Positions 1-64,000 of a DNA stretch of 64,000 nt are shown piece by piece. Made by a program: the position numbers and the translations under genes. Where the stretch lies: positions 3,410,001 to 3,474,000 of the forward strand of contig NC_087092.1 in NCBI RefSeq assembly GCF_963855985.1, read 5' to 3'. The notes below the pieces were generated by a model. That model was not told the origin of the DNA. It did no database searches and saw only the letters and a list, made by a program, of their open reading frames with translations. Numbering within the stretch: the first letter of the stretch is position 1; every line of letters begins with the position of its first letter. Source of the stretch: Ostrinia nubilalis. Lineage: Eukaryota > Arthropoda > Insecta > Lepidoptera > Crambidae.

Positions 1-167
1 GCTTACCTTTTTAACTTGATTAATTTGTCATACAAACTTTATTACACAAGGGACAAACTGGGTGAGCATACTTTTCTTTTGTTTATTTGTCATACAAACT
101 TATTAGTGGACGGCCAAGTTTCAGAAACCTGTGTTTATGGTAAACTTGTTTCACACTAGTCATAAAC

Positions 168-333
168 AGTTTATGAACAAATGTTGCCTAATGAACACAT
201 TGCTTTATGCTAAAGCCACGTATTCATTAAGCCATGTATTTATTAGGCAACATTTTTTTGGTACCTATGTTTATGAACAGTTTATAAACAGTGTTTATTA
301 ATAAATGTTGCCTAATGAATACATGGCTTTATG
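168..333. repeat. inverted/direct repeat cluster (TGTTGCCTAATGAA)
   Basis: The motif AAATGTTGCCTAATGAA occurs near 180-196 and 302-318 in direct orientation. Its reverse complement (TTATTAGGCAACATT) lies near 240-254, with TTTATGAACA motifs around it. This looks like a short palindromic element plus a partial second copy. No target duplication could be fixed. Confidence 0.5.
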
Positions 334-337
334 GTTC

Positions 338-493
338 TTGCAACTTACGAAGGCGAGTGAGCTTTACTTATGTGTGTACGTGTACACATGATAGTGTAAT
401 GTCATGTAATGTACCTATATGAAATTTTTTTGAGAAATGAACAGTTAGCGAGCCACCACACATGTAAAGCTCACTCGCCTTCGTGAATTGCAA
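338..493. mobile_element. MITE-like element with ~30 bp inverted ends
   Basis: The left end TTGCAACTTACGAAGGCGAG continues to GAGCTTTAC. The right end is its near-perfect reverse complement (GTAAAGCTCACTCGCCTTCG to 493). The 156 bp interior is AT-rich with no reading frame, which suits a nonautonomous DNA transposon. The superfamily is unknown because no clear target duplication is visible. Confidence 0.7.
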
Positions 494-971
494 CAACTAT
501 ACAAAAGGGACATACTTGACCTTCACTAGTTGGGATTTTATTGGCATTCCAGCTGTCGTTCCATACACAGGAGTTACAGAAGCGGTGGAAACGAGACGAA
601 TCGTCCCGAAACTTTATACAGCAGTACAGCAACATACAAAACGTTAACAAACCACTGGTTTGTCAACAATGCCACATCAATCCTCTTCATTTGGAATCCT
701 CACAAGGAACTGTTATTAAATTAGATGTCTGGCTTACGCAGATGCAATGTAATAAACAAGTTTTTATGTACATAAGTTTCTTCCCAAATATCGTTGAATA
801 CCTAATTTATTGCTGTTTTTAGTGATCTTATCTTTATTGGTTTCAAATCTACATAGTGTGTAAGCGGGTCCAATTACGCTTTTAACTTTTCCTACGAAAA
901 AACTTGGCTCGTGTAGCCAGAATCTGTGTAGATTATTGATTAGAAAACGAGAGATGGGAATAGAAGAATAA

Positions 972-1115
972 CACCCGTATTCACAAACGATACTTGCTTA
1001 AGTGAAGCAGCAAATCTAACGCACAGCGTTGTATAAAACTCTGTCTTGGTTCGTGTGTGACCCTGTACATCCACGCTCACTGTGGACCTCATAGTAATAT
1101 TTGTGAATACGGGCG
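972..1115. mobile_element. PIF/Harbinger-type MITE, copy 1
   Basis: This 144 bp palindromic element begins CACCCGTATTCACAAAC and ends TTTGTGAATACGGGCG. It is flanked on both sides by TAA (969-971 and 1116-1118). Two more copies lie at 8966-9109 and 21693-21838, each also flanked by TAA. A 3 bp TWA/TTA-type duplication is the known signature of PIF/Harbinger elements. Confidence 0.85.
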
Positions 1116-1208
1116 TAAGAAAGAGTAAAAGTAAGAGAGTGTAAGAGTGAAGACTGGGCCAAAAATGTGGTAAATAAAGTCCTAAATTACTGTTTTACTT
1201 CCTACCAG

Positions 1209-2192
1209 GTCTGTTCCTCCTTACCTCGGCTGGATATCATACCTGTCCTGGTTCCGGTACGGCAACGAAGCGCTGCTGGTCAACCAGTGGTCAGGCGTGG
1301 AGACCATCGCTTGCACCAGGGAGAACTTCACGTGCCCTGCATCAGGGCAGGTCGTGTTGGAGACTCTTAGCTTCTCTGAGGTAAGTCATAGATTAAAGTT
1401 TTGTATTTCAATGACAAGGTGATACCAAACTTTCAGTTAGCATGGCATGTAATGATGTAATACCGCAACGAATAATAAAATACTTTTCTTGAATGGTGAC
1501 TGTTGAACATGACGTATTTTTTGGTCGCTAATAGTAATGAATATGTATTAATATTAAGTTATATTATAACTTAAATGTATACTTTATTAATACATCAATT
1601 AAAATATATAGTTATTGTGCGTGCAATTAATAAAGACTGTCGTCTTTTCAGTTCATTTATACGAATAAACACTGAATTTTGATGGCCTATTTTTATAGTA
1701 TTAGAATAACTTTAGTCAAATAATCATTTAGTCTCTTCCACTACAGCAGCACGCCTTCTCTAACTTACCAGAGGCAAAAGTAAAGAGATAAAGAGTCAAT
1801 ATACAGAACCCATGATGTACGACTAACATATTTCTTAGAACATTGTTACTAACTCTACTAATATAGTCTCTTAAGTTCAAATTGTTACTAACCAAACTAT
1901 GGACTGCTTTTGTCTGAAAATAAATGATTTTTATTTTATTTTATTTTATTTAAAAGGGTTACAATTAAATAGTACTTTCAATTACTTATAAATAAAAGTC
2001 TTGTACCGTTTGTTTGTGTGCAATAAAGATTTTAAATAAAACAAATAAACATAATTTGCATTGTCTCAATGTATTTATCTTTGTCCTCAGGATGACTTCA
2101 AAATGGACGTCGTCAACATGGTGCTGCTCTTCATCGGGTTCCGACTACTGGCGTACATCGCGCTTCTGATGCGTGCGCGCCGGGCCAAGTAA
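1209..2192 (+). CDS. w: white, ABCG half-transporter: last two exons only
   Basis: Two exons are seen: 1209-1380 (acceptor CCTACCAG, donor GTAAGT) and 2091-2192 (acceptor TTGTCCTCAG, stop TAA 2190-2192). The first base of 1209 completes a codon begun upstream. The first exon reads [20 protein letters not shown] and on through a [12 protein letters not shown] segment, matching the extracellular loop before the last helix of White. The final exon encodes the last transmembrane helix and a basic tail (RARRAK). White is the common subunit of eye-pigment transporters: it pairs with Scarlet for ommochrome precursors and with Brown-type partners for pteridines, at pigment-granule membranes. The NBD exons lie upstream of the window. 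Scarlet follows about 9.3 kb downstream on the same strand. Confidence 0.93.
1381..2090 (+). other. last intron of white
   Basis: This 710 bp AT-rich intron is bounded by GTAAGT and TTGTCCTCAG. It holds a TTTTA/TTTTATT run near 1926-1951 and nothing else I can identify. Confidence 0.85.
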
Positions 2193-2328
2193 TCTTTTGT
2201 TTATAATAAGCCTAATCAAATATTTAAAGGATAATTTGTGGACTTTTAACAATATATGAAAAGTTATTAAAGGAGATTTTGTGAACTTTTAACTAGAAAC
2301 AAAAGAAGACGGTTCAATCTGCAAATAT

Positions 2329-2446
2329 AATAAATTGAAGGCGTGGCTTACGTAGTAGATGACGTATGAAGTGTTTTTAATTTTTTATAATACCTACATT
2401 TATAATTTTACGCTGAAACGTTGCTGATATTATGCTATAAAATAAA
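2329..2446 (+). terminator. candidate poly(A) signals of white
   Basis: AATAAA hexamers at 2329-2334 and 2441-2446 lie 137 and 249 bp past the white stop codon. Either could be used. No transcript evidence is available. Confidence 0.5.
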
Positions 2447-2942
2447 TACAATAATAATTATTATAGCCATGTTATTTTTTTTGTTTTATCGATGGTGGAA
2501 GTATCAATTAATGTAAGGGACATTTTGGCCAAAATGAGTTATATATACCAACGGATTCAGAATTTTCGGCTCTATCGATTGGTATACTTGAAATGTTGAT
2601 ATCTTTAAAAAAATGTCCCTTACCTTAAACATTTTTAGTCGTCTGAATACGACTTTTGGGGAAATAAATGATTTAAAGGACGTAAATTCCTTTTAATAAT
2701 ACAATTCAGCCCTTACCCTAAACTGTTGGTTTTAACTTTTGAACTCATTGAACCTTACTTCATTTTAAACTTTTTGATTTATCATAATTAGGCCCTTACG
2801 TTAATATGCTTATAGGATATCAATTACTTTTTTTGGTGGTGATATGCATTTAATGCCTCCCACTCCTACTACACTTATGAACACTAAGTTGTCTTGTCTC
2901 TATCTTTTTTCTGTTCATTTTTACGCAGTTTGGTTTTTGACC

Positions 2943-4344
2943 GAGGGGCTGAAGGCTCTTCAGAAGCTGTTCAATTCCGTCATCCTCGAAGGAAAAACGC
3001 CTACGGTATGGCACAGAAGTGTGGTGATACTCTTCTTCAAAAAAGGCGACAAAACCTTGTTGAAGAATTATAGACCCATCTCACTTCTGAGCCATGTCTA
3101 CAAGCTGTTTTCAAGAGTCATTACGAATCGTCTCGCTCGTAAGCTCGATGACTTCCAGCCTCTCAAACAAGCCGGTTTCCGAAAAGGCTTTAGTACACCA
3201 CATACATACGCCACGGCAGATTATACAGAAGACCGAGGAGTATAGTCAGTCACTTTGCCTGGCGTTTGTGGACTATGAGAAAGCTTCGATCGAGACCTGG
3301 GCAGTACCTACTACAGTTTCTCCAACGGTGTCAAATTGACTATATCGATACATCGAAGTGTTGAAAGGCTTGTACGAAAACGCCACAATGTCGTTCCGTC
3401 TTCAGGATTAAGACTCGAAACCAGTTGCAGCAGCAGACAGGGGGAACTGAAAATTCCGAAACTGTTCACCACCTGGAGAACTGCTTCTGAACTGGAACGG
3501 ATTCGGCATAAATATCAACGGTGAGTAAATAACCCACCTTCGATTCGCACTCTAAAGGTTGGATACTCTACACTCGGCAGTTGTTGACAATTATATATAC
3601 CTAGTACAAACAGTCCAGTTAGGCTGGTTATAGTGTCACGCGGACCGTCCAGTGCGGATCCGCTCCACACAGCCGATCTGTAAACTGTTCGAGGAAGCAT
3701 TTTAGAGTAATGCGGTCCGCAGGAATCGCTCGCTCCCTAGCAGTTCATACAGATTGGCTGTGCGGAGCGATCCGCACTGACGATCCGCGTGACACTAAAA
3801 CCAGCCTTAGGTAGGTCCAACTTCGAGGAAGAGGTCAATCGTCGAATCCAACTCGGCTGGCAACGTTCAGGAAGCTTCGCGATATTCTTACGTCTGAAAT
3901 ATCGCACTGTCTCAAGACAAAAGTCTTTGATAACTTATGGATCTGAGACGTGGTCGCTTACTGTGGGCCCCATAAGAAGACTCAAGGTCAAAGGCGATGG
4001 AGCGTGCTATGCTCGTAGTGATTGAACCAGAAATGACGTGATCCGCAGGAGAACCAAAGTGACTGACATAGTCCGCAGAATCGCTAAAATCAAGTGGCAG
4101 TGAGTGGAGCTCGTAACTTGCAAAGCTGATGGCCGCAGGGGCAGAAAAATTCTTGAGTGGCGACCACGAGCTGGAAGACGTAATGTGCTGCAGACCTCCA
4201 CTAGGTCGACCGACGATCTGGTGAAGATTTGTAGGAGGTGCCTGGATGCGGGCGGCGCAGGACCGGTTGTTGTGGAAATCCTTGGGGGAAGACCTTTGTC
4301 CAGCAGTGGACGTCATTCGGCTAAAACGAACGAACGATGATTGA
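2943..4344 (+). pseudogene. RTE-clade LINE remnant (reverse transcriptase to C-terminus)
   Basis: Frames that shift between positions encode recognisable pieces of an RTE LINE polyprotein. They are, in order, an RT start with KKGDKTLLKNYRPISLLSHV, an AGFRKGFST block, a LAFVDYEKA block (3250-3290), a SSRQGELKIPKLFTT-like block, and LLEWN/GININ remnants near 3490-3525. After an inserted MITE come SNFEEEVNRRIQLGW (about 3820), YGSETWSLT (3940-3965) and the C-terminal domain RRGRKILEWRPRAGRRNVLQ, ending with the PLSSSGRH tail. Stops and frameshifts are frequent and the catalytic FADD block is gone. The element is dead. Short tails of the same family recur at 15089, 17790, 23583, 23940, 27184 and 42520. 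Confidence 0.88.
3622..3806. mobile_element. MITE with TTA target duplication, inside the RTE remnant
   Basis: The 185 bp element starts GGCTGGTTATAGTGTCACGC and ends with the near reverse complement GCGTGACACTAAAACCAGCC. TTA lies on both sides (3619-3621 and 3807-3809). RTE coding remnants lie on either side, so it inserted into the LINE copy. The 3 bp TTA suits PIF/Harbinger. The ends differ from those of the TAA-flanked MITE at 972. Confidence 0.8.
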
Positions 4345-4912
4345 AAAAAAAACCTAACTGCGTAAAAATGAACAGAAAAAGATAGAAACAAGACAACTTG
4401 TTCACAAATGCAGACGTACGCATCATCAGTGACTAAATGTTTTGTTGGTGATGTGTATTTGATGCCTCCAACTGCATTTGTGAACACTAAGTTGTCTTGT
4501 TTCTATCTCTTATCTTCGTTTTGTTAATGAAAACTCGAATGCAACCTCTACTTACATCAGGTTTCAATGTTAAAATTGTCAAGTTACAATAATATTACTG
4601 TCGTATTTATTCTTAAATGTACCTTACAACATACATGACATTCCATACTGTGAAATTTCAACATTGTAAGGTACAGTCAAGCTCGTTTCTTTAATGTAAG
4701 GGACATGCTATCTTTTAAACTACCCGTTTTTCGAAAATTTGGCGTTTATATTATGAAAGAACAGAAAATTCTAAGAAACTTTGCCATAGAAACTATTTAA
4801 ATCGTAACATCACATAAAAAGATATTGAGGTATAAAGAAAAAAAAAATCGTTTTTTGGCTCTCCTGAAAAGTCGTGTTTTGTCCCTTACAGTAATTGATA
4901 TTTCCACCATCG

Positions 4913-7017
4913 TTATATCATATATTTTTTATGTGTTCATTTTATATTTTATCAAACCATAGTAATTATTATTTACCATATTATTTACTTAGTACAAGAT
5001 TTGTGCCTCTATTTTTAAAGAATGTATTACAAATAAGTAGTTTAAGTGTTATATTAATAAATGAATTTCTACTGAATGATTTTATATTGCAGTTTTAATT
5101 AATGTAATATCAATATCTATAATCCTTTAAAAACAACATAAACATTTAAAACCTTATCAAAGTTCAGGAAAAACAAAAACAGGTTGTAGATGAAATACGT
5201 ATTTTTTTATTCATATTAACATTTTAGGTCATGTAAGATTAAGAAACAATGTTAGATAAATTTTTTCCTACTTGTATTAAGGTAAGTGCCCCCTACTTCG
5301 GTATATTAAGGCTCTTACGACTTTAACATTTTATTTAAAAATAACCAAGCATGATATCAGTATGAAAGCTTTTGTTTGCTAAACTTTGGTCTTTTGACAG
5401 TAAGTTAATACATAATTTATAGTTATATAGTTTGAACTTTTTTTTATATTAATTGTTCTGCGGACCTCTTGTTTGGATCCTGTTTCGTGACAAAATTTTG
5501 CTCTGTTTCTAAGTTCGTGAACTCATGTCCCCTATTTCGGTATAAGGTTTTATGCATCCTTAGGATATTTGAATAATGATTAAGGGTTTAATAAATTTAA
5601 AAACGATAATAAAAATTTAGAATAAAATAATTATGTGAAATTGACGATATTACTTACCTGAAATATTCATAAGAAATAATGTGAGTCTAGTATAATATTT
5701 TGATTTGTTATTTCTAACAATATGTGAAAATATTTACATAACCATTAGAAATGTAGGGGGGGGAACTTACACCCCCCCCCCTTCGTACCCATAAAATTTT
5801 GATTTGTTATTTCTAGCGATATGTGAAAATATTTATATAACCATTAGAAATGTGGGGGGGGACTTACCCCCCCCCCCCCCCTTCGTACCCCTAAAATTTT
5901 GATTTGTAACCCCCTCCCTTCTCCCCATAATCCCACCCCTGGAGCTGTTTCAAGTGGCGGTAGCCCCCCCCCCTGAAAATAAACCCCAGATACGCCAATG
6001 ACTCATAATAAAAAGTAAGTAATTAATTAATTTCTTAGGTAGGTAAGTATTAAAAACTAAAAAATATGTCGATTTCTTTGATGGTATGTGTCATAAAAGT
6101 ACCTAAGACCATACATTTATATATCACGAACTTGGAAAAAAGTAACAATAATACGGTTCCTTGTTTCGTGATACTGATTATTCCAAATTCCCCAAGTAAA
6201 ATTCATGGATTATTGTTAAAATGTGTCAATTAACTATTTATCTATCCCATATACAATACAAATAAACAAAGATAAATAAAACAAATCGAAATAAAAACAA
6301 AATTATGCTGGTACTACTTATGCTAATTTATCTTAAAATTGGTCATATATGTGAACTTCAAACTCGTGTCATATAAATTCTAGTGAACAAAACATATACC
6401 GAATTTAGGTCATGAGAAACTTAAATAAATGCATTATTTGTTTCATAACTTACATTTAAATTATCATAAATAATTATTTAAAAACCAAGCATCAAAATGT
6501 TATCCATAATATCCTTGAATCGGTAGTGTCACGAAATAGGGGACACCCGAAAAATAATATGTACGCTATTTCGTGAGTCAATTAATCGAAATTTTAAAGG
6601 AATTCTACGTTTTCATATAACTTTTTTCTATGCCAAATCAATTGTCAAGGAACACATGAAACCACTATTACAAGTTTTATTTAAATGGACGTTCCCTCGC
6701 CTTTTTATAAGCTTAAGAAGTTGGAGCGCTAACCTTACGGTGAGAGCAACCTTTGCACGTCGCACGGCTGTTTTTGGCTCTCTGAGAGTTTGAAGCTTCG
6801 TATTGCTCTCATTTTTGGCGCTACAATGTTGGTACTTAGTTTTTTAGATAGCTTAAATAATAGAGTTTTTGTAGTAATGAAGAATTTTTATAAATAATAT
6901 TCCATTTGCTTATTATTTGAGTTAGAAAAAAAACTTACGAACTTACGTACTATCACGAACTAGTAGCCGTTTACCTTAGTCAATATTTGCGATTTGCAAG
7001 AAGTAAATAAGTACATA
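4913..7017. other. intergenic, AT-rich, no gene seen
   Basis: I see no supportable coding exon. The stretch contains the homopolymer-rich tandem duplication at 5700-5900 and a likely hAT-type remnant (AGTGGCGGTAG followed by a C run, then GATACGCCAATG) at about 5960-6000. The rest is low-complexity AT-rich sequence. Confidence 0.6.
5700..5898. repeat. tandem duplication of a ~100 bp unit with G-run and C-run
   Basis: Two adjacent units both read GATTTGTTATTTCTA..., ATATGTGAAAATATTTA, CCATTAGAAATGT, then a G run, ACTTAC, a C run and CTTCGTACCC. The facing G and C runs could pair to form a hairpin in each unit. A third partial start follows (AAAATTTTGATTTGTAA). Confidence 0.8.
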
Positions 7018-7497
7018 TGTTACGGTTAATGTGATAAATTGAAAATTATGAATAATCGCCGGTTATTATGAATAATTACCGACAGGCTTGGTAAAAGTGA
7101 TAAATTAATCACATTTATCAGTGATTATTTCATAATGTAACCTTAATACTAACAAACACCATAAAAGAGAACACCGGCTCGTGTACAGCGCTCATGTACA
7201 GCCTCACATTTTGAACGTTTTGATATCATATATTAATATAATTTGGCAAAATGAGTTTGGAATGTTTATTGCTTAACATTACTTTGCCATAATGCCTATA
7301 ACACATTGTTTTGATTTAAAGTGAAAAATAGGTTAGGGTGCGGCGGGGGTGGCCCTTGGGCCACCCCTAAGCCGCCTATTTAGTTTATACACACTAAAAT
7401 GATCTCATATTAATCACATTTACCAAATCATGCGGTAATTATTCATAATAACCGGCGATTATTCATAATTTTCACATTTATCACTTTGACCGTAACA
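7018..7497. mobile_element. 480 bp element with ~65 bp terminal inverted repeats
   Basis: The left end (TGTTACGGTTAATGTGATAA ... AATAATCGCCGGTTATTATG) is mirrored at the right end (CATAATAACCGGCGATTATT ... CACTTTGACCGTAACA). ACATAT flanks both sides, giving a 4-6 bp duplication depending on where the ends are drawn. A GC-rich hairpin (GGGGTGGCCC/GGGCCACCCC) sits near 7345-7370. There is no reading frame, so it is a nonautonomous DNA transposon. Confidence 0.78.
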
Positions 7498-8672
7498 CAT
7501 ATACAAAATAGGTATTTTTGTCTGTTGATTGTTTGATAATTGTCTTGCTTTTATTCAGTGTTCAAAATATTGACTTTCACTGACAATGCGATAAGATTAC
7601 TATAAAAAATCTTACAAATGACTTGTTTTTGTGCCCGTACCTGTAACATTGATTCAGTCAGTGGGTAATCGTCCGATAAACTTGTCTAACATTAAAATAA
7701 TTGTTTTATTGTCAATAAAAAAAAATGTAACCTGTATTTTATAGCATTATTATCGATGAGGTCAAACTACAATCTATATTTTATGACCTCTATTATAGAA
7801 TTCTATTTAATCTTTTGTTTATGTGCCATCATTTACATAAAACATGGTCAAGTCTCATTAAATAATTCCTGAGATTTTTAAATATAGACCTCATAAATAA
7901 GTTCATGAGTTAGTAACTTAAAAATAACTTGGACGATATCCAATAAAAATACCATTGCGATAACTTTAAAGAAAATTACAATCAAACAGTCACACAGATT
8001 TCCCTGAAAAGTTGCCGTATTGAAATCCTTTTTCCTTCGATTGAAAAAAAAATTCTTATAGGTAACTAATTTCTTTGCATACGCCAATCTCCATTCTGAA
8101 TTAGTCTGGAAAAATATGAAGAAAATTGCACTCAACAATGAGATTTTCCTGAAAGTTTTCCTTCTAAAATCAATATTTTGTCCTTTTCCCTCTTATAGCA
8201 TTCAAAAACAAGAATGAGACAGCAAGCAGTCGCACAGCATGCTGCGGAAGCAGCATTGCTCGTTGACCCGACTTTGCGCGGTGTAGTATGTAATATCCAC
8301 ACGTGGCGCTCATAGTGTCATAGGGTTGGCACAAGTGGAGTCACTTGGGCTCAAAATAAATAAAAGCACAATGGGCACAGTTCCAGCTACCCTCGGCTGC
8401 TATCCTATTGTCGCTCATATCTTCTCGTTCTATCGCAAAGAATTTACGAAAATCTTGTAGAACCTATCCTACTTGTAATTAAGTAGGTATTATGATGTCA
8501 ATCACCGAAATTATCCCATGTTTTTATAAAAATCGTGTATCTAATTATTAAGACATGGAATTAATTATCGTGGCCTCGAAGTAATTTTTGTATTGTCTTC
8601 TGGTCATGAACGCGATACAGTCCAAGTCCTACACGCTTTATAGCTAATTTAGGTATTTGTATGCTATTTCTA

Positions 8673-8770
8673 CTGGTGTCCCATAATTTAGCACGTCATC
8701 ACACTGACATCAGATGTAGTTGAGCCTAAGACATATCCAACAAGAGACGTGCTAATTTTGGGACATCCTG
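8673..8770. mobile_element. small mariner-type MITE
   Basis: The 98 bp element has ends CTGGTGTCCCATAATTTAGC and GCTAATTTTGGGACATCCTG, which are reverse complements with few mismatches, and TA on both sides (8671-8672, 8771-8772). TA duplication and GTCCCA-type ends fit Tc1/mariner. Confidence 0.7.
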
Positions 8771-8965
8771 TATGCATTGGTGACAAAAGTTAAAATTCAA
8801 AAGGCGACTCCAAAACACTGCAGCCCTACTGTCCACCGAAGCCTCGCAACACAGCCGTCACATCGCTTCCCGTTCACGCCGATCGCGCCGGCCTATTTGT
8901 GCTTATGAGATTACGCTCCGAAACTCGGAGGATTATTGACAGTTGATAGTACACCACAAAACTAA

Positions 8966-9109
8966 CGCCCGTATTCACAAACATTACTATGAGGTCTCAC
9001 AGTGCGCGTGGACGCACAGGGTGACATGAACCAATCACAGAGCCCTATTCAACGCTGTACGTTCGATTTGCTGCTTCACATAAGCAAGGATCGTTTGTGA
9101 ATACGGGCG
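8966..9109. mobile_element. PIF/Harbinger-type MITE, copy 2
   Basis: It has the same ends as the copy at 972 (CGCCCGTATTCACAAA ... TTTGTGAATACGGGCG), is 144 bp long, and is flanked by TAA at 8963-8965 and 9110-9112. The interior (GTGCGCGTGGACGCACAGGG) is shared with the copy at 21693. Confidence 0.87.
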
Positions 9110-9308
9110 TAAGTGAGGTAACAGAGGTATTAATTAGTGAAGCGAAGGTCTAGGGCAGGCTGTTGGCCGATTATGATGATGTAAGGAAAGCCTTAGGATT
9201 ACTGGATAGTGGATACTAAGTTGATAGATAAAAACAAACCTAGTAAGCTTTCGAGCTCAAGACTAAATGTGAATGAATGTCTGACAGCAGGTAACTCAGT
9301 AAGTAGTC

Positions 9309-9430
9309 GGCCTAGGATTCGCGCCACGATAAACTTTTATAGAGGCTTATCGATTTTACCTACTTGATAAGCCCATACATTTGTCGTCTAAAATCACCGA
9401 TAAGATTTTATCACGGCGCGCATCCTAGAT
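9309..9430. repeat. palindromic repeat, GATGCGCGCC family (diverged copy)
   Basis: Ends GGCCTAGGATTCGCGCCACG and CACGGCGCGCATCCTAG are imperfect reverse complements around a TTATCGATTTTA centre. The same family occurs as two adjacent copies at 14874-15088. Confidence 0.6.
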
Positions 9431-10040
9431 TCGTTCTCTGTATCTACGGTAATGTTTCTAGGACAAGTAGGTAATTAAGACTTTATTAATGAAAATTTTA
9501 AAGTGATTCACTAATTGATTTTCTGAGTGACGAAAAACACCACGTAACTTTGACCTGTAGTAACTGATAAAAATCTTGATTTCCATCTCTATGTTGCCTC
9601 ATGTTGCGCAACGTATCTTCGTTGCGGTAGGAATTCAAGGCTTCTCATGATAAAAACACCAACCCACATAATTAGCATAAAAACTTTTAGAGTATTTTAG
9701 GAAGACCGGTTTCTGATGTCGGTTAATATTCGGTTCTAAAACTATTACCAAAGCGATAAAACCGTTTTCTGTCATTCAGAAGTTATGTTACCAAATATTT
9801 TTTCAATGTTCCAAGGGTGTTGAACTCTACTTTTAAGGCAATAAAATATACCAAATATCTAAGTACAAAATACAGTAAGATTTTAATAGCATTTGAGTTG
9901 ACAGCCTATACACTAAAGGTTGCAGATCAAGAGCTAGTTTAGCTTAATCTAAAGAGCTGACGCAGTTTCCCACAGTGTTTGTATACTTTGCAGTTCGCAC
10001 ACACAACTATGGAAAACTGAAATAAACTAAACTAAACTTA

Positions 10041-10082
10041 CCTCTTGCTCTACCACCCTAACCTCTTGCTCTACCACCCTAA
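10041..10082 (+). repeat. two tandem 21 bp units
   Basis: CCTCTTGCTCTACCACCCTAA occurs twice in a row without change. Confidence 0.9.
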
Positions 10083-10759
10083 AAGGGTTGCAGATTTCAG
10101 ACACTCTAAACTTCTAAACTCTACTCAAAATTTATTTGACAGTTATTATTGTCCTAATTAATTTTGAAATGATCGACACGGTGCATGCTGTCTTCAGATA
10201 TCGGAGCGAATATTACCTTCTACTTACCGCGTACTCGTATAATGCCCTTTAAATTCGTACCCAAGTAAGTAAACTACTTTTGTTGGAAAAATAGGTTAAT
10301 ATTGTTCCAAATTCCAATTTGACACACGCTGTTTTGGTGCACAAGGAACGTGATCGCGAAACTAGAATAGTAGGTGTATTTGCAAATCAAAAAAACAATC
10401 AGTCATCTTGTACAAATGAGGAAGGTTTTTAAGCTCAATAAACATAACTAAGCCGACTTGAAATGTATGCAAAATTATTCAAATAAACTATAATTTGATA
10501 AAAATAGTGACTGTTTTATGATATAATTTGATATTTATTTCATAAATTATTATTCCAATCTATTTATAGTCTACACCTGAGTAGTAGTGGGTGCATAGTA
10601 ACAAAGGTTGTGGTTATTCGTGGCTCTTTTGGGTTTTTTTTAACTTTGATCACCTGTTATTAAGAGGCTGTCACATTAAAACACGGTAAAAAGATACACT
10701 GTCTAAAAGTAGCTACAGTAAAAAATACAATAGGCTAGTACTATACATTCAGTTATAAC

Positions 10760-10880
10760 AATTTTGTAAAGTTTCGTCAAAATCCGTTCAGTAGTTTTTG
10801 CGTGAAAGAGTAACAAACATGTTAACATCCAGACATCTAAACATCAATACAAACTTTAGTAGATCCATACAATAATATTT
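10760..10880 (+). repeat. dispersed lepidopteran repeat tail
   Basis: AAAATCCGTTCAGTAGTTTT followed by GCGTGAAAGAGTAACAAACA matches a tail common in lepidopteran interspersed repeats. A variant (AAAATTGGTTCTGTGGTTTA, AGCGTGAAAGCGAGACAGAC) occurs at 22999-23055. The parent element is not identified. Confidence 0.55.
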
Positions 10881-11498
10881 GTATGTAGTAGTACTTAAAA
10901 AAATACTGTTCGCGGCTTGAACCATTCGTGATTTTTCACTTGGAAAATTCAATGGGCTCATCTCATAGTATCAGTCCAACAAATTCAATCTCAAGACATT
11001 TTGCATGTCGGACTCTTAAATACGAATCCTATATCTATTCCATTAACAGATCCTAATACATATTGTAATTTTAATTTAATTCTAAAAGGCGTCTCACTTT
11101 ATCATTTTAATAAGCCTCATTAAATATTTTAATTTACAATGGTAGGCATCAGGCCTGAATTTAATGAGGTATAAATCACCATTCACACTAGTAGCTGTGC
11201 TAGTAGTCTGATTATATTTGACTTTATAATGTCATTAAAACTATTAAAATTACTTCAGCTTTCGTAAAAGACTGGTTTTCCGACTGCTCATCTAATACAA
11301 AGGTATTCAATAGCGATGTTTGTTTATCACTCTCTCGCCATGTGTGCTGTCCTTTTCTACGCGTAATGTCAAAACGCGGTTGATGCAGCCGTAGACGGTC
11401 GCGCGTAGGCTCACAGTTTCTAGCGCCTTCGTCCGCACTCGAAAATGTTACCAAAAAGTTCGTGAACTTTTTTTTATTCACAAGTTTTACGCGGGAAA

Positions 11499-14400
11499 AT
11501 GAGCAAAAAGTCCAGTAGTGATAAGTCGTTATCACTGAAAAATGTATCGAGGAATCCGTCTACGAACAACGCATCGAACCCATCTTCTCTGGAGGAATCT
11601 TATGTGAGTGTTTATTGATTATTTAGTAAAAATATTTATAAGATTTTGTAAATTAATTATTTACCTAGTTCCTAATCCGTATGTGTTTTAACTTTGACTA
11701 GCTTTTGTGAGAAAATTGAAATGTAACGAACGACAGCCTAATTCGTGGAAAATAATTTTCCAATGCACACAAAACTACCTATCTCTTTAAAAGAAATTTC
11801 CTTTTAATATTGATGCAATTTCGATTACACATCTAAACGTTTTTTAATTGAACGTTAAATACCTAGTGCCATTACCATTTTTTTAAGGAAATGTAGTTTT
11901 AGACGAATGTTTATGCGTTTTTGTTTATGAGACTACATATTGTGCTGACTGGATTTGAAATAAGGCTCAATACGTAACAACCGCAAAATGCTACGAGCCA
12001 GAAGCCATCGAAATGTTCCAGACTGGTTGTAGGGTATTGGAAATTGATTGGAATTGTTAGGTGATAATCTTTAGTGGAGTAAAAATTTCATTGATGGCTT
12101 GGTGCTTTATTTTCTTCTTTCGAATGTTTATTATGAATCCAGAAATACATTTTTACACTTATCATTAATTACAGGAGGATAACTATAATTAATTAGTAAA
12201 TTCTTGATTCTTCTGTTACAATTAAGTGACTATTTTCTTTTATATCTGCGTTATTTAAATTGTTTATTGTGTTTCACATTATTAGAGGTTTTATTTTACA
12301 ATACTTACTCGTAGATAAATAACAGTGATGCGCCTGAAAGGGCATGGCAAAAACATTTGGTTCACATCTTATCATCGGATTATACAATTATACAAACAAA
12401 AAAAAAATCGAATCCCAACAGTGACATTTAGGTTCTTAGGTCTATCGATCTGCGCTTTCAGGGTTGAAAAAACATTAATGATTGTTGCTATTAGTTTTAA
12501 TGATATTAATGATTTCGTCTCAGTGTTGAAATTCTATAAAACGGCGTTAGGTATGACTAATTAGTACGCAAGTGTTAACAACACAAGTGGTGGTCGTAGT
12601 ATGATAATATCAAGTTTTATTAGAACAAAAATGCCTTCAATAATTAATGGATTCCATTAGCATTGTATTGGTGACTTTTTGTAGTCTCGTCATTTCGCAT
12701 TAAATTAGAAGTATTGCACGTGGAAATTAAATAAAATAGGACAAAACGAGATTATTATTGGGTTTCCCTTACATTATGGTCTTCCGATAAAAATAGCATA
12801 GATTAAGATTTATTTCCCAGTTAAAGGCTGTATTATAGGAATGAAGTCTCGCAGTCTTCATCGCGCGTCTCGCGATAAAAACATGGTCGGTAAATAAAAA
12901 TATAAATTTTAAAACACGGCCACTAAAAACAAAACATTATTTTTTAAATCCTTTTAAGAAATAATGCGTTCCCATTAGAACATTCCATTTCTTATTTGAT
13001 TACTCACCTTATCTTATCTTCTTAATGTTTTGAAACGTGAAAATGTGTTTATGCTTTTTAACCAAATACACTTTCGCATTTACAGCATTTTACCCCTATT
13101 TTTCATTCATATCATGCATTAAAAACATTAACAAACTTGTCTTTTTTCTTTCACCCAGGAGCTCAAGCCATCAGACATCGTATACTCAGATGGAGTCAGC
13201 AAGCTGACACGTGCTAAATACGAGCCTCTATTCCCTGAAGTGGAGGAGGTTCTGGGACCGACTCCCGCGCAGCTACCATGCACGCTGGTCTGGAGGGACC
13301 TGAGCGTGCACATACGGGTCAAGGGAGGAGCCTTGAAGAGGCTCGTCAACAATGGTAAGTAAATAATGAAGGTGAGGTAGGTAGCGCGAAGTATAAGCCT
13401 TTGTTGCCTAAAGTGGAGGAGGTTCTGGGACCGACTCCCGCACAGCTACCATGCACGCTCGTTTGGAGGGACTTGAGCGTGCTCATTGAATACGGATCAA
13501 GGAATGAGCCTTGAAGAGGCTCGTCAACAATGGTAAGTAAATAGTGAAGGTGAGGTAGGTAGCGCGAAGTATAAGCCTTTGTTGCCTAAAGTGGAGGAGG
13601 TTCTGGGACCGACTCCCGCGCAGCTACTATGCACGCTCGTTTGGAGGGACTTGAGCGTGCTCATTGAATACGGATCAAGGAATGAGCCTTGAAGAGGCTC
13701 GTCAACAATTGTAAGTAAATAATGAAGGTGACGTAGGTAGCGCGAAGTATAAGCCTTTGTTGCCTAAAGTGGAGGAGGTTCTGGGACCGACTCCCGCGCA
13801 GCTACCATGCACGCTCGTTTGGAGGGACTTGAGCATGCTCATTGAATACGGATCAAGGAATGAGCCTTGAAGAGGCTCGTCAACAATGGTAAGTAAATAA
13901 TGAAGGTGAGGTAGATAGGGCGAAGTATGAGCCTTTGTTCCCTAAAGTGGAGGAGGTGCTGGGACCAACTCCCGCGCAGCTACCATGCACGCTGGTCTGG
14001 AGGGACCTGAGAGTGCACATACGGGTCAAGGGCGGAGCCTTGAAGAGGCTCGTCAATAATGGTAAGAGGATAATGAGGGTGAGGTAGAGTGAAGTATTCT
14101 CTGAAGTGGAGGAGGTTCTGGGACCGACTCCGGCACAGCTACCATGCACGCTGGTCTGGAGGGACCTGAGCGTGCACATACGGGTCAAGGGAGGGGCCTT
14201 GAAGAGGCTTGTCAATAATGGTAAGATGCAACGAGGGTGAGGTAACCAGTTCACACGTGCGGTTTTTGTTCCCTGAAGTGAAGGAAGTGTTAGGACCGAC
14301 TCCCGCGCAGCTACCATGCACTACATGGTCCTAGAGTGACCTGAGCGTGCATATTCGGGTTAAGGAATGAGGTAAGATGGCAGGGTCGTAACTACCGCCG

Positions 14401-17400
14401 TAATAGCCGTATCAATGATACTTGGTCCCCAGGGCTGGAATTTTTTTTTCCGATTTTGATTTGGATTTAATGAAAAGGGTCCCCATGATCTAATGACCAA
14501 AGGCCTCGCTGAAAAGCTTTTCAGACCTTTTCTGTTTTTTCATGGAATTCAACCGATTAAGCTTTTCTACGGATTTTTAAGTCAATAGATAGATTCTTTA
14601 GGAAATGTACTGGTGGGACTATTATAATAATTTATTCATTTGTTTCAGTAAGCGGCATCGCGAAGCCCGGCACGTTGGTTGCGTTGATGGGACCGAGGTA
14701 GGCATTCTTTGGACATTTATTGATTAATCTGAATTATTCATTGTAATAACATTTACATAAAACAAGCTAACTAATAGTTAGTTAAAATATAGCCTTGGTA
14801 GAACGGATTTAATCCCAAAATACTCCGTTCTAAATTTTATTTTTAGCTTTAGCATTGTCATTTTTGCGACCAGTAGGCCTAAGATGCGCGCCGTGATAAC
14901 TTTTATCGACATCAAAATGTATGGAGAAAATCGATAAAATGGCGTGATAACCGCTTATTGCGGCGCGCATCTTAGGCCTACAGTAGGACTAAGATGCGCG
15001 CCGTGATAACTTTTATCGACGTCAAAATGTATCTGGGCAAAATCGATAAAATGGCGTGATAACTGCTTATCGCGGCGCGCATATCAGGCCGCTACCAACC
15101 GGCCAATCGGGATATCATTAGGAGAGGCCTATAATAATTAGCAGTGGCTGAAATGATGATGATTAAAATTAACTATATGATTTTTGAGTTGTTAGTGGTT
15201 CAGAAATATTGTGGTTTACGGTACTTTCTATGCATTTTGAAGGTTTAGATGTCGCGGTTACAGAAAACTACCGCAAGGAAGTCACTCTAGCGGAATGACT
15301 AAGTAATCGACATACCGCGGGTTTCGTCTTACTTGGTTTACCTAGATCCTTCGACAGTTCGTCCGGATTTCCAGTTTTGTGGTTGGGTACTGTTATTTGT
15401 TGGTCAAATAGAAAATAGATCGGGACGAAGAAATGCACTGAGTTTAATTGAAATAAGAAAAAAGTTTTACGAAACTAAAAAATGCATTTCATAGCGATTG
15501 ACAAAAACTTTCGTCAAGCAAGAGAATTAGTTTCATTCCAGCCTATAATTCTAAATTGGTGACTCTATCGTAAAGTTTACTGATTGATAAATCGATCATA
15601 CCAAACAATGATCGATTTATTAATCAGTAGTACTTAATATTGGAAGGATGAAATTGAAGTCTTACATGGAGGCGAAGCGAACACGTGTACTACTGTTCAA
15701 TAGTGCAGAACGACAAGTAGGTAATTGTGTCACTCGGTGATAAATAAAAGCATTCATTCCATTCTGAAATTGTTTTCATACAACTTACTAGATTGTTACT
15801 ACAATACCTACTAGTATTTACTACCAAACTACTGCGTAGTCCTTGACCTTTAACTAAAACGTGAGTTTCGAATAGTTTAATCACTCTTGGCGGGATAATT
15901 GCCGTATCTTCCAAAAGGGCGATTTATCAATGACAGCTTGAACCTTATTTAGTAACCACCTTAATTCAGTAAACCTGTACTAGGCCCACACCACAAAAAA
16001 TAATTTCAAATTTGTTTAATATAATTTTTTTGCTGCCATGGTAACTCGTTCATCCGCATAATATTCAATTCGTCAAAGTCATTGTTTATTACCTTAATAC
16101 ATCGTTAGTTCTGTAATTCTATTGTAAAGCTTGATCAAGATCGGTTCCAAAATTAGGAGTACAAATGTCACCATTCTCATTTGCATTCGCGTATATCGTA
16201 CTTCGTATTTATTAGGAGGATAAAACTCCTTTTTATCAGGAGGATTATGTCAAGATATTTTGGCATCAGGAAATGTAATTTATTAAATATTGTTTTATTG
16301 TTACAGTGGGGCTGGGAAAACAACATTGATGTCAGCTCTTGCTCATCGAAGTCCAGGTAACTAACAGATATTAAACAAATTTATCATTCAGTCATCAGGC
16401 TACGAAATCATTAAAACAATACCAGCTGCGTAGTCGGGTAAAAAGAGCTATCCATGTCTCGTCCGCGTATATTGGAAATACATCCTTTCTCAGCAAATAC
16501 CTACGATATGATAGAACCTATCAACCTACTATCATCGGTTTATTCCACTTATGCGGGTTAGGCTCTATACCTGGGTGAATTAATTCCTAGGTGAACAAAG
16601 ACGACTGCTTTAGTCAAGTCACTTCCCCTGGGTGATATCACCTGGGTAAAATGGTTCCGAGGTGAAATGAGAACACTAAAAAATATTTATCTGCGTGCTA
16701 TTTTTCAGTAGTTTGAGCTATGTGTTGATCAATACTCAGTCCGTACAATTCTCTTGCTACAGTGGGGACTGTGATCGACGGGGAGATAGCAATGAATGGC
16801 CTTCCTGTGGGAGACTTCATGCACAGGGAGAGCGGCTACATGCATCAAGATGAGCTGTTTGTGGAGAACCTCACCGTCATCGAACACCTCACTGTTATGG
16901 TAAGCTTTGTTATCTCCAATTTCAAACGTTTTGGTCAAATTTCAGTTTTCAGTTCTGTAGAATGCAGCTAAACTATCTTCAATGAAATCATATTTTCTTG
17001 CACCTCAAGTTTACGCACAACGGCGTGGTGTAGTAATGACGCCTTCAGTTTTAATTTTGCAACATATTAGGTCTGTCGACTGCAAATGCTTGGCGATAAA
17101 TACTTAAAATATGTATTGGCTAGTTGCGAATGTGATTCTGTTACTGAGTACAAGATAACCCATTTTGTACATGGAAGTCATAAACTAAGTGTATCTTTTT
17201 GGAGAGATAGTTAAGTGCCCCAAACTTCACACGTCTTCAATTGGATCAATTGATCAAAGGATGCGTTGTTGCCTAACAGTGGATAGCTGAAGGTGACAAA
17301 AACTACTTGACCTTGTAGAGACTTTTAAAGACTATTCACTACATAACATTTCCTTAACTAACTTAATCCTCTAGGCCCGACTTCGAATGGACCGACGAAC

Positions 17401-20400
17401 CTCCACCTTAGCTCGAAAAAGACGAGTGAATCAGCTCCTAAGGCAGTTAGCTCTATATGGCGCGAGATACACCCGCATTGGAGGGTTGGATGGACACAAG
17501 ACTCTTTCTGGTGGAGAGAGGAAGAGGCTGGCGTTTGCTACCGAGGTAAGGTTTGAAAATATATGTCATTAATTTAACTAAAAAGTAGATTTGCTTTTGA
17601 AATTGCTGATGAGCAATTTCGAAATTTCGACTTGTTTCAAACTCTACCTAAATATATGACTCTCGTGATAAATGAAAGAGACCAGTGGCTTAAGGATACA
17701 TTACGGGTAAAAAGAAAACTCTGTTGGAAGAAATCTCTTATTATCGGCTTTAAGTAACATCGCAGGACCAATGTTAAAGAAATCTTTGGGGGTCCTTTGT
17801 CCAGCAGTGGATGAAACGAACGAGCTTTTCTCTGTATGCTAATTTTATTCTAACGATCTATAAATTGGTGTTCTTTATTTAGCTTCTAACAGACCCCGGT
17901 CTTCTCTTCTGCGATGAGCCTACTACCGGATTAGACTCCTCATCAGCTCAGAAGCTGATGTCGCTCCTTCGCGCCAGCGCGGCCCAAGGCAAGACGGTCA
18001 TCTGCACCATCCACCAGCCTTCTTCGGAACTGATGGCGTTGTTTGATAGACTGGTGCTGCTGGCTGAAGGGAGGGTAGCTTTTGCTGGAAACGCTTCGGG
18101 CGCTCTTAGTTTCTTTGAGAGGTAAGTTTGAGAATGTGATTGAGATTGCAAAAGGGTATAAGTGATGTATAACGGCTTTTATATTAGGTTTCCTATACCT
18201 GTTTAACAGCTGAATTTAATATGTGAATTCGTATTGGCTTTATTCTGATGTTATTTGTTGTTTTGATCTGATGTTTCATCAAAAACAACGGAATTTTTTC
18301 CTGAAGTGTAAAAACACAGCATCCTTTCGCCTTTATAATATTAGTAGAATTGTGCTACACTGTTATCAGTAGTTTTAATTTGATGCACTATTCTGAAGGA
18401 AGTAGGTTTATTTGACTAAGAGACTGATAACACGTTATTTGTTTACTAAATATAGAAATCTCTGTTATTGCCTAAGTAAAAAATCTTTTATGAGTTCTTG
18501 CAGTTACGAGTAGGTACATACTCGTAGAGTGCTTCAACAATGTATTTGCATAGAATAATAACCGTAATAAACTAATAACTCAATAGATCCAGAATGCAAT
18601 TGTCTGACCATTAGAATTATCTGGAGCAGTGCACTCGGTGCCCTCAATAGAACATCCTCACTTCTAAGAATGGATCAACTCAAATTGATTCACGATGTTG
18701 TAATATGAACCTACTTACTTTCCGTTGCTCTTGCTACCAATCATGTTTTATACTCAAGACTTACCTATGTCGTGATAGAGGTGTGATGTGACAAAAATTT
18801 GAATATTAATTGGACAAAACTTTTTGCTCGATTTACATACTATAAATCTAATAAAAAAACACACACGCGGATTATGACCCCAAAACTTGAGTCAATTCGA
18901 GCAAAAAAGTCTGTTTAAATACATAGATAAAACACTTTGTACACCACACAAAAACAGAAAAGAAAGAAATACACAAAAGAGACGGCACATTTTTTGGCGG
19001 ACTTATCGCAATGAAGCAATCACTCAGGGTGTCTGATACACAACGTTGAAGGAGAACAAATCACGAAAGATAGATTGATAGAACACATATTTACATCACA
19101 CAAGACAAGACAAGAAAATAAGTTAAATACACAAAAGAGACGGCACATTTTACGCGGTCTTATCGCTATAAAACGATCTCCTCCAGACAACCTAGATGAC
19201 AGTCGTTTAGAAATAAGTGAAAGGCAATAACGAATATCGATGATTTGTTTTTGAAAATAACTATCGGCCCTTTTCGTCCCCAGCCTCGGCTACCACTGTC
19301 CTCTCACATACAACCCTACGGATTACTTCATGAAGGTGCTAGCGATGACTCCTGGGTCTGAGGCTGCGTCACGACAGGCGGTGAAGAGCATCTGCGACCG
19401 ATTCGCCGTCAGTGACGCGGCTAAGGAACTGGATATGGAGATACACTTGGAATTCCATTTGATGGATAATGAGGATGAGGTAAGAATACCTGTACATTAC
19501 ATTTAATTTTAGTCTTGGAGAGTACTGCTCTCTAACAACCTCTTCCGTATGCTTCCGTCCTCTGTGAGATGATGAAGGTAATGGTCCGGTAATGACTCCT
19601 GGGTCTGAGGCTGCGTCACGACAGGCGGTGAAGAGCATTTGCGACCGATTCGCCGTCAGTGACGCGGCTAAGGAACTGGATATGGAGATACACTTGGAAT
19701 TTCATTTGATGGATAATGAGGATGAGGTAATCATACGGCATAGTATCTATCTACATAATAATACTTATAAGTTTTAGCTAGCCTTGGTCTTTCATGATCC
19801 GAAGGACGATGTAGGAGTAATTTTTAAAGTGGTGGTGGTGCTTGTTTGACCCGTTTACCATCAGCATCGTGGGTTAGGAAATCGATGTGATAGGAACAGC
19901 TAGTAGAGCATAGTATAATAGGGTATTTCTCATTGCCACGGTTCTCATCGTCACCTTCGTGGCGAATTTTATTTCTAACTTATTTCAACTTTTTGTAAAC
20001 AAAACTTGTAGCGCTTGATGTGAAGAGTGTATTCTCAGTAAATCAGTCAAATAGTGAGTCTCGTTTGGAAGCTTTAACGTTTTGAATTTTTTGATGCCAC
20101 GAAAGTGATTCTGTACTTCACAGCAATAATTTTTTCAAACTTTATTACTGTAAATGACTCTTAAGTGTTTATAAAACATATATTTTGTCTTATTTTCATA
20201 GATAAATAGCAATAACATAATATAAATAGAAGATAATACTTAAATACAAGATAAATTTTTACCGATTACGTCACCTACTATGTTACAAGATTCTACGCAA
20301 TTGGTTTTAAGGGTGACACTGGTGGCATTCTGAAATACTAAAGAAGCAAAAAACGGATTATCAGTACCTCAATAAAAAATAACTCTAACTGATTTAAATC

Positions 20401-23400
20401 AACAAAAATATTTTTTTTATTTAGGCCAGAGGGCCTCGTATTTTTGTTGTACAACTTTTAACTCAAACTTCAGATTAAATTTATCTTACAAACAGATACA
20501 CAGTCACATATACAGACATACACACAGTCATACAGACAGACAGATAACAAAAATACGAGACCCTTATTTATTTATTGATGTACTGATCTCTACTTACCAC
20601 GTATAATTTATTAGTTATTAAAATATCGTAAAAACATAAACACCAGTCACTATATTTTAAAATAAACCAAAGCAAGAAATCACTTTCGTGGCCTGAAATC
20701 ACCTTCGTGTATAAAACACCACGAAGGTGATGCCACGAAGGTGACGAAATTTTTAGTTTTTTATGAATTATCCTTATATTTGAATTTAACGGTTCAAGTC
20801 GAATACTACACAAATAAGTCTAACATGTTAAGTTTTCAATGGCAAAGTTTCAATTAAATTGTTTAAGTTTTAGAGGTAGAAAATATTGTTCAAGCAAGCG
20901 ACGGTATGTCTATGGATAATCACAAAAAGTTACGTATTTTTTTCGCGGAGCGACGATCGACCTATCTCACCTACCCAATGGTCGAAGCGCGACTGACGCT
21001 AACCGAATAGAACGCTGTGATTGGTTGCTGGTGTTCGGTTTAACGACAATCTTGTATTATTACTCAAAATTTTACCTACCTAAAATCGTGTGACCAACGT
21101 ATTTCGCTTTCTCAATTCAAAATAATTATAAGAAGATATTTTTTTGACTGTTGTGTGGAAAGTATATTTAATTACGATGATTTTAGTATATGCTACACAC
21201 AAATTGAATGAAAATTGTGAATGCAGTAACCAAATGTTTCATTGCAACCGAAGGTGTGACACGATGAGAACGCGAAAAATGACCCCGTATTTTATCGTTT
21301 TATGTGATTTTTTCGTATTATTTTTGCTTCTATTACGATAAAATTTATTTTGTATGTAGCTAAATAGATATTTTATCATCTGATTTCAAAGTTATTGTTC
21401 TAACTTATACCGTTTATGAACTATTATTGTGTGACCATCAAATTTGAGTGTAAATGAGAAGTACCCAATAATGAGTATTCCTAGAGTTCAAGAGAGTGAG
21501 AGAGATACTTGTTTCTTGTTGTACTAAGCAAGCAGTCCTACGATAGAACTATTCTAACTGATGTGTTAAAAATGTAAGAGGGTGTAATTAATAGAACGTA
21601 AACTGTATCTGCATATGATTCGGCGTGTGGTTCAAAACTTCAAACATTTATTCGATGCTGCCTAATCGCACGTGAGTTGTCTCGGTGCATAACACCCGTA
21701 TTGACAAACATTACTATGAGATCGCACAGTGCGCGTGGACGCACAGGATGACATACGAATCAATCACAGAGCTCTATTCAAAGCTGTGCATTTGATTAGC
21801 AGCCTCACTTAAGCAAGCATCGTTTGTGAATACGGGCGTAAGACACGTGTCTTACACACCTGCTAACTAATATCGCACATGTTATGTCTTTTTTTTACCC
21901 TGGCGCTGACCCCGACTCGAAATGCGGAAACAATAAGAAATATTGATATTCTTGCTTTAAATGAATTTGTTAATCCGCCTTATTAAGTAACTAACCAGAT
22001 TATGTCAAGTATTCGGTGTAAGAATAAATCAAATTGATTTACTTATCTTGTTTCTCGTTTTTTTACCTACTACTTTGAGGCATGATTTTTTTTTTACAAC
22101 GGACTTAAGTTTTTATTGTATTTATTTAATCTAGTAGATCAATGAACTATTAATTTATTTCAGGAATCGAAGCGAGTCAAACAAGACAACTTCAAGGCAC
22201 CATTCTTCTTCACGAAGATTGTCTGGTTGGTGTACCGGTATATGCTCATCATCATCAGAGATCCGAGAGTGCAACTGATTAGGATATTGCAGAAACTTGT
22301 AAGTATACACAATTAACTAAATTCCAAGTGAATCGTTATTATTATTTAATTTAATTTCGCTAAAAGCTTTTGTCTGTAAAATGCATATTAATAAGTTATT
22401 GCCAAATGTCAGGGTCAGAAGAAAAGCGTGGCGTTAAAAAAGAGGCTGGTTTTGAGAATTAAAAAGAAGTTTGAAGATAAATGATAATTGCTATATCTTT
22501 TGCGTAAAGGATATGTTTTTAATTAAAATTCCACTTAAAACGTGTAAGGCCATGTACGTATGTTAATAATAAATGCTGTAATTAATAGGCCTGTTACATA
22601 AACACACGAATCAATCACTTTAAATTGAGTTGGTTTCTGAATTGAGTTTAATGAAAAAAATTGAGTCGACAATAGTCCAACGGTGTCGGACTAGTGATTC
22701 AAAACAAAATTTCCATCTATGTCGACCGCTGGACTATTGTATCAATGGTGAACCCACTACTAACAAAAGCATAAAATATTTACCTTTAAAACCAGTAGAA
22801 CATAAAGGGTTTCAGAAGCATTATATACCTAGAAGAATTATAGAAGTACTAGCTTTCCGCCCGCGGCTTCGCTCGCGTGGAATTTTGTCTGTCACAGAAA
22901 AACATTAATTATCGCGCGCGTCTCTGTTTCAAAAACCGGGATAGAAACTATCCTAATGTCCTTTCCCGGGACTCAAACTATCTCTATGCCAAATTTCATC
23001 AAAATTGGTTCTGTGGTTTAAGCGTGAAAGCGAGACAGACAGACAGACAGACAGAGTTACTTTCGCATTTATAATATTAAGTATAGATTAGTATAGATAG
23101 TATAGATATAGATAGTATAGTATAGATATAGGAGGAGTTCAAAGTACACTAAGTAAGGCACACTATTGGCTTTTATAACTGACTGTGAGCTGAAGAAAGA
23201 ATGTTACTTTCTTTACAGGCCATAGCTCTCACAGCAGGGCTCTGCTTCCTAGGCACAGCACGGCTCACACAATCCGGCATCCAGGATGTCCAAGGAGCGC
23301 TCTTCATCATCATCGCTGAGAACACCTTCAGCCCTATGTATTCCGTGCTCCATATGTTCCCGGAAGAGTTCCCGCTGTTTCACAGGGAGTTGAAGGCGGG

Positions 23401-26400
23401 ACTGTACTCCACGCCGATCTATTACGTGTCTAGGATGATTGCTTTGGTAAGTGAAACAAGAAGTTCAACTTCAAAGATATTTTTTTAAGGTTTGAGGTAT
23501 TTAATCATTATGAAACATTGGAGTAGTAGGAAATAAACACTGTGTCTGATAGATTATAATATTGGTGTAATCTTAGTTAAAGTGTTCCACTGCTGGACAA
23601 AGAAATTTCCACAACGACCATTTCTGACAGGTCCTGCGCTGGTCGCATCCAGTTGCTTTACGCGACCCTCAATAGAACGTATTACTTTTACCGGTCCTTG
23701 GACGTGAACTTTTCTACTAAAAGCCATCTGATCCATGAGCTATCCTACTACATCCACTGCTACTTTTAAGATATGGAATTCTGCAGGCTCTCCTCATTTT
23801 CATTGTAATCTCTTTTTGCATCCGATTGTATGGTTTGTGTAGTGCAAGTGGACTTTTTGAAATATTTTTCTTCTAGTGCTCTGCATTCAACTCGCTCGCA
23901 AATTTATTATTGACTAGGTATTTCTGTTACCTAACTTGTAGTCCGCTACCAATCGATCAACATGGAAATCATTGGGGGAGGCCTATGTTCAGCAGTGGAC
24001 GTCTTATGGCTGAAATGATGATGATGAACTTGTAGTCTACTTATGTCTATTATATTCATTATTTGATTGTGTTTCCCCAGTTCCCGGGGCTGGTGGTGGA
24101 GCCGACGCTTTTCACATTAGTGGTGTATTTCATCGCGGGGCTGCGCAGCACAGTCTACGCCTTCGGCTTCACCGTCTTCATCTCCATACTGGTGCTCAAC
24201 GTGGCCATCGCTTGTGGTAAGTGGCTTTAGAGAAGCTAACAGGGAAGTGTTCTAGTATTCTTCATGTCTGTCTATTATACCTACATATTACTTTCTCAAC
24301 AATAAATACAATAAGAGTCTTCAGATTGTCTTCAGTTCAGTCAGATTCAGTTCTTCAGCTTAGCAGCTGATAAATGTTCAAGAACCCTAATTTGTTTCAT
24401 TATGGGTATTGGGTACACTTAACATGTTAAAGTTGTACCTACTTGAATCAGTAAATTCTTCATCATCTCGTGTTATCGGTCATTCTCACGATCAGGCGTT
24501 CTCAGCCTAATTACCATATCATTTTTGAAATTTGGCTTAATTGACTTAAATGCATTTAAATATAAAACACATGAAAAGTACGAATTTAACAATCGTAAAG
24601 GCGTCAAATTATTCAAAGCGGTTTTCGCGTAAATGAGATCCAAAAATTTTATGGTCACGGTAATTAGATAAGGCTAATACTTAATCTAACGGTAATTAGA
24701 AAAGATATGTAAAATAGCAAAAAAACAACATCTTGCATTGATAAATTTGTATACAAATATATAGCGTCATAAAAAAAGCTGTAGGTACACTTAATAAACC
24801 CTTTGCAAAAAGAAAAACACTAATTTCTATTATTTATTGTATCAATATATTTTCAGTAGATATACTGCAAGAATCGAGGCTATAACAGGAACACTTAGTT
24901 TCAGCAAGAAGGGGCTACGTGTCACATTTCAAATGAGAGCAGAATCAGAATCTTAATCATAATTTATTTAATTTAAATGTGGTACAAACGATTTAACGTA
25001 CAGATAATTAATGGATCAGGAGGTCTCACGAATTAGACTTTTCGGATATGCATATATCGAAAAAGTAATTAATGATGTAAGTGATTTTTTCTCTTTTTAA
25101 TCTATCTACGATCAGCCATCAGCCATTATCAGATTAAATTGAATTTGTAATAATGACAGTTCCAGCTCTGCATATCCCATGATTGGTCACCTCGATTCTT
25201 ATAAAACAAGTTTTCAGATTGATGCTATTCGCTTTCTCCTGAGCCTGAATGCAGAATTCTCAGAATTTAGAAGGGATGCAGCAAATAGATTTCATGACGG
25301 TCTAGCTTTACAGGAATTTTCTACACCCTCTTTGACTTTTGGTATCACTTCAGTGAACTTTGTAAACCAAGGTGCACAGCTCAAGATTTTTAATACTTTA
25401 TTTTGAAAACGTTAAAGTATTTCTACATTTGCGAGGCTAAGTCGATGTAATAGATATAGATATAGGATGCATTTGTATATAGTTTGTTCTCCAAGCTTCT
25501 TCTGCCCAGTATCCATTGCATATCACGAAGTTTTTTCTATGCATAACAAATCAGTTAGGATGCAGTCTAGGATGGTACAAAGTGCCTATACACTCTTGTC
25601 TTGAAAAGTCTCATTGTCTGTTGATTTGTTCCCTTTTGTTCTTAATGTGATCACGTAAGTAGTTAGCACCAGGTAAGTGTTAATGTTGGACAATTTCATC
25701 TTCTTAGGGCAAAGGTAATATGGATAGATTTTAATGGTATTATATTAGAATTAATTAATGATTTAACATGTTCATCAATGATATTAATAGTAAAAATAAG
25801 TGTCTGGTACGAGACATGTTTCACGCAGGGGTGACATCTCCTGGCCATCAAGAAGCCCCGATTTCACTCCAGCTAACTTCTTTTTGTGCGGTTACCTTAG
25901 GGGTTAAAATATACTCTAAAATCCAACAACCATGCAGCAACTGAAGCTGAACATTCGTCATGAAATCGAATCTATTTCGAGGTTACTCTAACGAAAGCTT
26001 TTCAAAATTTTGACTTCAGATTGGAAGAAAAGTCCGTAAAGTTGTTATGGGAAAGTCTAGGTATATTTCATATTTTATCATCATACTTATTCAATCGTGA
26101 GTGCAATTTGTAGGTAATAATTTCATACAACGGTGATTATTAATATATGGTAATTAGTACATGGAAATTATAAAACGACAGTTTTTCTTCAAAATTTCCA
26201 AAATCTGCAGCGTATGCAAATACTGTCTTACTACAACGTATGAAGGCCAAAGTACTGATTCTATTTAAATTAACAACGTGGATCTACCTTCAAAAATCGA
26301 ATATAAAAATAAGGACATGGTAAATAGAAAAATTGAAAACCAAAGATATGGTAATTATACTCTTACGCAATTCATCGACGGTACGCCAACGCAATAGACG

Positions 26401-29400
26401 TCTACTTGCTAACAGGTCTTAGAACTAACTAAGGGCTCGCGCCGCGCGCGTAAATGATGTGTCAAATATTATTATTTAGGCTTGTGTGCCCAAAAACAGA
26501 AAACGTCACGGGAATTAGGACTTTCGCTCGGACAAGCAGTTTTTTAATTCTAATTATTTACAGAATGGTTCTATTGAATAGATATTTTGCTATGCATAAG
26601 ACAATCTTTTGTACTCTTTAAAATGTTGAATGGAGTGAACCAAATCTATACGACATAAAAATTACAGCCAACTTTTAACATTAAGTCGGTGTGCGGACGC
26701 GTAACGGTAATTAGAGAACAGAGGTTCATGAAATTAATTAAGTCACAAATACTTAAAATAGAGGCCTATGATTTAATGCACAACTGGATAGGGTTGTTAA
26801 GTAACATATAAAAATACTTGCATGTCTCTAATTTGTCATTTTTTACGATTTAACAGCCCGGACACGCAAAAACTAGCTCATCTGAGAATGGCCGTTATAA
26901 TGGTGCAATTCCGGTTACATTTGGAAGGAATGGCATTTGTTTTCAAAGCGGCCCTGATTGTATACCAACTCGTAAAAATATTTTTTAACCACAAGGAGTA
27001 CAGTTTTGTTTTCCTTTCCTGCACTAGAAGTACCGTCAAACAAATTTCTTTTCTGCTCAACCCAAAGGTAAACTGGTCGAGAATGCTTTAGTGCATTAAG
27101 TTCGCCTTATGTACAAATTTATTTTGGCATTAAAGTTTAAATAAATAAATACAGACGACCTCTAAAGTTTACAGTTAAGTAGGTGCTGGATACAGGCCGC
27201 TACCAAATCTAGAAATCTTTGTAGGAGGCCTATTTTCAGCAGTGGCTAAAATGATGATGACGATGATGGAAATACATAAATAAATAAATATCTTTGGACA
27301 TTTTACACTACGCTTCTAGTCCCAAACTAAGCAAAGCTTGTACTATGGGTACTAGACAACGGATATAAACATACTTAAAAAAATACTTTTTTTTTTAGTT
27401 ATAATATTTCTAACAGTTGTTCTTCTATTGATCCCAGGTTCGTTTTTCTCGTGCGCGTTCGGGTCGATGCCGGTGGCGATCGCGTACCTCGTGCCCTTCG
27501 ACTACTCGCTCATGATGACTTCTGGCCTCTTCGTCAGGCTCAGGTAAGCTGGATTTAACCTTGTGTATTAAAAGTTTTGGTCATATAAACTTTTGGTGTA
27601 AGAACATTAGTAACTAATTTGAACTTTGTCAAACAGTGTATTTTCTATACACTTAAACTAGTTGCTTATTCGCGTGAGTTTTTCCATACGTATTTCTTTT
27701 AAGCAATTTGATAAAACCTGCAATATACAATGTATGCGATAATGCAATGGTTTTATTGTTGACATTAACACCAATAAAATAAAAACTTAATTTGTAAACT
27801 ACTTTTATGCTGCGATAAAGCCATTAATTAACATTAGTGCAAAAATTTGATTAGATGTACTTACAGTGTTTTAATATTTATAAGTTAGTAGGTACTAAAA
27901 ATATTGTATATCCTGTCGAATAGGCCGGATAATTAGTTAATTACTACATTGTAACCTTGGTGGTTATTGTGCTGTGTGCTATTATTACCAAATAAATAAA
28001 TTTTGAATTTTGCACTACATAATTGATATTATGTACCGACGATGGCACACTAAACCAAACACTGTATGTATGAAATTGCAGTACAAAAGGGATAATCATG
28101 TGCATGCTGTCGGTACAATCACTTATTATTATTCTGCGGTACAATGTCGAAATCGTTTAGAGCTTAGTTTCAAAACATGCGTATCAAAGTCGACTCTACA
28201 TTTTTAAAGGCACTGTGTAGTGTGTACTTTTGAAGGTCCTTCAGCGACTTAACTTTTCTTTAATTAAATCGTTTTGCAGCTCGATACCAAAATACGTGTC
28301 GTGGATCCGGCACCTGTCGTGGCTGATGTACTCCAACGAAGCCATGAGCATCGTCCAGTGGGACGGCGTGGAGAATATCAGTAAGTCGAACTGATCTTTC
28401 ATGTCAATTCTTTACTATTCTAATCTTGGTAGATCATTGTCTACAATGATTCTTGGGAACCTATTAGAATTTCTTTCTTGCTAGGTATGTAGAGATAGCT
28501 ATTACTCGTCGTCCAAATTAATAAATAAATATAAATACCTACCTATCCTTGGACATTTTACACTACACTTCTAGTCCCAAACCAAGCAAAGCTTGTACTA
28601 TGGGCACTAGACAACGGATATAAACATACTTAAATACTTTTTTTGTAAATACATACATATTATACATGTAACACCCAGACCGTTAAAATTCATCATTTCA
28701 ATTTCTGCCCGGCCGGGAAACGAACCCGGGACCTCTCGGCATAGTAGTCCGTTCTGAACCACTACACCAAACGGCCGACTAAATCTTTTAATCCATGGTA
28801 CCTTTTGCACCTCCCTCTTCTACCGTCCTTTTATCATCATGTAGGAGCATGATCCTTTATAATTTATCTTTGACAAATAGGTATCACCAGAGTAAATACA
28901 AATGAGTAGGTCATCTTCATAGAAACGCCCGAGCGCGGTTTGTATGTGAGCGCGCCAATACGTATGCGGCGCGCACGCACACACTGACAAAATTCGGGGC
29001 AACTCACCGCTAATCAACACTAAATTTTGTCAGTGTGTGCGTGCGCGCCGCATACGTATTGGCGCGCGCTCACATACAAACCGCGCTCGGTGCGTTTCTA
29101 TGAAGATGACCTACTCATTTGTATTTACTCTGGTGATACCTATTTGTCAAAGATAAATTATAAAAGATCATGCTCCTACTCCGTACTACTCATTTGTATT
29201 TACTCTGGTATCACCCCTGACTGATCCCTTAAAAAGTAGTCCTTCCTTATTATTATCATCGCCAGATCTGCGCTGTACCAGTCGTATTTAAATTAAACAA
29301 CATACTTATTGGTTATCTAAAATATTGTCTACTATCCAATTTGCGGTCACAAAAAATACTTATTCTGCAAGCGTTCGTTACCTATCAATCGAATCAATCG

Positions 29401-31850
29401 ATCCATTTTTTATTCCTAAAAGTTATTTTAAGTTAATTTGCCGCAGGGCCCATTAAATCTCTGCGATAAGATTTTTACCCCAAATAAAATATTAATAGCT
29501 TTAACACTTCCTCTAACAATGACAGCTGTGAAAAAAATACCAGTAGGTAGTTTTTAAAATAATTTTCGTCAGATGGGTTCCTTACGGCCGAATACTGAAA
29601 CGCCATTTAAATATTTGACGGCTTCTCAAATAGTTAAGCAGCTCCTAAACTTACATTTCGCATACTCAAAACAATATCTGAGCAGTTCTCAATTTTTAAG
29701 CACCTCTCAAATTAAGTTGCACTCAAACGCCACTTAAATGAATTTTCGCATACTGAAACGCCATTCAACGCTAAGCATTACTCAAACAACTGTCAAATCG
29801 TCTAAGCAGCTGTTAAATTTGAGAGTGCTTGCGCGGTATCTTAAATCCTATTGTTATACCTAAAACGACCTAAATAGTGGTAAATAATGTGTGTCATCGT
29901 TATCATTTCTTTCGAGCCTCGAGGAAATACCTAGATCTAATCGCAGGAACGCAATAAGGCTGAACGCTATTGAAAAATATTATTATAATGACAAGCAATT
30001 CCGAGCGAGGTTCCGCGTCTCTAAAGAAACGGTGTTGTTTCTGGATTCATAATTTGGAAGCTCTTTGAAACCCCTCACCAAATGCCATACAACCAGTGGA
30101 CCAAATACTTATTATAACCCTACTGTTGTACGCAACGGGAAGTTATGAACGTGTACTAGGTGATATCTTCCACATCTAACAGCCAACTGTGCATCGTATA
30201 GTGCACGAAGTAACAACCAAAATAGCTGCTATGAAATCGCTTTACATAAACATGCCTATTTCTGAGGATTAAGGGGACATCGCATAGCAGCATTTCCAAG
30301 AGTTGTTGATTTGTCAATTTGATGCTCTGTCAGTCAACGATGATAAATGTCAATTGTGGTTACGTTTCGGTCCACGATCGCCACTTAATAGATTTCAACA
30401 ATAAAAAGTATCATATTTAAAATTATTTTTTTAATTAAATAAAAATGCAAGCATTATTATTTTTATATGATAAAACGAGATTTGTATATAATAGAAACTA
30501 AAAATAAACTGTTCTATGTTAAGTTGATTGAGTATATTTCCATAAAAGACAATACATAACCAAACGATGCTGCGTGTAATGGATAAAAGACGTAAAGTTA
30601 TCATTTGTGTAAATGAAAACATACTTTTTTTGATAAATGTTGCCATTATGTAAACATTTGAGAGCTGCTTAGCTGATCACGGCTTCAAATCCGTTGAGTA
30701 GCGTTTGAGAATACCATTTAAAATTGAAGGATACTTAAATTTAGGAGCCCGTCAGCTGAGTGACAGATTTGAGTAGTGTTTCAGTATTCGGCCGTTAGTC
30801 TTTTATTTAACTTCCTATAATTTCATATGGCAATATTTGATAGAGCTGATGTAATGATAGGTAAATGATGGTGTTAGAACTTAGAATAACTTGGCTTCTA
30901 AAGGAAGGTTTAAAGGGTAGTTAACCTACCTATAGCAAATATTAAAATTGACTAGTTACATACGTTGATCCCATTTATGGCTCTAATAAATTAAAAAAGT
31001 TCAGTCGAACGTACATTATATTACAGTTACCTATCGCTTTAATACCACATGGCGCATTGAAATAGTTTAGAATTATTATTTAACATAGTTGAAATAAAAC
31101 CAATTTTGTATACGGAACCCTACAAAAGGACAGGCGCCATATTGGGGTATCCCGACAAAAAGGGTCTGTCAGGTAACCGATAAACAATGAGCATCTGGCG
31201 TGAAGGGTTCGACGAATTTCTTTGTCGACTTCCCTGTAATGAGACTTTAATAACGTAAGTTTACAAGTGCATATTATAACTTCGGACTTATTATATGCGC
31301 CAGGTTTTTCCTATTTTACTTTTTTTTACAATACTTACTACCTACATAGCACTCTAATTTGGTTTGGATGTGAATTGCACTTCATTGATTTGAATGACGC
31401 TGTACCATGGATCTTTATGAGAGAGAACGGATTCAACGGATCCAGGTCTGGTATTGATCCAAAAAAATATGTTTTGAGCTTTGAGCCGATGACGACCCTT
31501 TATGACATCACAACGTTTTAAACTTTGTTTATTGCAGATTCATACTTTTATTAAGTGGCATGATTGATGATACAGAAAATTCAATGAATTCATTGATTAA
31601 GCGATAGTCAAATGTTTTTACGCACTTCTAGCTTCTTGTTGAAATACATTTCTAATTTTATTCTTTTTTTTCAGACTGCCTGCAGAACACCACCGGAATG
31701 CCGTGCCTCAGCACGGGAGAGGAGGTCCTCTCTCGATACGATTTCAATAGCGGAGACCTATGGGACGATGTTCTAGCACTTTTCGTGCTATACCTAGCCT
31801 TCCACCTACTGGCACTCATAGCTCTCCGCCATAGGACAAGGCGAAAATAA
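11499..31850 (+). CDS. st: scarlet, ABCG half-transporter, complete 14-exon gene
   Basis: Exons: 11499-11603, 13159-13354, 14649-14697, 16307-16356, 16763-16899, 17375-17545, 17883-18121, 19284-19479, 22164-22298, 23219-23446, 24081-24216, 27438-27543, 28280-28380, 31675-31850. All introns are GT..AG and phases join to 2025 nt, 674 residues plus stop, normal for the family. The start is the first ATG (MSKKSSSDK), preceded by stops. Walker A GPSGAGKTT is at 115-123, the Q-loop Gln at 162, the signature LSGGE at 223-227, Walker [14 protein letters not shown] from 243, and the H-loop His at 280. Six hydrophobic helices follow in exons 9-14. Segments such as [24 protein letters not shown] and MYSNEAMS match Scarlet rather than White or Brown. 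With White it moves ommochrome precursors (3-hydroxykynurenine) into pigment granules. All catalytic residues are present. Confidence 0.95.
11604..13158 (+). other. scarlet intron 1
   Basis: This 1555 bp AT-rich intron has donor GTGAGT and acceptor TTTCACCCAG. The 79-codon open frame at 12325-12564 resembles nothing I know and is not supported as a gene. Confidence 0.8.
13381..14373 (+). repeat. array of six partial exon-2 copies in scarlet intron 2
   Basis: Units start near 13381, 13559, 13737, 13914, 14088 and 14240 (period about 178 bp, the last two shorter). Each holds the 3' two-thirds of exon 2, its donor (GTAAGT in the first three, GTAAGA in the last three) and about 25 bp of intron. 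None carries the exon-2 acceptor or its pyrimidine tract. Copies 1-3 share a replacement (CTCATTGAATACGGATCAAG) that brings in a stop. Copies 4 and 5 keep an open frame identical or nearly identical to exon 2 ([15 protein letters not shown], then [16 protein letters not shown]). Copy 6 is decayed. Copies 1-3 were thus amplified from one another, while 4 and 5 are closer to the working exon. They could be inert debris, donor decoys, or alternative exon material. Confidence 0.92.
14874..15088. mobile_element. two adjacent palindromic MITE copies (GATGCGCGCC family)
   Basis: Copy 1 (14874-14980) begins TAGGCCTAAGATGCGCGCCG and ends with the exact reverse complement CGGCGCGCATCTTAGGCCTA. Copy 2 (14984-15088) begins TAGGACTAAGATGCGCGCCG and ends CGGCGCGCATATCAGGCC. 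Both share GATAACTTTTATCGAC and AAATGGCGTGATAAC. CAG lies between the copies and before copy 1. A diverged relative lies at 9309-9430. Confidence 0.82.
15089..15165 (+). repeat. RTE LINE 3' tail
   Basis: GGCCGCTACCAACCGGCC, ATATCATTAGGAGAGGCCTA and AGCAGTGGCTGAAATGATGA show the RTE C-terminal tail and its GATGAT ending. It begins where the second MITE copy ends. Confidence 0.75.
16560..16672. repeat. cluster of CCTGGGTGA-type motifs
   Basis: ACCTGGGTGAATT, CCTAGGTGAAC, CCCCTGGGTGATATC, CACCTGGGTAAAA and CGAGGTGAAATG occur within about 110 bp of intron 4. The origin is unknown. It could be a decayed short tandem repeat. Confidence 0.5.
17790..17826 (+). repeat. short RTE LINE tail remnant
   Basis: TTTGGGGGTCCTTTGTCCAG followed by CAGTGGATGAAACGAACGA matches the RTE end seen at 4285-4338. 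Confidence 0.5.
18950..19175 (+). repeat. direct repeat in intron 7 (AAATACACAAAAGAGACGGC)
   Basis: The block around 18967-19010 (AAATACACAAAAGAGACGGC, ACATTTT, GG..CTTATCGC) recurs at 19122-19165, about 155 bp downstream. It is a partial tandem duplication of an unidentified repeat. Confidence 0.65.
19574..19731 (+). pseudogene. partial duplicate of scarlet exon 8 with splice donor
   Basis: From 19590 to 19725 the sequence repeats the 3' part of exon 8 with very few changes, the clear ones silent (for example ATC to ATT and TTC to TTT), followed by donor GTAATC instead of GTAAGA. The copy starts mid-exon (after GATGAAGGT) and lacks the acceptor, so it is probably not spliced in. The near-identity implies a recent event. 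Like the exon-2 array, the unit is exon 3' part plus donor. Confidence 0.9.
19916..21476. mobile_element. probable inverted-repeat element with CACGAAGGTGA motifs (intron 8)
   Basis: The left edge TAATAGGGTATTTCTCATTG near 19918 resembles the reverse complement of the right edge (AAATGAGAAGTACCCAATAA, 21452-21471). Inside, the motif CACGAAGGTGA or its complement TCACCTTCGTG recurs (about 19950, 20093, 20682, 20697, 20722, 20734), and GTTCTCATCGT at 19940 is mirrored by ACGATGAGAAC near 21262. The ends are diverged, so boundaries are approximate. A decayed DNA transposon with internal binding-site-like repeats is the simplest reading. Confidence 0.5.
20418..20566. repeat. inverted repeat AGGGCCTCGTATTTTTGTT
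   Basis: GGGCCTCGTATTTTTGTT (about 20433) is mirrored by AACAAAAATACGAGACCC (about 20547). Between them are CAGACA-rich repeats. It looks like a short palindromic element inside the larger one. Confidence 0.6.
21693..21838. mobile_element. PIF/Harbinger-type MITE, copy 3
   Basis: The 146 bp element runs from CACCCGTATTGACAAA to TTTGTGAATACGGGCG, flanked by TAA at 21690-21692 and 21839-21841. Its interior is shared with the copy at 8966. It lies in scarlet intron 8. Confidence 0.87.
22849..23130 (-). mobile_element. Helitron 3' end (reverse) joined to a dispersed-repeat tail
   Basis: Read on the minus strand, 22849-22915 gives the GC-rich hairpin and CTAG terminus of the Lep1-like Helitron that is whole at 33315-33516 (CCACGCGAGCGAAGCCGCGG, GCGGAAAGCTAGT). 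From about 22920 it continues into a different lepidopteran repeat (CCGGGATAGAAACTATCCTA ... AAGCGTGAAAGCGAGACAGA) with a (CAGA)n run and a TATAGATA-rich end. It is either a Helitron carrying captured sequence or two elements joined. Confidence 0.65.
23583..23745 (-). repeat. RTE LINE 3' fragment, reverse orientation
   Basis: The minus strand shows a C-terminal RTE stretch (CAACTGGATGCGACCAGCGC, CTGTCAGAAATGGTCGTTGT) and ends with TTTGTCCAGCAGTGGAACAC. It is degenerate. Confidence 0.7.
23940..24036 (+). repeat. RTE LINE 3' tail
   Basis: CCGCTACCAATCGATCAACA, AATCATTGGGGGAGGCCTAT and CAGCAGTGGACGTCTTATGG are followed by CTGAAATGATGATGATGA. This is a classic RTE tail, 45 bp upstream of the scarlet exon 11 acceptor. 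Confidence 0.82.
24480..26720. mobile_element. intron 11 region with dispersed GGTAATTAG motifs; probable decayed DNA transposon
   Basis: GGTAATTAG or close variants occur near 24512 (reverse), 24658, 24690, 26149, 26348, 26514 and 26705, clustered toward the two sides of the stretch. The centre holds a transposase remnant (next entry). Clean terminal repeats were not found, so boundaries are approximate. Confidence 0.4.
25829..26065 (+). pseudogene. Tc1/mariner-group transposase C-terminal remnant
   Basis: The sequence reads [20 protein letters not shown], a block typical of DDE transposases of the Tc1/mariner supergroup (WPxxSPDLxPxDFFLWGYL), holding the last catalytic acidic region. After a frameshift, further pieces (KIYSKIQ, then TLTKAFQNF) continue the family pattern. 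Stops and frame changes show it is dead. Confidence 0.7.
27184..27275 (+). repeat. RTE LINE 3' tail
   Basis: GCTGGATACAGGCCGCTACC, TTTGTAGGAGGCCTATTTTC and AGCAGTGGCTAAAATGATGA form an RTE tail. A reverse-oriented SINE piece directly follows. Confidence 0.78.
27277..27398 (-). mobile_element. tRNA-derived SINE, 3' half only
   Basis: AAATAAATAAATATCTTTGG, ACTTCTAGTCCCAAAC-type and AAGCAAAGCTTGTACTATGG blocks are shared with the fuller SINE copies at 28518 and 32806. The tRNA-like head is missing. Confidence 0.8.
28518..28779 (-). mobile_element. tRNA-derived SINE, full-length copy
   Basis: On the minus strand it starts GTCGGCCGTTTGGTGTAGTG (A-box region), then GGGTTCGTTTCCCGG (B-box region), a body with CATAGTACAAGCTTTGCTTG and an ATTTATTT-rich end. 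A and B boxes spaced as in tRNA genes mark a Pol III SINE. It lies in scarlet intron 13. Confidence 0.87.
28841..29179. mobile_element. 339 bp foldback element (near-perfect hairpin)
   Basis: Arms 28841-28994 and 29023-29179 are reverse complements over more than 150 bp with only a few changes, around a 28 bp loop. The arms start GTAGGAGCATGATC and include GAGTAAATACAAATGAGTAG, GCGCGGTTTGTATGTGAGCG and CAATACGTATGCGGCGCGCA. Just to the right, 29187-29215 repeats a small piece of the arm (ACTCATTTGTATTTACTCTG). In scarlet pre-mRNA it would fold into a very long stem. Confidence 0.92.
29585..30794. mobile_element. PIF/Harbinger transposon, 1.2 kb, defective
   Basis: The left end CGGCCGAATACTGAAACGCC and right end GTGTTTCAGTATTCGGCCG are inverted repeats, with TTA on both sides (29582-29584, 30795-30797). 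The inside holds a broken transposase on the + strand (next entry). The left 250 bp carries repeated CATACTGAAACGCCA / CTCAAACGCCACTTAAA motifs. Its terminal CGGCCGAATAC resembles the CGCCCGTATTC of the TAA-flanked MITEs. The insertion is in scarlet intron 13. Confidence 0.88.
29960..30330 (+). pseudogene. HARBI1-like transposase remnant
   Basis: Shifting + frames give [18 protein letters not shown], then a PVDQ-like stretch, a [16 protein letters not shown] stretch, [22 protein letters not shown] and [13 protein letters not shown] pieces, and finally AAFPRVVD. This order matches the N-terminal half of PIF/Harbinger DDE nucleases. Stops and frameshifts interrupt it, and the catalytic DDE half is missing, replaced by AT-rich DNA. 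Confidence 0.8.
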
Positions 31851-31922
31851 TATAGCGTTATTGTTATTGAACTATTTACTTGTGGTGTCTATACTAATAT
31901 ATTGTGTGATGTAAATAAGGTC

Positions 31923-31928
31923 AATAAA
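31923..31928 (+). terminator. poly(A) signal of scarlet
   Basis: AATAAA lies 73 bp past the scarlet stop codon (31848-31850), a normal distance. Confidence 0.75.
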
Positions 31929-32805
31929 TCTATGTAAAAGATGTTATTGAATTTCGCGTCTATTCATTTATGAATAAGTGAACGAACGATTCAGTTGTTT
32001 TTGTAGTTCTAACAAAAGTTTTCTTTTACTCTTTAAATCAATCCATTTACAATAATTCAGTAAATAAAGTATCTTTCCCCCCTGTCTGTCCCCCCCTCTA
32101 AAAACTAAATCAAAATTCCTTTCTATGACAAACAAAAGTTGACTGGTAGAGAATGCCACATGGTCTGAAATATTATTTTTAACGATCTTAAATGTACAAT
32201 AATGTAATTGAGATTTTAATCCCACCTATAAAATTTAAAAATAAAATTACGACTTAGATAATTTAAGCACAAATATTTTATTTTGATGTTCACGAAGACT
32301 ACGGCTGCCGCGCTGCGTCTTTCCGTTCTATACATGGCCAGAACGCACCCATAGGAAACTGCTCGTGTATATTTCGGAGTGCCTGTTTGTAAATCTGTAA
32401 CTCCAAACTATACACGAATTTTGCGTACTGATCGTGTATAGTTTGGAGGAGCTTAGTAAAAAAAGTCATCTCCAAACTATACTCGATTAGTTTCTACTAC
32501 ACCACTTACCTACACTTGACTAGAGTGTGTTTAGTTGATATTGATTTAGTAAAATTCAGTAAAATATGGAACTATATTTAAAATTACATTTATTTGATAT
32601 TATTACATAAAATATTATTATTTTACTGAATCTATAATAAATCTAGATTTTTAACACTATTGTAAGTGGTTTTTGAAAATAAATTGATTAGGTAGATTTC
32701 AAATTAAATAACAATTTAATTAATATGAGAGAGAGTGAGAGAAGAAAGTTCAACGCGCATTAAATACAATATTATGCGAGACTTTAAATGCTAGGTTTGT
32801 ATTGT

Positions 32806-33062
32806 CGGCCGTTTGGTGTAGTGGTTCGAAGTGGTAGCGGGTTCGATTCCCGCACAGTACAAACATTTGTGTGCATGAACATATTTGTTTGTATTGGACT
32901 GGGTGTTTTCTATGTATAATAAGTATGTATTTACAAAAAAAAGTATTTAATTATGTTTATATCCGTTCTCTAGTACCCATAGTACAAGCTTTGCTTAGTT
33001 TGGGACTAGAAGCGCAGTGTAAAATGTCTAAGGATATTTATTTATTATTTATTTTATTTATT
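32806..33062 (+). mobile_element. tRNA-derived SINE with internal deletion
   Basis: TCGGCCGTTTGGTGTAGTGG (A box) and GGTTCGATTCC (B box, 32840-32850) are followed by the shared body (CCCATAGTACAAGCTTTGCT) and an ATTTATTT end. Compared with the copy at 28518, the A-to-B spacing is shortened. It is nested in the MULE-like element. Confidence 0.88.
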
Positions 33063-33314
33063 AACTTTTATCTCAAGAACATTTATGTACAATTTAATGC
33101 TGTTGAAACATTGTTAAACAAATAAAATAAAAATAAATAAAATAAACAAAATCATTTTGACATATTTCCATACCTACAATTGGTGAAATATCAGCCCCAA
33201 AACAAATATCTTTTCTATGGCAGAATAAGAAACACCAAAAAATCCTTTATCAAAACAATGACACGTGTCGAAAGATGATTCAATGTTTAAAGTAGACACG
33301 CAGCTATGAATTAA

Positions 33315-33516
33315 TCTATCTATATAAATAAAAATGAATTGATGTTCGTTAGTCTGATTAAAACTCGAGAACAGCTGGGCCGATTGAGCTGATTTTGGTT
33401 TTAAAATGTTTGTCGTAGTCCAGGGTAGGTCTAAACGGTGAGCAAATAAGCGCGCGATATTGTTTTTCTGTAATAGACAAAATTCCACGCGAGCGAAGCC
33501 GCGGGCGGAAAGCTAG
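33315..33516 (+). mobile_element. Lep1-like nonautonomous Helitron
   Basis: It begins TCTATCTATATAAATAAAAA (TC 5' end after an A) and ends with GC-rich palindromic sequence (GAAGCCGCGGGCGG) then AAAGCTAG before a T. TC...CTAG inserted between A and T is the Helitron signature, and the body (AAAACTCGAGAACAGCTGGG, CCGATT) is a known lepidopteran type. A truncated reverse copy is at 22849. Because TC occurs twice, the 5' end could be 33319. Confidence 0.85.
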
Positions 33517-34412
33517 TATGTAATAGAAAGAGAGGTCAATAAGTCAAAATGACTAGCATGCAACTACTCGCGTATAAATTGTAATCACGCACTTATTACA
33601 ATACATACATGATTAGTCCGTATGCGTACTGGCGATGTATATTTTGGAGGAAGATAATTGACCTAAGTCACTACAAAGTATACGCGAGCAGTACGCAGCG
33701 TATGCGTACTGGTCGTGTATAGTTTGGAGGAGCTTAGTAAAAAAAGTCATATCCAAACTATACTCGATTAGTTTCACACCCTTGCGTTCTGGCTATGTAT
33801 AGAATGGAAAGACGCTGCCGCGCTATCCCATTTCAAAATATTTATTGGAATAAAAGCAGGTAAAGGCCATCTATTGTCTAAATTGAAAAACATTACATAA
33901 AAACCAACTGCAAGAGCGAAAAGCATCAATATTCAAGTGGTCCGCTACTTTTTCCATAGATGGCGCCACTACTGCTTATGTTTTGTACCTGGGTCGGCGT
34001 GCTCGGCCGGCGCAAGCGTAGTTCAAATTCATCCGCCATATTCGTAGTGTCAGACGGAGTGCAGTGCACGGCTGTGACATGTTTTATCGTAAACTGCATA
34101 AAACTTATGACAACGACTGCACACTGGTGCTTGTTTAAATTAGAAAATATCATAAATATGATATCTGATGTAGTCTCCAACGAATCGCGCACTCAAACGA
34201 ATGAAAAACGTGAAACAAACTGTGTATTTGTGTGTTTATGATAACAGCATTAACAGTAATCCGGTCGTGTTTTGTTTTTTTTCTGAATTCCCATGCAATT
34301 GGTGATGTGAAGCTTGGTGTTATTATGCAACGTCGCATAACAGTGACCTTCGCGTATCGTGACCGTGCTTAAAGGTGCTTTTTGAGGTTAAAATGCAGCT
34401 TGGATTACGAGT

Positions 34413-34437
34413 ATGAGCGATTGCGCCGAGCCATCAG
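34413..34437 (+). CDS. possible first coding exon of an unidentified gene
   Basis: ATG at 34413 opens MSDCAEPS and the next bases are a plausible donor (CAG|GTTAGT, from 34438). The preceding 450 bp is comparatively GC-rich and could be 5' UTR. A short upstream frame (ATG 34392, 7 codons) ends in the TGA that overlaps this ATG. No downstream exon could be found in the window, so the intron would exceed 29 kb or the call is wrong. Weak evidence. Confidence 0.22.
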
Positions 34438-36051
34438 GTTAGTAAGACATTCACTCTATCTCCGCTGATAGTAACAAGTATTTATTTATCTTATGCCCTA
34501 CATTCGTCTTATACTGAATATTTACTTATCGTATCGAATTTATGTACTTGCAGTACATTCGCGAGATAGTAAGACGAGTCGGCTTCATTCAAGAAACCAA
34601 AAGAAATGCATTGAACTTTCAAGATCAAGCTTTGCAAGACTTGCTAGTTTCAAGGAAGCTACATGAATTTTCTTTAATAAATGCTTGTTAAATAGACTCA
34701 AAATTCATTTAAAATTAGATTAAAGGTGGTTTAAATGGTATTTATAAGCATGAATATCGTATAGCAACAGGATGAATGCACGGGTTAGTCCGTTTAGTTG
34801 GCGGTTAGCGGCCCGCGCAAGCCGGCAGGCGGGCCGCGGAGCGCTGGGAATGCAACCTCCCTGCAGGAATTACAAAGGGAGCACACTAAAACAAGGACGC
34901 ATTTCGGTCGTCCTCTAAAAACATTTCATTGAACCTGCACGACCAGCACGACGCGTGGCTAAAACAGGCAACGCATTTAATGCGAACTTATGTCATCGGA
35001 AATTTTGCTGATTAGAATACGTCATGATACCTACCTATCTTATTGAACAATAGCTTGGTAATATGAAACACTTTGTTTTGTAATTGTTACAACCTTGATA
35101 CCCTACCTACCTACCTACCTAATGGCCATTAACGTTGTCTATCTTTGTTTCTAATTACCAGCCTATTTTAGCTCTGTTGGGCCGTTATTAAATAGGTAAA
35201 CGAAAGAGACCTAATTTACTATCATCGTTATGATTGGATTCCACTCAGCAAGAGCCACATTAAGTAGGATATAATATCCATTATCATGTAAATATTAACC
35301 CTTGAGCTAGTTATTGCGATCTATCTAAGCCTATGCTAATGGGTTATAGGACTAACAATAACTCAGATGACTTGTATTCTGAAAGTTGGTGCCTATTTGT
35401 AACCACTTAAGTAAGCATGAAACTGTATAAATAAAATAGGTATTTTCTTGAACTATTTGAGTAATGTTCATTCAGTTGACAACTAAAGGTTATCTAGTAT
35501 GTTAACTAGTACCTAACTAAGTTAGGAAATATTTTCAACAATGTGTACGAGGATAATGTTGTAGTTGTAAAGAACAAACACAAACACTCCCATTATTGTC
35601 AATGATTTATTTAATCTACACTAATCTACAGAAACCATTTCTCTAATAAGACTCAAGTAACTAACAATCAAGAGTTGATTTATCAAACATGACAAATCCA
35701 ATAAAATGCCAACAGAGCGGCGCCAGAGCCTCTCATTACGTTGATAACTTCAATCATAGGACTTATCTAGTCCCAGACTAGTGAGGCCTGTCCTGCTATA
35801 TTATTCAGCGTTAGTTTTCCGTACTTAGTACTTGTATTATGGACGCTAAAATCTCTGCCCCCACTTACGTTATCATCATGATAAAGCCACTTTAGATTGC
35901 GGCTGTGGGCGTTCGTATCCAGTTTTCTGATGTCACCCTTAATAAAATAATTCCAGTGCGAATTTCGATCTGCATTTTGCCAAAACCATACATACGGGGG
36001 ATCTATAGAGCTGAATAGCTATTGAAATAGTCTTAAGGCAAAAATTAATTG
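34438..36051. other. noncoding stretch with a GC-rich patch
   Basis: No coding exon is supported. A GC-rich block at about 34796-34850 (GCGGTTAGCGGCCCGCGCAA, GCCGGCAGGCGGGCCGCGGA) stands out against AT-rich surroundings and could be a CpG-rich regulatory site. A CTAC run lies at 35103-35121. Confidence 0.4.
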
Positions 36052-36059
36052 GGTTGAAT

Positions 36060-36298
36060 CAGTAGCGGCGTAAGGGGGGGGCGGTGGGGGCGGTCCGCCC
36101 TGGGTGCCAAGCATCAGGGGGTGACAAAGTCGCGCAAATTAGTACTCACTGACGCATCTGCATGGCAAGGACGGTCGTGATGTCATGACAGGGGGGGTGC
36201 CATTCTGGGGTGCCTTGTGCTATAATTTATATTATGACGGGGGGGGGGGGGGGGGGGGGGTGCCGCCCCGGGTGCCAACCTATGCTACGCCGCCACTG
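36060..36298. mobile_element. hAT-type MITE with 8 bp duplication
   Basis: The ends CAGTAGCGGCGTA and TACGCCGCCACTG are reverse complements with one mismatch, and GGTTGAAT flanks both sides (36052-36059, 36299-36306). CAG..CTG ends and an 8 bp duplication define hAT. The interior has GGGGTGCC repeats and an uninterrupted run of more than 20 G near 36239-36260. Confidence 0.9.
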
Positions 36299-36306
36299 GG
36301 TTGAAT

Positions 36307-38042
36307 TGAAATTGATTTGATTGGGAACAAATATGATTTTGATCAGTGGAGAAGCCAAATACCGTCTACAACTGTACAGTTTATTTGCATACACGATCCC
36401 ACACAAAGTGAAGGGATTTTGATGGAATGCACTTACAGATGTTTAGTGCGACAATCAAAACATTCCAATAAGTTCTACTGTCCCCAAAGCAAAATTTCTC
36501 ACAGATATTGCGGTGGCGGCGGTCCTTTAGCTACTGTGGAAGCGGTCTGTGTAGTTTTGATTAATTGGACTCCAATTCTAAAACAAGATTGAGATCTGCA
36601 TGGACGATATCGACCTAATTGCCGGAGTCACGCCACCATAGGTAGCAAGCAAATGACGCTAAAGGTCGTTTGCTGGCCTACCGTTTTAGATAACGCTTGC
36701 GTGCTGTGCGACTCGTCGAGGCGAACTTCTCGACTAAAACTAGTGAGTCCTACAAAGATTGCTACACGACGGATTTGCAGATAAGGCCCTGGTTCCTTTA
36801 GCTATCTCGCATTCGCACCTACTTTGGCTTAGGCAATCAAGAACCTTTCGATAAACATGCTTGTTGAGGGGAAAACTGCTTGCTGCATCGCGTCGCGCCT
36901 ACTCATTAATGGCTGACGATCTTTCAAGGTCTGATTACAATCAAAATTAATTTAATTGTTCCATTTTCATATGCAAATAGGCTCTGCTTATTCAGACATT
37001 GATTAAATCTAACCTTTTTGTGCATACTGCATAGAGCTGATTATCTCGGGGAAATTGTGATTATCATTACGGACACTACCTTGTTATCCACAGCGTCATT
37101 AATGTTGGAAATCTCACACGCCCTTTTGACCCCCATTCTGGCATCAAATAAATTTCGACATTCTGTCTTGTTAACGCTTCTCTGTACGTGCGTAGCTTTA
37201 TTTCAATAACGATTTTGAATTTCATATCTAGACATCTGACTACAGATTTACGTTCTTAGTTATCATTAATTCTATCATCAGTACGTCATAAAATAAAATG
37301 TCTATTGTTCTCGACTTGCTAAGTTGGTGTCCTACTAGTCCCTCTTCCTATCCAAAAGCCAAAGTCATTGATTTTTTAATTTATTTTAACTCGTTGCAGC
37401 GGGATTGGAGCAAGCATGTACCAGTTAATGAGGGTACCTGTCCAAAGCCCGCATACATGCCTCGCGCTGTGACCAGCAGGATGTGATTAATTAAATTGCA
37501 GCCTAGATTTCCGTTTTAACCTGCCCGACTGGGATTTAAAACCGTGATGTAGAAATAACTGCGACTGCATTAATTGAATACGAATCATTACGCTGAGTGA
37601 TACCTGTACAATACATACTCTGATTAATTCATCTATTAGGTCCAGATTATTATGCAAAATCTTATGACTATGTCCTAATTGCTACACATTTATAAATGCT
37701 TCCTGCAGGATGAAATTAAATAAATTATTTTAATAAATATTAATAAAATTGCCACTTGTATTGGTTATTGTCAGGATAGGCCAGGACAAAGAAAAAAGTC
37801 AAACGCTTATAAAACTTTTAAGAATTAAACCCACACGTGGGTAATGCCGCAGGCAGAAGCTATAATTTTATTGAATCACATTAGAAAAAGAACTCTTGAC
37901 TTGATTAATAGCAAAACCAACACAAGTAGTATGGTATTTAGAAGTTAAAATTAATCTAATTTAGCTTATTGCCGGTTTTTTTTCCTTTGTTTATTTATAT
38001 TCTTTTTTTATTATTTATTTGTTTTCAATATAAAACAAAACT
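36307..38042. other. noncoding stretch before LINE A
   Basis: Short open frames (36317-36592, 37018-37209, 37298-37486) match nothing I recognise and lack splice context. The last roughly 80 bp before 38043, T-rich, are probably the 5' end of LINE A, but its boundary and target duplication could not be placed. Confidence 0.5.
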
Positions 38043-39503
38043 ATGGCAGTTTGTTCAAAGTGCAAAAAAACATTGCCCACCAAAGAATTTTTGTGCTGTG
38101 TGAAATGCAAATCTAAATATGATCTTTGTTGTGGAAATGTCTCCACACAAAGGTTTTATAATACTATGACACCCGAAAGAAAGAAAAAATGGATTTGTGA
38201 CAGTTGTATACCGAAAAAGTCAACAAAAACAGTATGCATTAACAACAAAATAGATTCTACGTCGACACCATCTACATCAACACCAATACATTCATCGTTA
38301 AAAATTCAAGAAAAGTTAAGTCCTGCAACAGTACAAGCAGAACACTCTCCACAAAGAAATGTCACACGTAGAAAACAACGCAATTTATTGTCAATATCTA
38401 AGTCGTATGAGTCGCTGCTTCAACATGATACGTCAACTAACTTACCTGCAAGAAATAAAAGTATTAGTAGAAGTGTGGAAAATGTATGCGATCTAAATAT
38501 AGTAAAGGACATGAAGAATGACATAGAAAAGCTAAAATTAGAATTGAGTTGTGTGCAGAATGAACTAGAGAATAAGATCCTGGAGAATAATGAGTTAAAC
38601 AGGATAGTACAAGATTTAACAGAAAAAGTGAGCTTCTTAAAAGATGTATGTCGAGAACCGGAAAAAAACAGAAGTCATATCAATACTTCTATACCAATAC
38701 AAGACCAAAACTTATCCGACTGCCGAGACGTAACTTGTAATTCAGAGGATAATTTGATAGTGCAACAGCACTACCAGTCGCAATTCAAAGATGTCGAGGA
38801 GCAGTTTAACAAATTAAGAAACAATTTTGAGAACATTCAGGAGGAAATGAATAAAATATATAATTTAATTGAGTTTTTGAGGAAGGAAATGAAAAAAATT
38901 CGCAGAAAGCCCAAGAATAAAGAAACGTTAATTGCAAGTAGTAAATTTAATCTAAAAAGACATAAAATGTGTATATTGTCTAGTTCAAACACCTATAATA
39001 TCCCAAACATTATTGAGAACTTAAATCTTGACAGTTACTATGATTATTGTCATTACATCAAGAACGGGGCAAGTGTTTTAGAGCTACTCGACGGGTTATA
39101 CTCCAAAGTAAAAGATTTTAACTCCGAAGACTACTGTGTCATATTACTTGGGGAAAGCGATTTCCACCATCAGAAAACATATGCTAAATTAGTGAAAGAA
39201 ATTAGAAAAGCTCTAATACCAGTGATGCACACAAACATCATTCTGGTTCCACCTACATATATTTGTGGTGCGCCTATATTTAATTACAAAGTAGAGGTTT
39301 TTAATAGAGCACTATCCGATGACGTGAGAGAACATCAACACGTTTACATGTTTGATTCTAATCAGGACTTGAAGTACACAATGTTTTCGACAGCAACAGG
39401 AAAACTGAACAAAGCTGGGATGAGGACGATATTTTTGAATATTCAGAAGTTAATAGGTAACATAAACGATGCAAGTACTAGTTTTTTTCGTGGATATGAA
39501 TGA
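38043..39503 (+). CDS. LINE A ORF1: zinc finger, coiled coil, SGNH-like domain
   Basis: This 486-residue protein is the nucleic-acid-binding or accessory protein of a CR1/jockey-group LINE. Residues 4-57 form a PHD-like finger (CSKCKKTL, CCVKCKSKYDLCC, ICDSCI). Residues about 150-205 and 250-295 are charged heptad-like coiled coils. From about 310 a domain reads CILSSSN, ILLGESDFHH, NIILVPPTY and VFNRAL, the order of SGNH esterase blocks found in CR1 ORF1 proteins, although the usual GDS and GxND motifs are altered. The stop overlaps the ORF2 start (ATGAATGA), as expected for coupled reinitiation. The frame is intact. Confidence 0.85.
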   Translation: MAVCSKCKKTLPTKEFLCCVKCKSKYDLCCGNVSTQRFYNTMTPERKKKWICDSCIPKKSTKTVCINNKIDSTSTPSTSTPIHSSLKIQEKLSPATVQAEHSPQRNVTRRKQRNLLSISKSYESLLQHDTSTNLPARNKSISRSVENVCDLNIVKDMKNDIEKLKLELSCVQNELENKILENNELNRIVQDLTEKVSFLKDVCREPEKNRSHINTSIPIQDQNLSDCRDVTCNSEDNLIVQQHYQSQFKDVEEQFNKLRNNFENIQEEMNKIYNLIEFLRKEMKKIRRKPKNKETLIASSKFNLKRHKMCILSSSNTYNIPNIIENLNLDSYYDYCHYIKNGASVLELLDGLYSKVKDFNSEDYCVILLGESDFHHQKTYAKLVKEIRKALIPVMHTNIILVPPTYICGAPIFNYKVEVFNRALSDDVREHQHVYMFDSNQDLKYTMFSTATGKLNKAGMRTIFLNIQKLIGNINDASTSFFRGYE

Positions 39504-41258
39504 CCAAAAAAATCCTGAATATATTAACTATGATGACACCTCTCTTGGATTATTACACCTAAATATTGCTGGAGCTCTAAATAAACAGGATTTACTCCAA
39601 TGTGAAATCATCCAATTCGAAAAAGAACAGCGATTAACAATAGATGTTGTTTGTCTATGTGAAACAAACCTTGAGGTGGGATCAGAGTCAAATTTAAAAC
39701 TCAATAATTTCACAATGGCGACGTGGTTCTCTAGAAAACGCTCAAAACGTGGAGGAGTTGCTATATTACTTAAAAAAGATATAGAATATAAGATGATTGA
39801 CCACCTTAGAAGCTTATCCGAGAAATTTGTCTTCGAATGTTGTGGACTTGAATTAACGGCATATGGCATAATTGTGATTTGTATTTATACTAATAAAACG
39901 CCATCATCTACGAACTCAATATTTTTCAAAAAGCTATCAGATCTGATGTATGAACTGTGTAAAAAAAAACGCAAAAAGATAGTAATTTGTGGAGACTGGA
40001 ACATTAATACTTTATCAAACACTAATATCGCTGTCGAACTACAACAAGTCTTACAAAATTGCAATTTGGAATTAAAGATAAATGAACCCACAAGAATTAC
40101 AAACAACACCAAAACCTGCATAGATCAAATAGCAACCAATATAAAAAGTAGCACATCCAGTATTCATGAATTGGGTCTATCTGATCATACAGCTCAAGTG
40201 CTTAGAATTCCAATCAAAGAAAGAAAGAGACCTGTAACAAAATGGTGGTACGAGTTTCAAAGGGACTATTGCAACGAGAATCAAGAAAAGTTCCTCGAGT
40301 GTTTAAGAAAATTGTCATTTTCAACAATTTATGAAGAAAATCTGAATGCTACCGATTCTTTCAACGAGTTTTACAGTTTGTACAAGTTACTCTATGACTT
40401 ATGTTTCCCTACGGTAAAGGTGAAGAAGTATTTAAGAAGTGAAACTTCAAGGTGGTTAACAAAGGGTATAAGACGAAGTTGTCAAAGAAAGCGTACACTT
40501 TACTTATGTAATCGAAAAAATTATGGCTCTTACAGTATTTTATATAAAAATTATTCATCTATTTTAAAGAAATGTATTAAATTCTCTCAGAAAAGTAATA
40601 ATTTAAATTATATTAATAAATTTGATAACAAATGTAAAGCGGTATGGAATGTAATTAATAGATACACTAAGAATTTTGAAAAGCTAAGCTCGATACAAAA
40701 GATATGTACACCCGAAAATGAGTATAAGGATCCACAGACTATTTCAAATGTTTTTAACAAATATTTTATTGATAGCGTTTCTGGCAATCACCATGAAAAC
40801 TCCAATTCTTACTTGGTTGATGAACATATAGAATCTGTACAGTCTACAATATTTTTAAGTCCAGTATCCGAAACTGAACTCATAAAAATAGTTAACTCCC
40901 TAAAAAACTCGATGTCTGTAGGCTTTGATGAGATTCGCACAGATATTGTTAAAAAGAGTATTTTAATCATAGTACAGCAATTCACATTTGTAATAAATAA
41001 ACTCATGCTTGAAGGTTCTTTTCCTAATGTTTTAAAAAAATCAATTGTAAAACCGTTGTACAAAAAAGGTGCAAAATCTTTATTACAGAACTATAGACCA
41101 GTAACACTTATACCGATTTTTTCAAAAATTTTAGAGAAGTTGATGTTTAGCAGATTGAATAGTTTTTTAGACAGTAATGATGTTATAAAAGAGGAACAGA
41201 ACGGCTTTCGCAAAAGTAAAAGTACATCACTAGCTACATTTAAATTAATTAGATCTAT
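39496..41258 (+). CDS. LINE A ORF2, 5' part: AP endonuclease and start of reverse transcriptase
   Basis: ATG at 39496 overlaps the ORF1 stop. The frame has an earlier ATG (39469), but the overlap favours 39496. The endonuclease keeps LNIAGA, CETNL, IYTNK, CGDWNINTL, TCIDQIATN and GLSDHTAQV, so its catalytic N, E, D/N and SDH residues are present. The RT begins KSIVKPLYKKGAKSL, QNYRPVTLIPIFSKILEKLM, QNGFRKSKST. At 41258 a DNA transposon interrupts it. The open frame runs on to 41352 only by reading into the insertion (chimeric tail). The rest of RT resumes at 49181. Confidence 0.93.
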
Positions 41259-41749
41259 GGGTCATTCTAAGTTAAGAGGTACTTTCGATGTCAAGGGCAA
41301 AAAAGTACCTTTTTTTTATTCTAACTACCTAATTAACCTATTTATTGCTTAAAACTAAATGTCTTCTACATGCTCACTTAAATTTATTACAGAAATGTAC
41401 ACAGTTTAGTCACAATAAGTTCTAATACAAGAAAAACGTCTCTCCCCTGGGCTGTCCCAAACCCGACTTTATCTGTAAACCAGTTATTATGAATGTATTA
41501 AAATTAAATAATTACTTCATCATTGTCAATTTTATACAGAACAATAACTTAGGAACACTGTCTTATAAGTCAAATTACATAAATTCAAATTTTTCATAAA
41601 TAATATCAACGCCGAAATTTGTCCTCCGTATTTTGTGTCTCGTCCCCTGGCTTTTTGTTTTTGTTTAAAAATCAGTTTTGTTTTACTATTTTGTGGAAGT
41701 TGTGGCCTTTAGTGCATAGGATGTAACGTGAAGCTATCAACAAGAGGCG

Positions 41750-42358
41750 CATAAGCCGACTGCGAAGTCATTTTAACCGCCATTTCAATCACGCCGCTCG
41801 CTGGGTGTCGAAGTGTTGAGTGAATGCAGTCTTTCCTCTGGTAAGTTTTATTTAGCAATTATTTGTTAAAATACTAATGTAAACTTCAATATTTACTATG
41901 AATAGTGCATACATTGTTACGTTTGGTTGTGAATTGCGTACGAGAAACACTTTTGCGGCTATTTTAGATATTGATCGAAAATGTATCTCCGCTGGCGTAT
42001 TTCCCCTGGCTTTTTTGATGGCAGGGGAGATTCTTAATGTCCAGGGGAGATACATTTGTATGCGTTTTCATGAATACTTCTATATTTTTCTCTGAACCTT
42101 TACTTGGTATTATGTATATCTTAACTTTACAATTTAATATTACTTTTTTACAGAAAAAATGGCATCTAGAAAGCTAAAGCGCTTGAGAAAACCTGCCCGA
42201 ATATGAAAATTTTCACCGTAGATATACCGTAGACATACTATCGGAAAAAGCAGCAACATTAGATTCTACTGAAGGTATAAAGACTTTTTTAGGCACAGTA
42301 AAGGTTCACCATGTTACCGGTAGCGTATTTATACCTAATTGGCTGACATTATAAAAAG
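41750..42358 (+). pseudogene. decayed gene of the DNA transposon (possible transposase 5' part)
   Basis: A plausible noncoding exon ends at about 41840 (CTTTCCTCTG|GTAAGT). An acceptor TTTTTTACAG at 42144-42153 is followed by ATG 42159 (MASRKLKRLRKPAR). A one-base shift later the frame reads ENFHRRYTVDILSEKAATLD, then a TFLGTVKVHHVTG stretch, up to a stop at 42352-42354. A spliced layout with a basic N-terminus suits a eukaryotic transposase, but I cannot assign the family. It is interrupted by frameshift, stops and the RTE tail. Confidence 0.5.
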
Positions 42359-42519
42359 TTTGAGATGCTTCTGTGACTCCAGAGTTATGTCATCATTTTG
42401 AATTGGGTACCTACTTTGGATTATCCATAAACACCTGCTAAAGTCACTGTTTCTGTGAAGGAAACTACGCAAAATTTTTTCGTCCAAAATACCTCAGTGC
42501 CTATAGACGAAAGTCTTCA

Positions 42520-42785
42520 ATCAAGCAACCTGAAGTGGCAAAGGCCATGACACATAGTACGCAGAACTAACGGCCGATGGGGCAGCAAGGTTCTGGAGTG
42601 GAGACCTCGTACCGGAATGCGCAGTGTAGGACGTCCACCCACAAGGTGGACCGACGACCTCATAAAGGTAGCAGGAAAGGGCTGGATGCAGGCCGCCACC
42701 AACCGGCCATTGTGGAAATCATTGGGGGAAGCCGATTTTAAGCAGTGGACGTCCTATGGCTGAAATAATGATGATGAATAATTGA
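42520..42785 (+). repeat. RTE LINE 3' fragment within the DNA transposon
   Basis: The sequence encodes the RTE C-terminus (VLEWRPRTGMRSVGRPPT, RWTDDLIKVAGKGWMQAATN, RPLWKSLGEA) and ends CTATGGCTGAAATAATGATG with GATGAT repeats. It is the best-preserved RTE tail in the window, so relatively recent. Confidence 0.9.
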
Positions 42786-42818
42786 TGATGATGTTTCTTT
42801 AATCTCCTGGGATCAGGT

Positions 42819-42890
42819 TTTAAAAAAACTACCCTACCCTAAGTTAAAATTGAGAGGGCAGCATTTTTTATGCTTTAATGAATCTATTGA
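42819..42890 (+). pseudogene. transposase-like frame interrupted by LINE B (continues at 48619)
   Basis: The frame SWDQVLKKLPYPKLKLRG then QHFLCFNES runs into the LINE B target site (TCTATTGA). With LINE B removed it continues in frame at 48619 (DVFERRYYIK) and stays open to about 48738. The coding-like composition and exact continuity suggest it is part of the DNA transposon's former protein. Confidence 0.5.
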
Positions 42891-43395
42891 GAATGAGACG
42901 CGCGGGGCGCGGAAGCGGGGCGGACGTGTTTATTTTGCTCCCGTGTATCTTAATGTTTACAATGATTTATCCGAACAATTGATGTGTGGTGAATTTAAAG
43001 TTACATCGCTAATTGCTAAATCTATCTAACTGTGAACCTTGAGTGTTAAAAAGTGGACTAGTTTTAAAACAGTGAACGAATTTATAAAATCAGCTGTTAC
43101 ATTTTGAACGTGTGGTGGTGACCGATAGTGTCGTGTGTCCTTGCTAGGCGAGGTCGGTCATTGAACTCACTGCGCTCGGATCGGATCGTTGATCTTCGTC
43201 TGCGATCGTAAAATCACCGCAGACACATAATAGACAATTTCGCCCGCTCACTGCGTAGCACCGTGGTGTTGTGAGCGTAGCGTGCGATTAAAGTTCACTT
43301 GTCTTGGGACCCTGGTTCAAATCTCGAAGTGACATATTTTTTGTATTTTTTTTTTTTTTTGGGATTTCCTCTTTTAAATAATATATTTTTGAAAA

Positions 43396-44538
43396 ATGGC
43401 ACCGAACAAAATTATCTGTGGAGGGTGCCGTGTTGTTATTGAGGACAAAAGATTTTTGTTGTGTAATGGCTGCGGCCAGTATTACGACTTGATTTGCGCT
43501 AACGTCTCGCAGAAGAGATTTAACAACACACTACCAAAAGATTTCAAGGATGCCTGGCGATGCGCTCTCTGCAAGAGCAACCAGCCGAAATTGGACAACA
43601 CCAACACCCCTGTCCGTGCTGCAGCCGAGGGCGTCACACTGCAGAGAGGAGCTGCAACCAAAAGTCCTGTACAATTGGACATGTCGGCCACTGAGCAGTC
43701 ATTAACCTTTATGGGTAACTTAAATGACACTGCTCATAATATTACCGTTGAGATGTCTGACTATCAAATATTTGCTATGGAGTTGCGCTCATTTAAAGAA
43801 GAGATGCGGGAAGAGCTCAGGGCCAACAGAGTACAAATACAGCAGCTTAATGAAACTATAGCATCGATTTCTAAGAGAGTCACTGAGAGTGAAAGTCGCA
43901 TTAGTAAGCTCGAAGAGCGTATGCAGGTTTTGGAGGACAGTCAGCCCAACGACCAGACACAAAAATCCCTTGCGGCCTCTATTGAGCATCTGAAGGCTGA
44001 ACTGAACGATAGAGATCAAGACCTTCTTCTGAACGACGTTGAAATCTCCTGCATACCTGAACAGAAGGAGGAAAGTCTGTCGCATGTGGTCACGGTCCTG
44101 GCAAGCAAACTGGGTGTTGCTTTGTGTAACCAGGACATCGTAAGTGCCACGCGTGTGGGTCGCAAGTCTGAGTCCGGCGAGCCGCCTGCGCGCCCGCGCC
44201 CCATTGTCGTACGGATGGCGCGGCGCGCGCTGCGGGACCAATTGCTTCAGGCCGCCAGGGTGCGTCGAGGTGCTACTACGGAGGGAACTGGACTTCCTGG
44301 AGCGTCGTGTCGTTTTTATCTCAATGAAAGACTAACAAAAACCAATAGACAGTTATTTAGGCGTGCACGTGATCTGGGCAAGCGGCTTGGATGGCGTTTT
44401 GTGTGGACACGAGATGGCCGGATATATGTGCGTCAGCATCCCGGCAAAGACTCTCCGCGCATTCGTCTCTACACTGAGGCCGATTTGGTCCGGGTTTTTG
44501 GTGCTGATGCCATTGGTTCGTTTGTTGATGGTAAATAG
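43396..44538 (+). CDS. LINE B ORF1: zinc finger, coiled coil, FP25K-like C-terminal domain
   Basis: This 380-residue protein is probably the RNA-binding chaperone of LINE B. Residues 8-60 carry a PHD-like cysteine set (CGGCRVVI, LCNGCGQYYDLIC, RCALCKS). Residues about 115-215 form a coiled coil (ELRSFKEEMREELRANRVQI). From about 215 it resembles the C-terminal domain shared by many insect LINE ORF1 proteins and baculovirus FP25K: NDVEISCIPEQKEESL, ATRVGRK, RPIVVRMARRALRDQLLQAA, RFYLNERLTKTNRQLFRRAR, FVWTRDGRIYVR. The ATG of the next frame (44528) precedes its TAG stop by 8 bases. Confidence 0.88.
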   Translation: MAPNKIICGGCRVVIEDKRFLLCNGCGQYYDLICANVSQKRFNNTLPKDFKDAWRCALCKSNQPKLDNTNTPVRAAAEGVTLQRGAATKSPVQLDMSATEQSLTFMGNLNDTAHNITVEMSDYQIFAMELRSFKEEMREELRANRVQIQQLNETIASISKRVTESESRISKLEERMQVLEDSQPNDQTQKSLAASIEHLKAELNDRDQDLLLNDVEISCIPEQKEESLSHVVTVLASKLGVALCNQDIVSATRVGRKSESGEPPARPRPIVVRMARRALRDQLLQAARVRRGATTEGTGLPGASCRFYLNERLTKTNRQLFRRARDLGKRLGWRFVWTRDGRIYVRQHPGKDSPRIRLYTEADLVRVFGADAIGSFVDGK

Positions 44539-45253
44539 TGATGGCTGCCCTGTGATAGCGACTCTAACAATGTTTAACATCAGTTGTTACTTTATAAGAG
44601 TTTACGGAATTGTTACAATTATCCATAATATTTTAAAAGTGTATTTTGATTGTAATTGCTGTTTGTTTCTCTTCTATTATCAGGTTGCTGTCTTAATACT
44701 ATTGATTTGTATGGGCTTGTTAAAAGTTTTGTTTTCAAATAGTGTGAGTGATGTACTTTACTTTTTGTGTTTTATTGCTGGAGAGACTTGGGTGGGAAAT
44801 TTTACATTGGCCATGGGATGTTTACTCTTGTTTGTTTTTTTTATATTGTCACTTGCATATTTTTTGGTATCTGAAAAGCTTAACCATGATTTTACTCTAG
44901 ATTATTTGTATGACGGTGTGTGTGTCGTGGTGATGCAGGGCAATACTGCTGGTTTTTCCGATGAACGTCTTTTGTGTCAACACTCTGATATCATGACTTT
45001 CTATAATTATTATTACACATTGTTTTACTGTTTATACTATATACGTTCATGTAATTTTAACTTATTTTTATTTGGTAAAGACTTATTTTATGTATTGTTG
45101 ACCACAGTTATTGTAAGTATTGCATATTTAACTAAAAAATATTTTTATTTTTATACAGTATATTTTATTTATATTATTATATCTAATAATTCAAACATGA
45201 AATACACAAGCTTACACTGTGAAGTCTTTTTATTAATTTACTTTAAGAAATGA
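44528..45253 (+). CDS. LINE B middle ORF: hydrophobic, predicted membrane protein, unknown
   Basis: This 241-codon frame fills the whole gap between ORF1 and ORF2. Its ATG overlaps the ORF1 end (ATGGTAAATAG) and its TGA overlaps the ORF2 start (ATGA). It lies in a different phase from both. The product is rich in F, Y, L, I, V and C with about four likely membrane helices (residues roughly 44-67, 92-115, 184-203, 208-222; for example VAVLILLICMGLL and LLLFVFFILSLAYFLV). I recognise no family. The T-rich base composition alone would give hydrophobic codons, but staying open over about 240 codons in AT-rich DNA and fitting both junctions is hard to explain by chance. The same frame is open back to an ATG at 44363, overlapping ORF1; I prefer 44528. 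Confidence 0.6.
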   Translation: MVNSDGCPVIATLTMFNISCYFIRVYGIVTIIHNILKVYFDCNCCLFLFYYQVAVLILLICMGLLKVLFSNSVSDVLYFLCFIAGETWVGNFTLAMGCLLLFVFFILSLAYFLVSEKLNHDFTLDYLYDGVCVVVMQGNTAGFSDERLLCQHSDIMTFYNYYYTLFYCLYYIRSCNFNLFLFGKDLFYVLLTTVIVSIAYLTKKYFYFYTVYFIYIIISNNSNMKYTSLHCEVFLLIYFKK

Positions 45254-48117
45254 TCTCTAAAACAAAATATCTTAAATTGGCGCTGTATAATGCTGGATCT
45301 TTGGGAACCGGTCATGATGACTTTATCGTGGCAATGAAAAGGTTTGACGCGGATGTAGTTGCTATAAACGAGACTTGGCTGCCGGCTGGCCAGGAGGCGC
45401 GTGCGCCTGTCGTGCCAGGGTACAAGCTGCGCAACGCCCCACGCCCGCGACACATGCGTGGCGGTAGGGGCGGTGGCGTCGGGTTTTATGTCAAGCGGGA
45501 TCTACGCGTGCGCTTTTTGAAGCACCCCGTCGCAGATATTGAACAGTTGTGGTTGTCAACACAGGTGAATGGCTTCCGTGTTGTAATCGGGACGGCATAT
45601 AGACCTCAATGGGTTAACGAGGATACATTTCTTGATGCACTGACGGAATCAGTGGTTTCCCTCGCGAACCACGATTGCCTTGTTCTGTTGGGAGACTTTA
45701 ATATTAATTTACTAGATAATCGCGATAGTAGGGTTTCCAAATTGGAGGGTTTTCTTCAGTATTTGGACCTAAAGCAGGTCGTGCGGGAACCAACACATCT
45801 ATCCGCTAACTCCGACACTCTTATAGATTTGGTCTGTACAAACTGTAAAATACGAGATGTTTTTGTTTCTAACATTACCGGGTCCATCGGCCACAAAATG
45901 GTTAATGTCATTCTTTCACTGAAGAAACTTAAGCTCCCCGCAAAGGTGATAACATTTAGACCTATAAGGGATATTGACTTGGCTCAGTTTGAGACTGATT
46001 TGTCCGCGATAGACTGGGAGGAGGTGTCAAGTATCCCTAGTGTGGAAGATATGGTTGGCGAATTTAACGACCGGCTTCTCTCTCTTTTCGATATTCACGC
46101 GCCGCTAATTACGAGAAAGATCAAACCGGCTCAATCGCTGCCGTGGATAACGAACATGATCAAATTTATGATGAACCTTCGTAATGAGGCATATGAAAAA
46201 TATCGACGCACAAAATCTATAGTACATAAGAAATACTATAAAGATCTTAAAGCCATTGTTTCCACTAGCATTTATAATGAAAAACGCGCTTATTTTAATC
46301 ATTTTGTTAATAAAAATGTCAGCAATGGTAAAGCATTTTGGCGAAATGTAAAGGAAAAGGTACTGTTGAGCGCCGATGAAAGCGATTGCTTGCCGGAATG
46401 TTTCGATAACGCTAACAACATTAATTCTCATTTCTTAAATGTACCTGGGACCAATACCATTTCAATTTCTCAATTGTCATATTTTGTTCATCATCGCTTT
46501 GACGATTCCAAGCCACCATTCACGCTGTGTCCTGTTAGGGAGTTTGAGGTAGCAAAATATATTAGCGCCATTAAATCTAATGCAATTGGTAGTGACGGCA
46601 TCAGCAGGGACATGATCGTGCTTACTCTACAGCAATCGTTACCTGTTATTACCAGTATTATCAATAGCTCAATAGCGACAGGGGTATTTCCTCATCAATG
46701 GAAAAGTGCACTGATAACCCCATTGCCGAAAGTCGATCACCCCGCCGAACTAAAGGACCTTCGACCGATAAGCATTCTTCCATTTCTATCAAAAATATTG
46801 GAAAAGGCAATACACGCGCAACTGGTTAAATACATAGAAGGCAATAGGCTCCTTCCGTCCCATCAATCTGGTTTCCGAAAAGGCCGTGGTACTGTCACGG
46901 CACTTCTCGATGTGACCGATAATATACTTGCCGATCAGGATGATGGACGGGGCACTTTGATGGCACTGCTGGATTTCTCACGTGCATTCGATAGTATAAG
47001 CATCCCATTGCTTCTTGCCAAGATGTCTTACTATGGTTTCGACACTCATACAGTTACATGGTTTGCGAGCTATCTGAGTGGCCGGCATCAATCGGTCAAA
47101 CTTCGAAAGGAAGACGGTTCATACTCGATTTCGGAGCCCAGTGTGGTCAATCGTGGGGTTCCTCAGGGTTCTATATTGGGTCCACTCTTGTTTATTTTAT
47201 ATAGTGCAGACCTGGTACATGTAATCAAACACTGCAAATACCATTGTTATGCAGACGATGTTCAACTTTATATCGCCAGTGACCCAACTGAGATACATGC
47301 TGCCTCACGCGCACTGAACGATGATTTGGACGCTATTGCTATCTGGTCAAATGACAACGCTCTGTCACTGAATCCGACTAAGTCTAAGCTTATGGTTCTT
47401 GGTTCGTCAAAGTTGACTGAAAGGATTGTGAACGCTGATCCTGTAGTAAAAATTATGGACACAGTTATTGAGATGGTTAAGGAAACGAGAAATCTGGGCA
47501 TCGTTTTTGACGCTGGTTTGCGCTTCGAGAGCCATGTGCTGGGTCTCGTCAGAAGCTGTTTCTATCGACTGAAGATTTTATACAAGGTCCGTAATCTTTT
47601 GTCCGAAAAGTCGCGTATCGTACTCTGCGAATCGCTGGTATTGTCACGACTTAATTATGGTGACCTCGTGTACGGGCCACGCCTCTTGAGTAAAACGAAA
47701 CGCATGATACAACGTGTGCAAAACGCATGTGCCCGTTTTTGCTTTAATATACCTCCACGAACACATGTATCACCGTTTCTAAATAGTGCGTCCATGCTGA
47801 ATATGGAATCCCGCAGAAGGCTACATATGGCCACCATTATGTTCGATCTCGTTTCGCTAGAAAGTCCCGAGTACCTGCATGCTAAACTGAGGTTTTCTGA
47901 TTTCCATAGGCGTTACGGGCCTGGTCTGCCCAGATCTGCCCGTGTACCCCTAGCGATGCACAAGCACAGAACTGTAGGTTTCACAGGCAGTTTCCGCTAC
48001 CAGGCTACTAAGTGTTGGAACAATATACCACCTCCAATAAGAGCGGCCAAATCAAAGCATGCATTTAAGACTCTGCTTAAATCTGCATTATTGGAGTCGC
48101 AAAAACCTGTAACCTGA
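45250..48117 (+). CDS. LINE B ORF2: AP endonuclease and reverse transcriptase
   Basis: This 955-residue polyprotein carries out target-primed reverse transcription. Residues 1-220 form the endonuclease: LYNAGSLG, INETWLP, YRPQW, LLGDFNINLLD and DTLIDLV are present. At the expected SDH site the sequence reads SIGHKMV, so the catalytic Asp appears replaced by Gly. RT follows from about 490: WKSALITPLPKVD, LRPISILPFLSKILEKAI, HQSGFRKGRGTVTALLD, MALLDFSRAFDS, GVPQGSILGPLLFILYSADL and CYADDVQLYI with both catalytic aspartates. A C-terminal domain with YGDLVYGP and a KCWNNIPPPIR ending is typical of the jockey group. There are no stops or frameshifts. The start overlaps the preceding stop (ATGA). 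Confidence 0.93.
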   Translation: MISKTKYLKLALYNAGSLGTGHDDFIVAMKRFDADVVAINETWLPAGQEARAPVVPGYKLRNAPRPRHMRGGRGGGVGFYVKRDLRVRFLKHPVADIEQLWLSTQVNGFRVVIGTAYRPQWVNEDTFLDALTESVVSLANHDCLVLLGDFNINLLDNRDSRVSKLEGFLQYLDLKQVVREPTHLSANSDTLIDLVCTNCKIRDVFVSNITGSIGHKMVNVILSLKKLKLPAKVITFRPIRDIDLAQFETDLSAIDWEEVSSIPSVEDMVGEFNDRLLSLFDIHAPLITRKIKPAQSLPWITNMIKFMMNLRNEAYEKYRRTKSIVHKKYYKDLKAIVSTSIYNEKRAYFNHFVNKNVSNGKAFWRNVKEKVLLSADESDCLPECFDNANNINSHFLNVPGTNTISISQLSYFVHHRFDDSKPPFTLCPVREFEVAKYISAIKSNAIGSDGISRDMIVLTLQQSLPVITSIINSSIATGVFPHQWKSALITPLPKVDHPAELKDLRPISILPFLSKILEKAIHAQLVKYIEGNRLLPSHQSGFRKGRGTVTALLDVTDNILADQDDGRGTLMALLDFSRAFDSISIPLLLAKMSYYGFDTHTVTWFASYLSGRHQSVKLRKEDGSYSISEPSVVNRGVPQGSILGPLLFILYSADLVHVIKHCKYHCYADDVQLYIASDPTEIHAASRALNDDLDAIAIWSNDNALSLNPTKSKLMVLGSSKLTERIVNADPVVKIMDTVIEMVKETRNLGIVFDAGLRFESHVLGLVRSCFYRLKILYKVRNLLSEKSRIVLCESLVLSRLNYGDLVYGPRLLSKTKRMIQRVQNACARFCFNIPPRTHVSPFLNSASMLNMESRRRLHMATIMFDLVSLESPEYLHAKLRFSDFHRRYGPGLPRSARVPLAMHKHRTVGFTGSFRYQATKCWNNIPPPIRAAKSKHAFKTLLKSALLESQKPVT

Positions 48118-48580
48118 TTGCGCCTTGGTAGTGGTTTCTGATCTGGTCCAGTGGTTTCATGCGTGGTTGTTTTGTTGAACCCTGGCATAATTTGCATAAT
48201 TTTTATTTTTATATTATTTTTATCAGTGTATTTTCTCCTTTCCTCTTTATCATAAATATCTTAATCTATTTAGTTATATTTATGTACTTAAACTCACCAC
48301 ACCCCAACCGTCACGTTGACGTGTTACGCGCGTTCTTTCGTCCTTAGGCTATAGCTGAAAATCAGTGGTTTGCTTTTAAGTAAACCAATTACTGAGCTAT
48401 TGCCGTTTTGCATTGCTGCGACACACATTTCTGTATAAAGTGTGTACCTATATTGTATGTCATAATGATTTTTTTTTTTCTTTTTATTTCTGTCTTACCA
48501 TACCATGTCATATTGTCCTGAGGGTACTATTTTGTCCTACTTTTGGTACTTTCTGTTTGTAATGTGTGTTTCTGTTATGC

Positions 48581-48610
48581 AAATAAACGTTTTATCTATC
48601 TATCTATCTA
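48581..48610 (+). terminator. LINE B poly(A) signal and (TCTA)n tail
   Basis: AATAAACGTTTTATC is followed by TATCTATCTA repeats that run directly into the TCTATTGA target duplication. A tetranucleotide tail instead of poly(A) is common in this LINE group. Confidence 0.8.
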
Positions 48611-48618
48611 TCTATTGA

Positions 48619-48738
48619 TGTCTTTGAACGCAGGTATTACATAAAGATTTTTTTTAGCTACCTCTTAAATTCTCAATTCAAATGGTTGTTTAAGTACAAG
48701 AGTTCAATACTGTTTCAGAGAAGTTTTTGTTTCTTTTT
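48619..48738 (+). pseudogene. transposase-like frame, right-hand part
   Basis: This continues the frame of 42819-42890 across the LINE B empty site (DVFERRYYIKIFFSYL) and remains open to a TGA at about 48750. It belongs to the enclosing DNA transposon. Confidence 0.45.
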
Positions 48739-49180
48739 ATTTCGTTATTGACTATTGATAGTTGGTTTGATGGAAAGTAAAAGTAAGAACCTTTTTATGT
48801 TTTGTACCTAGGCTTAAAATACATTTTTGTTAACAAAGTTTGCTAAAAAATGAAAAGTCTTATTATAAATAATTCATAATTAAAATTAAAATAAATAAAT
48901 AAAGTTGATTCCTAAAAATAACACTGTTTTAGTATGTCTATGTCTTTTCCCTGTCCATAATGTTTCCTCCCCTGTGCACCTTGTCTCTACCCTGGACTGA
49001 GTATTTACCCTGGTCGCTTATAAAACGAGAAAAAACCAACAAATTGACTGGCCACTTTGTAAACATTTTCAACTTAAAGGTTTCCATAAAACAGATATAT
49101 ACTTAAGTAAAAATATTTAAAAAAATGCCGTGCCGTCGCTCCATACAACACATTACCTCTTAACTTAGAATGACCCCTAT

Positions 49181-50351
49181 AACAAATTGTGTTAATGATG
49201 GTATTCCAGTGTCAGTTCTGTTCCTCGATATGACAAAAGCTTTCGATTTTGTATGCCACAAAGTACTTCTTTCGAAACTTTATAAATATGGTATTCGCGG
49301 ACCATGCTACACATGGATCGAAAGCTATTTGTCACAGAGAGAACAATGTGTGGTAACTCAGAAGTATTGTCCTAAAAGTAGATGTTTAGAGAACTATGTA
49401 TCATCATGTGAAGTTAATAAATTTGGAGTGCCTCAGGGTAGTATCTTGGGACCGCTTTTGTTCCTTCTGTATATTAATGATCTACCCAGAAGTATACCAC
49501 ATGAATGTATCTTGTTTGCAGATGATACCACTGTTGTTATCAAAGGTGATAAAGATAAAAATTATTTATGTCATGAAAGTGATATAAACATGGCATTATG
49601 TAAGGTTATTGAGTGGCTTAATAGAAACAATTTAAAAGTAAACATAGATAAAACAAAATACATACAATTTGGTACACATAAAAAAATACAACCGAAACTT
49701 AACATACATTTTAAGGGACAGGTAATTAACGCTGTTCAACATACAAAATTTTTAGGAATAACTTTGGACAGTCATTGTGATTGGAAGCAACATATATTTG
49801 AAATCTGTTCAAAGCTGAATAGGTTTGTTTTCGCTCTTAGACGTATTAGTCAAATTGTATCACAAGAGGCTGCTATCACTGCTTACAATGGCTATGTAAA
49901 TTCATCTTTGCGCTATGGAGCTTTAATCTGGGGAAACTCTGTACATAGGGATAAGGCATTTATTATGCAAAAGAAATGTATTCGAGCTATTTTTGGACTA
50001 CAACAAATAGACTCCTGTCGTCCCTTTTTTAGAAAATATAATCTGTTAACTTTACCTTGCCTTTACATTTTTGACTGTTGTTTATTTGTCCAACAAAATC
50101 AAGACTTGTTTATTCAGAAATTTCAAATTTCAAATCGAAACCTACGCTCTGTATACAGAAATAAACTAGTAAGGCCTCAGACAAAATTAACACTAGCATC
50201 AAGGAATGCTTTTATTATGTGTATAAAAATATATAATAAACTACCAGACGATTTTAAAGAACTAAAATTCTCAAAATTTAGAAATGTTATTAAAGAATGG
50301 TTAACTAAAAAATGTTTTTATAGTGTACAAGAATACCTAGATTATAAATAA
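49181..50351 (+). CDS. LINE A ORF2, 3' part: reverse transcriptase catalytic half and C-terminus
   Basis: It resumes the frame broken at 41258: 1763 nt before plus 1171 nt here make 978 codons including the stop. It contains VSVLFLDMTKAFDFV (first catalytic Asp), FGVPQGSILGPLLFLLYIND and LFADDTTVVI (catalytic DD), then thumb and C-terminal blocks (FLGITLDSHCDWKQHI, LRYGALIWGN, IRAIFGL, KIYNKLPDDFKEL). An ATG at 49170 inside the transposon end lets it look like a separate 393-codon gene, which it is not. Sequence is intact, so LINE A was probably whole until the transposon landed. Confidence 0.93.
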
Positions 50352-50485
50352 ATATGTTTAGATATAAAAATTAAAAATGTGTATACGCCTGAAAGGGTAG
50401 GATCAAGTGATACTCTGTAATTAATTTAAGATCTTTCTGTAACCTTGTTTCTATACACAATAAAGAACTTACTTACTTACTTACT
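50352..50485 (+). terminator. LINE A 3' UTR, poly(A) signal and (ACTT)n tail
   Basis: AATAAA at 50459-50464 is followed by AACTTACTTACTTACTTACT, a tetranucleotide tail that marks the LINE A 3' end near 50485. The 5' end of LINE A lies somewhere before 38043. No matching target duplication was found. Confidence 0.8.
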
Positions 50486-53400
50486 ATTGACTTATCTTTA
50501 GTTAGAAGACCAGTATCTCGTTGAGTTCTACTTGCGAAATAAGTCATACGTGGTTCCGCATAAAATGAATCACTGTTAGTAGCAGATTGATCACGAACTT
50601 GGTTAATTAAGGGGCGTTTCTACAATCTTCCGGCTTGGTATTAAATACGTGCCTAACAGAGACGTGCAATTGACTCACACCTTTTCATTGTAACACTGCG
50701 AAAAGCACCCTTCTACAACAGAATTGAAATTTTGTCTTACTCTTATAACGCCTTGTGAGGTGTGTACGTTACTTCACGAACTCCACTTACATTCCGAAAG
50801 GCAGAAAAGAAAGTCTTGATCATGATTCTCTTTTTTAACAACACTTGGTATTATAATGCGGATAATTTCCCCGATCTCTTGCAGCTCGTTCGGAACCAAT
50901 TACTATAGTATTGGTCACATTAACAACAGACAAGTGAAAGCTCGTAATTATGTACATGATGGCAATAATGAGGATAGCTGGCGTATGTTCAATAATGTTG
51001 ATATTTTGTTACCTGGGTTTGATGGATATGTTTTAAATTACTATCACCATATCTGTATCTTAAGAAAGATCCAGTGTCATAGTGATAACCTGCGTGCATT
51101 CACAAATGTGACACCGTTAGCCTTTCGCAAAGGAGCGGGCGATAATGTAGCCGTTGCTGTCGTAATGAAAAACTACGTGAGAACAAACGGAGTGTCGAAG
51201 TATTTACTACCAGATTTGGCATGACGCGATGAAATGTGGAACTGGTTTGATGCTCGTTAAGACGCGCCGTAGAGTCTCACGTATCAGAACAAAAAGCGAG
51301 CCGGGAACAGGGCCGACCCGTTTTGGACAATACCTGGGCTGACACTTGAATGCCGATGCGCTGAGGCTGCGACATCTCGGCTGCCCGCTGCATTGCTCAA
51401 CCCATGTGGAAATCTACGCTCTGATATCTTGATTCCTCAAAATAGCGTTAACAATAAACAATGGGCTACAGAATTCCGTATTTGAATAATGCACGCTTAT
51501 GGCATGCAGTTTGTATCTTGACTGATTACTGGTCTTATTTCAAAATGGGTAACATGTTATTTTGCATTTGTAACCGTCAGAGAACTCGGGATAATTGTAG
51601 ACGGCAAAACAAGATTGATTACGTAATCAATTATTTAGGAAGGTCGTTGAAACATTGTGGAATAGATAAAACAGTTAATGGTTTTAAAATTGGTTAGAAC
51701 ATTTGATAATAGATCCGTAGTTTAGACTCGCGCTAGCTATAAAGTTGTAGTTAAGGAAATTATTGTTAAGGTGTGTTATAAACCCGTCTGGCTGAATTGC
51801 ACACTTCCCGGTGCAGTAGGAGGTTAAATTTTAGCACTAGCTCCCTTTGTGCGTTGCTCGGGTCACCGACCCTTAATTGCCCTACTGCGCTCAGCCCGGT
51901 GCAATGCTCCAGTAAAATTCAGCATAACAAGCCTTTATTAGGCTCTGACTGTGCTTCCTTGAATCTTAATAGATTTATGGAACAAGCAACAGTGTTAATA
52001 ACTCTAAAGGAACATTGTTATTTACCTAAGATAAACAATTACTTTTCGTTTTACTTTTTAAAGGGCTTTAGCTTAAAAAATGGATTTAAACTAGGTACTT
52101 TAGGGGAAATCTTCCAAAAAACATATCAAAGAGTTGTCAGTGTCGAGTATGTAGCACTAAAACATTCAAGTTGTGTAGCTGAATCCGTCGTTTCTTATTG
52201 CGATTCATTGTTTTTCCGCTTCAATTAGCGGGCCCGTTTCACATGTTTGTTTTACAATCGTATTAGCTGCAACGTCGTTTTGTATAATGTTACTTACACC
52301 GGATAAGCCGCAAAACGAAGCCGGTCGCTGTATCCGTATCGAGTGACTGGTGATTCATCGCGGTGAAGCAGCCCACGGTTTCTGAATCCCGAAACCTTTT
52401 GTGGAATGTTTTTGCAAGCATCGAAAGTTGATAGCATCGATTTAATCGATTACACCAATGAATCACTCAATTCAACGAAATATCGACAGATCTAATTAAC
52501 TGTTTTGCATCATAACATTCCGGAGTTCTCAAAAGCGTTATTAACTTTTTGTTCCCATCGATTCACGATATTGTAGACACTAATGGTTTAAATTCCGATG
52601 AAATAAATATAAAAATAACTGCATTGGTCACGCTAATTTGTTATTTGTAAGTGTACAGTTTTCCGTTCCACTGTATCCGTTTATTGCACAGCTACTTGGT
52701 AATTTGGATCATATATTTTCTATTGACGCTGTACATATAGTAGTATATTTAATGGCTATGGTGTTCAATAAATAAAACCTGTTCTATTATGTTCGAGAAG
52801 TGGCACTATTGTCAAGATACGAGTAAATAATGAACGTCCTGTTTTGCCCAAACAAGGAAGTGTGAATGTAGAGTAATTGGCTGGACCAGGAAATTGCTAA
52901 AAGGTTTCTTAGGTTCATCGATCATCAAAGACTTGGTCTAGTTCGCCCACTTCCTTTTTAGAAGTGAAATGTGGCGATGAAAGTGCACACCGCAGACCCT
53001 TTGCGGTGGACGCAGTATCGGCATGATGATCGCTACGCAGCTTTGTGTCCGAGCTAACGCTGATATGATTTGGATTGACGTCAGCTTTATAATTCTCAGA
53101 ACACGTGAAGCATTGGAAACCTACGTGCGATTAATTAACCTCAAATCCTTTCTGGCTTTTTTTGGCAGTTTTCTCCACTTTTACAACGACAACATTCTTT
53201 CTTTGGAGGTTATTAATGTTTTGTCTCCCAAAAGGAGTTTCCAATGACAATGAAAACGACCAGATCATATAAGGCTTGATTAACTATGTTTCCCCGTTAG
53301 CTTTAAGCAAATATTATATATTCGGCCTTCCACGGCTTCATAATCAAGAACGAGCTATCCCAAACTTCCATCGTGGCCAATTATAACATTTACTAGCAAT

Positions 53401-54157
53401 TAAAGAGACGGTTTTTGAATTTATGGAGCAATTAAGGCCATAATCCCTTATGAAGGCTGGCTATGCAGTTACGAAATATGCACGCTGCAAGTTCGCGAGT
53501 AATCTGAGACTCATTTATCGCACTGTAGAAGGTTTTAATTCGTTCTTAGAACCTCAACCAATTTGGTAAACAGAAGCGAATTCCACTTTGGGTTGAATTG
53601 AAGACAAGATGAAGCAAGCACTCTTGGTGCTAGTTGCTGAAAGTTTAATACCATGTGTGTATTATTTGAAATTACTTGACTATCTGACAAGTTATCAATT
53701 TGTGTTGAAGTCGAGTTACTTAATTGAGCACTAAATGATTGATTGTTTGTTCAGTTGAAATAGATTGTCACTAGCCACAGTTTGATCAAGTACCCAATCT
53801 AAAGTGGGCGTTTAATTAGCCTAATCTTACAGCTCGTCATACCTCCACGTCTTAGCCTACATTTGGATCGTTCAATAGAAACGGGAGCCGTATTCTTATC
53901 CAATATGAGCGAGCATGCTCGTGCATACTGTAAACAGATATAATTAAGGTCGTGGCGAGACCATATTGATGTAGCCCGATCAATATTCATAGCCGGCGCG
54001 AGCGCAACTACAAGGTAATACAGCCAGTTCAGTTAAAACGTAAGTTAATTAAGATAGGTTCTACAATTGAAATAATTTTATGTCCAACTACTATTTTTTC
54101 AACTATCAATCTAATTAGTAGTAGGCAACCTGTAGTCGTCGCATTAGGAACATTCTA
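50486..54157. other. noncoding stretch, no gene seen
   Basis: Open frames at 50856-51224 (122 codons), 51461-51697 and 51797-52228 (143 codons) match nothing I recognise, have no clear splice sites and are AT-typical. A pair of inverted CCCGGTGCAGTAGG / CCTACTGCG motifs lies near 51808-51895. I see no TIR element or LINE. The stretch could be intron or intergenic DNA. Confidence 0.5.
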
Positions 54158-55720
54158 CACACACCGGCAGATTTAGCGGAACGCAAAAAAAAGTATGAAA
54201 ATAAGGAAAATTACTACTGATCTATGAAATATTTATTATACAAAATAAAGAGATAATTAAAATAAAATAAAATAACATAGATTTTTTAAATATTTAGTCG
54301 TTTTTATTTAATAAAAAATCATCGAAACGAAATTTCAATTTTTCAGTTTTGAACAAAAATTAGAAATTGTGGCCAGATTAAAAATTAGGGTAGCTTATCA
54401 CTAACCAAATGAATTAATTAATGATGGGTATTTCCCCCTCTTGCTCTGATGATGGTTTCCATTCATCTGAGCATGCTGCAGTTAATGTTATGAAGGGTAT
54501 TTTGGGGCAATGTCTGCCATTCCTCTAGTAACGCGTTTCTCAACACCACCGGTGGTATTCTGAATTTAACACATCTTTTAAGAAAGTCCAAAACATGCTG
54601 TATAGGATTCTTGTCTAGGGATCTTGCCAGCCACTGCATCATGGGTATATCCAAATGGTTTAGATGTGCCTGTACTGAGCGAGCACTGTGAAAACGAACA
54701 TTATCGTGAATTAAACTAAAGGAGTCCACAATAAATGGAGTAAATGGCACATCATGTTCTTTTAAAATGTTCCTAGTGTACCATTCAGAAGTCGTATTTC
54801 CTCCATCACCCACCACTAACTCCGTGCGAGCTCCCAAACAAATCCTTCCCCACACCAGAATTAAGCTACCTCCATAAACCACGATATTTTCAAAATGAAG
54901 ACCAAATGTTACGTTCTCTTTGTGTCTCCATATTCGCTATCTTCCATCGATCTGGTTTAAGAGAACTCTGCACTCATAAGTGAAGAGATCATGCCTCCAG
55001 TCGTTCAAGACCCAATCACGATATTCACGTGAAAAGTTCAATATGTTTTTTCGGTGCTGTGTCACAAGTTGGAGCTTTCTCGGGTATGCACGACCCTATA
55101 CCAACTTCAGTAAATCTCCTGTGAACTGTGGGCTCAGTCACTCTTACTCCTCGAGTGTCTTTAAGGTTATTTCTGGCTTGAACAGCAGGTAACCGCGACT
55201 TTCTGAAAACTCGAAGTTGTAAAAAACGGTCATCCCGTCGCGAAGTACGCCTTTTTCTGACTTGAACCCTCCTCCTAACGACAGAAATGATCAATCTGTA
55301 CCGTTGGTTACTGCCATGGGTGGTCGATACTGATCAACGACGTCTTTCGGCAGCCGATTTGTATGCATGGCCGTTACTTCTCATTTCATCTGCCTTAATG
55401 ATTTCTGACGGTGCTAAGCTGGGCATAATAAACCCTTATAAGTAACTGAATGCTTACACAACAAAATTCTCAGAAAAAAAAAACATCTTTCACGTAAAAG
55501 AAATCCAAATTAGCAAAAGCTTCATTCAATTCAAAACACTCAACGAAACTGTTGATGGGGTAATTTAAACAAAATAATTTAAAGAAATATACTGTTGGCA
55601 ATTATTTTTTTCATATTTAGAATTAAATTAAAAAATAATGTCATAATTAGGCATTTTTTTCCTAAAATAATGATGATATTGATGCTTTTTTTTCCGTTCC
55701 TCTAAATCTGCCGGTGTGTG
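54158..55720 (-). mobile_element. Tc1-type transposon, 1.56 kb, dead
   Basis: The ends CACACACCGGCAGATTTAG and CTAAATCTGCCGGTGTGTG are perfect 19 bp inverted repeats, extended imperfectly to about 36 bp, with TA on both sides (54156-54157, 55721-55722). The minus strand holds a broken transposase. Confidence 0.93.
54463..55294 (-). pseudogene. Tc1-family transposase pseudogene
   Basis: On the minus strand 55294-55025 encodes the DNA-binding helix-turn-helix part (SRRDDRFLQLRVFRKSRL, then VRVTEPTVHRRFTEVGI). 54882-54463 encodes the DDE half (VWGRICLGARTELVV, IHDNVRFHSARSVQAHLNHL, then NPIQHVLDFLKR). The second catalytic Asp survives (HDN). The first is lost (TYECR in place of SDES-like), and the final Glu is Gln (NPIQHV in place of NPIEHV). 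Stops separate the halves. The protein is inactive. Confidence 0.9.
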
Positions 55721-55722
55721 TA

Positions 55723-58700
55723 GTTAGACACATTATTATCTGGTGTAGCTAGGCAGATTAAAAGTGACGTCTTTACCTATGTATTAAGCGTGTGACTTTG
55801 TAAATGAGAGAGCTGAGTTGATTTTAGGCTTCAAAAGAAAATCTTGACCACAGCTTCTTGGGTCACAGATTTGAGATTGCTTTTCTCCATGAACTGTGGC
55901 GATAGGGTCAAAAAGCCAGATATCTGGTGTATAGGACGGTTCAGGAGTCAGCAAGATCGTTGATAAAGCTGGTGCATTGCAATAATTAATTAGTTATCTC
56001 GACAATTAAAAGGAACCGCCGGATCTAGCGACGGCAACGGTTATCGTGAATGTAGATAATTGTATCTTTCCGAATTTCATGTGTGTAGTTCTTCTAATTC
56101 AATAAAATTACCTATCTCAGGCAAGATAGAAAAACAACGGACTTTGATAGCCGCCCGAGGGCTACTCGTATGGTAGTTTCTTGTAATGGGTACTTACTAC
56201 TTACACAGTTCAAGGTAAATGATGATTCTTAGAAGACAGACGAAGACGGTAAATATGTTTGCTTCGCTGTTTAAATTAGATGAATCCGGTATTTACTCGA
56301 TTCGCTCGGCCGGTTGTCTTTTGTCCATGGTTATGGTCATGGTCCTCATGGTGGACAAATTACATTACAGCAATTTCACGCTCGCATTGAAATGGTAACA
56401 ACATGCTTAGTGAGTTGCAAAAACAGCTCGCGATACTTGTGGAAACTCACGCGCATCTGCGACCTTGGGGCGATAACGATGCGAGAACGCGCACGACTTC
56501 TATTGCTGGTTGTTCCACCAGTTACATAAAAATTGGTTCTATTGGAAATTAAATAAAAAGGGTTCAAAAGAAATGATAAATGCCTAAAGTACGGCCAACG
56601 AGAAGCGATACCAAATGTAAACAAACCCAATGTCATGTTCATTTGGAATAGCAGGGATTTGACTTTGACATATTTTGGCGGGAGAACGAGACATTACGAC
56701 AAATACACAAGATGGAAAGAGACAGAATAGATTGTCAGTTCGACAGTCGAATCGACCTTTTGTATCGCTGCTAGTTGGCCGTACTTTAAGTAGACATTGA
56801 TAAACTTACATTACAACATTACGTGAGCTCGAAAAGTGACTATGTGTTATTATCTTTTATTACTTCATAGGCATACATTTTTTGTGCTACTCATGGCTCT
56901 ACTACTCTCATTACGTTTCGTGCCTCGTTTATGCGAGTCGTACCCAGAGGCGGCCATTATTTCACGCAAATGAGTCCTGCCTGTATAATTACCAGTATTA
57001 CGCGCGAAGTTGCGATGGACGTAGTTCGCAATGACGGCTTATTAAAAAAAAAGGTAGTGCAAAAAAAATTTAATCGTAAACATCAATCGCTTCAGTATCT
57101 GGATTCTGGACTGAGCAGGAAAAGCAGATAGTCAGAAGGATTTTAATGTGTGTAATTTAATCTTAACTTTTTTTTATTTCTAAACCTAATAACTAAAGAC
57201 AAAATTCTATGTCTCTTAACATCTTAAACAAATTCGTTAACTACATCATCATTTTCCTTAATGATATCATTTCCATCCTTCCTCAATGTAATGTTCATGA
57301 AGTTTTCCATTATTTACCCATTACGATTCAAACTGTTACCCCGAGGAATGTACAAATGTCACTGCCACCATCTAAAATGGACAGATTTCCAAAATAAGAT
57401 GCACATTATTTGATTTTGCCTTAGTCAGTGACATTTACATGGGCATTGGCAGGCATATTGATAGGTAAACAGTAATTTATCCTTTTTGCTCGCCACGTGG
57501 AATGTTATCGGGTAGCGTTACCTTCGGACGCGGTTAGATAAGGCATACGTCAGGGTACATCTGTCAGTTTCAAAGCCACTAGCAATATTAGACCTTAACC
57601 CATTGACTTAAAGATAAGATGGAGAGAAGCCTCAGGTGTATCATCGAGACAGCTGCGCAGGAGTCAACAGACGAGTCACTGGACAGACTCGATAATTTTT
57701 TATGCTCAGATTATTATGACCGTCATTTTAAATACCAAATAGGTACCATAATAAAACAACATTAGTAATTAATACATCCTCAATAACATTGTTCTTTGTT
57801 TATGATTAATAGAGTCATATCGATGTCTCAGAATAAATCATATTAATACATACAAGTACTTAATTACTTCCAACGCAAATTAATTTATCGTTACGTAACA
57901 GTAATAAAAATAAATAGAAAGGTTATCAAATGATTGACTGTTGCTTCATTTTCTCTTGTTTAATTGCGTACTTCAATATTAATTAGCGCTTATCTTCGTA
58001 GCATTCTTGAAAACATGTTGAGTTCCTGAGAGACTTAAACGTTTTGATTTTCTTTGTTGGCTTATTTTAGTTGCATCTGTAAGAGACAAACGGAAAGTTT
58101 AACGTGACTCTACCAATTACCATTCGCTTTCAAATCGGTGCAACGGGTTCTGGGGCTGAGCGACATTATCACGTCCCCGTTGCATACGGAATAACTAAAC
58201 TCCTTTCTGTATCTGGGGACATAAACATATCAATCCGAAAGTGGGTCTCACGATACCTATCTCGCATCTCTCATTATTCTTTGTCAACGCTAAAAGCTCA
58301 ATTAAGGCCCCATCACGAGAGAGCAACTAACGGGACGGAGGTATGTGCAAACAATTTACAGTAACGGAATGCACGATAGATATAAGCCGTCTTTGTTCGT
58401 AGACAAATTGTTGCAATATTGCTTGCACGCAATTTAGACGCTTGACCTGCAGGGATTGGTTGAAGTTCACTGACAGTGTTTTGTTTTTATCATCACTGCC
58501 TCACCGAGGTTGCCGTTTCTTTCTTGCGTTACGTTAGCCAAGTGAAAAGCTCCGGACGTTTCCATCTTGATTTTCTTGACGTTACAACTTCTACTTATAA
58601 GATTTTGATGATTGGTGCGTCTATGAAAATCCCATTAACATTTAACAGGAAGTCACGTAAAGTCCTGTTCTTGATCTCTAAATAAAATCACAATTTCCTC

Positions 58701-59837
58701 CACGAGAAATTCTCCAATAGCAGAAATTGCCGGCGTGAGAACAGAGAACTCAGGGAGGCGCATACAATGTTCACTTATGAAATGTCTTAAACTTTCGATG
58801 GAATCACAAGAGCGTCGGCTATAGAGCACAATACCACATTTATCGGGGATGGGCGGCGTGAATTGGCCTTGTGAAGACCCGTCAATGTACGGGGCCCTCA
58901 ACTCAATAGATCTGATAGGCTATTGTGCGGACCTAACAGCTATTTTGAAAGTTCGACGTACTCTCGCCTGTATCAAATTCTAATAATTTACCCTTGGATA
59001 CAATGCAATTCAATAGAGTCGTAAAATAAATGAGGTTTCAATTCAATCACAGACGTTTCAGCGTAGTGTTAATAACTGAGTAGTGTTATTTTCCTTCTTA
59101 CTTTTGAGTTGTAATTTCAAAATTAATTGCATATTATAATCTCAACTCCTTGCACAATCTCTTTGTAATCAATATTGTGGCCTTTGAATGAGATTAATAA
59201 GAGATTATTCCAGTTAACGATCTGTGTCGCGGTTAAGAATTTGTCTTACACTTCAGCAGTCATGTAGAACATGATATTACAGTGCAAATCATTTGTGGAC
59301 ACGCCTGTTGGCATTAAATAAATATGAGTCGGTCATTATTGATATTGCTTTATTAAATCTACTGCCATTATGCATTTGTAGGTCGTGGTCACTTTAGACT
59401 TATTCTGTGCTTTAGTCTATGTTTCTTGACTTGTTCTAGAACTAAGAAGGCAGATGCAGCAGATGCAGATAATATCAATATCACGCATTGGGCTATTATT
59501 TTCTTACAATATAGGAAAGTGGATTTCTTTTCCTGCTTGCTCATCTCTTTCGGATATATTTTTAGAACCTTCGGCATTATTCGAACATGCCGTTATTACT
59601 GTCACTCACTTTACTATTCGTATATTTCCTAACATGTTCTATTCAGGCACTATCACTTTCGATTTCCCGTTCAGTATGCCTCTGGTGCAGCGAGGCGACA
59701 CCCACGCCCTCACGTGGTCAGCGTCACAACGAATTATGTTGGACAGGGCCCGCACTGACCACAGACAATGTACAACCATAGAGCATAGTACGATCACGAG
59801 TTTAGAAATTACTGAATTTTGCTTCTGGTTAGTAGTG
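55723..59837. other. noncoding stretch, no gene seen
   Basis: Open frames here (for example 58104-58364 and 59454-59906) match no family I know and the last runs into a repeat. No LINE, SINE or TIR element was recognised. Repeat density is clearly lower than in 1-50 kb. Confidence 0.45.
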
Positions 59838-59839
59838 TA

Positions 59840-60573
59840 TAGCCCGACCAGGAACATAAAAACCCTCGCCATGTTGCGGAAAACTAATGGTACTAATTTC
59901 TTTTAATGGCAACAGTAACTGAAAACTTCATTGACATGTCACCTTGCATGTCAGTCTATTGCTGTCAAAGTGTAAACAAACTTTATTTTAAATGTGCGCA
60001 ATTGATTTTGTGAATTAAATTACTAAAATCTTTTTATAGTGGTGAAAGAAAAGTGGTTCACAATGTATTAAAGTATTTGTCGAAGAGAAATACTAAGGTT
60101 CGGACAATATTTTCATTGAATAATGTTTCCGACAAAGGTTGTCAAATTGACTGACATGTTTATCGTATAGTACAGTCCACTATGAAAATTAGCTGTGGTT
60201 TGTTTCAACTACCTATTTTAAATTTTTTTGTCACTTTCTAAGTGTTGAATTTTATGGAATTGGGAAAGAAGTACCGAGTTTCATGAGCAGACATTGCAGT
60301 TGAATATTCATGTTCTGAATTTGATTATTGATGAATAATAAAATAAATCGTACTAGCTCGATTGATGGTTTCATTTAAGTTATTTAAACCAGGTTACCTA
60401 TAATAATATTTTTTCGTTAATTTATGAAAATATCAAATTAGCCCGTAATCCTGGATCCTGATACATAAAGTTAGCCTATTAATTTAACACAGGTACGACT
60501 GTACTCAGTGTTGCACTATCAAATGCAATTGACGCGCCTCTATGCCAGGGTTTTTATGTTCCTGGTCAGGCTA
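59840..60573. mobile_element. 734 bp inverted-repeat element with TA duplication
   Basis: The left end TAGCCCGACCAGGAACATAA-AAACCCTCGCC is mirrored by the right end GCCAGGGTTTTTATGTTCCT-GGTCAGGCTA, and TA lies on each side (59838-59839, 60574-60575). The interior has no transposase but repeats GACATGT motifs near both sides. It is a nonautonomous element, possibly Tc1/mariner-type because of the TA. Confidence 0.78.
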
Positions 60574-60575
60574 TA

Positions 60576-63500
60576 GTGTGTGATAAAAGAAAAAAAATAT
60601 GCTCATTTGTATTGAATGAATTGAATCTAAAGTTATTGCTTAATTGATATAGCTATTAAATCCGGTGTAACGCATATAAATCCAAGATCTTAGCTTTAAC
60701 TAATATTTATTCTGTCGCATAACAAGTATTTGTCAAAGACCGACACTGACTAGAGAAATCTGATTAAATTCTATCGCCTTTACGTACAGTTTCCAATTAG
60801 ATTCCAAGTTGTTGACAGGTGGTCAATCTTTTATTAATGCTATGTAATCTGACTTTAACGGAACGTTGCCAAGTAAATACAATTGGCACCAAGAAGAAAG
60901 GAAGCGGTATGGCATCGCATATAAATTGATAGATTTAAGGACAAATTGGATAAGTAGAGAAAATCTTATAACTGTAGGTACCTACTGGCCATGACGCGAA
61001 TGATTACTTTTCTTTAGCTGGTTACGACTTTATCCATGAGGAGCATCAATAAAAATTCTCGGTCCGGTTGCAAATTGCAAATTCTCTACCTTAGTGATTA
61101 CCTTCCAGAAATCTAGCTACCAATTTAAGTGATGCATAACTTCAGAAAGTGTAAGACAGATTTCATTGTCGCGCTTGACATGTTGAGTTACCGTCACCCG
61201 ATAACTGTTCGACTTTCGTCGTGCAGCCAACTCATGCGTCAAAATCGATTCATGTTAATGCCACACATCACTACCTTTTTGTCTTCACAGTAAGAACTAT
61301 AATGTGGTAACGGTCCCCGACGAAAATAATACCAATCACGAAAGTGGGTTGACATGCACACCTATGATGCGGTTGGATCGATTTCAAGGTTTCGCGGTTT
61401 GACGTGCATCAAGTTTTTGGGGCACCCAAAACATGAAGCTGTATACGATTTTGGCTTGTGTTTCATGTTGAGTTTGAACTTTTTACAATTGTCAACAGAT
61501 TTGTAATTGGACTCCGAGTTTATCGGGCATTGAAAAAGACTTATCTTTAAGTGACTAACGTTCATTATGATGATGACAGAGGCTAAAACAAAAAAATACT
61601 TTATTTAATGAAAGAGCAGGCATACTACGCACGTCTGTTAGATCTTGAAATCTCTAATGTAATATTGTAGATTGAAATAGTGAATTTGACATAAAATCAA
61701 ATTAACCTCTCAGGTTAAAATAGAAACTAGAAAGGTGCTAGGTTTGTGTTTAGAACTGGAAATATTATTAAAGATAAAGCTAAATTATAGCTGAGTAACA
61801 CTGCAGCAGTGAATTCGTAAATCTTCCTTGGCTTTAGGAAATAGGAAATGGTAAATGCAATAAGAATTTTCTAACAATGTTGCCACTATCGGCGCTGCAA
61901 TGGCGGAGATCTCGATATTTATTATACGAATCAACGCTAACGCCGATGCACAGTTCAGATAATTTTATTTCTAATAGGCTTTCTGACGCCTGGTAAGTTG
62001 CACTTTTAAAAGATTTATGGTATCGAAATACAATCGCCAGCATTAAAACGAAAAACGATGAATTTCCTCAATTCAATTCGTGATTTTGTCGTGGAATTAT
62101 CTTTTGGCGACTGCACTTAGGCCTAAGTACGAACAAGGGCATGTCAAGTTCCACACTTTAGTCTCTTATTTTGTTGCAATAAATGTTTTTTTACAACATA
62201 AAGATCAGCTTAATGTGCTGGCATCTGTACACTGCACTGCACAGCTGCTGACGTTCACCTTTCACTTCATATTAGGTACACGTACTATCCGACTACACTC
62301 CTGTTATCGAGATACCGTCCGTCTCATCCAATTTTCGATTTGTTGATTAAGCTACTGATATTATTGCCATCAAAACATTGTTTTGTTTTCTCATCACTTT
62401 AGTCTTTATCAATAGGAACGTCTTTTGTTCAAGATCCAAAGAAGCAGATTACCGTATATCCTATGTCCGATGTTGAAAATAAAATTAGTATTCCGGTCTG
62501 TTAATTGAGTTGTTTAGCCTACTGTTAAAGGCGAACAATAAACACGTTGTTCTTGGAAATTAGCAGAATCATTTTACTTAGACGTTGCTAAATTCACGGG
62601 TTTCGGCGAATCGGTTACAGCATGGATGAGTGTTTTGTTACAAGATTATACAATGTGGACTTTTTCAACACTTCGGCAATTTTAAATAGCGTCAGTCAAT
62701 CATAACCTACTTTTCAATTTACCTATATTGACAATTGACAAATCTCTGACTTTTACGAATCGCAAGTATTCTAGCTCTAGGGGTTGGACGATTTTCAATA
62801 TTCCATGAGATTAATAAGTGTATAGCCCTTCGGTATCTAGCCTGACGATAAATATGTAAGGATATCTGATACATATAATATCCGACCGCAGTAATTATTG
62901 TGACATAAGAGCATACGAGCAGTTTTAATCTTGTCACATCATGTTCGTCTACGGAATTTTCTACATCTACGGATAATTGCTAATTATAAAGTTCATCGCA
63001 TATTCAGCACTTAATAAGTTTGAAATTGTCCCATTACTTTTAAAAGGAGTAGAAAAAATTATAAACATGTTAAATGAGATTCCAGCAGTTCACACATTAT
63101 CGCCATTTTTGCTAAAGTTTTTCAGAAAATATTTTAATAAAGCTTAAACTGTGTGCATTTCCTTGGATTATTAAAGATAAATTGCATGCGCATTAAGTTT
63201 TTGTGTTGAAATCTGTTGAAACTGGCACCTTAAAACTCGTGTCCATGGCCAATTTATAGACACCTCGTTATTTTTTCTTAACATGTGATTATAATCTTTA
63301 ATCGATAAACGTTGTAACAATCATTTTCATTAAAATGACTTCATCGTTGACATCGGAGGACAATTTACGAGTGTTTTTGGCCAAGCTGCGGAGCTGGGGA
63401 GGCAAAAACACGGGAACCTTAACCTGTTTACGGCTGCATTTCTCAGATTTACGATTGAGAACACAAACTTCATAAATAAGCTTTTTTACGTGGCTAAAAT

Positions 63501-64000
63501 CTTCGAAATAAGTTTTAAGTGCTTACTTACACACTTTTTCATATTTCATAATTTCGAATTCATACATGGTAAATACCTACCAACGCCGCGCTGTGGTTAA
63601 AGTATTTATTTAGGTATTCCTCAATACGTTAGTAACAAAGTTTTCAACTTACGAAAAAACCTAAGTTTATTATCACTTCTTGTGGTTTTATTTTTGCACC
63701 AGGTTAGACAGGTCCAAGTTGTAATATTAAAAATTGCCAAATATGATTTCATTTTCGGATGACACTGCACGTTAATAATGCAATTGGACATCATTACGAC
63801 ACGCCAATTGTTCCAAACGAGCCACAATCAGCGCGGGCGCAGCGATAAACAACACTTCTGAGTCGTTTTACGCGATGTCAATGAATCGTGCACCAGAATG
63901 TGGTGACCATAGATAGACATGCAGACTTGTCTGTTTGTTATCCGATCGCATTGCGTGAATCTAAACACGAGTAGGATCAGTAGTAGGTAACATTTTGAAA
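60576..64000. other. noncoding stretch to window end, no gene seen
   Basis: AT-rich sequence. Short open frames are not supported by splice sites or recognisable motifs. No repeat family from the left part of the window recurs here. Confidence 0.45.

What the first reader, a model, noticed from the sequence alone, without database searches (positions are those of the whole stretch)
44528..45253. A third, membrane-protein-like ORF between ORF1 and ORF2 of an intact LINE
Seen: a 241-codon open frame exactly fills the 711 bp inter-ORF gap of LINE B. Its ATG overlaps the end of ORF1 (ATGGTAAATAG) and its stop overlaps the ORF2 start (ATGA). About four hydrophobic segments are visible. Known: LINEs of this group normally encode two proteins, and silkworm SART1 translates ORF2 by termination-reinitiation at an overlapping stop/start. 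Inference: LINE B may translate three proteins in series, the middle one membrane-bound. The open frame in AT-rich DNA without stops suggests selection. T-richness explains hydrophobicity but not frame maintenance or both exact junctions.
Basis: partly seen in the sequence, partly recalled or inferred. Interest (0 to 1): 0.82.

Follow-up and report, generated by a model that had tools for sequence, protein, structure and literature searches.

The report
Stop-free bridging frame inside a LINE
A moth or butterfly jumping gene carries, between its two known genes, a third reading frame kept free of stop signals although its protein hardly seems to matter, which may help ribosomes pass from the first gene to the second.

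Summary
Window 44528-45253 is a 241-codon frame that fills the 711-bp gap between ORF1 and ORF2 of an intact LINE. Its start overlaps the ORF1 stop (ATGGTAAATAG) and its stop overlaps the ORF2 start (ATGA). It has 0 stops in 236 gap codons against 17-22 in the other five frames; 0 of 5000 dinucleotide shuffles are open. The membrane reading is not supported: hydrophobicity is what the T-rich composition gives, T is even over codon positions, and no homolog was found. Of 154 ORF2 relatives in hand (the named ones lepidopteran), 17, all in one clade, carry 34-340 variable, mostly hydrophobic residues in frame with ORF2, ending in a conserved motif before the endonuclease. Upstream of the motif, 14 of 16 testable pairs do not beat 95% of shuffles although their ORF2s are 62-70% identical: openness is kept, the peptide turns over. 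My reading: a translated bridging frame relaying ribosomes from ORF1 to ORF2. Translation, reinitiation, peptide dispensability and common origin with the relatives' extensions are inferred. The decisive test, sister copies in the host genome, could not be run: that tool did not complete (16 tries).

The parts
43396..44538 (+). ORF1, 380 aa: weak PHD-like finger, coiled-coil-like middle, Baculo_FP_2nd domain
   Evidence: frame; Baculo_FP_2nd E 8e-10 (above cut-off), PHD E 0.005 (below cut-off), several coiled-coil-type models below cut-off
44336..45250 (+). full stop-free extent of the middle frame (305 codons), reaching about 200 nt back into ORF1
   Evidence: upstream stop TAA 44333-44335
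44528..44538 (+). first junction ATGGTAAATAG: middle-frame ATG overlapping the ORF1 TAG stop; an alternative middle-frame ATG lies at 44507
44528..45253 (+). middle frame, 241 codons, T-rich (45% T), no detectable homolog; proposed ribosome bridging frame
45250..45253 (+). second junction ATGA: ORF2 ATG overlapping the middle-frame TGA stop; the ORF2 frame is closed by TAA at 45244-45246
45250..48117 (+). ORF2, 955 aa: AP-type endonuclease and reverse transcriptase
   Evidence: RVT_1 E 1e-32, Exo_endo_phos E 6e-10; 198 relatives at E <= 0.001
48593..48613 (+). 3' tail of TATC-type microsatellite repeats
   Evidence: read directly
42978..42985 (+). possible left target-site duplicate ATTGATGT (right copy 48614-48621); weak, since by my own estimate about one such 8-mer match is expected by chance and the same call lists others

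Best explanation
The middle frame is a real, translated bridging frame. Ribosomes ending ORF1 restart at the overlapping ATG (44528, or they are already in that frame from 44507), translate 241 codons of U-rich RNA, stop at the TGA inside ATGA, and a fraction restart on the overlapping ORF2 ATG. Selection keeps the passage free of stops and in register, while its peptide is barely constrained. In a related clade the second stop/start is gone and the bridge is read straight into the endonuclease as a variable N-terminal extension of ORF2, with only its last ~39 residues conserved. Shown: openness and both junctions in this copy, in-frame extensions in the relatives, loss of peptide similarity among most of them. 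Inferred: that the frame is translated, that reinitiation is the mechanism, that the peptide is largely dispensable, and that window bridge and relatives' extension share an origin.
For: Openness: 0 of 5000 shuffles. Relatives: 17 ORF2 proteins carry 34-340 residues before the conserved RH motif. That is 2275 codons, where 107 stops are expected at 3/64 (called ORFs lack stops by definition, the sequences are related and their DNA was not seen, so this shows only that the extensions are far longer than chance runs). They sit in one clade of 20 rows, SH-aLRT 100; the other three members start inside the motif (P0063) or inside the endonuclease (P0093, P0125). Peptide turnover: of the 16 pairs with ORF2 identity of at least 62% and at least 40 upstream residues each, 14 have 14 or more of 200 shuffles as good. 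In five pairs examined, upstream distances are 4.6 to 7.5 times those of ORF2. Phase: 3 of 11 long extensions have LM[PQLR] at their start (0.02 expected each); in the other frame this can read Asp-Ala of an ADAIG-like ORF1 end as in the window. 14 AUGs lie between the ORF1 stop and the ORF2 start, 6 of them in the middle frame. The ORF2 frame closed at 45244-45246 leaves almost no room for a -1 frameshift.
Against: No ribosome, transcript or second-copy data. A relay need not be 700 nt long, so the length suggests some further role of RNA or peptide. The window peptide resembles none of the 17 extensions beyond shuffles (24 or more of 200 as good) and lacks their motif, so common origin rests on position, phase and composition. 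Two of 16 pairs do show residual similarity: P0091/P0099 z 5.0 (1 of 200) and P0090/P0091 z 2.6 (4 of 200); four of the other 14 are at 7-10% of shuffles. Codon-position base composition of the middle frame is not beyond a stop-free null (P 0.27; plain chi-square P 0.05). RNA around the junctions is no more structured than shuffles, whereas a structure after the junction is reported as required in SART1 (PMC5972666, passages). No middle-frame homolog was found in the protein search, so no second element with a separate middle frame is known to me. ATGA-type overlap is not evident across relatives' ORF2 starts.
Confidence: 0.5

Rival explanations
1. The middle frame encodes a functional but fast-evolving small membrane protein that tethers or assembles the retrotransposon RNP at membranes. 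In the related clade it is fused to ORF2 as a membrane anchor.
For: An open, hydrophobic frame in the window; all 11 extensions of at least 108 residues have positive GRAVY (0.32 to 1.38), and three have more TM-like segments than 93-97% of their own residue shuffles (P0054 13/500, P0122 34/500, P0038 34/500 as many or more). Membrane roles are proposed for esterase-type LINE ORF1 proteins (PMC3905857, passages).
Against: Hydrophobicity does not exceed composition in the window, and T is even over codon positions. TM-like counts vary from 0 (P0090) to 6 (P0122) among those 11 extensions. Peptide similarity is lost in 14 of 16 pairs at 62-70% ORF2 identity. In the AlphaFold model of a fused ORF2 (P0075, 58 rows), 154 of the first 183 residues are in segments below pLDDT 50, while 664 of all 1124 residues are at 90 or more (few rows cover the extension).
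Confidence: 0.2
2. The middle frame is read by ribosomal frameshifting rather than reinitiation: +1 (or -2) from ORF1 into the middle frame gives an ORF1-bridge fusion, and in the fused clade an ORF1-bridge-ORF2 polyprotein.
For: The middle frame overlaps ORF1 by about 200 open nucleotides. The fused clade would need only one shift.
Against: In the window a second shift into ORF2 would have to happen within a few nucleotides, because the ORF2 frame is closed by TAA at 45244-45246. I saw no standard slippery heptamer there by eye (no tool was run for it). The overlapping start codons would be coincidences.
Confidence: 0.12
3. The spacer is non-coding U-rich RNA (for example an internal ribosome entry or spacing element), and this copy's open frame is relic or chance.
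For: Position-independent T-richness. No homologs. No coding periodicity beyond a stop-free null.
Against: 0 of 5000 shuffles open; stop codons are missing specifically in this frame; in-frame extensions in 17 relatives; exact junctions at both ends.
Confidence: 0.08
4. The fused ORF2 with N-terminal extension is the ancestral form, and the window's middle frame is the same coding region split off by a frameshift that turned its end into an ATGA junction.
For: Same position before the endonuclease, same composition, and in three extensions a start consistent with the same phase to ORF1.
Against: The fusion is confined to one clade inside the tree; the neighbouring row P0067 (grouped with it at SH-aLRT 88) and 101 other sequences start with Met 9-15 residues before the anchor column of the endonuclease. 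The conserved motif is absent from the window middle frame. The tree root is unknown.
Confidence: 0.1

Closest known systems
Silkworm SART1 (R1-clade LINE), ORF2 translated by termination-reinitiation at an overlapping UAAUG
   Same: Overlapping stop/start junction and coupled translation as the likely mode (PMC5972666, passages; Kojima et al. 2005 itself not held)
   Different: SART1 couples ORF1 directly to ORF2 (recalled; the review passage says only overlapping stop-restart site); here a 241-codon frame lies between two overlaps, and no structure stands out near them
CR1-lineage LINEs with a PHD plus RRM-like ORF1 (type IIIB, CR1 subgroup 4 of Metcalfe and Casane 2014)
   Same: PHD-like finger and an RNA-binding-like C-terminal part in ORF1; endonuclease and RT in ORF2 (PMC4120745, passages)
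   Different: The passages read describe no frame between ORF1 and ORF2; the main text holds neither 'transmembrane' nor 'third ORF'
Mammalian LINE-1 unconventional ORF2 translation
   Same: ORF2 follows a spacer and needs a non-standard route (PMC5972666, passage)
   Different: The L1 spacer is 63 nt (same passage) against 711 nt here; the L1 ORF0 (named in abstracts of the listing) is a different third ORF
Esterase-type ORF1 LINEs (zebrafish ZfL2-1)
   Same: The suggested link between LINE RNPs and membranes (PMC3905857, passages)
   Different: A conserved, folded esterase domain in ORF1; the middle frame here has no recognisable domain

Membership tests
Autonomous AP-endonuclease LINE (non-LTR retrotransposon) | ORF2 with AP-type endonuclease and reverse transcriptase | tested here: met
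   (RVT_1 1e-32, Exo_endo_phos 6e-10); by sequence the nearest solved chains are reverse transcriptases, R2 among them
Autonomous AP-endonuclease LINE (non-LTR retrotransposon) | upstream ORF1 | tested here: met
CR1 lineage, ORF1 type IIIB | PHD finger and RRM-like domain in ORF1 | tested here: inconclusive
   PHD E 0.005 and Transposase_22 E 0.07, both below cut-off; Baculo_FP_2nd above cut-off
CR1 lineage, ORF1 type IIIB | RT placed in the CR1 lineage by phylogeny with named references | not tested
   no named clade references at hand; the tree holds only ORF2 relatives
Coupled termination-reinitiation cistrons | stop and start overlapping or adjacent | tested here: met
   both junctions
Coupled termination-reinitiation cistrons | RNA structure near the junction promoting restart | tested here: inconclusive
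   four ~140-nt segments, z between -0.4 and 0.6; longer-range or pseudoknot structure not tested
Coupled termination-reinitiation cistrons | downstream product depends on translation of the upstream frame to its stop | not testable with these tools
   needs a reporter assay
Integral membrane protein | hydrophobic segments beyond base-composition expectation | tested here: not met
   3 observed, null mean 4.6 in 2000 simulations; residue shuffles give at least 3 in 468 of 500; no dedicated TM predictor was available
Integral membrane protein | conserved homologs or domain | tested here: not met
   no family or homolog; only chance-level matches (best E 0.91; E 0.25)

The most novel reading that the evidence does not exclude
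LINEs of this lepidopteran group keep a long T-rich cistron open purely as a ribosome conduit between two stop/start overlaps: a tricistronic retrotransposon in which selection acts on the absence of stops and on register, not on the peptide. A related clade has fused the conduit to its endonuclease-RT protein.
Probability: 0.35. Interest if true: 0.8.

Novelty: new variant of a known kind. Interest (0 to 1): 0.55.

Why it matters
How eukaryotic bicistronic LINE RNAs get their second protein made is largely open outside L1 and SART1 (recalled). A family in which a 700-nt passage is kept open with little peptide conservation, with a related clade that lacks the second junction, is a natural experiment: one stop codon placed in the bridge would test the relay directly. 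It also warns that T-rich open frames look like membrane proteins by composition alone.

Tried and rejected
Membrane protein: rejected as the default reading because hydrophobicity follows composition. Domain or fold for the middle frame: nothing in Pfam, PHROGs one hit at E 0.25, PDB sequences best E 0.91, protein database 515 candidates and none at E <= 1; AlphaFold from the single sequence gives mean pLDDT 43, so no fold search was made. Rfam: no match up to E 1 over 42700-48700. Junction RNA folds: nothing beyond shuffles.

DNA of relatives: two scans of viral contigs and one of genome contigs with ORF2 or its alignment gave no confirmed relative. Other copies inside the window: no second match to the middle frame; only a PHD-region match to ORF1, two distant matches to ORF2, and DNA matches to the left flank and a piece of the 3' end.

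Second residue of 102 ORF2s (window included) that start with Met 9-15 residues before the anchor: residues with A-starting codons (I, M, T, N, K) 46 of 102 against 45% background, so a general ATGA overlap is not shown. Met-Met 9 of 102 against 1% is suggestive only; Ala/Val/Gly/Asp/Glu 35 of 102 against 14% fits ordinary start context.

The motif profile found no counterpart in the window's middle frame. Papers: nine searches; the titles and abstract starts listed showed no report of such a frame, but the library lacks most subscription journals and, as far as I know, Repbase reports. Passages seen: PMC1925062, PMC6740152, PMC4120745, PMC5972666, PMC3905857, PMC5009743; no paper was read whole.

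Full report
What is there. The window holds a LINE with intact ORF1 (43396-44538), a middle frame (44528-45253) and ORF2 (45250-48117), followed by a 3' UTR and a TATC-type tail. ORF1 carries a weak PHD match, coiled-coil-type matches and a Baculo_FP_2nd domain; ORF2 carries endonuclease and RT. The ORF2 relatives that bear a species name in the listings come from moths and butterflies (Plutella, Heliothis, Mythimna, Galleria, Amyelois, Melitaea, Ostrinia, Loxostege, Euphydryas), so the host is most likely lepidopteran (inference).

Is the frame real? The 711-bp gap is 45% T. At its dinucleotide make-up a frame should hold about 16 stops; the middle frame holds none, the other forward frames 22 and 17, the reverse frames 19 each. 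No shuffle of 5000 is open in any forward frame. In this frame the TAN codons are all TAY (25:0), against 35:23 in the other two forward frames. Both ends meet the neighbouring ORFs in exact overlaps. I take the frame as maintained by selection, at least until recently.

Is it a membrane protein? Simulated stop-free sequence of the same dinucleotide make-up has on average 4.6 TM-like segments and GRAVY 1.07; the real one has 3 and 0.91. T is nearly even over codon positions, so the bias is at nucleotide level. Base composition by codon position is at P 0.05 by plain chi-square but at P 0.27 against the stop-free null, so little but the missing stops marks it as coding. No homolog was found (chance-level hits in 17, 18) and there is no confident fold.

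Relatives. The protein search with ORF2 scored the 7995 candidates sharing most words, found 198 and listed 120, at up to 72% identity. A second search with an alignment of five fused proteins found 233 and listed 120, 34 of them new. Of the 154 relatives so in hand, 17 have 34-340 residues in frame before a conserved stretch beginning RH and ending at GSL of the endonuclease: 39 residues from RH to GSL in 16 of 17 and 40 in P0058. They lie in one clade of 20 rows (SH-aLRT 100, quick tree of 138 of 155 sequences, ORF2 part only); its other three rows start inside the motif (P0063) or the endonuclease (P0093, P0125). Extension starts are those chosen by gene callers and may be limited by contig ends.

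Peptide turnover. Upstream of the motif, 16 of 136 possible pairs met the filter (ORF2 identity at least 62%, at least 40 residues each). Two exceed shuffles (P0091/P0099, 1 of 200 as good; P0090/P0091, 4 of 200); fourteen do not reach the 5% level (14 or more of 200; four of them 14-20). In five pairs examined, Kimura-type distances upstream are 1.9-2.9 against 0.26-0.48 for ORF2; such large distances are near saturation. The AlphaFold model of the fused P0075 with 58 rows has 154 of its first 183 residues in segments under pLDDT 50, while endonuclease and RT are mostly above 90; few rows cover the extension, so low confidence there is expected anyway.

Link to the window. Sequence similarity between the window frame and the 17 extensions is absent (24 or more of 200 shuffles as good in all 17), and the motif is not in the window frame. 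The link rests on position, composition and phase: three of 11 long extensions begin with LM[PQLR], which is how the window's ORF1 end ADAIG looks when read in the middle frame. ORF1 sequences of those elements were not seen. No other element with a separate middle frame was found, so the three-cistron layout itself is known from this one copy.

Mechanism. The ORF2 frame is closed immediately upstream (TAA 45244-45246), so a -1 frameshift has almost no room; an overlapping AUGA is a recognised restart arrangement (PMC5972666, passages). Fourteen AUGs lie between the ORF1 stop and the ORF2 start, so scanning from ORF1 to ORF2 is unlikely. The simplest account is two successive termination-reinitiation steps with the middle frame as a bridge. 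Against it: the length is unnecessary for a relay, and no promoting RNA structure was found.

Limits. No DNA of any relative could be read, so dN/dS and sister-copy tests were not done; the own-genome search did not complete in 16 tries. The clade name (CR1-like) is recalled and from paper passages, not from a tree with named references.

Noticed in passing
window 38043-41352: A second LINE (ORF1 486 aa, weak PHD-like N-terminus, E 0.15; second ORF 627 aa that matches residues 30-551 of the ORF2 studied here at 26% and then ends) whose two ORFs overlap directly by 35 nt with no middle frame.
   Followed up: partly
window 49170-50351: RT-only remnant (393 aa, 31% identical over 297 residues to the RT part of the ORF2 studied here) about 550 bp downstream of its tail.
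   Followed up: no
window 44541-44555: A four-codon mini-ORF (ATG GCT GCC CTG, then TGA) with G at -3 and +4 directly after the ORF1 stop, in the third frame; it could catch or delay restarting ribosomes.
   Followed up: no
relatives P0122, P0072, P0041 and 14 others (protein searches): A clade of LINE ORF2 proteins with an N-terminal, variable, mostly hydrophobic extension and a conserved ~39-residue motif before the endonuclease; no Pfam match in that part in the three scanned (P0075, P0122, P0041).
   Followed up: yes
P0043 (Galleria mellonella gene model): An annotated host protein that joins the ORF1 C-terminal part to ORF2; probably a gene-prediction intron across the region in between (inference, DNA not seen).
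   Followed up: partly
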